NCBI GenBank assembly: GCA_016181525.1
Contig: JACOZD010000014.1
Location: 1-41,547 of the forward strand
Reading direction: 5' to 3'
Source: Candidatus Tayloriibacteriota bacterium
GTDB taxonomy: Bacteria > Patescibacteriota > Minisyncoccia > Phycocordibacterales > JACOZD01
Length of the DNA: 41,547 bases
Position 1 is the stretch's first letter; each line of letters begins with the position of its first letter. Position numbers and translations under genes: made by a program. Positions 1-41,547 of this stretch are shown piece by piece. The notes under the pieces were generated by a model, which had not been told where the DNA came from, did not search any database, and saw only the letters and a program-made list of their open reading frames with translations.

Positions 1-487
1 TATTTTGTTCTAATGATGCCGCGACAATCTTAGCGTCATAATTTGATATTGATATAGCCGATACGCCCCACTCATCCACATCTTCTTTGAATGGTCCCAG
101 ATCTTGGGCCAATACTTTATTGGACTCCAATTCCTTACGAAGATTAATAAAATGTCTTTTAACTTGATGCTGGTTCTGACTTAGGATAAGGACAAATTTT
201 TTCTTTTGTTTGCCCAGAATGGCCCAAATTGGATAGGAGAGGGTAAAGATGGTCGATTTTGCCGAACCCCTGAAGGCAGAGATAACTATCAGAGGATCAC
301 TCCCCTCGGTAAGCATGAGCATCTCTTTCTGAAATGGGGCTGTTTCATACTTCACATAATGACTCATATAGAAGTGGAAAAACCAATTGTGGCTTTCCTT
401 GGTAATAGAAGTTCTAACAGCCCTATTCTTCATCATGCTATCTACAAGTTCCCTGTTTAATATTGTTTTGTTATTTTTCTTCTTCAT
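1..487 (-). CDS. Phage terminase large subunit, N-terminal part (runs off the window)
   Basis: Reading minus from the ATG at 487 gives an open frame of about 162 codons to the window edge, beginning MKKKNNKTILNRELVDSM. At about residues 72-80 it carries the Walker A-like sequence AFRGSAKST, the form typical of TerL packaging ATPases, followed by the strand KKFVLILSQNQHQVKRHF, which fits the fold after the P-loop. TerL is the motor that threads phage DNA into the prohead and cuts it; the nuclease domain would lie outside the window. The start overlaps the stop of the upstream TerS-like gene by 17 bases, so the two are probably translationally coupled. The family call is from motif and gene order. 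Whether the prophage is intact cannot be seen here. Confidence 0.72.
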   Translation of the reverse strand, partial: MKKKNNKTILNRELVDSMMKNRAVRTSITKESHNWFFHFYMSHYVKYETAPFQKEMLMLTEGSDPLIVISAFRGSAKSTIFTLSYPIWAILGKQKKKFVLILSQNQHQVKRHFINLRKELESNKVLAQDLGPFKEDVDEWGVSAISISNYDAKIVAASLEQN

Positions 488-854
488 TTGTTAACGAAGC
501 TAAGGCCAGCGCTTTTTGCACCAGCTTCTTTTGCTCCGATGTTAATTCCTCTGTTTTTATGTGACCCGATATCTCTAGGCGATTTGTATAGTTAGCATGA
601 TGGTGCTTAAGCCAGAAGATTATGGCGGTCATGTTCTTGTCTCGAATCGCTGACATGAGCTGGGATTCGGCCATATCATTTACGAGCAAGGATCCTTCGC
701 TTAGAGCTGAATCAGATGCCTTAGCAAATTCGGGATCATCTTTCCGCCAGCGGTAATATGTCATTCGGCTAATGCCAACTTTTTCACAAGCAATCTGAAT
801 AATCGGCGTCTTTTTAAGTTGTTCAAGCAAAAAAGCTTTTTGATCTTTTTTCAT
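471..854 (-). CDS. Terminase small subunit-like helix-turn-helix protein
   Basis: A 127-residue protein whose N-terminus (residues 5-45: a short helix, then IACEKVGISRMTYYRWRK) reads as a helix-turn-helix of the kind that recognises the phage packaging site. The rest is helical and ends in a Lys/Glu-rich tail. It lies between the ParB-methyltransferase gene, with which it shares an ATGA stop/start overlap at 851-854, and the TerL gene, which starts 17 bases before its stop. This position and size fit a small terminase subunit that would present DNA to TerL. The HTH is seen; the terminase role is inferred from context. A plain HTH regulator of the phage region is the alternative. Confidence 0.6.
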   Translation of the reverse strand: MKKDQKAFLLEQLKKTPIIQIACEKVGISRMTYYRWRKDDPEFAKASDSALSEGSLLVNDMAESQLMSAIRDKNMTAIIFWLKHHHANYTNRLEISGHIKTEELTSEQKKLVQKALALASLTNEEEK

Positions 855-2194
855 ATCTTTTTAGCATTAAGGCCAGTTAATTTTTCCCAACGTTTTAAAA
901 TCACTTGGGCGTAGACGGGACTTTTCTCCATCCCATAACACCTACGCTGCATTTTTGTAGCGGCCACAAGAGTACTCCCGCTCCCCGAAAATGGCTCCAC
1001 AATAAGGTCACCTCGCTTGGTAAGAACTTTGATGTAGGGAATGAGGATCTCAATCGGCTTGGTTCCAAATATTATTCCTTGGCCGGATGACTTCTCGTCT
1101 GCTGCCACGAATTCAATGAAATCCGTGGGGCAGATTTTCTTTCCTTTCTCGTAGTTCTCCCAATGCGGCTTTCCCGAAGTTGCATACAAGGCGTTTTCGT
1201 ATTCGTTCTGGAAGAGTTCTTCCTCAGGCTCAAGATTGAGCGATGTCTTGCCGCCCGTTCCCACAAGCGCGATATCCGCCTTGTTGAAGAACTTGTACTT
1301 TGAGCTGAATCCCTGCACGCGGTTCGGCACGTGCCAGGTGATGGTGTTGCGGTATTTCCAGTGTTTTTCCATCTCATTCCAAATCGTGCGGAGATTTTTC
1401 GGATTCTCGAAGACGATGATCGAGAAATCAGGCTTCTGTGCTTTGGCGACATTCGCCATCCAGAGCTCGGTGAAGTTATCCGGCAGTGATTCAGTTTCGA
1501 GATAACGACGATCGCGTTTTAGTCCGAATCCTTCGGTAGGTTTGCCGTGGCGTTTCTTGCCGGTGAGATACGACAAGATGTACGGCGGATCCGTAAAGCA
1601 CATGTCGGCTTTTTCTTTGCCCATGAGCTTCGCCATGTCTTTCGCGACTGTGCTGTCACCGCACATCACTTTGTGCTCGCCCAAGCGGTAGATGTCGCCT
1701 TTTTTGACCTCCATTTTTTTGATATCGAGCTTGGCGAGTTCTTTTTCAAGATCGAAGAGTTCCGGATTTTCATCTATTCCGAACACTTCGTCTATTTCCT
1801 CGCTGGTAAAGCCGACATCCGTGAGGAGCGCCTCGTCGAATTCCGCGAGCAGATTCCAATCCCATTCACCGGTATTGCGGTTCAGGCGGAGGTTGAGTTC
1901 TTTCTCCTGCTTTATATCCGGAATCTTTACGTAAACAACCGGAATTTCCTTGAATCCGAGCTCTTTCGCTCCGCGCAGACGCTGATGGCCGCCAATCACG
2001 ACATTCCTGCGGTTCGGCGCGGCGTTGACGATGATCGGATCTACCATCTGGAACCGCTTGATACTTTCCTTGAGCTGTTCCATTGATTCCTTGCTGATTT
2101 TCCTCGGATTGTATTCCGAGGGTTTGAGTTTGCTGACTGGAACATAGACGATATGCAATTTTGCATTCGCCGGTTCCGTTTTGAGTTTTTGCAT
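851..2194 (-). CDS. ParB-like nuclease domain fused to DNA methyltransferase
   Basis: A 447-residue protein. Residues about 15-110 form a ParB/Srx-type domain (YVPVSKLKPSEYNPRKI, then VVIGGHQRLRGAKELGF). Residues about 165-447 form a beta-class DNA methyltransferase with motif IV DPPY (202-205) and a late SAM-binding motif EPFSGSGSTL. Such fusions are common in phages and prophages, where the methyltransferase can protect phage DNA from host restriction. I chose the ATG at 2194 because the frame upstream of it runs through three strong hairpins and does not look like protein. The stop overlaps the next start as ATGA. The base methylated (N6-adenine from the DPPY motif, or N4-cytosine) is inferred, not shown. 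Confidence 0.85.
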   Translation of the reverse strand: MQKLKTEPANAKLHIVYVPVSKLKPSEYNPRKISKESMEQLKESIKRFQMVDPIIVNAAPNRRNVVIGGHQRLRGAKELGFKEIPVVYVKIPDIKQEKELNLRLNRNTGEWDWNLLAEFDEALLTDVGFTSEEIDEVFGIDENPELFDLEKELAKLDIKKMEVKKGDIYRLGEHKVMCGDSTVAKDMAKLMGKEKADMCFTDPPYILSYLTGKKRHGKPTEGFGLKRDRRYLETESLPDNFTELWMANVAKAQKPDFSIIVFENPKNLRTIWNEMEKHWKYRNTITWHVPNRVQGFSSKYKFFNKADIALVGTGGKTSLNLEPEEELFQNEYENALYATSGKPHWENYEKGKKICPTDFIEFVAADEKSSGQGIIFGTKPIEILIPYIKVLTKRGDLIVEPFSGSGSTLVAATKMQRRCYGMEKSPVYAQVILKRWEKLTGLNAKKI

Positions 2195-2228
2195 AATTTT
2201 TTCGCATGTTATTTTTGACCTCTCTTTT

Positions 2229-2367
2229 CTTGCCCGGACCCCACGGGCAAGACCAAAACGGCAAAAGAATACAGGGGCGCTTTGTGCGCCCCTGTTATAG
2301 AAAAAGCCCAAAACTGATGTCAAAACAAGAGCGCATTGCGCGATGTTCCGTACATCAGTCTTGGGCT
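2229..2367 (-). promoter_or_regulatory. Three consecutive hairpins upstream of the ParB-methyltransferase gene
   Basis: Three strong dyads lie in a row. The first has arms 2229-2236 and 2244-2251 (CTTGCCCG / CGGGCAAG, 8 of 8 paired). The second has arms 2271-2280 and 2286-2295 (ACAGGGGCGC / GCGCCCCTGT, 10 of 10). The third has arms 2305-2320 and 2352-2367 (7 + 8 pairs around a single mismatch), with a small GCGC dyad inside its loop. Read on minus, they precede the methyltransferase start by 35-170 bases. They may be a structured 5' leader, a small RNA with its own terminator, or a protein-binding array. The dyads are seen; the function is not. Confidence 0.55.
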
Positions 2368-2445
2368 CTTGCGCCCGGCTATCGGCCCGACCTCTCTGGC
2401 TTGGATAGCCGCTCATCGCAAGTTCCTGCGACTGAAAACGTAACT

Positions 2446-2496
2446 TACTTTAACCTATTCAATTGTTGTTTACTTTAACCTATTCAATTGTTGTTT
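2446..2496. repeat. 25-bp tandem direct repeat, two copies
   Basis: The unit begins TACTTTAACCTATTC and ends AATTGTTGTT. It occurs at 2446-2470 and again at 2471-2495 with no spacer, and the first base of a third unit follows. Two back-to-back copies upstream of the divergently placed phage genes suggest an operator or iteron, or simple slippage. There is no spacer structure, so it is not a CRISPR array. Confidence 0.85.
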
Positions 2497-2786
2497 TGTA
2501 CTTTGATTATATCAGGCGGCAGACAAACTTGAAAGGAGTTGATTATCCACATTCAATTGTGACACGCCGATGTATCAAAAAAAGTGTCACATTTGTAACA
2601 TTTGATTTTTTAGACCCTGACCGAGACACCTCAAGCCCGCCTCTGGAAGAACGCTCAAAAAAGCCTTATACTGCTTGCATTAGCCAAGTTCAAGTCCGAG
2701 ACACACCGCCTTCGGTCCGCCGTAGCGGACCTTCGGCGCGAAACGCGCCGCGAGTTGACTTCTTCAAATTTGCATTTTCCCAACTG

Positions 2787-2816
2787 GCGGTGTATTCTTG
2801 AATTAGCTCGAACGGA
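2787..2816 (+). repeat. Dispersed 30-bp repeat, copy A
   Basis: The sequence starts GCGGTGTATTCTTGAA and ends TAGCTCGAACGGA. It matches 29 of 30 positions with copy B on the opposite strand at 3923-3952. Both copies sit beside GC-rich hairpins. The pair brackets the gene at 3094-3795 in inverted orientation. Confidence 0.8.
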
Positions 2817-3093
2817 ATTCTGTCCTCGCCCAGCCCTTTCACAGAAAGAGCTGGGCTCGGGGTGGGCGGGCCTTCGCCTCGCTGAAGTGGCTTCGGCCAC
2901 GCAAGCGGGTGGGCAAAATGAAAGGCTAGGCCGAGAGCATTCCAAACCGCCAAAGAACCTGAAAACAAATCGGCTCGCTTGCCCGTCCGTAGCGAAGCGA
3001 AGGCGGGAACCATATTTTGGAAGGGCAAAAAAAAATTTTCATCAATTTTTTAATCATAAAATCTAAAATTATTAACTATTAAAGCACAAATAT

Positions 3094-3795
3094 ATGAACA
3101 TGAATCAAAAAGGTTTTGCGAATATCATTTTGGTTATAGTAATTGTCATACTCGTCGGTGCAGTGGGTTATTTTGCTTTGGTGAAAAAATCGCCAGAAGT
3201 CACGCAACAAACAAATACTCTTACTCCAACTAACAATCAGCAAAATAGCCAACCCTCTCCAACCCAAACGCAGACCCCAAAATATCCAATTCACACTCCA
3301 AAATCTCCAACTCCCACTCCAACACCTCAAAATAAAAATGTATTTGTTAATAGTCCTTACGGTTTGGATTTTACTTTGCCTAATGGTTATTTGGTTGGAA
3401 GTAATCATTATGGTGTTACCGATGCGAGCAAAGCCGAAGCATTTTACTTCAGGAAAGAATCAAACAACTATAGTAATGTTCCTGTGTTGGATGTTTCTAC
3501 TAATCTCGAACCGTCATCTGGTCAAACTTTAAATCAGTTTGCTCAGTCAATTTACTCGCTTAACAAAGATAAAAATCAAGTTACGACAGACCTCAAACAG
3601 ACTAACTATGGTGGAACTGTTGCATATGAATTTGGATTGCAAACTGCTATTAGTTATCCTGTTGGCGGTCAACTATTAGATCTCTCTGGAGCAAAAGTTG
3701 TATTTTTGCAACATGGTGGAAAGACATTTAAGTTTTTATTGACTGGAGCTGATTCCGGTTTGACCAACATACTCAATAGTTTGAAATTTAAGTAA
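3094..3795 (+). CDS. Membrane-anchored protein with Pro/Thr-rich stalk, function unknown
   Basis: A 233-residue protein. Residues 6-27 (KGFANIILVIVIVILVGAVG) form one membrane helix preceded by a short basic start, a layout typical of CPR surface proteins. Residues about 36-85 are a low-complexity Pro/Thr/Gln/Ser linker with PTPTPTP runs. Residues about 86-233 look like a compact extracytoplasmic domain (SPYGLDFTLPNGY...). I recognise no catalytic motif. It stands alone, between two inverted copies of a dispersed repeat, and its AT content is higher than that of the backbone genes. A second in-frame ATG two codons on (3100) is an equal start candidate. Confidence 0.75.
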   Translation: MNMNQKGFANIILVIVIVILVGAVGYFALVKKSPEVTQQTNTLTPTNNQQNSQPSPTQTQTPKYPIHTPKSPTPTPTPQNKNVFVNSPYGLDFTLPNGYLVGSNHYGVTDASKAEAFYFRKESNNYSNVPVLDVSTNLEPSSGQTLNQFAQSIYSLNKDKNQVTTDLKQTNYGGTVAYEFGLQTAISYPVGGQLLDLSGAKVVFLQHGGKTFKFLLTGADSGLTNILNSLKFK

Positions 3796-3922
3796 ACTTC
3801 AAACTTCTATAACTGCGAGAATTCGCCGCCAAAGAAAAACTTGGAATTGTTAATGTGCGGCGGAGCCGCTCCGAATTTATTCACCCCCATTTCCGGAGCC
3901 GCGCGAAGCGCGGCAAGCAAAC

Positions 3923-3952
3923 TCCGTTCGAGCTATTTCAAGAATACACCGC
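3923..3952 (-). repeat. Dispersed 30-bp repeat, copy B (inverted)
   Basis: Read on minus it starts GCGGTGTATTCTTGAA and ends TAGCTCGAACGGA, with one base different from copy A. A GC hairpin lies beside it (3898-3915, GCCGCG / CGCGGC). The interval 3796-4265 has no intact gene. It holds this repeat, the recombinase-like remnant and a terminator. Confidence 0.8.
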
Positions 3953-4183
3953 AGAGTAGGACATTTCGCCCAAACTTGGACGATTTGTCGTTTATCTGCT
4001 GTGTTTTCAGAGGTTCTAACCTGCAAAAGCTCTTTTTCCACGGCAGGGAGATTTTCAAAAATAACTTTGAAGTAATTATGCAGTTCTATATTCAGTTTTT
4101 GGTCTTTGATGATGAGGTGCGAACCCAAAGCGGCAAAAATGGCTCGAAAAAGGATTTTCCTCTCGCTTGCTACTCCCGCAAAG

Positions 4184-4206
4184 AACTCCCCATACGGGAG
4201 TTTTTT
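4184..4206 (+). terminator. Rho-independent terminator
   Basis: The stem AACTCCC / GGGAGTT has loop CATAC and is followed by a T run. It lies on plus, 60 bases before the NYN gene, and would end transcription arriving from 3.1-3.8 kb. Confidence 0.7.
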
Positions 4207-4265
4207 GCTTTCAAGAAAATAGGTGGCAAGAATCACAAAAACCTGATAAAGTAAAAAATACTTCT

Positions 4266-4778
4266 ATGCTACACCAATTTGTGAAAGGCAAGGTCTATGT
4301 TATAGACGCTGAAAATGTGTTTTACTCCCAGCGAACTTTGGGCTGGAAAATATCGTATCAAAAGCTGATGGCGTATCTAAAGAAAGAGTGCGGTGAGGGT
4401 GTAAAATGTTTTATTTATAGCGGTAGAGACGAGAACAACACCAAGCAGTTAAAGTTTCTGGATATGCTTGAGATAAACGGTTATATTGTCCGCACGAAAG
4501 TAATAAAGAAAATCAAAGACCGTGAAGGCGGCGGCTATCACTGGAAAAACAATCTTGATATAGAACTTGCTTTTGAAATGGACGATACAAAAGACAAATA
4601 CGATACTGCCGGGCTAATTTCAGGAGATAGTGATTTTGCCACCCCCATTGATAGGATTAAAAAGGTGGGCAAGCGTATTATTGTGATGTCTACCAGAGGA
4701 CATATCTCAAAAGAATTGCTGGAAAGGGCTAAACTACTTGATTTGCGTAAAATAAAGGCGGAAATAAGCCAGAAATAA
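4266..4778 (+). CDS. NYN-domain (PIN-like) putative ribonuclease
   Basis: A 170-residue protein of the NYN/LabA type. The acidic residues expected in the metal site are visible: D14 and N17 in YVIDAENVFYS, D98 in NNLDIELAFEMD, and D121/D123 in GLISGDSDFATP. NYN proteins are usually RNases related to PIN and FLAP nucleases; the substrate is unknown. I chose the ATG at 4266 because it begins directly before the first beta strand (KGKVYVIDAEN). An earlier in-frame ATG at 4167 adds a poorly structured stretch that overlaps the terminator at 4184-4206. The gene stands alone and is followed by a hairpin. The family call is strong; the cellular role is unknown. Confidence 0.82.
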   Translation: MLHQFVKGKVYVIDAENVFYSQRTLGWKISYQKLMAYLKKECGEGVKCFIYSGRDENNTKQLKFLDMLEINGYIVRTKVIKKIKDREGGGYHWKNNLDIELAFEMDDTKDKYDTAGLISGDSDFATPIDRIKKVGKRIIVMSTRGHISKELLERAKLLDLRKIKAEISQK

Positions 4779-4782
4779 AAAA

Positions 4783-4811
4783 TCTGGAGCTGTCCCGAAA
4801 GACACTCCAGA
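4783..4811. other. Strong hairpin after the NYN gene
   Basis: Arms TCTGGAG and CTCCAGA (4783-4789 and 4805-4811) enclose an inner TGTC / GACA pairing. On plus there is no T run after it. On minus it is followed by a T-rich tract, so as a terminator it would work on minus, where no gene is seen. Confidence 0.5.
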
Positions 4812-4897
4812 GTGTTATCACATTGTCAGTATAGCAAACCCTCTTAAGCTGTCAATAGCCAGTGGGGATAAATATAGTGAGTAGCGGGGTAACGAAC

Positions 4898-5665
4898 ATG
4901 AATAATAAACAAAATATACACCAAGCGGTCATTCTCTCCGGCGGGCGCGGCGAGCGCCTCATGCCGTTCACCAAAGACAAAAACAAGGGCATGGTCGAGG
5001 TTGCCGGCAGGCCTTTCTTGGAACACTTGATTGAATTATTTAAAGCAAACGGCATACGCAAATTCCTGATTTTGACAGGCCACGCGGCGGAAAGTATTGA
5101 AAACCATTTCGGCAACGGCAAGAAATGGAGGGTTGAGATTTCGTATCATTATGCGCCGCCGGAAATAAATCACGGCAAGCGGCTCGCCCTCGCCCTGCCG
5201 CAGATAGATGACATATTCCTTCTCCATCGAAACGATATTTATTGGCCGTTCAATCTAAGAGCGCACCTTGATCATTTTTCCGCGCTGAAACTTCCAGCGC
5301 TCATGACCGTTTACATCAACAAAAAAGGGGACGGCATATACGGGCCAAATAACAACGTGCGCGTCAATGAGAGGAGTATAATCGAACGATACGACCCTAC
5401 TCTCTCCGCCGACCCGTTTTACCAAGGACAAGACATTGGATTCTTTATTTTCAATAAACAGGCCTTCTTAGACAATCTGCCTCTGTCGCTTCCAGACACC
5501 TACGACCTCCATCACGATTTTTTAAGCACGCTCGCCGAAAAAGGTCTCCTCGGCGCATATCAAACAAATATCCCGGCAACCACCACCACCGATACCGGGT
5601 GGCTAAAAAAAGCCGAAAAATATCTTCAAAATCTGGCCGCTCGGATGGAACAAACAAAAAATTAA
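4898..5665 (+). CDS. Sugar-phosphate nucleotidyltransferase
   Basis: A 255-residue Rossmann-type nucleotidyltransferase. The N-terminal signature AVILSGGRGERLMPFT (about residues 8-23) binds the nucleotide phosphates. The usual PKP motif is changed to NKGMVEVAGRPFLEH, so the conserved Lys is kept in an altered setting. NDIYWPF (about 110) sits where the metal-binding Asp motif lies, and DIGFFIFNK follows later. The enzyme would join NTP and a sugar-1-phosphate to make an NDP-sugar for surface glycans. Length and motifs resemble mannose-1-phosphate or heptose-1-phosphate guanylyltransferases, but the substrate cannot be decided. The start at 4898 begins just before the first strand; 4862 is an alternative. 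Confidence 0.8.
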   Translation: MNNKQNIHQAVILSGGRGERLMPFTKDKNKGMVEVAGRPFLEHLIELFKANGIRKFLILTGHAAESIENHFGNGKKWRVEISYHYAPPEINHGKRLALALPQIDDIFLLHRNDIYWPFNLRAHLDHFSALKLPALMTVYINKKGDGIYGPNNNVRVNERSIIERYDPTLSADPFYQGQDIGFFIFNKQAFLDNLPLSLPDTYDLHHDFLSTLAEKGLLGAYQTNIPATTTTDTGWLKKAEKYLQNLAARMEQTKN

Positions 5666-5690
5666 ACAAAACGTGTGTTAACATTACGGC

Positions 5691-6140
5691 ATGATGTATA
5701 TCCTTCACATGCTCCTCATTCTGTGCGGAGTGATGGGCATCGGCATCGCTTACCACATCTACGGCAAGAAGAGAGTGCAAGAGGCGCCGGTCTGCCCCCT
5801 GAACTTCAAGTGCGAAACGGTCATCTACAGCCCCTACTCCACCTTCCTTGGCATCCCGGTGGAAAAGCTGGGGGTGATTTACTATATCTTTATCTCCGCG
5901 GCCTACACCTCCATGTGGAGTTTCCCCAACTTGGTGACGGCCGAACTAACTCTCTTCGCTTTTAGCGCCACCATCGCCGCCTTTCTCTTTTCCCTTTATC
6001 TCACCGCCATCCAATCTTTTGTCCTCAAGGAGTTTTGCACCTGGTGTCTGGCTTCGGCGGCAGTCTGCACCATCATCTTCGCCCTGGCCGCGGCCACCTC
6101 GCGGTTTAGCTTCACAGAGCTTCTGCGGGTGCTTAATTGA
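5691..6140 (+). CDS. Vitamin K epoxide reductase (VKOR) family protein
   Basis: A 149-residue integral membrane protein with about four helices (residues 3-23, 58-78, 84-108, 118-135). It carries the VKOR cysteines: the loop pair C35/C41 in VCPLNFKCETV and the active-site CxxC C116/C119 in FCTWCL, plus the SPYSTFLGIP segment. Bacterial VKORs reoxidise a DsbA-like thiol oxidase and pass electrons to quinone, so they drive disulfide formation outside the membrane. No DsbA-like partner is visible next to it. Quinone biosynthesis is often missing in CPR, so the electron acceptor is an open question. The next gene also encodes a membrane protein, 39 bases on. Confidence 0.9.
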   Translation: MMYILHMLLILCGVMGIGIAYHIYGKKRVQEAPVCPLNFKCETVIYSPYSTFLGIPVEKLGVIYYIFISAAYTSMWSFPNLVTAELTLFAFSATIAAFLFSLYLTAIQSFVLKEFCTWCLASAAVCTIIFALAAATSRFSFTELLRVLN

Positions 6141-6179
6141 GAGCCAATGAGCAGGCGCTAATCTAAATCCAAAAGAACC

Positions 6180-6653
6180 ATGGACGACTATATTGAGTGG
6201 AGAACAGCCGAGCATCCGCACAAGGAGCGGCGGAGCGACTGGTATCTCTCGGTCGGCATCGTGGCTCTGGCCCTGGCGGTGACGGCGATGCTGCTCGGCA
6301 ATGTGCTCTTTGCCATTTTTATTCTGGCGGCTGGCTTCGCCTTGGCCCTCCATGCCACTCGCCGGCCGGAGGCCGTCAACATCTTTATCGACTCGGGGGG
6401 AGTGCGAATCAACGACACTCTCTATCCTTACTCCTCGCTCAAATCCTTCTGGGTCGAAGAAACAGCCGCGAACCCAGCCGGCCAGCCGGAGCTCCTCATC
6501 CGCTCCGAAAAACTGATTATGCCTCTCCTCGTCATCTCCATCCCTAAGTACGTCAATTCCCTCTATGTCCGGGAACTTTTGCGTCTCCGCCTCCCCGAGG
6601 AAGAACTCTCCGAGCCCCTCTCCCAAAAAGTGATGGAATATCTTGGTTTTTAG
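6180..6653 (+). CDS. Two-helix membrane protein with PH-like C-terminal domain, unknown
   Basis: A 157-residue protein. A short acidic cytoplasmic start (MDDYIEWRTAEHPHKERR) precedes two adjacent membrane helices (about residues 23-39 and 42-60). Residues 65-157 alternate strands, with IFIDSGGVRINDTLYPYSSLKSFWV suggesting a PH-like (bacterial PH) fold, and end with a helix. Proteins of this layout recur in CPR genomes, but I know of no function. It follows the VKOR gene on the same strand and precedes tRNA-Arg by 21 bases. The start is the only ATG before the conserved part. Confidence 0.7.
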   Translation: MDDYIEWRTAEHPHKERRSDWYLSVGIVALALAVTAMLLGNVLFAIFILAAGFALALHATRRPEAVNIFIDSGGVRINDTLYPYSSLKSFWVEETAANPAGQPELLIRSEKLIMPLLVISIPKYVNSLYVRELLRLRLPEEELSEPLSQKVMEYLGF

Positions 6654-6674
6654 TGATATACTCGGAAAAAATGA

Positions 6675-6745
6675 GTCCTCGTCGTTCAATGGACAGGACA
6701 CAACCCTGCGGAGGTTGTGATGCAGGTTCGATTCCTGCCGAGGAC
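6675..6745 (+). tRNA. tRNA-Arg (anticodon GCG)
   Basis: A full cloverleaf is visible. The acceptor is GTCCTCG / CGAGGAC, the D stem GTTC / GGAC, the anticodon stem CAACC / GGTTG with loop CTGCGGA (anticodon GCG), and the T arm GCAGG-TTCGATT-CCTGC. No CCA is encoded. A G-starting anticodon reads CGC/CGU without needing the A-to-I editing that the usual ACG tRNA requires. A -10-like TATACT lies at 6657-6662. The murD ATG begins only 2 bases after the acceptor stem. Confidence 0.93.
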
Positions 6746-6747
6746 GT

Positions 6748-8175
6748 ATGACATCAGAATCTCTTTCAGGCAAAAAAGTTTTACTAGTCGGTCTGGGTAA
6801 GCTCGGCGGCGGGGTAGCGACTGCCAAGTGGCTTATAAAAAGAGGCGTCAGACTTACCGTAACCGACCTTAAGAATGAATATGAACTCGCCCCGTCGCTT
6901 AAAAAGCTGGAATCATTTAAGGAAAAAATTACTTTTGTTTTAGGTAAGCATCGAGAGCGAGATTTCGCCGACAATGAAATAATTGTCGTCAATCCCGATG
7001 TTTCGTTAAAAAACCGATACCTGGAAATCGCCAGAGGAAATGGAAGGAAGATTGAAAATGAGTTCTCCCTATTCCTCAAAGAAATCGACCAGAAACAATT
7101 AATCGCCGTGACTGGCACGCGTGGTAAAACGACGACCGCCACGTGGATTCACCACATTTTAAAAACGGCATATCAAAATACCATGCTTGCCGGAAACTTC
7201 CCGGAAAGACCGCTCCTAGAGAGTGTCGAAAAATATAATCGTAAAGAGCCGGTAGTAGTGGAAACACCATCATTTCTGCTTGAACATTTGGAGAGCGATC
7301 TCCTCTCTCCCCGAATGGCTATAATCACAAATATTTATCCAGATCACCTCAATCGACACGAGACAATGGAAAATTATGCGAGTATCAAAGCCAAAATTTT
7401 TAAAAATCAAAACAAGGAGAACGTTTTAATAATTAATGGAGAAAATAATCCTTGGACAAGCTTTTTGCTTAACAAAAATCCCCAATCAAAAGTATATTTC
7501 TTCTCGACCAATGAAGAGTTGGACAAAAATCTGGAGGGGGCGTTTTTAAAAAATAAAAAAGTGATTTTTAGACTTAAAGGCACCGAAGAGGCAGTTTTGG
7601 AAGTATCTTCATTTAATAAAAAATGGGGACTTCATAATGTGCAAAATCTTTTAACGGCTATTCTTGCTGCCCATTTGTTTGGTTCGCCGTTTCGAAAGAT
7701 ACGCACAACTATAGATAACCTTCCTCTGATAAGATTCAGGGAGGAATTGATATACGACAACGGCCATATAAAAATATATAACGACAGTGCTTCAACGTCT
7801 CCAGAAGCGACAATCGCGGCGGTCAAAAGATTTTCCGGGGGCAATTTAATCTTGATTTGCGGCGGGACAGATAGAAGTCTTGATTTCTCCGCATTAGCGA
7901 GAGAGATTAATTCTCACTTATCTCCGGAGAACGTTTTTCTTTTGGCGGGTAGCGGCACAGACAAACTATTAAAGGACTTGCAATTTAGTACAAAATATCC
8001 TATAATTAAAGGAGAATTAGGGCAATGTCTCCTTGAAGCTATTGCTCTAGCAAGAAGCAGAACAGGACCATCAACTATCATCTTTTCACCAGGAGCGAAA
8101 AGTTTCGAACAATTCAGAAACGAGTACCACCGTGGAGAGAGTTTCAATCATGCAGTAGAAAGTCTCCTTAAGTAA
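6748..8175 (+). CDS. murD: UDP-N-acetylmuramoyl-L-alanine--D-glutamate ligase
   Basis: A 475-residue Mur ligase that adds D-glutamate to UDP-MurNAc-L-Ala in the cytoplasm. The N-terminal Rossmann domain (KKVLLVGLGKLGGGVATAKWL, residues 9-29) is followed by the ATP-binding loop TGTRGKTTT (122-130; most MurD have N where R stands). Then come NIYPDHLNRHETMENY, the central GLHNVQNL and the C-terminal DSASTSPEATIAA and LICGGTD motifs. The length is close to the usual 440-460. The ATG sits 2 bases after tRNA-Arg, so the mRNA probably arises by processing at the tRNA 3' end and would start at or very near the initiation codon. It converges on rpsT with a 1-base gap. Confidence 0.93.
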   Translation: MTSESLSGKKVLLVGLGKLGGGVATAKWLIKRGVRLTVTDLKNEYELAPSLKKLESFKEKITFVLGKHRERDFADNEIIVVNPDVSLKNRYLEIARGNGRKIENEFSLFLKEIDQKQLIAVTGTRGKTTTATWIHHILKTAYQNTMLAGNFPERPLLESVEKYNRKEPVVVETPSFLLEHLESDLLSPRMAIITNIYPDHLNRHETMENYASIKAKIFKNQNKENVLIINGENNPWTSFLLNKNPQSKVYFFSTNEELDKNLEGAFLKNKKVIFRLKGTEEAVLEVSSFNKKWGLHNVQNLLTAILAAHLFGSPFRKIRTTIDNLPLIRFREELIYDNGHIKIYNDSASTSPEATIAAVKRFSGGNLILICGGTDRSLDFSALAREINSHLSPENVFLLAGSGTDKLLKDLQFSTKYPIIKGELGQCLLEAIALARSRTGPSTIIFSPGAKSFEQFRNEYHRGESFNHAVESLLK

Positions 8176-8176
8176 A

Positions 8177-8443
8177 TCACTTTTCTACCCTAGCGATAGC
8201 CGCGGCGAGGCGGCTTTTTTTGCGGGCGGCGGCGCGCTTGTGCAAAAAGTTTGTCTTGGCCGCTTTGTCAATGGCCTGGTAGGCGGCAGGGAGTAGAGCC
8301 AGAGCCTCGGCCGTTTTCTTTTCTGCGATGAGCTTGCGGATTCTCTTGGTGACCTCGGAGATGCGGCGCTTGCGGCGCAGATTGAAAGCCCTCTTTCTCA
8401 TCGAGGAGCGCAGGGCCTTTTTGGCTGACTTGGTGATGGCCAT
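8177..8443 (-). CDS. rpsT: 30S ribosomal protein S20
   Basis: An 88-residue, strongly basic helical protein with the S20 start MAITKSAKKALRSSMRKR and the LHKRAAARKKSRLAAAIARV tail. It binds 16S rRNA early in 30S assembly. It is a single gene, convergent with murD. The upstream stretch (8444-8500) carries low-complexity AGCT-type words (TTAGCTTCTAGCTTATTA) seen in other gaps of this window. Confidence 0.95.
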   Translation of the reverse strand: MAITKSAKKALRSSMRKRAFNLRRKRRISEVTKRIRKLIAEKKTAEALALLPAAYQAIDKAAKTNFLHKRAAARKKSRLAAAIARVEK

Positions 8444-8561
8444 TGATTAGCTTGCGGCTGTTAGCTTCTAGCTTATTACCAGACAAGCAAGAAAAAAGAA
8501 TAACAGAATAATCAAATAAACACAAAACTTTACCCTATACCCCATCCCTTTAAACCTACTG

Positions 8562-8567
8562 TATACT
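8562..8567 (+). promoter_or_regulatory. -10 element of ruvA, suggesting a leaderless mRNA
   Basis: TATACT ends 6 bases before the ruvA ATG, with no Shine-Dalgarno sequence between. A transcript starting at the usual distance would begin at the A of the ATG. The -35 region is weak. Confidence 0.5.
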
Positions 8568-8573
8568 CTCCAC

Positions 8574-9137
8574 ATGATTTCTTATCTCGAAGGCATCGTC
8601 TTCCATAAAGACCTCAAATCGGCGGTCGTCAAGGCCGGCGGGGTCGGCTACAAAGTTTTTGCGACGCCGGAGGTTTTGGAGAAGCTCCGCTTGGGCCAAA
8701 CGGCGGCGCTCTGGACTTACGAGGCGGTGAGAGAGGACTCGCACGACCTTTACGGTTTCTTGACCAAAGAGAATCTAAACCTCTTCGAGCTTCTCCTGAC
8801 CGTCTCCGGCATCGGACCCAAAACCGCTCTGGCTATTCTCAATCTTGCCAGCCCAAATACCATCCGCAAAGCCGCGTCCTCGGGCGACACCTCTTATCTA
8901 ATCAAAGTCTCCGGCATCGGCCGCAAAACGGCCGAGAGAATAGTGGTCGAACTCAAAGAGAAAATCGGACCCGCCGAGGCGGGAGGCGGGACAGAGGGTC
9001 AGGTCGAAGTGGCCGAGGCTCTCAAGTCCTTGGGCTACTCGGCCGGGGAGGTTCGCGAGGCCATCAAAAAAATTCCGGAGACACTGACCGGCACTTCAGA
9101 GCGCCTCAAACATGTCCTCAAACTCCTCGGCCGGTAA
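8574..9137 (+). CDS. ruvA: Holliday junction branch migration protein RuvA
   Basis: A 187-residue protein with all three RuvA parts. These are an N-terminal OB fold (MISYLEGIVFHKDLKSAVV), tandem helix-hairpin-helix motifs (LLTVSGIGPKTALAIL about 77-92, LIKVSGIGRKTAERIVVEL about 112-130) and a small C-terminal UBA-like domain (VEVAEALKSLGYSAGEVREAI) that contacts RuvB. A Gly-rich linker joins the last two. RuvA tetramers hold the four-way junction while RuvB pumps DNA. ruvB and ruvC lie together about 16 kb downstream rather than beside it. Confidence 0.95.
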   Translation: MISYLEGIVFHKDLKSAVVKAGGVGYKVFATPEVLEKLRLGQTAALWTYEAVREDSHDLYGFLTKENLNLFELLLTVSGIGPKTALAILNLASPNTIRKAASSGDTSYLIKVSGIGRKTAERIVVELKEKIGPAEAGGGTEGQVEVAEALKSLGYSAGEVREAIKKIPETLTGTSERLKHVLKLLGR

Positions 9138-9174
9138 AATTTGCGCCTGTGGTGAAACGGCTTATTATGTCGGA

Positions 9175-10500
9175 ATGAACTTTTTTCAGGTGATTAAAAA
9201 AATCGTTCCGGCGAAAGTGTTCAATCTCGGGGCGCCGGTTTACCACTGGCTCCTGGCCTTCCTCGGCGCGGTCATTTATCGCTTTCCTTCGAGACATCTC
9301 ACCGTCATCGGCATCACCGGCACCAAGGGCAAAACCTCCACCGCCGAGTTCCTGAACGCCATGCTCGAGGAAGCGGGATTTAGGACGGCCCTGACCGGGA
9401 CCTTGCGCTTTAAAATCGGCAGAGACTCCAAACTAAATCTCTACAGAATGACCATGCCCGGGCGCTTCTTCATCCAAAAGTTTCTGCGCCGGGCGGTTGA
9501 CGCCGGCTGCCGGTTCGCCGTCATCGAGCTGACGAGCGAGGGAGCCAGACAATTCCGTCACGCCTTCATCGCTCTCGATGCTCTTGTTTTTCTTAATCTC
9601 GCGCCCGAGCACATCGAGTCCCACGGCTCATACGAAAAGTACCGCCAGGCCAAGCTCTCGCTTGGCCGCGCCCTCCTCGCCTCGCCCAAACCAAATCCCG
9701 CTTTAATTATAAACGGCGACGACTCGGAGAGCGAAAAATTTCTAGCCTTGGCCGTGCCGAGAAAGGTTATCTTCCAAATGAACGACGCCGAAAATCTCGT
9801 AGCCACCCATCGAGGAGTTTCCTTCGACTGGCGAGGAGAGCGCTTCACTTCGACTATCCCGGGGATATTCACTCTCGCCAATATTTTGGCGGCCGCCTCG
9901 GCGGCGGCAATTTTCGGGGTTAATGTGAAAGTGGCGGCTCGGGCCGTGGAGAAACTGACGGAGATTAAGGGCAGAGTGCAAAGAATCACCTTGAGTGATG
10001 ACGACTCTCTGCGCGAGAAACAAAACTTCGAAGTGATAGTTGATTACGCTCACACGCCCGACTCGCTCGAGGCGGTTTATAAAACCTACGCGAACTTCAA
10101 AAAAGTTTGCGTCCTCGGCGGCACAGGCGGCGGCCGCGACCGATGGAAGCGCCCGGCGATGGGAGGCATCGCCGACAAACATTGCCAGAAAATATTCCTG
10201 ACCAATGAAGACCCTTACGACGAGGCGCCGGAGAAAATCGCGGCAGAGATAGCCGCCGGTGTTAAGAAAAACAGCCCGACCATTATCATGGACCGGCGAG
10301 CGGCCATCCATGAAGCCATCCGCGAGGCCGCAAGACTTTCCGGAGCCGCTCAAGGGGAAAGCGGCGTGGCTGCGCTCATCACCGGCAAGGGCACCGACCC
10401 CTGCATCTGCGGCCCGAGAGGCGCAAAAACGCCCTGGAGCGACGCCGCTGTGGCCCGGGAGGAACTCCGGAAAGTTTTGAAAATCAGGGGCGGTGAGTGA
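9175..10500 (+). CDS. MurE-like UDP-MurNAc-peptide synthetase with reduced N-terminus
   Basis: A 441-residue Mur ligase that would add the third residue of the peptidoglycan stem peptide. The ATP loop GITGTKGKTSTAEFL comes very early (about residues 46-60), so the UDP-binding N-terminal domain of classical MurE is cut to about 45 residues. That stub (VYHWLLAFLGAVIYRF) is hydrophobic. IVDYAHTPDSLEAV, the Gly-rich CVLGGTGGGRDRWKRP and the late GKGTDPCICGPRG are present. Where DAP-adding MurE has DNPR, this protein reads NEDPYDEAP, so the third amino acid cannot be assumed to be meso-DAP. The ATG at 9175 is preferred; one at 9112 overlaps ruvA and adds a Cys-rich stretch of no clear fold. Confidence 0.82.
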   Translation: MNFFQVIKKIVPAKVFNLGAPVYHWLLAFLGAVIYRFPSRHLTVIGITGTKGKTSTAEFLNAMLEEAGFRTALTGTLRFKIGRDSKLNLYRMTMPGRFFIQKFLRRAVDAGCRFAVIELTSEGARQFRHAFIALDALVFLNLAPEHIESHGSYEKYRQAKLSLGRALLASPKPNPALIINGDDSESEKFLALAVPRKVIFQMNDAENLVATHRGVSFDWRGERFTSTIPGIFTLANILAAASAAAIFGVNVKVAARAVEKLTEIKGRVQRITLSDDDSLREKQNFEVIVDYAHTPDSLEAVYKTYANFKKVCVLGGTGGGRDRWKRPAMGGIADKHCQKIFLTNEDPYDEAPEKIAAEIAAGVKKNSPTIIMDRRAAIHEAIREAARLSGAAQGESGVAALITGKGTDPCICGPRGAKTPWSDAAVAREELRKVLKIRGGE

Positions 10501-11250
10501 AGTACTCGAGAAGGGCGAAGTAGGTCTCCTCGGCCAGCCGCTCGAGGTGGGCCGCGCGAGCCGGGGCGGCGAAGCGCCGCTCATAGACGTAGCCGTACTC
10601 GACGAGGAGAGCGGGACGGGAGAGCGAGCGGCTGGCCCCGAGGGAGATGAGCTCCTGGTCAAGAACGATACCCGAACGCTCGAGGCCGTAAGTCGAGACC
10701 GGAGCCACTTTTTTTAACCGACTGAAAAGATACTCGGCGGCGGCCCGGGAGTTCTCATGATTGGCGTAAATCCTGTCCGGCACATAGATGGCAAAGCCGG
10801 TGTGGATGCCCGGGAGAGCGCGATGGCGGCGCGGGTAGTCGTTAACGTGAATGTGAAAAACTAAATCTGCAAAATTCTCCTCCGCCCACTTGTTTAAACC
10901 GAAAAGACGCAGAGCCACAGCGTCAGGCGCCTCGTTGTGCGGCACGCCGCCGAGGCGCTTCACTCGGCCCTCTCTAAGCTCTTCGGCGAAGGCGGCCTCA
11001 TGCTCGTTCATAAAGGAGCGAATGGCCCCGGCCTGGCTCTCAAAGTATGAAAGGAACGGCTCGAGGTAACCGTTCTCGTCTCGAACCAAAACCGGTTCAA
11101 AGGCCCGGGATACTCGTCATCGTGCCCCGGCACAATAATCACCTTTACCCTCGGCCGCTCTGGCGGAGCAGAGAGAAAAGCGGAGTCCGGCGAGCCGAAA
11201 CCCGACAAGACAAAGAAAGAGTAAAAGATGACGGCCAAGGTTTGGAGCAT
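10484..11250 (-). pseudogene. N-acetylmuramoyl-L-alanine amidase, broken by an out-of-frame deletion
   Basis: On minus, the ATG at 11250 starts a signal-like segment (LQTLAVIFYSFFVLSGFG) and then KVIIVPGHDDEYPG, the first zinc-ligand motif of the Amidase_3 family. After that the coding sense moves to another frame, which resumes as FEPVLVRDENGYLEPFLSYFESQ and runs to 10484 with the second His motif HIHVNDYP and a late catalytic-type Glu (LLVEYGYVYE). The shift lies between about 11089 and 11116. Family members have roughly 25-30 residues here, including a zinc-binding Glu (READ-type motif), so this looks like a deletion and not a single-base error. It converges on and slightly overlaps the murE-like gene. 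Confidence 0.7.
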
Positions 11251-11280
11251 TGGACAATTATATTCGGGAATGTAGATTAT
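11251..11280 (+). promoter_or_regulatory. Probable promoter of mutM (leaderless)
   Basis: TGGACA at 11251-11256 and GATTAT at 11275-11280 are separated by 18 bases; the -10 ends 6 bases before the ATG. This is the same -10-to-ATG spacing as at ruvA and gspE. It overlaps the 5' end of the divergent amidase remnant. Confidence 0.45.
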
Positions 11281-11286
11281 ACCCAA

Positions 11287-12228
11287 ATGCCAGAGCTGCC
11301 CGAGGTTGAGACTACCGTCAACGGTCTAAACCGCGCTGTGCGCGGGCTCAAAATCACCGGCGTCTGGACGGACTACGGCGGCGCCTACCACCGAGGCAAG
11401 CAAAACATCAAGGACCAAAAATATTTTAAGGAGTTCAGGCGCCGGGTCATGGGCGCTGCCCTCCGCGGGGCCGAGCGGCTTGGCAAGAACGTCGTCCTTA
11501 AACTCTCAAACGGCCGGAGCATTGTTATTCATATGAAGATGACGGGGCACTTGCTGTATGGGACATACAGCAGGAGATTAAAAATCAAAAATCAAAAATC
11601 AAAAATTAAAGAACAAAGTTGGGAACCGATAGAACCGGAAAGCTTAAAAGACCCTTACAACAGATTTATTCATCTGGTTTTCACCCTCTCGAACGGCAGG
11701 CACCTGGCCTTCTCCGACATGCGCAAGTTTGGCAAGGTTTTCGTCTGCCGAAGTGAGATTACTCACTGTCATCCTGATTTGGAAAAACTTGGCCCTGACC
11801 CTCTCTCACCCGCCACTGACCTGAAACTCTTTAAAGAACGCCTGAAGAAACGTCCCAATGCCCCAATCAAGCCGGTCCTTATGGACCAGACCGTTCTCGC
11901 CGGCATCGGCAATATCTACTCCGACGAGATTCTCTGGCTCGCTGGCCTTCACCCTCTGACCGCCGTGAAAAAAATTTCCGGGAAAAAGATGAGAAAGCTC
12001 CACCTGGCCATGAAGAGCATCCTCAAAAAAGGAATGCGCTTCGGCGGCGACTCCATGTCGGACTATCGCAACCTCGAAGGCGAACCGGGGCGCTTTCAAA
12101 ACGAGCACCGCGCTTACCGCCTGACGGGCAAAAAATGCCAAAAGCCAAACTGCCCTGGCACCATCCGCCGGCTTAAAATCGGCGGCCGGAGCGCTCACTT
12201 TTGCGACAAACACCAAAGTCCTATATAA
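11287..12228 (+). CDS. mutM: Formamidopyrimidine-DNA glycosylase (Fpg)
   Basis: A 313-residue base-excision enzyme that removes 8-oxoguanine and cuts the abasic site. It starts MPELPEVETT, so after Met removal the catalytic Pro and Glu are exposed. The DNA-binding lysine region (HMKMTGHLLYG), the DPL-type segment and VLMDQTVLAGIGNIYSDE are present. The C-terminal zinc finger is unusual: CQKPNC, then FCDKHQ, giving C-x4-C and C-x2-H where C-x2-C twice is normal. An extra Lys/Gln/Ser-rich stretch of about 20 residues follows GTYSRRLK and is encoded by a tandem AAAAATC repeat. That makes the protein longer than the usual 270-280. The next tRNA's promoter lies inside its 3' end. Confidence 0.92.
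   Translation: MPELPEVETTVNGLNRAVRGLKITGVWTDYGGAYHRGKQNIKDQKYFKEFRRRVMGAALRGAERLGKNVVLKLSNGRSIVIHMKMTGHLLYGTYSRRLKIKNQKSKIKEQSWEPIEPESLKDPYNRFIHLVFTLSNGRHLAFSDMRKFGKVFVCRSEITHCHPDLEKLGPDPLSPATDLKLFKERLKKRPNAPIKPVLMDQTVLAGIGNIYSDEILWLAGLHPLTAVKKISGKKMRKLHLAMKSILKKGMRFGGDSMSDYRNLEGEPGRFQNEHRAYRLTGKKCQKPNCPGTIRRLKIGGRSAHFCDKHQSPI
11580..11600 (+). repeat. In-gene tandem repeat AAAAATC (three perfect units)
   Basis: Three 7-bp units run back to back inside mutM, continued by degenerate copies to about 11610. They encode part of the extra Lys/Ser/Gln-rich loop. The unit resembles low-complexity words in intergenic gaps, not coding sequence. Confidence 0.8.
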
Positions 12229-12229
12229 T
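12201..12229 (+). promoter_or_regulatory. Promoter of tRNA-Lys inside the mutM 3' end
   Basis: TTGCGA (12201-12206), a 17-base spacer and a perfect TATAAT (12224-12229). It spans the mutM stop codon and would start transcription about 55-60 bases before the tRNA. Confidence 0.65.
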
Positions 12230-12292
12230 CCCTCCTGCTCTATACCACCATGAAGGAATTAAAACATTCTGCGCGCAAAACGTTCGGGCGAA

Positions 12293-12365
12293 CCGCCCAT
12301 AGCTCAATCCGGTAGAGCAGCTGCCTTTTAAGCAGTTGGTTGTAGGTTCAAATCCTACTGGGCGG
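12293..12365 (+). tRNA. tRNA-Lys (anticodon TTT)
   Basis: The acceptor is CCGCCCA / TGGGCGG (7 pairs), the D stem GCTC / GAGC, the anticodon loop CTTTTAA with anticodon TTT on a GCTGC / GCAGT stem, and the T arm GTAGG-TTCAAAT-CCTAC. CCA is not encoded. Ten bases downstream begins the first of the 36-bp repeats that bound the accessory island. Confidence 0.93.
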
Positions 12366-12375
12366 ACACGATAAG

Positions 12376-12411
12376 TTGGCTCCGCCAAGGACGGTCCTTG
12401 GGGTTTTTCGA
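12376..12411 (+). repeat. 36-bp dispersed repeat, copy 1 (terminator-like)
   Basis: It begins TTGGCTCCGCCAAGGACGGT and ends GGTTTTTCGA, and is identical over 36 bases to copy 3 at 16871. It can fold in two exclusive ways: TTGGC / GCCAA, or CCAAGGA-CGG-TCCTTGG followed by a T run. The second fold is a good intrinsic terminator for tRNA-Lys. Downstream (12412-12575) I see no gene, only a further dyad ATCTGCCG / CGGCAGAT (12454-12461 and 12478-12485) followed by a T run. Confidence 0.85.
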
Positions 12412-12575
12412 ATGCCGTGATACCTTCCGAACGCCCCAGCCCCGACGAACGAGATCTGCCGCATCTCTGCGAACTCTCGGCAGATATGGATTTTTTGTGT
12501 ATGCCATAATCCCCATAGTTTAAGCCACTTTTGGGCCATGAGATGTTTCCAAGGTATTGGGATATTACGTGACGC

Positions 12576-12604
12576 TTGACATGGGGGGAGTAATCGTGTA
12601 GTAT
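12576..12604 (+). promoter_or_regulatory. Strong sigma70-type promoter
   Basis: A perfect TTGACA (12576-12581), a 17-base spacer and TAGTAT (12599-12604). It drives the gene at 12638 and is one of the best promoters in the window. Confidence 0.75.
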
Positions 12605-12637
12605 CTACTTGCTGTTCGTCTTTCCAGGCGAGCGAGC

Positions 12638-13327
12638 GTGCAAGAGATCGAGAACATTTCTTCCGAGCGCGAAAGTGCCGTCGGAGTTCTCGGTCGGATC
12701 GATCAGCTCCAGTCAAATCTGTTTCCGGTCGAGCGAGGACTGCTTCCAGTCATACGCTCTAAGAAAACTGAAGTGGTGAAGCGGGTAAGGCAACTCGAGT
12801 CTCTCGACAAGCTGAACCAGTACGCCGTATTCAGCCTGGAGCCGCTGACCTGGCGCAACAAGCAAGGTTTTCCTCGTCTCGCAGTTTTCAGTCTCGAATC
12901 GCCAGACTTCGAGCTTGCCATCATCCGCAGTCACAGCAGTTGGGATAGCCATCGCAGCAGATGGCGTCAGAAAGTCGATCCGAAACTTCCTCAGGAGATG
13001 ATGGACTGCTACAAGGACGTTCTCGGCAAGCTTTCTGCACTCGCCAAGCAGAACAAGAAGGTGGCTCGTCTCCGCGCGCAGTTCGGCATGCTGATCCCGC
13101 AAGCCGTCAAGGAAGAAATCGTCAGAGTTCGTGGAGAGTTCAAGGAGATCTTCATCGTTGCCGAAGCTCCTCGTTGGGACCTCAAGCTGACGGCAATTCC
13201 GAAACCGCAGAACAAGGATCCGCTCGTTGTCGGATACGACGGCGTCAACTACTGGCTGATTGCCACATTCGGTCCGACTCCGCTTGAGAAGTACATCAAA
13301 GCAGAGTTCTGCGTCAAGGCGCAGTAA
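12638..13327 (+). CDS. Conserved-looking protein of unknown function, 229 aa
   Basis: I do not recognise this gene. It starts with GTG 34 bases after a strong promoter and is followed by a clear terminator, so it is a monocistronic unit. Residues about 1-60 are helical and charged (VIRSKKTEVVKRVRQLESLDKL). The middle holds aromatic strands (AVFSLEPLTWRNKQGF, LAVFSLESPDFELAIIRSH). A Lys/Arg-rich helix lies about 130-160 and the C-terminus again has strands (DPLVVGYDGVNYWLIATFG). There is no signal peptide or membrane helix, so it is cytoplasmic. The codon choice (GTC, CGC, CTC rich) differs from the AT-rich restriction genes that follow. The start is uncertain; Shine-Dalgarno support is weak. 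Confidence 0.72.
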   Translation: MQEIENISSERESAVGVLGRIDQLQSNLFPVERGLLPVIRSKKTEVVKRVRQLESLDKLNQYAVFSLEPLTWRNKQGFPRLAVFSLESPDFELAIIRSHSSWDSHRSRWRQKVDPKLPQEMMDCYKDVLGKLSALAKQNKKVARLRAQFGMLIPQAVKEEIVRVRGEFKEIFIVAEAPRWDLKLTAIPKPQNKDPLVVGYDGVNYWLIATFGPTPLEKYIKAEFCVKAQ

Positions 13328-13346
13328 TCGAGCAAGTCTGCTCATC

Positions 13347-13383
13347 ATGGGGAGTCCGCAAACGCGGCTCCCCATTTTCTTTT
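13347..13383 (+). terminator. Intrinsic terminator
   Basis: The stem ATGGGGAG-t-CCGC / GCGG-CTCCCCAT has loop AAAC and is followed by TTTTCTTTT. It ends the unit at 12638-13327. Confidence 0.85.
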
Positions 13384-13414
13384 CTTCAAAATCTCAAAGA
13401 ACAAACTTTGCGAA

Positions 13415-13438
13415 TTGGCTCCGCCAAGGACGGTCCTT
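13415..13438 (+). repeat. 36-bp repeat, copy 2, truncated to 24 bp
   Basis: The first 24 bases match copies 1 and 3 exactly. The T-run half is missing and is replaced by sequence leading into the transposase remnant 7 bases later. Confidence 0.85.
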
Positions 13439-13444
13439 AATGAG

Positions 13445-13836
13445 AATGGGGTCAGCCACTATTTATGGTATAATAGAAAAGATTTCCTCGCAGCTCTGCT
13501 GCGGGGTAGTTGATTCCAATTTATGCCTCGGATCGAACACATATCGATATAGACGGCCATGTCTACCACACCTTAAATTGTGCCACCGCCCAGGCACAGA
13601 TTTTCGATTCCAAAGAAGATTATCACCTCTTTGAGAATATCCTTGAAGAAGGCATTATTATCCCTCTGTACTCAACGAGCCGCAGACGCAGGATAAAGAG
13701 GACACTCTTGAACGGTCAATTTCCAAAAACATTCCCTTTGGTGCCGATACATGGCAGCGTGCTATGATTAAAGGATATGGACTTGAACAGACACTCCGTT
13801 CTGCGGGAAGGCCAAGAAAAGGTGGCTGACCCCATT
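13445..13836 (+). mobile_element. Decayed REP-associated (Y1-type) transposase element with terminal inverted repeats
   Basis: The ends are perfect 15-bp inverted repeats, AATGGGGTCAGCCAC at 13445-13459 and its complement at 13822-13836. Inside, a shifted frame reads HIDIDGHVYHTLNCATAQ and FDSKEDYHLFENILEE, the N-terminus of a RAYT/Y1 transposase. After a jump another frame reads LNEPQTQDKEDTLERSI and then GYGLEQTLRSAGRPRKGG, its C-terminal tail. The catalytic middle (HUH and Tyr) is gone, and the start region is also one base out of frame. This is an internally deleted, non-autonomous relic. The GGGGTCAG-type ends match what such elements carry. Confidence 0.78.
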
Positions 13837-13887
13837 TCCATTCGGGTTGGATGTAACAATTGATGAGCTTTTGAATTCAAAATAGCT

Positions 13888-14634
13888 ATGAAGTGGCCAA
13901 AAGATTTTATCAATAGAATAGTTTGCGGCGATGCCGTTGAGACGATGAAGAAAATCCCCGATGGGGCCGTAGATTTAGCTATCACTTCGCCTCCTTACAA
14001 TATCAAAAATTCCACCGGAAATGGCCTCAAAGATGGACGAGGCGGCAAATGGGCGAATGCGGCACTACAAAAAGGATATGCAAATTATGACGACTGTATG
14101 CCGCATGAAGAATATGTGAAATGGCAACGGGAATCTTTGAAAGAAATGATGCGTGTTATTTCTGACGTTGGCGCGATTTTCTATAATCACAAATGGCGCG
14201 TTCAGGACAGCTTACTACAGGACAGGCAAGATATTGTGAGTGGTTTTCCGGTGCGCCAGATCATTATTTGGAGACGGAAAGGCGGCCTCAACTTTAACCC
14301 TGGTTATTTTTTACCGACATACGAAGTCATTTATGTAATTGCGAAACCGAAGTTTAAACTTGCTCCCAAAGCTAACGCGCACGGAGACGTGTGGGAATTT
14401 ACCCAGGAAATGAAAAACGAGCATCCGGCCGCCTTTCCGGTGAATCTCATAGACCGGATTGTTTCAGCTACAAATGCCAAAGTTGTTTTGGACCCATTTA
14501 TGGGTTCAGGCACTACTGCCATTTCCGCACTCAATTTCAAACGAAGTTATGTCGGGATTGATATTTCACCGGAGTATTGCGAGATGGCGCGGGAGAGGAT
14601 AAAACACTATCAATCCCAAGTTAAACTTCTCTAA
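13888..14634 (+). CDS. Type II DNA methyltransferase of the restriction-modification pair
   Basis: A 248-residue beta-class methyltransferase. Motif IV TSPPYN comes first (about residues 33-38) and the SAM-binding DPFMGSGTTA late (about 200-209), followed by YVGIDISPEYCEMAR. The SPPY form is common to N4-cytosine enzymes. The partner endonuclease is of the MvaI/BcnI family, whose known methylases make N4-methylcytosine, so N4-C is the better guess over N6-A. It modifies the host's own sites so that the endonuclease gene 2 bases downstream is safe to express. The start follows the transposase remnant by 51 bases. Base composition is more AT-rich than the backbone, as expected for an acquired unit. 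Confidence 0.88.
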   Translation: MKWPKDFINRIVCGDAVETMKKIPDGAVDLAITSPPYNIKNSTGNGLKDGRGGKWANAALQKGYANYDDCMPHEEYVKWQRESLKEMMRVISDVGAIFYNHKWRVQDSLLQDRQDIVSGFPVRQIIIWRRKGGLNFNPGYFLPTYEVIYVIAKPKFKLAPKANAHGDVWEFTQEMKNEHPAAFPVNLIDRIVSATNAKVVLDPFMGSGTTAISALNFKRSYVGIDISPEYCEMARERIKHYQSQVKLL

Positions 14635-14636
14635 CT

Positions 14637-15434
14637 ATGGCAAAGAAACCAGTTATCTACACAAAACAATCGCTGATAAACAAGCTCAAAGAAATTGCGG
14701 GAATAGGCTGGATTCCAAACGCGCGGCGAGGAAATGCCGGCGGCATTGGTAACACACTTGAAGATTTGCTTGGTATCGAGGAAAACAACTTGCCAATGCC
14801 TAATGCCGCAGAATGGGAGTTAAAAACTCAACGGGCCAATACAACCTCTCTGACAACGCTTTTTCATACTGAACCCTCACCGCGTGCCGTTCGGTTTGTG
14901 CCGCAAGTGCTTTTGCCAAAATATGGTTGGCCGCATGAGGAAGCCGGAAAGCTTTATCCAAGGGGTGAGATGAGTTTCCGCCAGACAATCCGCGGACAAT
15001 CGCGGAGCGATCGCGGCTTTATGGTTGTAATTGACCGGAAGCAGAGAAAGATTTTAATTTCGTTTGATGCAAAAAGTGTTGACTCTCGACACAGGGGCTG
15101 GCTTGCATTAGTGAAAAAGCGCGTTGGTTTGGGAGAACTCAATCCCCAGCCGTACTGGGGCTTTGACGATTTAGAACATAAAGCGGGAACAAAATTGCTC
15201 AACACTTTTTATGTCCAAGCTGAAGTGAAAGTTGAACGCGCCAGGGAGCATTACAGATACAATAAAGTGATGATGCTACAGAAATTTAGTTTTGATGGAT
15301 TTTTGAAAGCGTTGGAGCAAGGTAAAATCCTTGTGGACTTTGACGCGCGCACCGGTCACAATCACGGCACAAAATTTAGAATGAGGCAGGATTGTTTGCC
15401 AATGCTTTACCAAAAAGCAGCAGTAATCATATAA
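14637..15434 (+). CDS. MvaI/BcnI-family restriction endonuclease
   Basis: A 265-residue protein resembling the MvaI/BcnI family of monomeric type II nucleases. GNTLEDLLGIEENNLPMPN followed by AEWELKTQR places the catalytic Glu/Asp and ELK residues at about 43-72. The middle is basic (FRQTIRGQSRSDRGF), and DFDARTGHNHGTKFRMR lies near the C-terminus, where these enzymes carry DNA-contacting residues. Family members cut CCWGG or CCSGG; the site here is not readable. It begins 2 bases after the methyltransferase stop, the classic order in which modification is made first. The family name is from motif recall, with no alignment. Confidence 0.82.
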   Translation: MAKKPVIYTKQSLINKLKEIAGIGWIPNARRGNAGGIGNTLEDLLGIEENNLPMPNAAEWELKTQRANTTSLTTLFHTEPSPRAVRFVPQVLLPKYGWPHEEAGKLYPRGEMSFRQTIRGQSRSDRGFMVVIDRKQRKILISFDAKSVDSRHRGWLALVKKRVGLGELNPQPYWGFDDLEHKAGTKLLNTFYVQAEVKVERAREHYRYNKVMMLQKFSFDGFLKALEQGKILVDFDARTGHNHGTKFRMRQDCLPMLYQKAAVII

Positions 15435-15443
15435 GGTATTGGC

Positions 15444-16133
15444 GTGGAAGAAAATCAATCACAACCAATTCTGAAGCAGATATCGCAAAAAGTTATTTTG
15501 TGGATTCTTTTCTTTATTATCATTCCAGCCGCTATAGGATGGATAGTGATGAGACCTATCTTGATTAAACCGGCTAGAATTTCATTGCCAGAAGATGACA
15601 AGAGACTTGAGTTTGTACCAGTTGATTTGTCGCAGACTCCATTTAAAGATTCTAGTGAACAGTTGTTTGGTATACCATTAAGATTGAAGTGGTATAAATT
15701 CTGCTTAGATAATAAGAACGAAGTTTCGCTCAATGAACTAAAAATACAACTGCCTTATGGCAAAGACACGGAAGCGGGAGCTATGGAAATGAAAATCAAC
15801 TTTAGAGGTGGGACAAGTTATAAGATTTACGCGCCGGTAAATGAGCAGGTTTGTGAAGATGTTAAAACAGAGAATTTCGTGGCTGATATTGTAATAGAAT
15901 ACAGGAGGCCATTACCGACTTCATTCGACCCCGCCTTTAAAATCGTAGAATCGAATGAGAAAGGTGATACCGCCGTGATACAACAAAGCGCTTACGTACA
16001 CACCGATAAGTCAACCTTTACTTTAATAAATCGCTGGAATGAATTTATCTATAAACTTTTGCTTCTGATAGGTATATGGATGGCTGTTTTGCTTAATTTG
16101 AGAGAATCCTGGCAAATATTTAATAAAAAGTAA
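15444..16133 (+). CDS. Two-helix membrane protein of unknown function beside the restriction system
   Basis: A 229-residue protein starting with GTG 9 bases after the endonuclease stop, so probably in the same transcript. One helix spans residues about 17-37 (VILWILFFIIIPAAIGWIVM) and a second about 203-222 (LLLLIGIWMAVLLNL). The 165 residues between are beta-rich with two Cys (FCLDNKNEV and QVCEDV), probably outside the cytoplasm and perhaps disulfide-linked. I recognise no domain. Its place directly after an R-M pair makes a defence or entry-blocking accessory role thinkable, but that is inference from position alone. Confidence 0.65.
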   Translation: MEENQSQPILKQISQKVILWILFFIIIPAAIGWIVMRPILIKPARISLPEDDKRLEFVPVDLSQTPFKDSSEQLFGIPLRLKWYKFCLDNKNEVSLNELKIQLPYGKDTEAGAMEMKINFRGGTSYKIYAPVNEQVCEDVKTENFVADIVIEYRRPLPTSFDPAFKIVESNEKGDTAVIQQSAYVHTDKSTFTLINRWNEFIYKLLLLIGIWMAVLLNLRESWQIFNKK

Positions 16134-16184
16134 AAAAAGCTTAACACCGTCGTTCTGATCCGCTCGGGCACGGCGCGGGGTTTA

Positions 16185-16214
16185 CCCCACACCAGAGCTA
16201 GCTTTGGTGTGGGG
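16185..16214. other. 10-bp inverted repeat in the 16134-16415 gap
   Basis: Arms CCCCACACCA and TGGTGTGGGG lie around a 10-base loop. The rest of this 280-base gap has no gene. It holds a terminator (16310-16332) and the promoter of the next gene. Confidence 0.55.
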
Positions 16215-16309
16215 CTCGGCGGCCATTTCGTATTGAATTTTGGGGGCAAAAACGAATTGGCGGTTTCGTTTGGGGGACGGAAAAATTTTTAATATCGTAA
16301 TTTTTGAGA

Positions 16310-16332
16310 AGAAACTCACGGAGTTTCTTTTT
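16310..16332 (+). terminator. Terminator AGAAACTC / GAGTTTCT
   Basis: An 8-bp stem with loop ACG is followed by TTTTT. The same arms recur at 41403-41421 on minus, again directly before a promoter with a TTGA-type -35. Confidence 0.75.
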
Positions 16333-16341
16333 CTGTTTTTA

Positions 16342-16371
16342 TTGACTTTTTGTAAGTTATTAGTGTAGATT
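16342..16371 (+). promoter_or_regulatory. Promoter of the Cys-rich protein gene
   Basis: TTGACT (16342-16347), an 18-base spacer and TAGATT (16366-16371), with TG directly before the -10. The terminator ends 10 bases upstream. Confidence 0.55.
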
Positions 16372-16415
16372 ATTAAGAGTAAACAAAACCCCAGAACCTT
16401 AAAAAGGAGGTGTCT

Positions 16416-16799
16416 ATGCCTAACGGCTATGGCCCCAACAAAGAGTACGGTGGACATCAGTATGCCGATCACGGTGGAACTTCCGACTGCAAACACGGCT
16501 GTGGGTGCTGGATGGGACCTGCCTGTTCGGGCGGGCCGACTGGCCTCGATCCATTTGGGAAGTGTCCCAAGAATCCGAAGGACGGGGAACTCCTCGGCGG
16601 AAACGCTGATTACGACTACGTCGTAACCGAGCGAATCCAGAAGTTGGAGTCGCAGCTCTACAGCGCAGAGGAACGACTGAAAACTGTTAAGCCGAGCAAG
16701 ACCGAGCTCGCCGATGAACTCGAGTCCGCGAGAGCCAAGCTTTCCGAGAAGGACAGAATCCTCGCTGAACTGCGTCGTCTCATTGGAACGGGCGCATGA
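16416..16799 (+). CDS. Small Gly/Cys-rich protein with C-terminal coiled coil, unknown
   Basis: A 127-residue protein with two parts. Residues 1-57 are rich in Gly, Pro and Cys: MPNGYGPNKEYGGHQYADHG, then TSDCKHGCGCWMGPACSGGP and LDPFGKCPKNPKDGE. They hold five Cys and several His that could bind a metal. Residues about 70-127 form a heptad-like charged helix (ERIQKLESQLYSAEERLK) ending near the C-terminus. I have the impression that similar short proteins occur in CPR genomes, but I know of no function. The start is firm: AAGGAGG lies 5 bases before the ATG, with its own promoter upstream and a terminator after. No signal peptide is seen. Confidence 0.78.
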   Translation: MPNGYGPNKEYGGHQYADHGGTSDCKHGCGCWMGPACSGGPTGLDPFGKCPKNPKDGELLGGNADYDYVVTERIQKLESQLYSAEERLKTVKPSKTELADELESARAKLSEKDRILAELRRLIGTGA

Positions 16800-16820
16800 T
16801 GTGCCACGGGAACCACCACG

Positions 16821-16855
16821 GCCAGCTAGCGATAACATCAACGGCTGGCTTTTTC
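16821..16855 (+). terminator. Terminator of the Cys-rich gene
   Basis: The stem GCCAGC / GCTGGC has a 17-base loop and is followed by TTTTTCATTTT. Confidence 0.6.
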
Positions 16856-16870
16856 ATTTTGAGATTTATT

Positions 16871-16906
16871 TTGGCTCCGCCAAGGACGGTCCTTGGGGTT
16901 TTTCGA
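16871..16906 (+). repeat. 36-bp dispersed repeat, copy 3 (terminator-like)
   Basis: It is identical over 36 bases to copy 1 at 12376. It lies 16 bases after another terminator and 50 bases before pyrC, so if it terminates it would act on read-through from the island or as an attenuator in the pyrC leader. Confidence 0.85.
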
Positions 16907-16955
16907 TTCTTGGGTTAATATCCTCGGCAGTTTGAACCTTGAAAAGGAGAATACG

Positions 16956-17984
16956 ATGAAATTGACTATCAGGAGACCGGACAACTGGCATATCCACTTC
17001 CGCCAAGGGGAGATGCTTAAAAATGTCGTTCCCTTCACCGCCTCGGTTTTCGGCCGGGCGCTGGTGATGCCAAATACCAAACCGCCGATTGATGAGAATA
17101 ATACGGAAGGTTACAGAGAAGAGATACTTAATGCGGCCAAAAGTCACTCTTTCTCTCCGCTCATGACCGTCAAACTGACCAAGCAGTCAACTCCCGAGTC
17201 CATCCGCAAAGCTAAGGAGAGAGGGGCAGTGGCGGTCAAATACTATCCTGAAGGCGTGACCACCAACTCCGAAGACGGTGTTGCAAACATCAAAGAGGTT
17301 TATTCCGTAATGGAGGAGATGGAGAGAGAAGAGATGATTCTCTCCATTCACGCCGAGGAGCCGAGGTCCTTCGTCTTAAGCCGCGAGAGCGACTTTTTGC
17401 CGCGAGTGTCTCAACTCATTAAAGACTTCCCCAAACTCTCAATCGTTATTGAGCACATCACCACCGAGCAAGCCGTCGAGTTCGTCTTGGCCTCACCCGA
17501 CAGAGTGGCGGCGACCATCACCGTTCATCACCTCTATCTCACTCTGCACGATGTTCTGTGCTTCCGGCACGGCGACAATGAGTTTTTGAATCCGCACCAC
17601 TACTGCAAGCCGGTGGCCAAGACACCCTTTGACTGCCTCAAGTTGCGGGAGGCGGCTCTCTCGGGTAATCCCAAGTTCTTCTACGGCGGCGACAGCGCCC
17701 CGCACCCTCGGAAAAACAAGGAGAGCGACTGCGGCTGCGCCGGGGTCTTTAGCGCCCCGGTGGAGATGCCGCTTCTGACACAGTTTTTCGAGACCAAAAA
17801 CGCTCTGGGGAAGCTCGAACCCTTCGTTTCGGAGTTCGGGGCGCGATTCTATAAAGTACCCGTAAACGAAGGAACAATAACCTTGGAGAAAGAGTTCTGG
17901 ACGGTGGCCAAGGAGTACCATGGCGTCGTCCCCTTCTTCTCCGGCGAGACGCTTCTGTGGAAGGTGGAAGGAGCAGTGTGTTAA
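16956..17984 (+). CDS. pyrC: Dihydroorotase
   Basis: A 342-residue type II dihydroorotase, the zinc enzyme that cyclises carbamoyl-aspartate to dihydroorotate in pyrimidine synthesis. Metal ligands are visible: HIHFR at the N-terminus (residues about 12-16), the lysine to be carboxylated in AVKYYPEG (about 95), IEHITT (about 170), TVHHLYL (about 190) and GGDSAPHPRKNKE (about 240-252). The length matches E. coli PyrC. ATG at 16956 has AAGGAG 7 bases before it; an earlier in-frame ATG at 16893 would start inside the 36-bp repeat. pyrE and pyrF lie together about 23 kb away. A bidirectional terminator follows. Confidence 0.94.
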   Translation: MKLTIRRPDNWHIHFRQGEMLKNVVPFTASVFGRALVMPNTKPPIDENNTEGYREEILNAAKSHSFSPLMTVKLTKQSTPESIRKAKERGAVAVKYYPEGVTTNSEDGVANIKEVYSVMEEMEREEMILSIHAEEPRSFVLSRESDFLPRVSQLIKDFPKLSIVIEHITTEQAVEFVLASPDRVAATITVHHLYLTLHDVLCFRHGDNEFLNPHHYCKPVAKTPFDCLKLREAALSGNPKFFYGGDSAPHPRKNKESDCGCAGVFSAPVEMPLLTQFFETKNALGKLEPFVSEFGARFYKVPVNEGTITLEKEFWTVAKEYHGVVPFFSGETLLWKVEGAVC

Positions 17985-17987
17985 TGA

Positions 17988-18011
17988 AAACCCCAACCTA
18001 CGTTGGGGTTT
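17988..18011. terminator. Bidirectional terminator between pyrC and holA
   Basis: AAACCCCAAC / GTTGGGGTTT with loop CTAC. It serves pyrC on plus and overlaps the holA stop on minus. Confidence 0.8.
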
Positions 18012-18726
18012 ATATTTGCAAAATAAATCTCTCCAGAGAGAGAGCGAGTTCCGGCCCGCCGCGGCGGGCCTCGTGATACATAAAGACGAGGTCGCGTAAA
18101 ATCTTTTTTATCTCTCCCAGTTCAAAATTTTTGGCGTAGGCCTTGGATTTGGCGTAGACAAAGGGAGCGAGACCAGCGGAGGCGGCGCTCCGAGAGCGCT
18201 CCGAGAGGAGCATGGCCTTGATCTGCCAAAAGAGCGTGCCGTGAATCTGCTCCTCGGGGAGGCCCGCCCGCAAGGCCTTGACAAAGAGAAGCCAGGCCCG
18301 CCTCCGGTCTCTCCGGCCGAGGGCGTCGGTTAGGGAAAAAATATTAAACTTCTCCGCCTTGACCTCTCCCGCCGGCCGAGCAAAAGAAACCACCCTTTCA
18401 GCCAGCTTAGTCAGTTTTTTGGCCGCGGCCGGGAGGTTCTCTTCAAAAACGATAAAAATATTGTCCGAAGAGGCAATCTCGGCCGCTCGCTTGAGAATGA
18501 CTTCTCGGACCTCCGCCTCGCCCAAAAGTCGGTCGAGGAGAACAATGAACTTTTTCTCAAAGAGCCCCTGCCCGCCCACGTACTCATCAAGAGCCGCGGC
18601 TCTGAAGTTCTCGCTACCCAACTTAAAGTACGAGGCCCCCGGCCGGCGGGAGAGTAGCGAATGCACCAGTTTATGGAGCTTCTCTCTGGCTTTATTGAAA
18701 TCGCTGCCGTGGATGAGGTAAAGCAT
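18010..18726 (-). CDS. holA: DNA polymerase III delta subunit (clamp loader)
   Basis: A 238-residue protein with the delta-subunit start MLYLIHGSDFNKAREKLHKL, then FVGG-like GGQGLFEKKFIVLLDR (about 50-67), FIVFEENLPAAAKKLTKL and the C-terminal LFWQIKAMLL helix bundle. It is much shorter than the 340 residues of E. coli HolA, as is usual for this protein in CPR. Delta opens the DnaN ring and helps load it on DNA. It is followed upstream on minus by a 60-aa gene and lexA. The call rests on overall pattern; the protein diverges strongly. Confidence 0.75.
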   Translation of the reverse strand: MLYLIHGSDFNKAREKLHKLVHSLLSRRPGASYFKLGSENFRAAALDEYVGGQGLFEKKFIVLLDRLLGEAEVREVILKRAAEIASSDNIFIVFEENLPAAAKKLTKLAERVVSFARPAGEVKAEKFNIFSLTDALGRRDRRRAWLLFVKALRAGLPEEQIHGTLFWQIKAMLLSERSRSAASAGLAPFVYAKSKAYAKNFELGEIKKILRDLVFMYHEARRGGPELALSLERFILQI

Positions 18727-18736
18727 GAGAAAGATG

Positions 18737-18919
18737 TTAGATGTTAGATGTTAGCGGGTAGCTTCTGAAAATAAAAGAAGAAGACCTTCTTTCAAGCTTG
18801 CGGATTTGAGAAAGAAGGAACTTATGGCGGAGGGCCTCGCGGCGGTACGGCCGGCCGCGGACAATCCGGCGGTCAATAATGTCATTAATCATTCTTAGTT
18901 CGTTGTAAAGTTTTTTCAT
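18737..18919 (-). CDS. Small basic protein, unknown, between lexA and holA
   Basis: A 60-residue, Arg/Lys-rich helical protein (KKLYNELRMINDIIDRRIVR, then YRREALRHKFLLSQIRKLERR). No known domain. It lies 18 bases after the lexA stop on the same strand and 10 bases before holA, so the three may form one transcript. The heptad repeat ATGTTAG occurs three times between it and holA. The regular amphipathic pattern argues for a real protein; a short open frame by chance remains possible. Confidence 0.55.
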   Translation of the reverse strand: MKKLYNELRMINDIIDRRIVRGRPYRREALRHKFLLSQIRKLERRSSSFIFRSYPLTSNI

Positions 18920-18937
18920 CTGATTCTTCGGGTCGCA

Positions 18938-19498
18938 TCACAGTTTTCTAATCACCGCTTTGACCACGGCGGCCACCTTTAAACCCTCCTTGGGGAAAAT
19001 GGGCTTGAACCGGCGGTTAGCCGGCTCGAGGTAAATCCGGCCGCCCCGCTTGCGCAGATACTTCATCGTCCAGCCGCCGTCGACCTCGGCGATGACGATG
19101 TCGCCGTCCCCGGCCTCGGCTAGGCGGTCAACCATCACCATGTCGCCGTCAAAGATGCCGGCCTCCACCATCGAGTCGCCCTTGACCCGGAGCATATAGG
19201 TGGAGTCGGGGTGGCGGATGAGAAGGTCGTCCAAGCTGGTTGAGTCAATGTCGCTCTCCTCGGCCTCGAGAGGGATGCCGGCCTCCACTAAACCCAAAAC
19301 CTTAACCTCACCGAAGAGACGGTCCGGAATCAGCCGGCCGGAGGAGTCTTTACTCACCACTCCCTCATCAACCATCCTGTTGATGAGCTTCCAGACGGCG
19401 TTTTTGGACCTAAAGCCGGTGAGCTTCATCATTTCCTTATACCCCGGCATGCGGCGATGCGTCTTATAGAAGTTTATAATTTTTTGAGCGTAATTCAT
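18938..19498 (-). CDS. lexA: LexA repressor
   Basis: A 186-residue SOS repressor. A winged HTH (residues 1-60, MPGYKEMMKLTGFRSKNAVWKLI) is followed by the self-cleavage domain: scissile A73-G74 in LVEAGIP, catalytic S109 in KGDSMVEAGI and K146 in GWTMKYLRK. RecA-stimulated cleavage between A73 and G74 would inactivate it after DNA damage. A palindromic GAAC-N4-GTTC site about 60 bases upstream is a likely autoregulatory operator. Genes after it on the strand are the 60-aa protein and holA. Confidence 0.94.
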   Translation of the reverse strand: MNYAQKIINFYKTHRRMPGYKEMMKLTGFRSKNAVWKLINRMVDEGVVSKDSSGRLIPDRLFGEVKVLGLVEAGIPLEAEESDIDSTSLDDLLIRHPDSTYMLRVKGDSMVEAGIFDGDMVMVDRLAEAGDGDIVIAEVDGGWTMKYLRKRGGRIYLEPANRRFKPIFPKEGLKVAAVVKAVIRKL

Positions 19499-19558
19499 TA
19501 AAATAGATGTTAGAAGAGTGTTCTAAATTCTGACATCCAGATTCTAACACCTATTCTA

Positions 19559-19574
19559 GTGAACCTTCGTTCAC
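19559..19574 (-). promoter_or_regulatory. SOS box upstream of lexA
   Basis: GTGAACCTTCGTTCAC is a perfect palindrome with the GAAC-N4-GTTC core of Gram-positive-type LexA boxes. A second dyad, TTAGAA-N5-TTCTAA, lies at 19510-19526, closer to the start. A perfect DnaA-box consensus (TGTGGATAA) lies at 19582-19590. Confidence 0.75.
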
Positions 19575-19679
19575 CTGTCACTGTGGATAACAAAACAGAC
19601 CACAAATTACCTGTAACAGACAACATCAAAAACAAAAAATCACATTTATAACTTAAAGCTTGCAGCTTGAAACTGGTAA

Positions 19680-22112
19680 CTAAATCTCCTCCATCTCTCC
19701 CCAGTTCTTGCCCACGGCGGCTTCGGCGACCATAACAATACCCTTGGACTCCCCGGGAGTGAGAACATTCTCCATTATCTCTTTTATCTTCGGCACTACC
19801 GGAGTGACAAACTCCTCCGGCGCCTCGTAGATAATCTCGTCGTGCACTTGCAGAAGAGGATAAACCCTGTCATTCAATCCTTCCTTTTTTAGATACTCAT
19901 CAATGCGCACCATAGCCAGTTTGACGATATCCGCTCCCGTGCCTTGAATGGGAGCATTGATGGCCATCCGCTCGGCCGCGGCCTTGATGTAGGGCACCTT
20001 CGAATTTATGCCCTCGAAGTAACGCCGCCGGCCGAAAAGAGTTTCCGTGTAACCCTTGCGCTCGGCCGCGGCCTTGACGGAGTTTAGGTAGTCGGCCAGG
20101 CCCGAAAAGGCCTCAAAGTACTTGTTGTAAAATTCCTGCGCCGCCGCCCGGTCACTCCCGAGGTTAGCCCGCAGAGCGTTCACCCCCATGCCGTAGATGA
20201 TGCCGAAGTTGATGACCTTGGCGCGGCGGCGCATCTCGTAGTCCACCTCCTCGGCCGGAACTCTAAAAACCTTGGAGGCCACGGCTGTGTGCACATCCTC
20301 GCCGCGCCTAAAAATCTCAAGGAGAACCCGGTCACCGGAGAGGATGGCGGCGATGCGGAGCTCCATCTGCGAGTAATCAAAAGAGATTAGTCTCCAATTC
20401 TTCTCCACCACAAACGCTTCCCGTATTGCCCGTCCGAGCTCGGTCTTGATGGGAATGTTTTGGAGATTGGGATTTTCCGAGGCCATCCGGCCGGTGGTGG
20501 TGCCGGCCTGGAGGAAGGTGGTGTGGAGCCGGCTGTCGGCGTCGAGGAGCGAGGGAATATTGTCAATATAGGTGGAGAGGAGCTTGCCGAGTTCGCGGTA
20601 AGAGAGGATGGTGTCTATCACTGGATGAATGTCTTTGAGCTTGAGCAACTCGGACTCGCGGGTGGAGCGGGCCCCGCCGGCCGTTTTCTTAATCTTTCCT
20701 CCACCGAGCGACAGTTTGTCGTAAAGCACCACCCCGAGCTGTTTGGGCGAGTTGATGTTAAACTCCTCGCCGGCGAGCTCCCAAATTTTTTTCTCCAGCG
20801 ATGAGAGCTCCTCATGGTACTTGACCGAGAGAGTCTCGAGATACTTCGCGTCAATCTTCACTCCCCTTCTTCCCATCTTCTCCACCACGCCAATGAGCGG
20901 CCGCTCGATTTCTTTGTAAAGGCGGGAAAGATTCTCCCTCTCGAGGGCAGAGAGAATTATCTCTCGAGCTTTGCTAAAATCACGGGTTTTAGCGAAGCGG
21001 AGAACATCGTCAAGGGCGGGACTGACGATACTAGAGTTGAGGAGCCAGAGGGCGACAGCCGTCTCCCGGAGCTCGCGCTCCGGGATTAGCGGCGCGCCTG
21101 ACTGATTGAGAGAGCTCTGCCGAAGCGGAGTCTCCGCGCCGCCTGCCTCGGGCGCCCCGAAGAAGGTCTGGCGAGCTCTCTCGGCCAAAGCTCTGAACTC
21201 GAGCTCGGCGAATAACTTCTCCACGGCGGCGAGGTCGAGGGAACGCCGCCATTCCTCTTCCGGCAGCTCAAAGATGATGGGGGCGTCGCGTCTGATGGTG
21301 GCCAAGGCCTTTGAAAATAAGGCCTCCTCCTCGTGACCGGCCAAAAGTTCCACTATGCGCGGCTTCACTTCAGCCTCAAGAAGTTTTTGTTTGTTTTCCT
21401 TTAGAGTATTGTGAATCTCCTCGATGGAGCCGAAGCGCTGTATGAGGTGCGTAGCTGTCTTCTCGCCGATGCCCGGCACACCGATGATGTTGTCGGAAGG
21501 GTCGCCGCGCAGACCTTTGTAGTCGGGCAGAAGCTCGGGACCGAAGCCGAAGCGCTCCCGGACCTTGTCCTCGTCGTAAAGAATGGTGTCCTGAAGGCCT
21601 TTTTTTAAAGTATAAACACGAACTTGCTTGTCTCTGACAAGCTGGAGAGTATCCATGTCGCCGGAGGCGATGATGATATCCACCCCGGCCTTTTCCTTCA
21701 ACCTCTCGACGATAGTGCCTAAGATGTCGTCTGCCTCAAATCCCGGCATCTCGTAGATGGGGATGCTGAAGGCCCGGAAGATCTCCCGCGAGCGACGCAA
21801 CTGGGAGATAAGGTCGTCGGGGGCCTTCCCCCGATGAGCCTTGTAGCCATCGTAGGCCTCGTGGCGGAAAGTCCCCCCGGGCAAGTCGTAACAAGCGGCA
21901 ATATAATCGGGCTTGAGGTCCTGGATGATTTTGATGAGCATGGCCGAGAGTCCGTAAAGAGCGCCCGTCGGTTCCCCTTTGCTTGAGACAAACTCCGGCA
22001 GGGCGTGGTAGGCGCGGTGGAGAACCGCATGAGCGTCAATAAGCACCAAACTCTTTCGCTTTCCGGTTCTGGTTTTTTCTCTTTCTTTTCGTGCTTCAAC
22101 AGCCTTCTTCAT
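19680..22112 (-). CDS. polA: DNA polymerase I
   Basis: An 810-residue polymerase. Residues about 20-300 are the 5'-3' exonuclease (VLIDAHAVLHRAYHALPEF, GFEADDILGT, ASGDMDTLQL, GVPGIGEKTA). The middle (about 310-400) is short and lacks recognisable 3'-5' proofreading motifs. The C-terminal polymerase has motif A DYSQMELRIAAILSGD, motif B RRRAKVINFGIIYGMG and motif C LLQVHDEIIYEAP. It removes RNA primers and fills gaps. Loss of proofreading residues is common in small genomes. The Lys/Arg-rich first 18 residues precede the first strand; a later start is possible. tsaE lies upstream on the same strand, 39 bases away. Confidence 0.95.
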   Translation of the reverse strand: MKKAVEARKEREKTRTGKRKSLVLIDAHAVLHRAYHALPEFVSSKGEPTGALYGLSAMLIKIIQDLKPDYIAACYDLPGGTFRHEAYDGYKAHRGKAPDDLISQLRRSREIFRAFSIPIYEMPGFEADDILGTIVERLKEKAGVDIIIASGDMDTLQLVRDKQVRVYTLKKGLQDTILYDEDKVRERFGFGPELLPDYKGLRGDPSDNIIGVPGIGEKTATHLIQRFGSIEEIHNTLKENKQKLLEAEVKPRIVELLAGHEEEALFSKALATIRRDAPIIFELPEEEWRRSLDLAAVEKLFAELEFRALAERARQTFFGAPEAGGAETPLRQSSLNQSGAPLIPERELRETAVALWLLNSSIVSPALDDVLRFAKTRDFSKAREIILSALERENLSRLYKEIERPLIGVVEKMGRRGVKIDAKYLETLSVKYHEELSSLEKKIWELAGEEFNINSPKQLGVVLYDKLSLGGGKIKKTAGGARSTRESELLKLKDIHPVIDTILSYRELGKLLSTYIDNIPSLLDADSRLHTTFLQAGTTTGRMASENPNLQNIPIKTELGRAIREAFVVEKNWRLISFDYSQMELRIAAILSGDRVLLEIFRRGEDVHTAVASKVFRVPAEEVDYEMRRRAKVINFGIIYGMGVNALRANLGSDRAAAQEFYNKYFEAFSGLADYLNSVKAAAERKGYTETLFGRRRYFEGINSKVPYIKAAAERMAINAPIQGTGADIVKLAMVRIDEYLKKEGLNDRVYPLLQVHDEIIYEAPEEFVTPVVPKIKEIMENVLTPGESKGIVMVAEAAVGKNWGEMEEI

Positions 22113-22151
22113 TTATTTAATCTCTCTAATCCAGCATCTAAAATCTATCAC

Positions 22152-22625
22152 CTATTCTTCACCGAAAGAAATCTCTCTTGTTTTCTCATCAAGGAATTTA
22201 AGATAGACCTTGAGGGTCCCGGAAGGTAAAATCTTCCCCACCCTCTCCGGCCATTCGATGAAAATCAGATTTTCTTCGTTTGAAATTATTTCTTTCCAGC
22301 CCAATTTCTCAAGCTCACTTGCTTGTTCTAATCTATACGCGTCTATATGCATCAAACTCTTAAATCTTAAATCTTTCTGGCCTCGCTTCGGCTCGGACGA
22401 AGCGAGAATCTCAAATCTTTTCATAATCACAAAGGTGGGGCTTTGGATGGGTTCTTTAATGCCAAGGAGCTTCCCCACCTCCTGGACCAAGGCGGTTTTG
22501 CCTGACCCCAAATCTCCATAGAGCGCCGCAACTGTTGCCTTGCTTCTCGGCTCCGCAGAGACTTGACGCAAAATCTTTTTAGCCGCTTCGGCGGTCTCCT
22601 TCAAACTTTTAGAAATAAACTTCAT
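22152..22625 (-). CDS. tsaE: tRNA threonylcarbamoyladenosine biosynthesis ATPase TsaE
   Basis: A 157-residue P-loop protein with Walker A GDLGSGKTALVQEVGKLLGI (about residues 37-56), SPTFVIMKRF, HIDAYRLEQASELEKLGW and IEWPERV, all hallmarks of TsaE. It works with TsaB/TsaD in making t6A37 on ANN-reading tRNAs. Between RFEIL and HIDAYRL lies an extra stretch of about 20 residues (SSEPKRGQKDLRFKSL). It is encoded by a GC-rich hairpin plus a short tandem AAGATTT tract, unlike the rest of the gene. It precedes polA on minus. Confidence 0.92.
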   Translation of the reverse strand: MKFISKSLKETAEAAKKILRQVSAEPRSKATVAALYGDLGSGKTALVQEVGKLLGIKEPIQSPTFVIMKRFEILASSEPKRGQKDLRFKSLMHIDAYRLEQASELEKLGWKEIISNEENLIFIEWPERVGKILPSGTLKVYLKFLDEKTREISFGEE

Positions 22626-22663
22626 ATGTATCGATACTAATATACAGCCAGTGCGGCGAGCAA

Positions 22664-22690
22664 CAAAAAAGCCCCGATTCTTCAGGGCTT
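22664..22690 (-). terminator. Terminator of the Tyr-rich secreted protein gene
   Basis: On minus, AAGCCCT and GGGGCTT arms enclose an 8-base loop, followed by a run of six T. Confidence 0.7.
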
Positions 22691-22726
22691 AGTTCTTGCT
22701 GAAAGCTGGCAGCTGAGAGCTCCCTT

Positions 22727-23290
22727 TCACCTCCAATTAAACTTGTAGACTGTCGTGCTCTCGTAAGTCCGGTATGGGTAGTAGTTGCTCGAGGGGTAGT
22801 ATCCGCCGTAGTGCCCGTAGTAAGAAGGATAATATGACGGATAGTACGGGCGTAAGTGCGCCGGCTCCTTGTAGGGCACCTGCCACTCTGCCGGCGCGTA
22901 ATTAGAAGGGTAGGAGAGCGAGTATGAGGGGCGCAGATGCGAGGGCTCTTGGTACTCAACCTGACTTTCATGAGGCACCGACGGGTAAACTGTTTGACTG
23001 GAGTACTTTCTCCTAACGCTCCGCTCCCTCTCTCCCCTGATTGCAGCCCTCTCAATTTGCTTATGCACTTCGTCCGATTCGTCCGAGAGCTCCCTTTCCT
23101 TCTCTGACGATTTACAATATCGGAAACCGCCAAAGATGGTCGGCGGCGCGTATTCACCCGGCAGGAGCTTGTCGTCGAAGTTAGGCGGGCTCACGGAGAG
23201 AGCGGGTGGTGCGTAGGCCGCTCCCGCGTCACTTCCAAAAACCCCCGAGGGCGCCCCTAGGGCCAAAATCAAAAGAACTATAGTTTTCAT
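22727..23290 (-). CDS. Secreted Tyr/Pro/Ser-rich protein, unknown
   Basis: A 187-residue protein with a clear signal peptide (MKTIVLLILALGAPSGVFGS, cleavage about 19-20). A basic, charged middle (about 60-100, KSSEKERELSDESDEVHKQ) is followed by a C-terminal half made of imperfect repeats around EPSHLRPSY and EPAHLRPYY. These run into Tyr-rich PSYYPSYYGHYGGYYPSS. Such Tyr/Pro-rich tails occur in wall- or surface-associated proteins, so an envelope role is inferred. No known domain. It ends in its own terminator and diverges from the gspE-like gene, whose -10 lies only 27 bases from its start. Confidence 0.72.
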   Translation of the reverse strand: MKTIVLLILALGAPSGVFGSDAGAAYAPPALSVSPPNFDDKLLPGEYAPPTIFGGFRYCKSSEKERELSDESDEVHKQIERAAIRGERERSVRRKYSSQTVYPSVPHESQVEYQEPSHLRPSYSLSYPSNYAPAEWQVPYKEPAHLRPYYPSYYPSYYGHYGGYYPSSNYYPYRTYESTTVYKFNWR

Positions 23291-23316
23291 AATCTGGCGT
23301 GATTATACCATATTGA

Positions 23317-23322
23317 TATAAT
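23317..23322 (+). promoter_or_regulatory. -10 element of the pilus ATPase gene, suggesting a leaderless mRNA
   Basis: A perfect TATAAT ends 6 bases before the ATG at 23329. There is no room for a ribosome-binding site. The -35 is weak. Confidence 0.55.
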
Positions 23323-23328
23323 CTTTCC

Positions 23329-25002
23329 ATGTCCATCCATTTCGAGGAGGAGAAACAGACAGAAAAGCTGGAAGAACTGCGCAAGCGTGAAGCCGAGACT
23401 CTGGCCGAGACTCTGGCCGAGAAGTATCGCCTCCCCTACGCCAACCTCGGGCCTGTGCCCGTTGACCCCGACGCCCTCCGAGTTCTCCCCGAAAAGGAGG
23501 CCCGGGAGGCCATGCTCGCTCCCTTCAATCTGGTGAACAAGAAACTCCACGTCGGCGTCCTCTCGCCCGAAAACGAAAAGACGGTTACCGCTTTAAACAC
23601 CTTGAAGGAGCGCGGCTTCGAACCTCTGCTATTTATGGTCTCGGAGGAGAGTCTGGAGAAGGTTTGGTCGAAGTACGCTGACCTCTCCTATGCCGTCGAG
23701 GTTCGCGGCGGCGCCATCGAGATTGGCAGCGCCGAGGTGGAGAAACTCCTCCGCCAAATCAAAACCATTGCCGACGTCGCCCGATTCATCGAGGAGACGC
23801 TCAAGGAGGAAAGAAGTTACAGAACCACGCGCATCCTCGAAATCATTCTGGCCGGAGCCCTCGCCACGGCGGCCTCCGATATTCATCTCGAGCCGGAAGA
23901 GAAATATGTGCGGGCGCGACTGCGCCTGGACGGCGTTCTCCAAGACCTCCTCAACCTCGACCGCGAGACCTACACTCTCCTCCTCTCGAGAATCAAGCTC
24001 CTCTCCGGACTCAAACTGAACGTCACGGCCGAGGCCCAGGACGGGCGCTTTAGCGTGGGACTTGGCGGGAGCGACATCGAGATTAGAACCTCGATTCTCC
24101 CCGGCGCCTACAACGAGTCGGTGGTGATGAGGGTCCTCAACCCCAAAAGCATCGCCGTGCCTTTGGAGGAGCTCGGCATCGAGGCGGGCCTCCTAGCCAT
24201 CCTCGAACGCGAGATTGCCAAACCCGACGGCCTGATTTTGACCACCGGTCCCACCGGCTCGGGCAAGACCACCACTCTCTACGCCTTTCTCAAAAAAATT
24301 CACAAACCGGAGGTCAAGATTATCACCATCGAGGACCCTATCGAGTACCATCTGCCCGGCATCGTCCAAACGCAGGTTGAGGCCGAGGAGAATTACACCT
24401 TTCTCTTGGGACTCCGCTCGGCCCTCCGCCAGGACCCGGACGTCTTGATGGTCGGCGAGATTCGAGACAAGGAGACGGCCGCCACAGCCATCGACGCCGC
24501 CTTAACCGGCCACCTCGTCTTTTCGACACTTCATACCAACAACGCCGCCGGCACCTTTCCTCGGCTCATTGACCTCGGCGTCAATCCCAAAATCATTTCC
24601 TCGGCCTTAAGCGCAGCTATGGCCCAGCGGCTCCTGCGGAAACTCTGCCCGGAGTGCAAAAAGGTACTCAAGCTTTCGGCCAAAGAAAAAGAGACGATTG
24701 CCAAAGTCTTGGAGGGCGTTGACCCCAAAGAGTATGGGGTCAAGGAGATAAAAATCTTTGAGGCGGTCGGCTGCCAGAGGTGCAACGGCACCGGTTATAA
24801 GGGTCGGACCGGCGTCTACGAGGCCATTCTGACAGATGAGCGCGTTGAAAAAGCGATAACCGCGAACCCCAGCGAACGAGAAATCTGGAAGGCGGCCAAG
24901 CCCCAAGGTATCTTGTCTCTCCGTCAGGACGGGATTATTAAGGTTTTGAAAGGGATTACCTCTCTGGAAGAGCTCGCTCGAGTTCTAGACGTTGAAGGTT
25001 AA
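23329..25002 (+). CDS. Type IV pilus assembly ATPase (GspE/PilB family)
   Basis: A 557-residue secretion ATPase. The N-terminal MshEN-like region (about 1-130) is followed by the N2 domain (SDIHLEPEEKYVRARLRLDG) and the motor. The motor has Walker A GPTGSGKTTT (about 307-316), Asp box TIEDPIEY, Walker B LRQDPDVLMVGEIRD and His box HLVFSTLHTNN. Four Cys in CPEC (about 438) and CQRC (about 481) form the zinc site seen in PilB/GspE. It powers pilus extension; CPR cells use type IV pili to contact hosts and take up DNA. No other pilus gene is visible here. Full length for the family. Confidence 0.94.
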   Translation: MSIHFEEEKQTEKLEELRKREAETLAETLAEKYRLPYANLGPVPVDPDALRVLPEKEAREAMLAPFNLVNKKLHVGVLSPENEKTVTALNTLKERGFEPLLFMVSEESLEKVWSKYADLSYAVEVRGGAIEIGSAEVEKLLRQIKTIADVARFIEETLKEERSYRTTRILEIILAGALATAASDIHLEPEEKYVRARLRLDGVLQDLLNLDRETYTLLLSRIKLLSGLKLNVTAEAQDGRFSVGLGGSDIEIRTSILPGAYNESVVMRVLNPKSIAVPLEELGIEAGLLAILEREIAKPDGLILTTGPTGSGKTTTLYAFLKKIHKPEVKIITIEDPIEYHLPGIVQTQVEAEENYTFLLGLRSALRQDPDVLMVGEIRDKETAATAIDAALTGHLVFSTLHTNNAAGTFPRLIDLGVNPKIISSALSAAMAQRLLRKLCPECKKVLKLSAKEKETIAKVLEGVDPKEYGVKEIKIFEAVGCQRCNGTGYKGRTGVYEAILTDERVEKAITANPSEREIWKAAKPQGILSLRQDGIIKVLKGITSLEELARVLDVEG

Positions 25003-25004
25003 AG

Positions 25005-25275
25005 ATGCTCTAAAGCGAAAAAGTGGAAAACTGCTCTTGCGGCCGGGGAGGAGGCCGGTAAGATGGCAAAAAGGAATCGAGGGCATGAATCTCTAAGCAA
25101 TACTTTTGAACAAGTTCAAAAGTTAAACGTTTAATCTAAGGAGAGACCCCGCGCCGAGCCGAAACTCGGACCGGACCATCCTCGATAAAACGTCAGAAGG
25201 CCTCTCGACCCCATTGCTTAGAGAGTCATGCCCTAGACTAAACACTAAACCGCAGAGACTAAAGCAAGTCTAGCA
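25005..25275 (+). ncRNA. Candidate structured RNA between the pilus ATPase and ruvB
   Basis: A 286-base gap with no convincing gene holds strong, nested pairing. A 21-base helix joins 25081-25101 with 25213-25233 (20 of 21 paired) and encloses a perfect 9-bp hairpin ACTTTTGAA-CAAG-TTCAAAAGT (25102-25123). It also encloses a CCGAG / CTCGG hairpin near 25154-25169. A separate CTAGACT / AGTCTAG stem follows (25233-25239 and 25266-25272). It could be a free small RNA or a ruvB leader. I could not match it to tmRNA, 6S, SRP or RNase P RNA. A short frame reading KWKTALAAGEEAGKMAKRN crosses the 5' part but lacks a good start. Confidence 0.5.
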
Positions 25276-25288
25276 TAAATTATCATCA

Positions 25289-26335
25289 ATGTCAAGAATA
25301 AGCAAAACCCTTAAAGGGCCGAAAAAAGAGGAAAAAGAAATACCGGCAGAACCCGCTCCGACGCCCTCCGACCGCGAATTTTTGGACACGGCTCTGCGGC
25401 CAGCCGCCTGGGACGAGTACGTCGGCCAGAAAAACATCAAAGAGAATCTCCTGATACTCCTGACCGCCGCTAGCGAGCGCTCTCATCCGCCCGAGCACCT
25501 CCTCTTTTACGGCCCGCCCGGCCTCGGCAAGACCACTTTGGCCCACCTGGTGGCGCGCCAGTGCGGCGCGCCTATCAAGGTCACCTCCGGCGCCGTCATA
25601 GAGAAAGTCGGGGACCTGGCCTCCATTCTTACCAACCTCTCGTCCGGCGAGGTCCTTTTTATAGACGAGATTCACCGTCTGAACAAGACCATCGAGGAGG
25701 TTCTCTACCCGGCCATGGAGTCCGGCTTTCTCGACATTGTCATCGGCAAGGGGCCATCGGCTCGAACTATCCAACTCGAGCTCCCGGCCTTTACTTTGGT
25801 CGGAGCCACCACCCGCGTGGCTCTGCTCTCCTCGCCTCTGCGCTCGCGCTTCTCGGGCGGCATCTTCCGCCTGGAGTACTACAGCCAAGATGAGATTGAG
25901 GAAATTCTCCGCCGCTCGGCCAAGATTCTCGGCGTCAAACTCGAAGGGACGGCTGTGACCGAAATCGCCAAGCGCGCCCGCTCCACCCCCCGCACCGCCA
26001 ACTATCTTCTCAAAAGAACCCGGGACTACGCCCAGGTCAGAGGCCGCGCCGTCTCGGTTAAGCTCGTGCGGGAGGCCCTCTTACTTCTCGGCATCGACGA
26101 GCAGGGTCTCTCGCCCGCCGACCGCAAACTTCTCTCTCTCTTGGCGGAGAAGTTTGGCGGCGGGCCGGTCGGCCTGGGGACTCTGGCGGCCGCGCTCTCG
26201 GAGGAGGAAGAAACTATCGAAGAATTCCACGAACCTTACCTTATGCAAATTGGCTTCATCGCCCGCACCCCGCGCGGCCGCGTCCTCACCGCCCGCGGCC
26301 TCGAGCACGCCGGCCGCCGCACCTTAGGAATTTAA
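25289..26335 (+). CDS. ruvB: Holliday junction DNA helicase RuvB
   Basis: A 348-residue AAA+ motor that drives branch migration with RuvA. Walker A GPPGLGKTTLAHLVA (about 74-88), Walker B VLFIDEIHRLNK, sensor 1 TLVGATTRVALLSSPLRSRF and a C-terminal winged helix (IGFIARTPRGRVLTARG) are present. The Lys/Glu-rich first 30 residues are an unstructured extension before LRPAAWDEYVGQ. It is followed by yebC and ruvC on the same strand. Confidence 0.96.
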   Translation: MSRISKTLKGPKKEEKEIPAEPAPTPSDREFLDTALRPAAWDEYVGQKNIKENLLILLTAASERSHPPEHLLFYGPPGLGKTTLAHLVARQCGAPIKVTSGAVIEKVGDLASILTNLSSGEVLFIDEIHRLNKTIEEVLYPAMESGFLDIVIGKGPSARTIQLELPAFTLVGATTRVALLSSPLRSRFSGGIFRLEYYSQDEIEEILRRSAKILGVKLEGTAVTEIAKRARSTPRTANYLLKRTRDYAQVRGRAVSVKLVREALLLLGIDEQGLSPADRKLLSLLAEKFGGGPVGLGTLAAALSEEEETIEEFHEPYLMQIGFIARTPRGRVLTARGLEHAGRRTLGI

Positions 26336-26336
26336 A

Positions 26337-26374
26337 AAGGTAAAATAAGATGCGATCGCATCTTATTTTACCTT
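26337..26374. repeat. Perfect 38-bp palindrome after ruvB
   Basis: The half-site is AAGGTAAAATAAGATGCGA, followed at once by its exact complement with no loop. Its centre is GCGATCGC. It lies 1 base after the ruvB stop. A direct repeat ACCTTGTATCC (26370-26380 and 26386-26396) follows. It may act as a terminator or bind a dimeric protein. Confidence 0.85.
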
Positions 26375-26445
26375 GTATCCTTTTTACCTTGTATCCTTGC
26401 TCATTTACTAAAAAGTTAATAAGCTACAAGCTAAAAGCTATTGAT

Positions 26446-26973
26446 ATGTCCGGACACAATAAATGGACCCAGATAAAGCGGCAGAAGGAGAGAACGGACA
26501 CTGCCAAATCCAAAATTTTCGGCAAGTACGCCAAGCTCATAACTGACGCCGCCCGCAAGGCTCGCGGCAACTCATCCGACCCCGCTCTCAAAGCGGCCAT
26601 CGAGAAGGCGCGCTCGTTTAATATGCCAAACGAGAACATCGAGCGAGCCATTAAAAGAGCCACCGAGACCGAAGAGGCCATGGAGAGAGTAATCTACGAG
26701 GCCTACGGCCCCGGCGGCTGCGCCCTCATCATTGAAGTCCTGACATCCAATCGCAACAAAACGGCGCAAGAAATCAAACATATCCTCTCCGAGCAAGGTT
26801 TTGCCCTGGCCTCGCCCGGCTCGGCCGCCTGGGCGTTCAGCAAAACAGCCGAAAGTTACTCTCCGCAAACCACCATTCCCCTCTCCGAGGAGGACCTCAA
26901 AAAGCTGAAAGCACTGGCCGACGCGCTTGAAGCAAGCGACGAGGTGCAAGAAGTATTTTCTAATGCAGAATAA
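26446..26973 (+). CDS. yebC: YebC/PmpR-family protein, short form
   Basis: A 175-residue member of the YebC family (translation factors or regulators). The N-terminal domain is standard (MSGHNKWTQIKRQKERTD, then FNMPNENIERAIKRA and YEAYGPGGCALIIEVLTSNRN). After SPGSAAWAF about 65 residues expected in the full-length family (near 240 residues) are missing. The protein joins directly to the last motif, LSEEDLKKLKALADALEASD...EVFSNAE. The frame is intact, so this is a compact variant and not a frameshift. ATG 26446 is chosen because the conserved start is there; a start at 26350 would read through the palindrome. It lies between ruvB and ruvC, a common arrangement. Confidence 0.88.
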   Translation: MSGHNKWTQIKRQKERTDTAKSKIFGKYAKLITDAARKARGNSSDPALKAAIEKARSFNMPNENIERAIKRATETEEAMERVIYEAYGPGGCALIIEVLTSNRNKTAQEIKHILSEQGFALASPGSAAWAFSKTAESYSPQTTIPLSEEDLKKLKALADALEASDEVQEVFSNAE

Positions 26974-27005
26974 TCAAAAAAGTCCATCTTGTTTTGACTA
27001 TTTTT

Positions 27006-27488
27006 ATGAAAGTCCTCGCCATCGACCCGGGATACGAAAAGGTTGGCGTGGCTGTCATTGAGGGTACCCGCAACAAGCCCTCACTGACTTACTCTGCCTG
27101 CCTCAAGACCAAAAGAGTCCTCGCTCACGAGAAACGCCTCTTTCAAATAGCCGAGACCTTAAATAATTTAATCGAGAGGTTTAAGCCGAATTGCCTGGCG
27201 ATCGAAGAATTATTTTTCGTCAAAAACCAGAAAACCGCTCTTAAGGTAGCCGAGGCCCGCGGAGTCATTCTCTCGGAGGCGGCGCGAAAGGATATCCCTG
27301 TCTGCCAGTACACACCCCTCGAGGTTAAAATTGCTTTGACCGGCTACGGCCGGGCAGACAAGAGCCAGGTCACGGCCATGGTCCGCAAGCTCCTGCCTTT
27401 GGACGGCCGACGACGCGAAGACGACGAGTTCGACGCCATTGCCATCGGTCTCACCTGCCTGACCAGCCAAAATAGATTCAAGATTTAA
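27006..27488 (+). CDS. ruvC: Crossover junction endodeoxyribonuclease RuvC
   Basis: A 160-residue Holliday junction resolvase. The four acidic metal residues are visible: D in VLAIDPGYEKVG (about 7), E in LAIEELFF (about 68), and the paired acids in EDDEFDAIAIGL (about 140-145). It cuts the four-way junction once RuvAB has moved it. ATG 27006 begins at the conserved first strand; an ATG four codons earlier is less likely. It follows yebC by 32 bases. Confidence 0.95.
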   Translation: MKVLAIDPGYEKVGVAVIEGTRNKPSLTYSACLKTKRVLAHEKRLFQIAETLNNLIERFKPNCLAIEELFFVKNQKTALKVAEARGVILSEAARKDIPVCQYTPLEVKIALTGYGRADKSQVTAMVRKLLPLDGRRREDDEFDAIAIGLTCLTSQNRFKI

Positions 27489-27591
27489 GTTTAAAGCAGT
27501 AAGGGCGGAGTTATACACAGGTGCGGTTGTTTGCGCAAAAAAAATATTTCTGCTACAACTAGCGTTAAAATTATTCATAACTCAAAAAGCT

Positions 27592-27744
27592 ATGGATGAA
27601 TTTGAAAAAGATTTCGGGGAGAGCGGTGAGGACGAAGCTGCGGGAGAAGGCAAACTGCGCTCTCACGGACTCGATGATGAGGAAGAGGAAGAAGAGAAGG
27701 AGGAAGGGGCGACCGACTCCTCCGAAGATCAGTCCGGGTACTGA
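27592..27744 (+). CDS. Small acidic protein, 50 aa, unknown
   Basis: A short frame starting MDEFEKDFGESGEDEAAGEG with a run of Glu in the second half. Nearly half of its residues are Asp or Glu, and none is Cys. It has no predicted membrane segment. It lies between ruvC and a strong terminator on the same strand, 103 bases after ruvC. Short acidic frames at such positions recur in CPR genomes, and a DNA-mimic or ribosome-associated role is possible but unproven. The regular coding pattern and the terminator 3 bases after its stop support it. Confidence 0.6.
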   Translation: MDEFEKDFGESGEDEAAGEGKLRSHGLDDEEEEEEKEEGATDSSEDQSGY

Positions 27745-27747
27745 ATC

Positions 27748-27783
27748 AAAAGAAAGAATCCCCCTTCGGGGATTCTTTCTTTT
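27748..27783. terminator. Bidirectional terminator
   Basis: Perfect 16-bp arms (AAAAGAAAGAATCCCC and its complement) with loop CTTC. The A and T tracts let it work on both strands: for the acidic protein on plus and tyrS on minus. Confidence 0.9.
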
Positions 27784-27796
27784 GACCTCTACATTA

Positions 27797-29200
27797 CTAC
27801 TTGCTGCTTGCTACTTTCACCTTAATGAATCTGGTGGCCCCGATTCGCACCGTGCCGTCGCTCTTCAGGGCGTAAAGCGGGTCGGAAATCTTTTCTTTGC
27901 TCTCCACCATTGAAACGGCGCCCTGCCGAACCAGTCGCCGAAACTCCGACTTTGAGGGCACCAGTGACTCCGCCAAGGCCAGCTCCGAGAGCAGGGTGCC
28001 GGAGGGCACCTTAACTTCCTTGATCCCTTCGGGCACGCCGCCTTTGGCGAAGGTGTTCACGAAGTCCCTCTCGGCCTCCTTGGCGGCGGCCTGGCCGTGG
28101 TAAATCTCGCTAATCTCTCTGGCTAAAAGCATCTTGATGTCCCGAGCCGACTGGCCGCCGCTAGAAAGCGAGGCTTCTATCTTTTCCACTTCGGAGAGCG
28201 GGGTGTAGGCCGCCAGCCGAAAGTAATCGCCGATGGCCGAGTCGGGGATGGACATAATCTTGCCGTAAATCGAGGCGGCCGGCTCGGCGATGCCGATGTA
28301 GTTGCCGAGCGACTTAGACATTTTTTCTTTGCCGTCGGTGCCGACAAGAAGTTCGCAAGCGAGCACCGCCTGCGGCGGGCGGCTGTTGGCCTTCATCACG
28401 TCTCGGCCAAGGAGCATGTTAAAGGTTTGGTCGCTGCCGCCAATCTCGAGGTCACAGCTCCCGAAAATTTCCGAGAGCACATAGGAATCGATGCCCTGGA
28501 GAACGGGGTAAATGAGCTCATGCATGTAAAGCTCCTCGCCTCGCTTGATTCTCCCCTCGAACATGTCGCGTTCGATGAGGCGGGCGTGGGTAATGTGCCG
28601 CACGGTCCAGAGAAAACCGCGCAGGGTCACGGCCACGATGTCTTTTTTGCGGAAGACGTTTCGCTGCATCCGAGTCGACTCGTAGAGAGCGGTCTTGCCG
28701 ATGAGCGAGTTCGGGTCAAGTTCGACCGTTCGGCGCTCGCCGCCGGCGTTTATCTCCACCGCCGCCCGAGTGCCCGGCGGGAACTCGAGGTCAGTCGGCC
28801 CCATGTACCAGTCGGAGTTGCGAATCCAGGCAAAGTGGGCCTCGCTGGTAAGCAGAATTTTCCCGACCTGCTCAATGTAAGTCTGCATGTTCCGCTCAAT
28901 CTCGGCGAACCCCACCTCCGGCCGGACGCGGCTGCGGCCCGAGGGGTCGCCAATGGCGGCGGTGTAGTCGCCGACCACGAAGACCACCTTGGCGCCGAGA
29001 TCCTGGAATTGCCGGAGTTTGCGCAAAATAACCGCGTGGCCGAGGTGGATATCCGGCCGGGTCGGGTCGGCCCCGAGTTTGATGACACACTTCTCGGGAG
29101 CGCTCTCGATTTTGCGGCTGAAGACACCGTCCTGGTCGACGAAGCTCGTCACTCCCCGGGTCAAAACTTCTTGAAGACCGTTCGAGGTTGAGACAGCCAT
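27797..29200 (-). CDS. tyrS: Tyrosyl-tRNA synthetase
   Basis: A 467-residue class I synthetase that charges tRNA-Tyr. It has the HIGH-type motif HLGHAVILRK (about 52), the TyrRS segment EIGGSDQTFNMLLGRD, and KMSKS (about 290-296) in GKEKMSKSLGNYIG. A C-terminal S4 RNA-binding domain closes it (SEFRRLVRQGAVSMV). Somewhat longer than the usual 400-420, with extra residues between the first motif and the tyrosine pocket (about 140-190). It stands alone between terminators and diverges from the PBP gene. Confidence 0.93.
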   Translation of the reverse strand: MAVSTSNGLQEVLTRGVTSFVDQDGVFSRKIESAPEKCVIKLGADPTRPDIHLGHAVILRKLRQFQDLGAKVVFVVGDYTAAIGDPSGRSRVRPEVGFAEIERNMQTYIEQVGKILLTSEAHFAWIRNSDWYMGPTDLEFPPGTRAAVEINAGGERRTVELDPNSLIGKTALYESTRMQRNVFRKKDIVAVTLRGFLWTVRHITHARLIERDMFEGRIKRGEELYMHELIYPVLQGIDSYVLSEIFGSCDLEIGGSDQTFNMLLGRDVMKANSRPPQAVLACELLVGTDGKEKMSKSLGNYIGIAEPAASIYGKIMSIPDSAIGDYFRLAAYTPLSEVEKIEASLSSGGQSARDIKMLLAREISEIYHGQAAAKEAERDFVNTFAKGGVPEGIKEVKVPSGTLLSELALAESLVPSKSEFRRLVRQGAVSMVESKEKISDPLYALKSDGTVRIGATRFIKVKVASSK

Positions 29201-29264
29201 GGCTAATAATTTACCACAGAAAGAGGGGCGCTTCTATTCCGTCATATGATAGTATTGATGGCGC

Positions 29265-31778
29265 ATGAAAAAGAGATTGCGCAGATTCGTCTGGAAAACG
29301 GTCGTTTTTTTTGTGTCCCTGGCGGCCCTCTCGAGCGGAGTTCTTCTCCTTTGGGTAGCGACGCTCAAAATTCCCAACCTCTCGGCCTTCGAGACGCGCC
29401 GGGTCAGCCAGTCGACCAAGCTCTACGACCGCTCCGGCGAGGTTCTCCTCTACGACGTTCATGAGAACGTTAAACGCACCGTCATCCCCATCTCGGAGAC
29501 GTCTGAATACATCCGGCAGGCCACCGTGGCCATCGAGGACGCCGACTTTTACGAGCATAAGGGCATCCGCCTAAGCTCCATTATCCGGGCCATGCTCGTG
29601 AATCTCGAGGAAAAGAGCTTCAGCCAAGGCGGCTCGACCATCACCCAGCAGGTCGTCAAAAATGCCCTGCTGACCGGCGATAAGAGCGTCTCCCGGAAAC
29701 TGAAGGAGTGGATTCTGGCTGTAAAGCTGGAGAAGGTTATGAGCAAGGAGAAAATTCTGGAGCTCTATCTTAACGAGATTCCTTACGGCGGGAGCGTTTA
29801 CGGCATCGAAGAGGCCAGCCAGGCCTTTTTCGGCAAGAAGGCCAAGGATCTCTCGGCGGCCGAGGCGGCCTACATCGCCGCCCTGCCCAAGGCCCCGACC
29901 TACTACTCTCCCTACAACAGCAACAACCGGGCCGCCCTCGAGGAGCGCAAGAACTTGGTCCTGCGGCAGATGAAGGGGTCAGGATACCTCACTGAAGAAG
30001 AGTACAAAAAGGCGGCAAGCGCGAAGGTAGAGTTTAAGCCCCAAGAGAACATCGGCATCAAAGCTCCGCACTTCGTGGTCTACGTTAAAGAGTACTTGGA
30101 AGACAAGTATGGTGAGAAGGCGGTGGACGAAGGAGGACTCAAGGTCATAACCACCCTGGACTATAAGTTTCAGGAAAAGGCCCAGGAGATTGTCGAACGT
30201 TATGCTCTGGAGAACGAGAAGAACTTCCGCGCCTCGAACGCCGGCCTCATAGCCATCGACCCCAAGACCGGCCAGATTCTGGCCATGGTCGGCTCGCGCA
30301 ACTACTTCGACGACAAAATCGACGGCAACTTCAACGTTACCCTGGCCCATCGCCAGCCCGGCTCGGCCTTCAAGCCCTTCGTCTACGCCGAGGCCTTTAA
30401 AAAAGGATACCTGCCCGAGACCGTTCTCTTCGACCTTAAAACCGAGTTCCAGTCAACCTGCACGCCGGAGCACAAGCCCAAATCCCCCCGCGACAACCCC
30501 GACGAGTGCTACAGTCCTTCTAACTACGACGACAAGTTCCGCGGGCCGATTACTCTCCGCACCGCCCTGGCCTCGTCCATCAACGTCCCCTCGGTCAAGC
30601 TCCTTTATCTGGCGGGACTCTCCGACTCCATCCGCCAAGCCCGCTCCATGGGGGTGGAGAGCTTGGAGGAGGGTGACCGTTACGGCTTGACGCTGGTTCT
30701 CGGCGGCGGCGAGGTGACGCTCCTTGAGCTGACGAGCGCCTACGGCGTCTTTTCCAATAACGGAATTCGAGAACCGGCCGCGGCCATCCTCTCCATCGAG
30801 GACCGCCGGGGGCAGGTTCTCGAGGAGTATCGGAGTCGGAGCGTCGAGGTTCTCCCCAAAAACGCGGCCTTGCTCATAAACGACATTCTCTCCGACAACG
30901 AGGCTCGCTCCCCCACCTACGGCTTGAACTCTCCGCTCTACTTCCGCGGCCGGGACGTGGCCGCCAAGACCGGCACCACCAACGACTATCGCGACACCTG
31001 GATTGTGGGCTACACCCCGAACATCGTCATCGGCGCCTGGGCCGGCAACAATGACAACTCCTCGATGGAGAGGCGGATTGCCGGTCTCATCGTCGCGCCT
31101 ATGTGGAACGCGGTTATGAACGAGGCCATCGGGCGCCGGCCCTTCGAGACATTCGAGAAACCGGAGCCGCCGGACTTAAAGAACGTTAAGCCCGCCCTGA
31201 AGGGCATGTGGCAGGGGAGCGAGGTTTACGTCATTGACAAAATCTCGGGCAAACTGGCAACGGAGGAGACTCCCGAAGAGGCCCGCGAGGAGCGTTCGGT
31301 TAAAAATGTCCACACCATTCTCCGCTGGGTAGACAGAGACAATCCTTCGGGCTCGCCGCCCGGAAACCCAGCCTCCGACCCGCAGTACGAAAACTGGGAA
31401 TATGCCGTGAGAGAGTGGATTAAAGCCAGCGGTTTTGCCGAGGAAGATAAGAATATTATCCCGACCGGATACGACGACGTCCACAAGCCGGAGTTCAGAC
31501 CTGTTTTAAAAATTGAAAGTCTCGACCCCAACAAAGAATATGGCCAGAACGAGAAAATTACGGTCAAAGTGGTAAATACTTCTCGCTATCCGCTTGTCCG
31601 GGCGGAGTTTTACCTGAACGGAGCCCTGGTGGGCTCGGCCGACCGCGAGCCGCTCGTTTTCTCCTTCATCCCGGCGGACCTCGGTCTCGCGGGCGGCGGC
31701 CACGAACTTAAGGTTGTAATCAAGGACTCCGCGCTCTTTAAAGCCGAGATTGTCAGCCAGTTCAGGGTCAGGCAGTAA
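29265..31778 (+). CDS. Class A penicillin-binding protein (PBP1a type)
   Basis: An 837-residue bifunctional peptidoglycan synthase. A basic start and one membrane helix (about 11-32) anchor it. The glycosyltransferase domain has the catalytic EDADFYEHKGI (about 91) and GGSTITQQVVKN. The transpeptidase domain has SxxK in GSAFKPF (about 365-371), SxN as SSIN (about 436) and KTGTT (about 567). It ends in an extra beta-rich domain (about 745-837; IESLDPNKEYGQNEKITVK) of the kind found on surface proteins. The protein polymerises glycan strands and cross-links stem peptides outside the membrane. It diverges from tyrS. Confidence 0.95.
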   Translation: MKKRLRRFVWKTVVFFVSLAALSSGVLLLWVATLKIPNLSAFETRRVSQSTKLYDRSGEVLLYDVHENVKRTVIPISETSEYIRQATVAIEDADFYEHKGIRLSSIIRAMLVNLEEKSFSQGGSTITQQVVKNALLTGDKSVSRKLKEWILAVKLEKVMSKEKILELYLNEIPYGGSVYGIEEASQAFFGKKAKDLSAAEAAYIAALPKAPTYYSPYNSNNRAALEERKNLVLRQMKGSGYLTEEEYKKAASAKVEFKPQENIGIKAPHFVVYVKEYLEDKYGEKAVDEGGLKVITTLDYKFQEKAQEIVERYALENEKNFRASNAGLIAIDPKTGQILAMVGSRNYFDDKIDGNFNVTLAHRQPGSAFKPFVYAEAFKKGYLPETVLFDLKTEFQSTCTPEHKPKSPRDNPDECYSPSNYDDKFRGPITLRTALASSINVPSVKLLYLAGLSDSIRQARSMGVESLEEGDRYGLTLVLGGGEVTLLELTSAYGVFSNNGIREPAAAILSIEDRRGQVLEEYRSRSVEVLPKNAALLINDILSDNEARSPTYGLNSPLYFRGRDVAAKTGTTNDYRDTWIVGYTPNIVIGAWAGNNDNSSMERRIAGLIVAPMWNAVMNEAIGRRPFETFEKPEPPDLKNVKPALKGMWQGSEVYVIDKISGKLATEETPEEAREERSVKNVHTILRWVDRDNPSGSPPGNPASDPQYENWEYAVREWIKASGFAEEDKNIIPTGYDDVHKPEFRPVLKIESLDPNKEYGQNEKITVKVVNTSRYPLVRAEFYLNGALVGSADREPLVFSFIPADLGLAGGGHELKVVIKDSALFKAEIVSQFRVRQ

Positions 31779-31827
31779 AACCCGTCAGGAAGGTTATAAA
31801 TGTTCAACACCGAGTGTTGCACACCCA

Positions 31828-32082
31828 CTAGCGGATGTCGAGGAAGGATTTGTCGGTGAGGGATTTTATCTTCTCCAGAATCTCCTGTTTTTTGAGAAAA
31901 ACGGCGGATTTGAGGGCTGGCGAGCCGGAGAGTCGGATGATACCATCCTTTATCCGCACCACCTCATCTTTAATCTCAACAGGCAGAACTTCCCTCAAAA
32001 CCTCAAGCACCGCGGCCTTCTCGCGCTCTTTGTCAAGACCAAGTTTTTTAAACTTGGCGAAGAATGAGGAGATGTTGAACAT
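31828..32082 (-). CDS. DciA-like (DUF721) short protein next to dnaN
   Basis: An 84-residue protein starting MFNISSFFAKFKKLGLDKE, with a compact beta-alpha core (VVRIKDGIIRLSGSPALKSA, then VFLKKQEILEKIKSL). The pattern of a short strand, IxLSxxSPALK and a following helix fits the DUF721/DciA family, whose members help load the replicative helicase. The location directly before dnaN near the origin supports that. An upstream in-frame start at 32142 would read through tandem repeats and is rejected. The similarity is weak, so treat the name as provisional. Confidence 0.5.
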   Translation of the reverse strand: MFNISSFFAKFKKLGLDKEREKAAVLEVLREVLPVEIKDEVVRIKDGIIRLSGSPALKSAVFLKKQEILEKIKSLTDKSFLDIR

Positions 32083-32090
32083 AAGATAAA

Positions 32091-32144
32091 TTATGCTATG
32101 AGGTGACACCTCATAGCATAACACCTCATAGCATAACCTCATAG
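32091..32144. repeat. 15-bp inverted and tandem repeats between dnaN and the DciA-like gene
   Basis: TTATGCTATGAGGTG at 32091-32105 faces its exact complement at 32107-32121. The complement is repeated at 32122-32136 and again in part (CCTCATAG) at 32137-32144, so there are three or four copies of one word. They fill the gap just 3 bases from the dnaN stop. Confidence 0.85.
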
Positions 32145-32146
32145 AT

Positions 32147-33244
32147 TTATTTGTTCATTGGCATAACCAGATAGGTGAAGCTCTTGTCCCCCACTCCCTG
32201 CATAACCATCGGTTTTGAGAGGCCGCTCAAGAAAAGCGAGACCGAGTCGGCGTTCAGGGACTGAAAGCAATCCAAGATGTAGCGATGATTGAAGTTTATC
32301 TCCAGGTCCTGACCCTTAAGCGTGGCGTCCACTCTCATACTGTTCTCACCCACGTCGGCGTTTCTGGTGTTGACCCGAAAGAGCTTCTCCGAGGGCTTTA
32401 TCTCCATCTGGAGCTGGTTGAAACTGTCGGAGAAAACAGTGGCTGTCTTTAAGGCCCCCAAAAGGTCTTCTTTGAGAGCTAGGGCCTCGGTCTTGAACTC
32501 TTTGGGAATAATTTGCTTATAGTCGGGAAAGACGCCGTCAATAAGCCGGGAGATGAGGTAAACGCCGTCAAAGACAAAAGCGGCTTGGTTTTTGTCGAAG
32601 AAAACGTCAATCTCGCCGTCAAAGTCCTCGAGAACCCGTTTTATCTCGGGGATGTTTTTTTGGGGAATGAGGATGGAGAAATTTTCTTTAGGTTTTTTCA
32701 GGCGCACCCTCTTCTCGGCCAGGCGAAAGGAGTCGGTGGCTGTAAAAACCGCATCACCTTCTTCGGCGTAAATGTAGACGCTTGAGAGTTCTGGTTTGAC
32801 ATGAGAGGTGCCGGAACTGTACCAAACGGCCCGGAGACCGCTAACAAGGTCCTTGGCGTTGATTTTAAAGCTTTTTTCGGCGTCGGTCTTAGGCAAGGTG
32901 GGGAAGTCACTCGGGTCCACGGCCTTAATCAAAGTTTTGTTATGGGGGGTCTCCACCGATAGGTTGCGGTCAATCACCTCCAGGGTAATGTTTTTGTCGG
33001 CTACTCCGGAGATGAGGTTATAGAGCACAACCCCCGGCACCGCCACCACTCCCTCGGATGAGACCCTGACCGGCGCCGAGACCTCGATTCCGAGGTCAAG
33101 ATTAGTGGCTCTGATCTTGAGAGTATTTCCAACCGCCTCGAGTAGAAGACAGTTCAGTATCGGCAGGACGGGGTTGCGGCGGGTGATTTTTTGAGCCTGC
33201 GAGACGATATTTAAAAGTTTTTCCCTGGGAGTTTCTATCTTCAT
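32147..33244 (-). CDS. dnaN: DNA polymerase III beta subunit (sliding clamp)
   Basis: A 365-residue clamp with three repeated domains. Typical segments include MKIETPREKLLNIVSQAQKI at the N-terminus and, at the C-terminus, ILDCFQSLNADSVSLFLSG and YLVMPMNK, where the pattern YLVMPM matches the family end. The ring tethers polymerase to DNA. Two in-frame ATGs stand two codons apart (33250 and 33244); I chose the inner one because it begins at the conserved first strand. dnaA lies upstream on the same strand, separated by a 160-base AT-rich gap. Confidence 0.95.
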   Translation of the reverse strand: MKIETPREKLLNIVSQAQKITRRNPVLPILNCLLLEAVGNTLKIRATNLDLGIEVSAPVRVSSEGVVAVPGVVLYNLISGVADKNITLEVIDRNLSVETPHNKTLIKAVDPSDFPTLPKTDAEKSFKINAKDLVSGLRAVWYSSGTSHVKPELSSVYIYAEEGDAVFTATDSFRLAEKRVRLKKPKENFSILIPQKNIPEIKRVLEDFDGEIDVFFDKNQAAFVFDGVYLISRLIDGVFPDYKQIIPKEFKTEALALKEDLLGALKTATVFSDSFNQLQMEIKPSEKLFRVNTRNADVGENSMRVDATLKGQDLEINFNHRYILDCFQSLNADSVSLFLSGLSKPMVMQGVGDKSFTYLVMPMNK

Positions 33245-33250
33245 AAACAT

Positions 33251-33412
33251 ATCTTATCTATTTATTATCTTAAAAACCTATTGATGTTTATTAGCGTTGT
33301 GAATATGTGGATTCAGGTTTTTATTGCCTGATATACTGGCTTTTTCAGGATTTCTCTCCACACCGAGTGTTTATAATCTAGTTCATAAAGTCTGTAAAGT
33401 CTATAAAGAATT
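33251..33412. other. dnaA-dnaN gap, possible part of the origin
   Basis: AT-rich, no gene. Contains TGTGGATTC (33306-33314, 7 of 9 to the DnaA box in reverse) and several TTATCT/TTATTATC words, but no perfect DnaA box. The origin of many bacteria flanks dnaA, so this and the 34751-34827 gap are the candidates. Confidence 0.35.
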
Positions 33413-34750
33413 TTAAACAATCATGTTCCTAATCTGGTTGAGCTCCTCGGTTAGGATAGAGTCGGTCTTAAGGTCTTCTTTTATCTTTTCGCAGGAATGG
33501 ATAACGGTGGTGTGGTCTCGGCCGCCGAGTTTTGCTCCGATGGACGGGTAGGAGACGTTAAAGTCTTCCCGGAGAATGTACATAATCATCTGGCGGGGTT
33601 TAACCACCTCCTTGCGGCGGGTTTTTTCGTAGATACTGGCCTCGTCGATGTTGTAAAAGCCGGAGATAATCTTAATAACATCCTTAACCGAGACGGTTTT
33701 CTTGGGCCTGCTTATCTTAATGAGGTTTTTTATCTCCATAATGGAGAGCTCGCGGTTTTTAAGCTGGGTCTGGCAGATGATAGAGTTCAGTATTCCCTCA
33801 AGCTCGCGGATGTTGGAGTCAATGTTCTCGGCTAAAAATTTAATGACCTCCGAGGAGAGGGTGGAGTTGTGGAGTTTGATTTTGACCTGAATAATGGCCA
33901 AGCGCGACTCATAATCCGGCGGCGGAATGTCCACAATCATCCCGGCCACGAAGCGGGACTTCAGCCGCTCTTCAAGGCTAGGGATGAAGTTTGGATGTTT
34001 GTCGGAAGAGAAAACCAGCTGTTTGTTGTTGTCGTAGAGGGTGTTGAAGAGGTGGAAGAGCTCCTCCTGACTCCGTTCCTTGCTTGAGAAAAACTGGACG
34101 TCGTCCATAATAAGAACGTCGTACTTGCGGTACTTTTCCTTGAAGTTATTGACCTTGCCGGACTGGAGGGAGTTAAAAAAGTCCACCGCGAATTTCTCCG
34201 AGGTGATGTAGTAAATTTTGCGTTCTCGGCTGCCGGCCTTAAGCTGATTGCCCACGGCCTGGATGAGGTGAGTTTTGCCGTGGCCGGTGCCGCCGTAGAC
34301 GAAAAGGGGGTTGTAGGACAGGGGTTTTTTGATGATGGCCTGGGCGGCGGCGTAGGCCAGCTCGTTGAAGGGTCCGACGATAAAGGACTCGAAGGTGTAG
34401 CGGGGGTTCAGATTATCCTCCTTGTTGATGTAGACGTCCGGGAGAGGGAGCTCTCGAATCGGCTCCGGCTCGGCCATCCGGCTGTCGGCCTCGCGCTTTT
34501 TGCTGTCCTTGGCCACCACATACTCAAGGGCGCGGACGTCACCCGAGTAGTTGCGCAGGCTTTTAAGGATAAACTTGTGGAACTTGTTAAGAAGCCAGTC
34601 TTTGACGAAGATATTCGGGACACTTAAGAAAACCATCCCCTCCTCTTGCTTCAAGATATAGGTATCCTTAAACCACATGCCGAAGTTGGCCTTGGAGACG
34701 TTTAGCTCCACCTCCACCAGAACACTATCCCAGAGCTTCTTGTTGTCCAT
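33413..34750 (-). CDS. dnaA: Chromosomal replication initiator DnaA
   Basis: A 445-residue AAA+ initiator. Domain I (about 1-80, MDNKKLWDSVLVEVELNVSK) and a short linker precede the ATPase core (YTFESFIVGPFNELAYAAAQ; Walker A GGTGHGKTHL about 151-160; Walker B VLIMDDVQFF). The C-terminal DNA-binding domain has the signature GGRDHTTVIHSCEKI. It melts the origin and recruits the helicase. It diverges from rpmH with 77 bases between, the arrangement found at many bacterial origins. Confidence 0.97.
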   Translation of the reverse strand: MDNKKLWDSVLVEVELNVSKANFGMWFKDTYILKQEEGMVFLSVPNIFVKDWLLNKFHKFILKSLRNYSGDVRALEYVVAKDSKKREADSRMAEPEPIRELPLPDVYINKEDNLNPRYTFESFIVGPFNELAYAAAQAIIKKPLSYNPLFVYGGTGHGKTHLIQAVGNQLKAGSRERKIYYITSEKFAVDFFNSLQSGKVNNFKEKYRKYDVLIMDDVQFFSSKERSQEELFHLFNTLYDNNKQLVFSSDKHPNFIPSLEERLKSRFVAGMIVDIPPPDYESRLAIIQVKIKLHNSTLSSEVIKFLAENIDSNIRELEGILNSIICQTQLKNRELSIMEIKNLIKISRPKKTVSVKDVIKIISGFYNIDEASIYEKTRRKEVVKPRQMIMYILREDFNVSYPSIGAKLGGRDHTTVIHSCEKIKEDLKTDSILTEELNQIRNMIV

Positions 34751-34827
34751 CTTGCTTAGGATTATATACCCGCCGAGGCGGAGAAAAACTTGTGAGGAAA
34801 GGTCTGATGTGTTAATAATGTGTGGAC

Positions 34828-34962
34828 ATGTCGTTCACCTACAAACCAAAGAGAAAGAAAAGAGCCAGAACGCACGGCTGGAGAAAGCGAATGCGCAGTG
34901 CCGGCGGCCGGCGGGCTATCCGCAACCGCCGCCGGATTGGGAGAAAGAGATTGACGGTGTGA
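34828..34962 (+). CDS. rpmH: 50S ribosomal protein L34
   Basis: A 44-residue, very basic protein: MSFTYKPKRKKRARTHGWRK, then RMRSAGGRRAIRNRRRIGRK. This matches L34, which starts MKRTYQPS-KRKRKRTHGF in most bacteria. It begins 77 bases from the divergent dnaA start and heads the rpmH-rnpA-yidC-jag cluster. TGTGGACAT, a degenerate DnaA-box-like word, overlaps its start. Confidence 0.95.
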   Translation: MSFTYKPKRKKRARTHGWRKRMRSAGGRRAIRNRRRIGRKRLTV

Positions 34963-34965
34963 TTT

Positions 34966-35064
34966 AGTGAGAATTCAAATTTTTTGCCTTGCAGAGCGCG
35001 GCGGCGCGAGCAGAACAATTTACCAACAGGCGAATATGCGCAGCTAAAAATTTGAATTCTCACT
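34966..35064. repeat. Large inverted repeat between rpmH and rnpA
   Basis: Perfect 19-bp arms AGTGAGAATTCAAATTTTT (34966-34984) and complement (35046-35064) enclose 61 bases with a GC-rich core (GCGCGGCGGCGCG). It starts 3 bases after the rpmH stop. Followed by TTATCAACA (35075-35083, 8 of 9 to the DnaA box). It could be a MITE-like insertion, an origin-linked cruciform or a processing site. Confidence 0.85.
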
Positions 35065-35104
35065 TCATCCGGTTTTATCAACACATTTTCCTCTACTTAT
35101 CCTC

Positions 35105-35449
35105 ATGCTCCCTAGAGAAAAACGCCTCCGGACGGCCGAGGTTCGGGAGGTTTTGAAAAATGGTAAGAGCGCCCGCTCGGGACGATTCCAGATGAGATAT
35201 CTCTTGCCGTCCGGGGCGGGGCTGCCGCGTTTTGCGGCGGCCGCCCCGAAAAAAACCTTTGGCACAGCCGTCCGCCGCAACAGGATGAGAAGGACGATAT
35301 ACGCCGCTTTAGCCGAACTCCGTCCCTCCCTCCCCTCTCGGCCCTTGAAGGCCGTTGTCTTTGCCTTGGGCGGAGCGGACGGACTTAGTTCGGCAGAGGT
35401 TATCTCTGAACTCCGCGAGCTCTTCCGGAACTCTTTCGGTTCCTTGTAG
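35105..35449 (+). CDS. rnpA: Ribonuclease P protein component
   Basis: A 114-residue basic protein with the RNR signature FGTAVRRNRMRRTIYAAL (about 50-67) and the start MLPREKRLRTAEVREVLKNG typical of RnpA. It binds P RNA and helps mature tRNA 5' ends. Its place after rpmH is the classical one, though an inverted repeat intervenes here. The P RNA gene is not in the window. Confidence 0.93.
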   Translation: MLPREKRLRTAEVREVLKNGKSARSGRFQMRYLLPSGAGLPRFAAAAPKKTFGTAVRRNRMRRTIYAALAELRPSLPSRPLKAVVFALGGADGLSSAEVISELRELFRNSFGSL

Positions 35450-35479
35450 TTTGGCGGCCCCTCTAATACAATAACGGGG

Positions 35480-36235
35480 ATGATTTCGGCCGCCTTTAGC
35501 GCTATTTTTTACCGCCCGCTTTACAACGGGCTGGTTTTTTTGCTTTCCGTTTTCCCTTTTCTGGATGCCGGCTTGGCCATCATTATTTTTACCATTATTA
35601 TCAAGTTTGCTCTCTTCCCGCTCTCCAAAAAATCCATCAAAACTCAGCTTGTCATGAAGAGCGTTCAGCCGGAGGTCGATAAAATCAAGGAAAAACACAA
35701 AAACGATAGAGAGCGGCAGGCCAGGGAGCTTCTTAACTTCTACCGAGGGAACGACATTAATCCTTTCTCCGGCTTCTTTCTCATCCTGATTCAGTTTCCC
35801 ATCCTCCTCGCCCTTTACTGGGTTTTTTACAAAGGCGGTCTTGACCCCATTAACACCGGATTGCTTTACTCTTTTGTGATGCCGCCGGTGGACTTTGACC
35901 ACTCCTTCCTTAGTATCTGGAACATCTCGGAGAGGAGCGTCCCCTTGGCCCTGACGGCGGCCGCCGTCCAGTATCTCCAGATTAAGTTCTCCATGCCAAT
36001 AGGGAGCACTCCTGCCGGCGAGAAGTCGTTTGGGGCCGACCTGGCTAAGATGATGCAGCTTCAGATGAAGTATGTCTTTCCGGTAATTATTTACTTTATC
36101 GCCCACACCTCCGGCGGCCTGGCTCTCTATCTCATCACCAGCTCTCTCTTTGCCGTCGGGCAGGAGCTTTACATGCGAAAGAATCTGAAGAGCGGCAAGA
36201 CAAGCAATCCTTTGGTTGTAAATCAGGTTAAGTAA
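35480..36235 (+). CDS. yidC: Membrane protein insertase YidC/Oxa1
   Basis: A 251-residue insertase consisting of the Oxa1 core only, without the periplasmic domain of Gram-negative YidC. About five membrane helices are visible (residues 16-40, 103-122, 150-170 in part, 192-210, 214-232). The coiled-coil hairpin (KKSIKTQLVMKSVQPEVDKI) and FYRGNDINPFSGFFLILIQFP follow the family. It inserts proteins such as F0 c and pilin-like ones, with or without Sec. jag follows after 4 bases. Confidence 0.94.
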   Translation: MISAAFSAIFYRPLYNGLVFLLSVFPFLDAGLAIIIFTIIIKFALFPLSKKSIKTQLVMKSVQPEVDKIKEKHKNDRERQARELLNFYRGNDINPFSGFFLILIQFPILLALYWVFYKGGLDPINTGLLYSFVMPPVDFDHSFLSIWNISERSVPLALTAAAVQYLQIKFSMPIGSTPAGEKSFGADLAKMMQLQMKYVFPVIIYFIAHTSGGLALYLITSSLFAVGQELYMRKNLKSGKTSNPLVVNQVK

Positions 36236-36239
36236 CGAT

Positions 36240-36719
36240 ATGTCAGCCGAAAAAATCATCAAAATCACGCGCCAAGTCTTGGAGAAGATGGCCATTTCAT
36301 TCGAGAGTGTGGAGGAGGCGGAGAGCGGCTTGCCTAACTGCCTCAAAATCGTTATTAAAACCCGCGAGTCGGGCAGGCTTATCGGCAAAGGCGGCGAGCA
36401 TTGGAGCGCCCTGAACTTTATCGTCAAAAAAATGGTGGAGAGGAGTGTGGATGAGGGCGTTCTTAGCGAGAGGCGTTTTTTTGTGGACATTAACGACTAC
36501 TACGAGGCGGCTCTCCGGGAGCTTAAGACTAAAGCGGTCATTATGGCCGAGCGGGCTAAGTCCTTTAAAACGGCCGTGGAGCTCGAACCCATGCCGCCCT
36601 TCGAGCGGATGGTCGTCCATACGGCCCTCGAGGGAGCAGGCGACGTTATCACGGAGTCAAAAGGAGCGGGTAAGAATCGCAGAGTGGTTATAAAGTACGT
36701 CGAAAAAGATAGGGTTTAG
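36240..36719 (+). CDS. jag: Jag-family KH/R3H RNA-binding protein
   Basis: A 159-residue protein with a KH domain (IVIKTRESGRLIGKGGEHWS, GxxG loop at about 53-56) and a C-terminal R3H domain (ELEPMPPFERMVVHTALEG). The Jag N-terminal domain is missing, as is common in small forms. Paired with yidC, 4 bases upstream, it is thought to help mRNA or protein targeting at the membrane. Last gene of the rpmH cluster. Confidence 0.9.
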   Translation: MSAEKIIKITRQVLEKMAISFESVEEAESGLPNCLKIVIKTRESGRLIGKGGEHWSALNFIVKKMVERSVDEGVLSERRFFVDINDYYEAALRELKTKAVIMAERAKSFKTAVELEPMPPFERMVVHTALEGAGDVITESKGAGKNRRVVIKYVEKDRV

Positions 36720-36810
36720 GGTTAAAAGTTTGGGGTAAAACTTGGGAATTAGAGAGGGAAATAATCTAATCGTCAATTTTTTAGCTTTCCACAGGGGGCT
36801 AAAGAAGAGG

Positions 36811-36838
36811 TTGCTTAAAAAATGGCTTATAATATAAT
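36811..36838 (+). promoter_or_regulatory. Promoter of the HU gene
   Basis: TTGCTT (36811-36816), a 16-base spacer and a perfect TATAAT (36833-36838), 34 bases before the ATG. Confidence 0.7.
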
Positions 36839-36872
36839 GTCCTCTGTGATTATCAGCTAATTTAGTCAGTTT

Positions 36873-37145
36873 ATGAATAAACAAGCAATCGTCGAGGCGG
36901 TGGCGGGCAAGCTCGGAGGCACCAAAGCTGAGGCCGAGGAGGCGGTGGATACGGTCGTTAATTCCATTATCGAGACTCTGAAGAAGGGCGGCGAGGTCTC
37001 TATCGCCGGGCTCGGCATCTTTTCTGTCCGCCAGCGCAAGGCCCGCGAGGCCCGCAATCCCAGAACCGGCGCCGCTATCCAGGTGCCGGCCATGAAGGTC
37101 CCTAAGTTTCGTCCGGCTAAGGGTCTCAAGGAGGCGGTAAAATAG
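36873..37145 (+). CDS. DNA-binding protein HU
   Basis: A 90-residue HU/IHF family protein: MNKQAIVEAVAGKLGGTKAE, the dimer helices, and the DNA-contacting arm GIFSVRQRKAREARNPRTGA followed by FRPAKGLKEAV. It bends and compacts DNA. A single gene with its own promoter and terminator. Whether it is HU or IHF cannot be told, but the arm favours HU. Confidence 0.95.
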   Translation: MNKQAIVEAVAGKLGGTKAEAEEAVDTVVNSIIETLKKGGEVSIAGLGIFSVRQRKAREARNPRTGAAIQVPAMKVPKFRPAKGLKEAVK

Positions 37146-37174
37146 CGACAAGTTTGATTTCTTAAAGTCCGTCC

Positions 37175-37197
37175 AAAAACCGCCGTAGGCGGTTTTT
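37175..37197 (+). terminator. Terminator of the HU gene
   Basis: AAAAACCGCC / GGCGGTTTTT with loop GTA. Confidence 0.85.
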
Positions 37198-37236
37198 GTG
37201 TTTTTTGTGTTAGGATAATTTCGTCTTGGATTTAGG

Positions 37237-37307
37237 GCGGGATTAGTTTAGTGGCAGAATGGGACACTTCCAATGTCCAGACGGGAGTTCAATTCTCCCA
37301 TCCCGCA
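37237..37307 (+). tRNA. tRNA-Gly (anticodon TCC)
   Basis: The acceptor is GCGGGAT / ATCCCGC plus discriminator A, the anticodon stem GGACA / TGTCC with loop CTTCCAA (anticodon TCC), and the T arm GGGAG-TTCAATT-CTCCC. The D stem GTTT / GAAT uses two G-T pairs. CCA not encoded. Confidence 0.92.
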
Positions 37308-37323
37308 AACGCGGGCAGTACAG

Positions 37324-37355
37324 CAAAAACCCTCCCCGACGGTGTCGGAGAGGGT
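37324..37355 (-). terminator. Terminator for the 56-aa minus-strand gene
   Basis: On minus, 12-base arms ACCCTCTCCGAC / GTCGGGGAGGGT with loop ACC pair at 11 of 12 positions and are followed by TTTTTG. Confidence 0.75.
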
Positions 37356-37399
37356 CCCTTCGGCTCGGTTCAGCTTGCGGTTGCACCCTGCTGTTTCTG

Positions 37400-37570
37400 C
37401 TAGTCGTGGTGAGGCGATAAACTGATTGGCGATGTGTCCATCAAGGCCACTGACTTGAACCGGCGGTACAAGACCAAGGTCTTTGTTGGCGAGAGCGGTT
37501 TGGCCAGATGAGAGTACCCGTGCGTCGGGTGAAAAATCTTTCCTCTACGGATAACAACATTTCTTTTCAT
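37400..37570 (-). CDS. Possible 56-aa basic protein, unknown
   Basis: On minus, an ATG at 37570 opens a 56-codon frame starting MKRNVVIRRGKIFHPTHGYS and ending SPHHD. It is basic and rich in His and Ser. A promoter (TTGATG, 16 bases, TAAAAT) ends 17 bases before the start codon, AGAGG lies just before the ATG, and a strong terminator follows about 45 bases after the stop. So a discrete transcript exists on sequence grounds. Whether it works as protein or RNA is open. No domain recognised. Confidence 0.5.
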   Translation of the reverse strand: MKRNVVIRRGKIFHPTHGYSHLAKPLSPTKTLVLYRRFKSVALMDTSPISLSPHHD

Positions 37571-37587
37571 AACCAGCCTCTATCTTA

Positions 37588-37615
37588 ATTTTATGACGTT
37601 TGCTTAAACCATCAA
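37588..37615 (-). promoter_or_regulatory. Promoter of the 56-aa gene
   Basis: On minus, TTGATG (37615-37610), a 16-base spacer and TAAAAT (37593-37588). A dyad AAGCCGGTT / AACCGGCTT just upstream may terminate the RNHCP gene. Confidence 0.6.
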
Positions 37616-37681
37616 GCCGGTTTGTTTGGTGGATAACCGGCTTTGGCTTATTATATACCAATTTTGTAATTTAGTCAAAAT

Positions 37682-37990
37682 TCAGGGGGGGAGATGTTTG
37701 AGAAACAGTTCCCCTATCTTGTCCGCCGGGGCGGCTCTGTTCCCGGACTCTTTTGAGCAGATGAGACAGCGGTGAGTCAAGACAAACTGGCCCGCTTTTT
37801 GAACGAGGCCGACCGGTTCCATCAGCCCGCCGCACTTCTCCGCTCTGTCGCCCGGGTTGACGTCCACGTGCTTGCTCCAGAGGCACTCGGGGCAATGATT
37901 GGTGTAGCCGTCGCCATGAACCGGCGCCGCGCAGTGCTCGCAGGCAAAGTCCTCGACGGTTCTCCTGAATCTTTTCTCCTCCACCGCCAT
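37682..37990 (-). CDS. RNHCP-domain zinc-binding protein
   Basis: A 102-residue protein with the RNHCP pattern: FRRTVEDFACEHCAAPV, YTNHCPECLWSKHVDVNPGD and RAEKCGGLMEPVG. A later CLIC lies in THRCLICSKESGNRAAP. Seven Cys and several His suggest one or two zinc sites. The RNHCP family is named after this motif and has no established function. Single gene. The 37308-37680 stretch downstream holds only the possible 56-aa gene and its signals. Confidence 0.88.
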   Translation of the reverse strand: MAVEEKRFRRTVEDFACEHCAAPVHGDGYTNHCPECLWSKHVDVNPGDRAEKCGGLMEPVGLVQKAGQFVLTHRCLICSKESGNRAAPADKIGELFLKHLPP

Positions 37991-38076
37991 ATTTTACCCG
38001 CTTCTCCCATTGACACAAACCAAGATTTAATATAATTTCGGCTCAATCAAGTTCTTTAACAAACAAAGGAAGACAA

Positions 38077-38742
38077 ATGAAAAAACTAATTTATCCAGCC
38101 CTTCTGCTTTTGGCTCTATGGATGAGCTTTAACCTTACGATGTTTTTTGCTTTTGCTGAACATATTTACGTTATCCTTCTTCTTCAGGTGATGATTGTCT
38201 TTACCACTATTATTCTGGTGACGAAGGGTCGGCTTGCTTCCCCGGCTCGATTTTTCGGTTGCATTTTCGCTGTAGCGGTAATTTTATCATCCGTTTTGTC
38301 TCTTACCGCCTTGGCAGTTCCTCAAAATACGTTGCTGGTTTACAAGGGCAGAGTACACTACCCGGGTGAAAATTACGGTCGACTATCGACTCTCTTCTGG
38401 AGCGAACCCAGAAGCTTTTGGAAAATCGCCGAGACGAACTATTTTCCGGTTTTGGACATTCCTGGTGTGAAATTTAAGGATGGCAAGTTTGACCTCGCGC
38501 TCACGGTCGAGGCGGAGTACGACTTTGAGAGAGCGCTCAAGTATAAGGTGCACGAGCCGGCGCACTTTCGAGAAATCGAGCGCGTGCCGGAGGATGTCAG
38601 GTCATACATCATGATTCTCAAACCGGAGATTGTGACCATCGGGGAACTTGCAAAGCTCTTGTCCGAACCTCACCTTCTGCCGGCCTCGATTATCCCCATT
38701 CGCTGGCGCGTCACCGCTGTCCAGGTCTCCCCGAAATCTTAA
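38077..38742 (+). CDS. Membrane protein with three helices and a soluble C-terminal domain, unknown
   Basis: A 221-residue protein. Three hydrophobic segments (about 5-27, 31-50, 58-83) precede a 135-residue soluble part. That part begins LVYKGRVHYPGENYGRLSTL and carries many charged strands (VKFKDGKFDLALTVEAEYDF), probably outside the membrane. I recognise no domain. AAGGAAG lies 5 bases before the ATG, and a strong terminator follows the stop, so it is a complete single-gene unit. Confidence 0.72.
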   Translation: MKKLIYPALLLLALWMSFNLTMFFAFAEHIYVILLLQVMIVFTTIILVTKGRLASPARFFGCIFAVAVILSSVLSLTALAVPQNTLLVYKGRVHYPGENYGRLSTLFWSEPRSFWKIAETNYFPVLDIPGVKFKDGKFDLALTVEAEYDFERALKYKVHEPAHFREIERVPEDVRSYIMILKPEIVTIGELAKLLSEPHLLPASIIPIRWRVTAVQVSPKS

Positions 38743-38746
38743 AAAC

Positions 38747-38775
38747 ACCCGACTGCCGAAGCAGTCGGGTTTTTG
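38747..38775 (+). terminator. Terminator
   Basis: ACCCGACTGC / GCAGTCGGGT with loop CGAA and five T after it. Confidence 0.88.
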
Positions 38776-38801
38776 TTGTCTTTCCTGCTAACTGCTTACT
38801 T

Positions 38802-39440
38802 TCAAAACAAACTCCCTTGATTGGTTTTTTGGGGCCTTTCGGCTGCTCCGGCGCTAAAGGCGGGAGATTTGGCCTCGATGGCGCCGGCTCCGCCGGAGGC
38901 GAGGACTTCGGGCAAGCGCTCGAAGTCGGCGCGCAGTTCCTTGAGCATTTGGGTCGAGCGCAGAGCGGCCGCGGGATGGTAGAGCGGGAAGATAAAGCAG
39001 CCGTCTACCTTGAAGACCTTGCCGCGGTCGCGGCTGATTTTGGCTTCAGGCAGGAAGTAATTCATGGAAAAACGTCCGAGAGTGGCGATGGCTTTTGGAT
39101 TGAGCACGGCAATCTGGCGCGAGAGGTAGGGAGAGTAGGCGGCAATCTCCACCGGGTCAGGGTCGCGATTTTCCGGCGGCCGGCGTTTGACGATGTTGGT
39201 GATGTAGACGTCCTCCCGCCTCCAGCCGATGCCTTTTATGAGCTCATCCAAAAGTTTCCCCGCTCTGCCCACAAAAGGCCGCCGAAGCTCGTTTTCGTAA
39301 AATCCCGGCGCCTCGCCTATAAAAAGAACCTCGGCGTCCGGGTTGCCCTCGCCGAAGACGAGATTTGACTCGCGCAGAGGCAAACTTTTGTCGCTCTCGA
39401 GCTCCTCGGCGATTTTTTGTAACTCCGACATCTTGCTCAT
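38802..39440 (-). CDS. Family 4/5-type uracil-DNA glycosylase lacking Fe-S cysteines
   Basis: A 212-residue glycosylase that removes uracil from DNA. The active-site motif GEAPGFYENELRRPFVGRAG (about 42-61), YITNIVKRRPPENRDP and FPLYHPAAALR (HPAA near 157) are present. The four Cys that hold the 4Fe-4S cluster in family 4 enzymes are all absent: the N-terminal CxxC is missing, NIVKC is NIVKR, and the later Cys is replaced (YSPYLSRQI). The C-terminal 35 residues are a low-complexity tail. Start MSKMSEL has two ATGs. The fold is clear; cluster loss is seen in sequence, and its effect is inferred. Confidence 0.85.
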   Translation of the reverse strand: MSKMSELQKIAEELESDKSLPLRESNLVFGEGNPDAEVLFIGEAPGFYENELRRPFVGRAGKLLDELIKGIGWRREDVYITNIVKRRPPENRDPDPVEIAAYSPYLSRQIAVLNPKAIATLGRFSMNYFLPEAKISRDRGKVFKVDGCFIFPLYHPAAALRSTQMLKELRADFERLPEVLASGGAGAIEAKSPAFSAGAAERPQKTNQGSLF

Positions 39441-39479
39441 GGCTTTCCCTTATATTTTTATACTCTCATAAAGAAATAT

Positions 39480-39521
39480 AACAAAAAGAAAAAGGGTTCG
39501 CTATCGTAAGGTAGCGAACCC
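39480..39521 (-). terminator. Terminator of the pyrF-pyrE operon
   Basis: On minus, GGGTTCGCTA / TAGCGAACCC with an 8-base loop, followed by TTTTTCTTTTT. Confidence 0.88.
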
Positions 39522-39572
39522 AGAGAACCCGTTGCGGATTCATGCTTGCTTGCGTGTCTGCCCGCCATAGCT

Positions 39573-40349
39573 TTAGCGGCGGCGGGCGAGGAACTCGCGC
39601 CCTTTGCCGATGTCCGTGTTGACCGGAACGTTCTGCTCGCAGAGCGGACAAGTTGCCTCATCCCACGCGTCGAGCGTAACGGAGACGAGCGCGTCAAGCT
39701 TCGGAACATCGGCCACATCTTGCGGCGTGATTCCTCCGCGGTTGCAGAGAACGCCGAGACCGACGACGTTGCCGCCGATTGCTCGCGTGGCTTCGACTAC
39801 TTTCTTGGCAGAACCGCCAGTGGTGAGAACATCTTCCACCACCAGAACATTCTTGTGAGCGACAAGCTTGTCGTAGCCACGCTTGATGACGAAGGCGTCT
39901 CCGCTTTCGGACTTCTCGGCGTAGACACCGAACACTTTGTGGCCGTTTATCTCGGAGAGATGATGCGCCGTCCACTGCGAGAGAATCACGCCGCCGATTG
40001 CCGGAGCGATGACCACTTGCACGTTGTCGTCCGCGAACCGTTCGGCGATTGCGCGGCAGAGGCGGGACGTTTCCGCGGTGTGCGGATAGACCGCATCCTT
40101 GTTGACATACGCCGTGCCGTGGAGCCCTGACGTGTAGACGATGTGGCTGCCCACGATGACCGCTCCAACTTTTCTGAGGACTTTCAGAACTTCTTGTTCG
40201 TTCATGTCGAAGGGCCGAATTTCTCCCTTTCCATCACACCACGAGCACTTCTCGTAGTGGCCCTCGGTTTCCGGGCCGTAGTCTTGCCCTTGAACAACCC
40301 CGTCAACAACAAACTTTCGGCCGTTTCCGTTGCATTTGTAGCATTTCAT
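39573..40349 (-). CDS. pyrE: Orotate phosphoribosyltransferase with N-terminal zinc-finger module
   Basis: A 258-residue protein. Residues 1-47 carry two CxxCxGxG units (CYKCNGNGRK and CSWCDGKGEI), the DnaJ-type zinc-finger pattern. From about residue 50 follows a phosphoribosyltransferase (YTSGLHGTAYVNKDAVYPHT, then the PRPP loop VLVVEDVLTTGGSAKKV). A further CPLC lies near the C-terminus. The enzyme joins orotate and PRPP to make OMP. GGAG lies 7 bases before the ATG at 40349, while the inner Met before NEQEVLKV has no such site nearby. So the fusion is probably translated as one protein. It lies 14 bases after pyrF. Confidence 0.85.
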   Translation of the reverse strand: MKCYKCNGNGRKFVVDGVVQGQDYGPETEGHYEKCSWCDGKGEIRPFDMNEQEVLKVLRKVGAVIVGSHIVYTSGLHGTAYVNKDAVYPHTAETSRLCRAIAERFADDNVQVVIAPAIGGVILSQWTAHHLSEINGHKVFGVYAEKSESGDAFVIKRGYDKLVAHKNVLVVEDVLTTGGSAKKVVEATRAIGGNVVGLGVLCNRGGITPQDVADVPKLDALVSVTLDAWDEATCPLCEQNVPVNTDIGKGREFLARRR

Positions 40350-40363
40350 TCTGGATCTCCTTT

Positions 40364-41290
40364 CTATCGATACTGGTTGATTGTATCGCGAAGCTTCACC
40401 GTCTCGCGGCGAGCCGCTTCCGCGAAGTCCGCGCCTTTCGAGGCGAAGATGATGCCGCGCGAGGAGTTGATAATCATGCCCTGTCCGCGGCTGTCCTTGC
40501 CCGCGGAGACGGTTTTCTCCACGTCGCCGCCTTGCGCGCCGATGCCGGGAATGAGAATCGGCATGTCGCCGACGAGTCCGCGGACTTCGCGCAGTTCTTG
40601 AGGATACGTTGCCCCAACGTCGAGTGCGCAGTTTCCGTTCTTGTTCCATTCACGTGAGACTTGGAGCGCTACATATTTGCACAGAGGACCGTGCACATAT
40701 TTAGTATTGTCCTGCCAGATTACGGAGAAATGTCTGTCCGTGTCAGAACCGAATTTATCGCAGAATTCTCCGTAAGTTGAAATCAATACGTCTTTGTCTT
40801 GAAACTCTCTCGCGCCCGGATTGGATGTGCGGCAGAGCACGATGATGCCCTTCTCCGTTCGCGCAAGGAACGGCTGAAGCGCTTCGGCTCCGAGATACGG
40901 ATGAACCGTGATGGCGTCCGCCTGCAGGAATTCAAATGCTTCCTGCACGTAACCGGCATTTGTGTTGCCGATGTCCGCGCGCTTGGCGTCAAGAATAACC
41001 GGAACGTCTGGCGCGACTGTGCGAATGCGGACAATCGTTTCGCGGAGGGCGAACCAGCCAACGTCTCCATACGCCTCGTAAAAGGCGATGTTCGGCTTGT
41101 AAGCACATACGAGGTCCTTAGTTGCGGCCACGATTGCAGAGTTGAAAGCGAGAATAGTACTCGCCACATCTTTATCTTTTGCTTGAACTGATTCAGGGAT
41201 TTGTTTGTAGTCGGAATCAAGCCCGACGCAGATGAAGTTGCCGCGAGACCATTGGGCCTCCAGCATTTGTCGGAAGTTTCGATCATTCAT
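40364..41290 (-). CDS. pyrF: Orotidine 5'-phosphate decarboxylase (long type)
   Basis: A 308-residue decarboxylase of the longer bacterial type. The catalytic Lys/Asp array is in VILDAKRADIGNTNAGY (about 98-114), with FICVGLDSDYKQIPE at the N-terminus and ILIPGIGAQGGD at the phosphate site. It makes UMP from the product of PyrE, encoded 14 bases downstream. AAGGAGG lies 7 bases before the ATG. The leader carries a promoter and a hairpin. Confidence 0.95.
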   Translation of the reverse strand: MNDRNFRQMLEAQWSRGNFICVGLDSDYKQIPESVQAKDKDVASTILAFNSAIVAATKDLVCAYKPNIAFYEAYGDVGWFALRETIVRIRTVAPDVPVILDAKRADIGNTNAGYVQEAFEFLQADAITVHPYLGAEALQPFLARTEKGIIVLCRTSNPGAREFQDKDVLISTYGEFCDKFGSDTDRHFSVIWQDNTKYVHGPLCKYVALQVSREWNKNGNCALDVGATYPQELREVRGLVGDMPILIPGIGAQGGDVEKTVSAGKDSRGQGMIINSSRGIIFASKGADFAEAARRETVKLRDTINQYR

Positions 41291-41326
41291 GTCGCTGTCC
41301 TCCTTCTTTGGTTGGGAATGTACGAT

Positions 41327-41349
41327 TTAAGCCCGATTGTCGGGCTTAA
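41327..41349 (-). promoter_or_regulatory. Hairpin in the pyrF leader
   Basis: TTAAGCCCGA / TCGGGCTTAA with a 3-base loop, between the -10 and the ribosome-binding site. No T run follows, so it is not a plain attenuator; mRNA stability or protein binding is possible. Confidence 0.6.
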
Positions 41350-41359
41350 TACTAAAATC

Positions 41360-41388
41360 ACATTACAAGAAATACTAAGAAAAATCAA
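41360..41388 (-). promoter_or_regulatory. Promoter of pyrF-pyrE
   Basis: On minus, TTGATT (41388-41383), a 17-base spacer and TAATGT (41365-41360). Confidence 0.6.
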
Positions 41389-41402
41389 TCCAAAACGAAA
41401 AA

Positions 41403-41421
41403 AGAAACTCCACGAGTTTCT
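41403..41421 (-). terminator. AGAAACTC / GAGTTTCT terminator before the pyrF promoter
   Basis: On minus, 8-bp arms with loop GTG are followed by TTTTTT. It would end a transcript coming from beyond the window. The remaining 126 bases to the edge (41422-41547) hold no gene I can support, only GC-rich dyads. Confidence 0.7.
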
Positions 41422-41547
41422 TTCCAAATTCCTTTTCAGTTTTTCTTATGGTCGCAATTACTGAACGCAGTGCGAACCTACTTTGAACGGAACTGACCCG
41501 CCCCGCGGCTCCGCCCGCCTGACGGCGGCGCAAAGCAAAACATTTTT

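Follow-up and report, generated by a model that had tools for sequence, protein, structure and literature searches.

The window, that is, the whole stretch of DNA analysed (41,547 nucleotides), includes an intergenic gap of 286 bases (25003-25288) between an ORF resembling pilB, which ends at 25002, and ruvB, which is listed with an ATG at 25289. The product of the former is a PilB/GspE-family ATPase scoring 453 bits with TIGR02538, which is under the equivalog cut-off. Within the gap lies a conserved RNA, detected at one place in an own-genome search (Table 1). Structured RNA had been proposed for this gap in the original prediction, and this part stands; the unit itself is corrected to the minus strand, from 25238 to 25076 plus a short 5' leader, with a promoter at 25295-25267. 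Separately, a near-perfect palindrome (AAGGTAAAATAAGATGCGATCGCATCTTATTTTACCTT) between ruvB and yebC (26337-26374) is probably a terminator.

Table 1. Features of the RNA locus and the genes on either side, in window coordinates
Feature	Coordinates	Strand	Remarks
PilB/GspE-family ATPase (T2SSE), convergent neighbour	23329..25002	+	PF00437, E 9e-114
U-run UCCUUUUUGCC after P1	25062..25075	-	Read from the sequence
Whole conserved RNA, four-way junction, 163 nt	25076..25238	-	R3 match, 116 bits, E 8e-29; R1 match
P1 closing helix, 3' arm	25076..25101	-	Pairs with 5' arm
P4 hairpin (ACUUUUGAAC-uug-UUCAAAAGU)	25102..25123	-	Both-side changes in 9/9 pairs
P3 long arm	25127..25193	-	AGGA/UCCU core, asymmetric internal loop, tandem G-U (CUGG/CUGG) motif
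P2 hairpin (GGGGUC-gaga-GGCCUU)	25197..25212	-	Both-side changes in 5/5 pairs
P1 closing helix, 5' arm	25213..25238	-	AUCUCUAAGCAAU-type inner part, conserved across the order
5' leader	25239..25262	-	Start inferred ~5-7 nt past the -10 box
RNA promoter	25267..25295	-	TTGACA 25295-25290, 17-nt spacer, extended -10 TGC-TAGACT (hexamer 25272-25267)
ruvB, divergent neighbour	25289..26335	+	NF000868, 438 bits, above cut-off

Strand, promoter and probable ends of the RNA gene

The gap folds well in either direction, with z-scores of -8.4 (plus strand) and -9.2 (minus strand) against 200 dinucleotide shuffles, none of which folded as well on either strand. Several observations distinguish the strands. 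When aligned homologues are read as minus-strand RNA, the paired columns hold 597 G-U cells and 112 A-C cells, roles that would be exchanged on the plus strand, and the folding energy is lower on the minus strand in 95 of 97 loci. Together with the minus-strand promoters described below, these counts and energies indicate that the RNA gene is on the minus strand, divergent from ruvB and predicted to be transcribed away from it, and is no ruvB leader.

The promoter found by a two-box search is near consensus and of the sigma70 type with an extended -10 element (TTGACA-N17-TGnTAnnnT); in the window, the -10 part reads TGCTAGACT, its last base at 25267. Of 67 related loci, 64 have such a promoter upstream on the RNA strand; the opposite strand has it in 5, and shuffled sequences in 5.5 +/- 2.0. 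At the loci of a second branch of the RNA (see below), the RNA strand carries it in 30/30 cases and the other strand in 1, so that 94 of the 97 loci of both branches have an RNA-strand promoter. A -10 profile at a fixed distance found nothing in the related loci because leader length varies; the distance from the -10 box to P1 ranges from 7 to 121 nt among relatives. Judged from promoter quality alone, expression would be strong and constitutive and the RNA abundant. The -35 box overlaps the listed start codon of ruvB (25289-25295); as homology to the RuvB family starts at about residue 28 of the listed ORF, the true ruvB start may be further downstream.

At the 3' end, P1 and the U-run after it probably constitute a terminator. 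A U-run immediately 3' of P1 is found in 37 of 97 loci, and a separate terminator-like hairpin within 90 nt past P1 in 22 of 97. A terminator-like hairpin with a U-run also occurs between the promoter and P1 in 9 of 96 loci, where 0.5 would be expected (L004, L007, L008, L013, L025, L118, L123, L126 and L159). It looks as if this element were an attenuator or a cut-off leader of the RNA gene.

Fold and covariation

The helix of the original prediction (25081-25101 / 25213-25233), 21 positions with one mismatch, extends to about 26 (25076-25101 / 25213-25238) and closes a four-way junction. At least two hairpins had been foreseen within it, in agreement with P2 (25212-25197), P3 (25193-25127) and P4 (25123-25102), whereas a further stem placed outside the helix did not show up in the conserved fold. 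In an alignment of 73 distinct sequences fitted to the smaller structure of R1, a model built from aligned homologues of the order, both sides change in 52 of the 58 pairs of the junction, counted without regard to kinship. For P1 alone, this holds for 23 of 26 pairs, and 93.7% of cells are paired. Compensatory cells number 595 in these 73 sequences vs 172 when shuffled, and 90.0% of cells are paired vs 38-50% when the partners are slid by 1-3 columns. In all controls, the observed covariation was exceeded by 0 of 500 shuffles. The arms of the predicted helix change in step among relatives rather than drift without compensation.

Because the alignment was fitted to the R1 structure, from which P2 and the base of P3 are absent, independent checks on these two elements and by a structure-blind scan matter. 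A mutual-information scan of this kind, the one analysis in which similar rows were down-weighted, recovers P1, P2, P3 and P4, with the pairs of P2 and of the P3 base ranking high; its top 23 column pairs all fit one nested four-way-junction fold. Sequence conservation is lowest in the apical loops (0.16-0.32 bits) and peaks in the P3 core, whose columns average 1.6 bits, and in the inner part of P1, at 1.5 bits. P2 is missing in a few members (L009, L050 and L051). In one sub-branch (L181, L184, L186 and L192-L200), the P2 loop CUAUCUUUUG is almost invariant, which is not so in the rest of the family; this loop is possibly a branch-specific contact.

Distribution and gene order in the class

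A DNA search found the arms of the RNA in many of 60 genomes of the order, and further homologues came from 80 ruvB loci of Zambryski-, Kaiser-, Yonath-, Nomura-, Ryan-, Sungi- and Moranibacteria and others, which would place the host in the Paceibacteria/Parcubacteria. R1 matches 334 of 397 genomes of the order, representing 161 of 179 genera, at essentially one place per genome; double matches in one genome were, among the rows inspected, the two strands of one place. The other 63 of the 397 genomes gave no R1 match; some of these absences may be due to stricter filters and to genomes being incomplete. In a sample of the phylum, R1 matches 19 of 380 genomes, class members only, 3 of which are from other orders of the class. 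Gene order at the R1 loci is constant: ruvB is divergent and upstream of the RNA in all 61 loci that reach it, and the PilB-type ATPase is convergent and downstream in all 60 that reach it.

In other orders, ruvB loci that R1 does not match have, at the same spot and behind the same promoter, a 156-176 nt RNA in which a long closing helix surrounds hairpins and the P1 sequence differs from the window type. A model of these second-branch RNAs (R2) matches 71 of 286 genomes in a sample of the class. At 30 second-branch loci, ruvB is divergent in 28/28 and the ATPase convergent in 23/23 within reach. With these models, any long perfect hairpin reaches about 20 bits without further likeness; a second-branch match at 20-35 bits is therefore weak evidence in isolation and was accepted only with position, strand, promoter and neighbours. 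The second branch is deeply diverged and occupies the same slot (pilB> <RNA ruvB>) in other orders of the class.

The locus L164 is matched by R1 and R2 with identical bounds and strand, and L206 scores 60 bits with R1 and 70 bits with R3. In L207, the P1 arm is intermediate (CUGUAGGCAAUU), and the changes that set it apart from the window type (CUCUAAGCAAUU) are compensated. Loci matched by both models and intermediate P1 arms join the two branches as one family, which we infer was present in the class ancestor. The original prediction had included neither the minus strand nor the promoter, and neither the four-way junction nor conservation at the same position across the class.

Probable function and relation to known RNAs

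An Rfam 15 scan of the window returned three tRNAs and no family at the RNA gap, at gathering or relaxed filters. A gathering scan of 11 related loci returned none, and relaxed scans of the best-scoring relative and of second-branch members returned chance matches only. A search of open-access papers other than preprints found no description of such an RNA. On these searches the RNA family itself is judged to be new, in line with the novelty first proposed for it.

The lack of fit to tmRNA, 6S, SRP or RNase P RNA in the original prediction likewise holds. RNase P RNA (RF00010) is encoded elsewhere in 55 of 60 genomes of the order (C1:35188-35557 in the own genome), as is tmRNA (RF00023), above cut-off, in 53 of 60 (C12:6597-6978). 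For SRP RNA, RF00169 has no match in 60 order genomes and Ffh (TIGR00959) exceeds the cut-off in 0 of the 60, with controls at 14/14; the whole order seems to be without a signal recognition particle. Y RNA was rejected, as Ro60/TROVE is found in 1 of 118 order genomes and none in the own genome, and no Rfam match was obtained; the single TROVE/Ro60-like protein found is at G107:C11:95625-96380. Analogies to the folds of T-boxes, group I/II introns and ribozymes were dropped for want of Rfam signal.

The 6S family (RF00013) matches 0 of 60 order relatives, and no match was obtained with the best member (L118) at E<=10 or with the window at E<=5. In 287 sampled Patescibacteria it matches 19, all outside the class, of which 3 are above cut-off. 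Neither ruvB nor a PilB-type ATPase gene lies close to the 6S candidates found in other classes. Run with filters off, R1 and R3 give no match on the 6S strand where the candidates of L166-L177 lie, and their matches in 6S-candidate loci of other classes are almost only unrelated hairpins. The L166-L177 candidates, mostly below the Rfam cut-off, have a conserved CCCACCU before the 3' hairpin.

From these features it is concluded that the gap carries a new, class-wide housekeeping ncRNA gene beside ruvB, with a predicted RNA of about 165 nt. Its presence at the same place in nearly all sampled genomes of the order and in many of sister orders suggests that it is probably a basic cell component. 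Most likely the RNA acts protein-bound, not as a leader or antisense RNA; the loops are least conserved and the helix cores most, which favours protein binding and argues against a loop-seeded antisense RNA. The reading preferred here, with reasonable though limited confidence, is a standalone minus-strand gene for an abundant housekeeping RNA of about 165 nt that would fold into P1, P2, the long P3 and P4 around the junction and act in trans as a protein-bound structural RNA. The order of elements, the size, the single copy and a class without recognisable 6S RNA make a 6S-like RNA-polymerase decoy the leading specific guess, held tentatively and at less than even odds. In that case the duplex arms P1 and P3, which meet at the junction and whose helices have conserved irregularities, would keep RNA polymerase, or another core enzyme acting on nucleic acids, occupied.

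Close to an even chance is given to a trans-acting structural RNA of a new RNP with a function unrelated to 6S, whose partner might belong to, e.g., replication, recombination, the ribosome or the envelope, and be peculiar to reduced cells. That the four-way junction matches no Rfam family, that RNase P RNA, tmRNA, SRP and Ro60/Y RNA are each excluded or unsupported, and that 6S membership fails all agree with this; however, it makes fewer predictions and names no partner gene, and simple vertical descent could account for ruvB always being next to it. In its broadest form, a universal class RNA forming the core of an RNP with a job unlike those of known bacterial housekeeping RNAs, beside ruvB since the class ancestor in cells without SRP or recognisable 6S RNA, the proposal is as likely to be right as wrong.

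A highly diverged true 6S RNA, homologous beyond analogy, is unlikely. The distributions are complementary, RF00013 being found only in other Patescibacteria classes and the new RNA only in this class, and both have closing stem, apical arm and 3' hairpin in common order at about 150-165 nt, but there is no cross-detection even with filters off, no common synteny, and a covarying P2 sits in the 5' bubble. Far less probable is a cis-acting attenuator or riboswitch of ruvB, as a plus-strand leader or intercistronic regulator. On the plus strand, pilB always precedes the RNA and ruvB follows closely, and this strand folds well too; the G-U:A-C ratio of 597:112, the energies and the promoters nevertheless favour the minus strand, and no conserved unpaired loop is fit for a ligand core. 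A MITE-like mobile inverted-repeat element or a chance palindrome, suggested by the long near-perfect inverted repeat, can practically be dismissed: each genome has essentially a single such place, its position does not vary among the loci, the RNA is near-universal, and four helices show compensatory changes.

For the protein-bound housekeeping RNA preferred here, the breadth of conservation is of interest, since near-universal presence throughout a class is rare among bacterial RNAs. In the Paceibacteria (Parcubacteria), which are mostly uncultured and have reduced genomes, the covariance model allows a conserved gene that is at present blank to be annotated. It also supplies a concrete RNA to seek in metatranscriptomes and offers a handle on basic processes in cells without SRP or recognisable 6S RNA. 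Should the RNA bind RNA polymerase, it would reveal the extent to which regulation of the 6S type can diverge; otherwise it would point to an unknown RNP. What is new is the RNA family, and a 6S-like mechanism, if true, would be a variant of a known one.

Comparison with known systems yields partial likenesses. Bacterial small SRP RNA (RF00169) is likewise a housekeeping RNA with paired ends, but Ffh and RF00169 were not found in the order. Bacterial Y RNA of the YrlA type has a long closing stem under a multi-hairpin module, and the new RNA is built alike; the difference is that Ro60/TROVE is found in just 1 of 118 order genomes, and there is no Rfam match.

6S RNAs are rod-shaped, their arms interrupted and their central bubble largely open, and those of the B. 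subtilis type have a hairpin just before the 3' closing strand, in the 3' bubble (PMC8876501). The new RNA shares with 6S a terminal closing stem and an apical arm (here P1 and P3; 163 nt vs about 150-200), a single-copy gene, and a layout that runs from the closing stem through an apical arm and a 3' hairpin back to the closing stem (PMC8876501). It differs in that a covarying P2 (5/5 pairs) takes the place of the open 5' bubble, P1 is nearly continuous (24-26 bp) instead of interrupted, inner P1 is conserved in sequence, ruvB and pilB are the neighbours, and no covariance model matches in either direction. With the 5' side shut by P2 and P1 almost uninterrupted, membership of 6S is not claimed.

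Ms1 RNA of Actinobacteria sets a precedent, being a lineage-specific, synteny-tracked RNA that binds the RNAP core (PMC9130861). With sequence comparison limited to the Rfam scan, the new RNA differs from it in lineage and neighbours; like Ms1, it is lineage-specific, 6S-shaped and tracked by synteny where 6S had not been found (PMC9130861).
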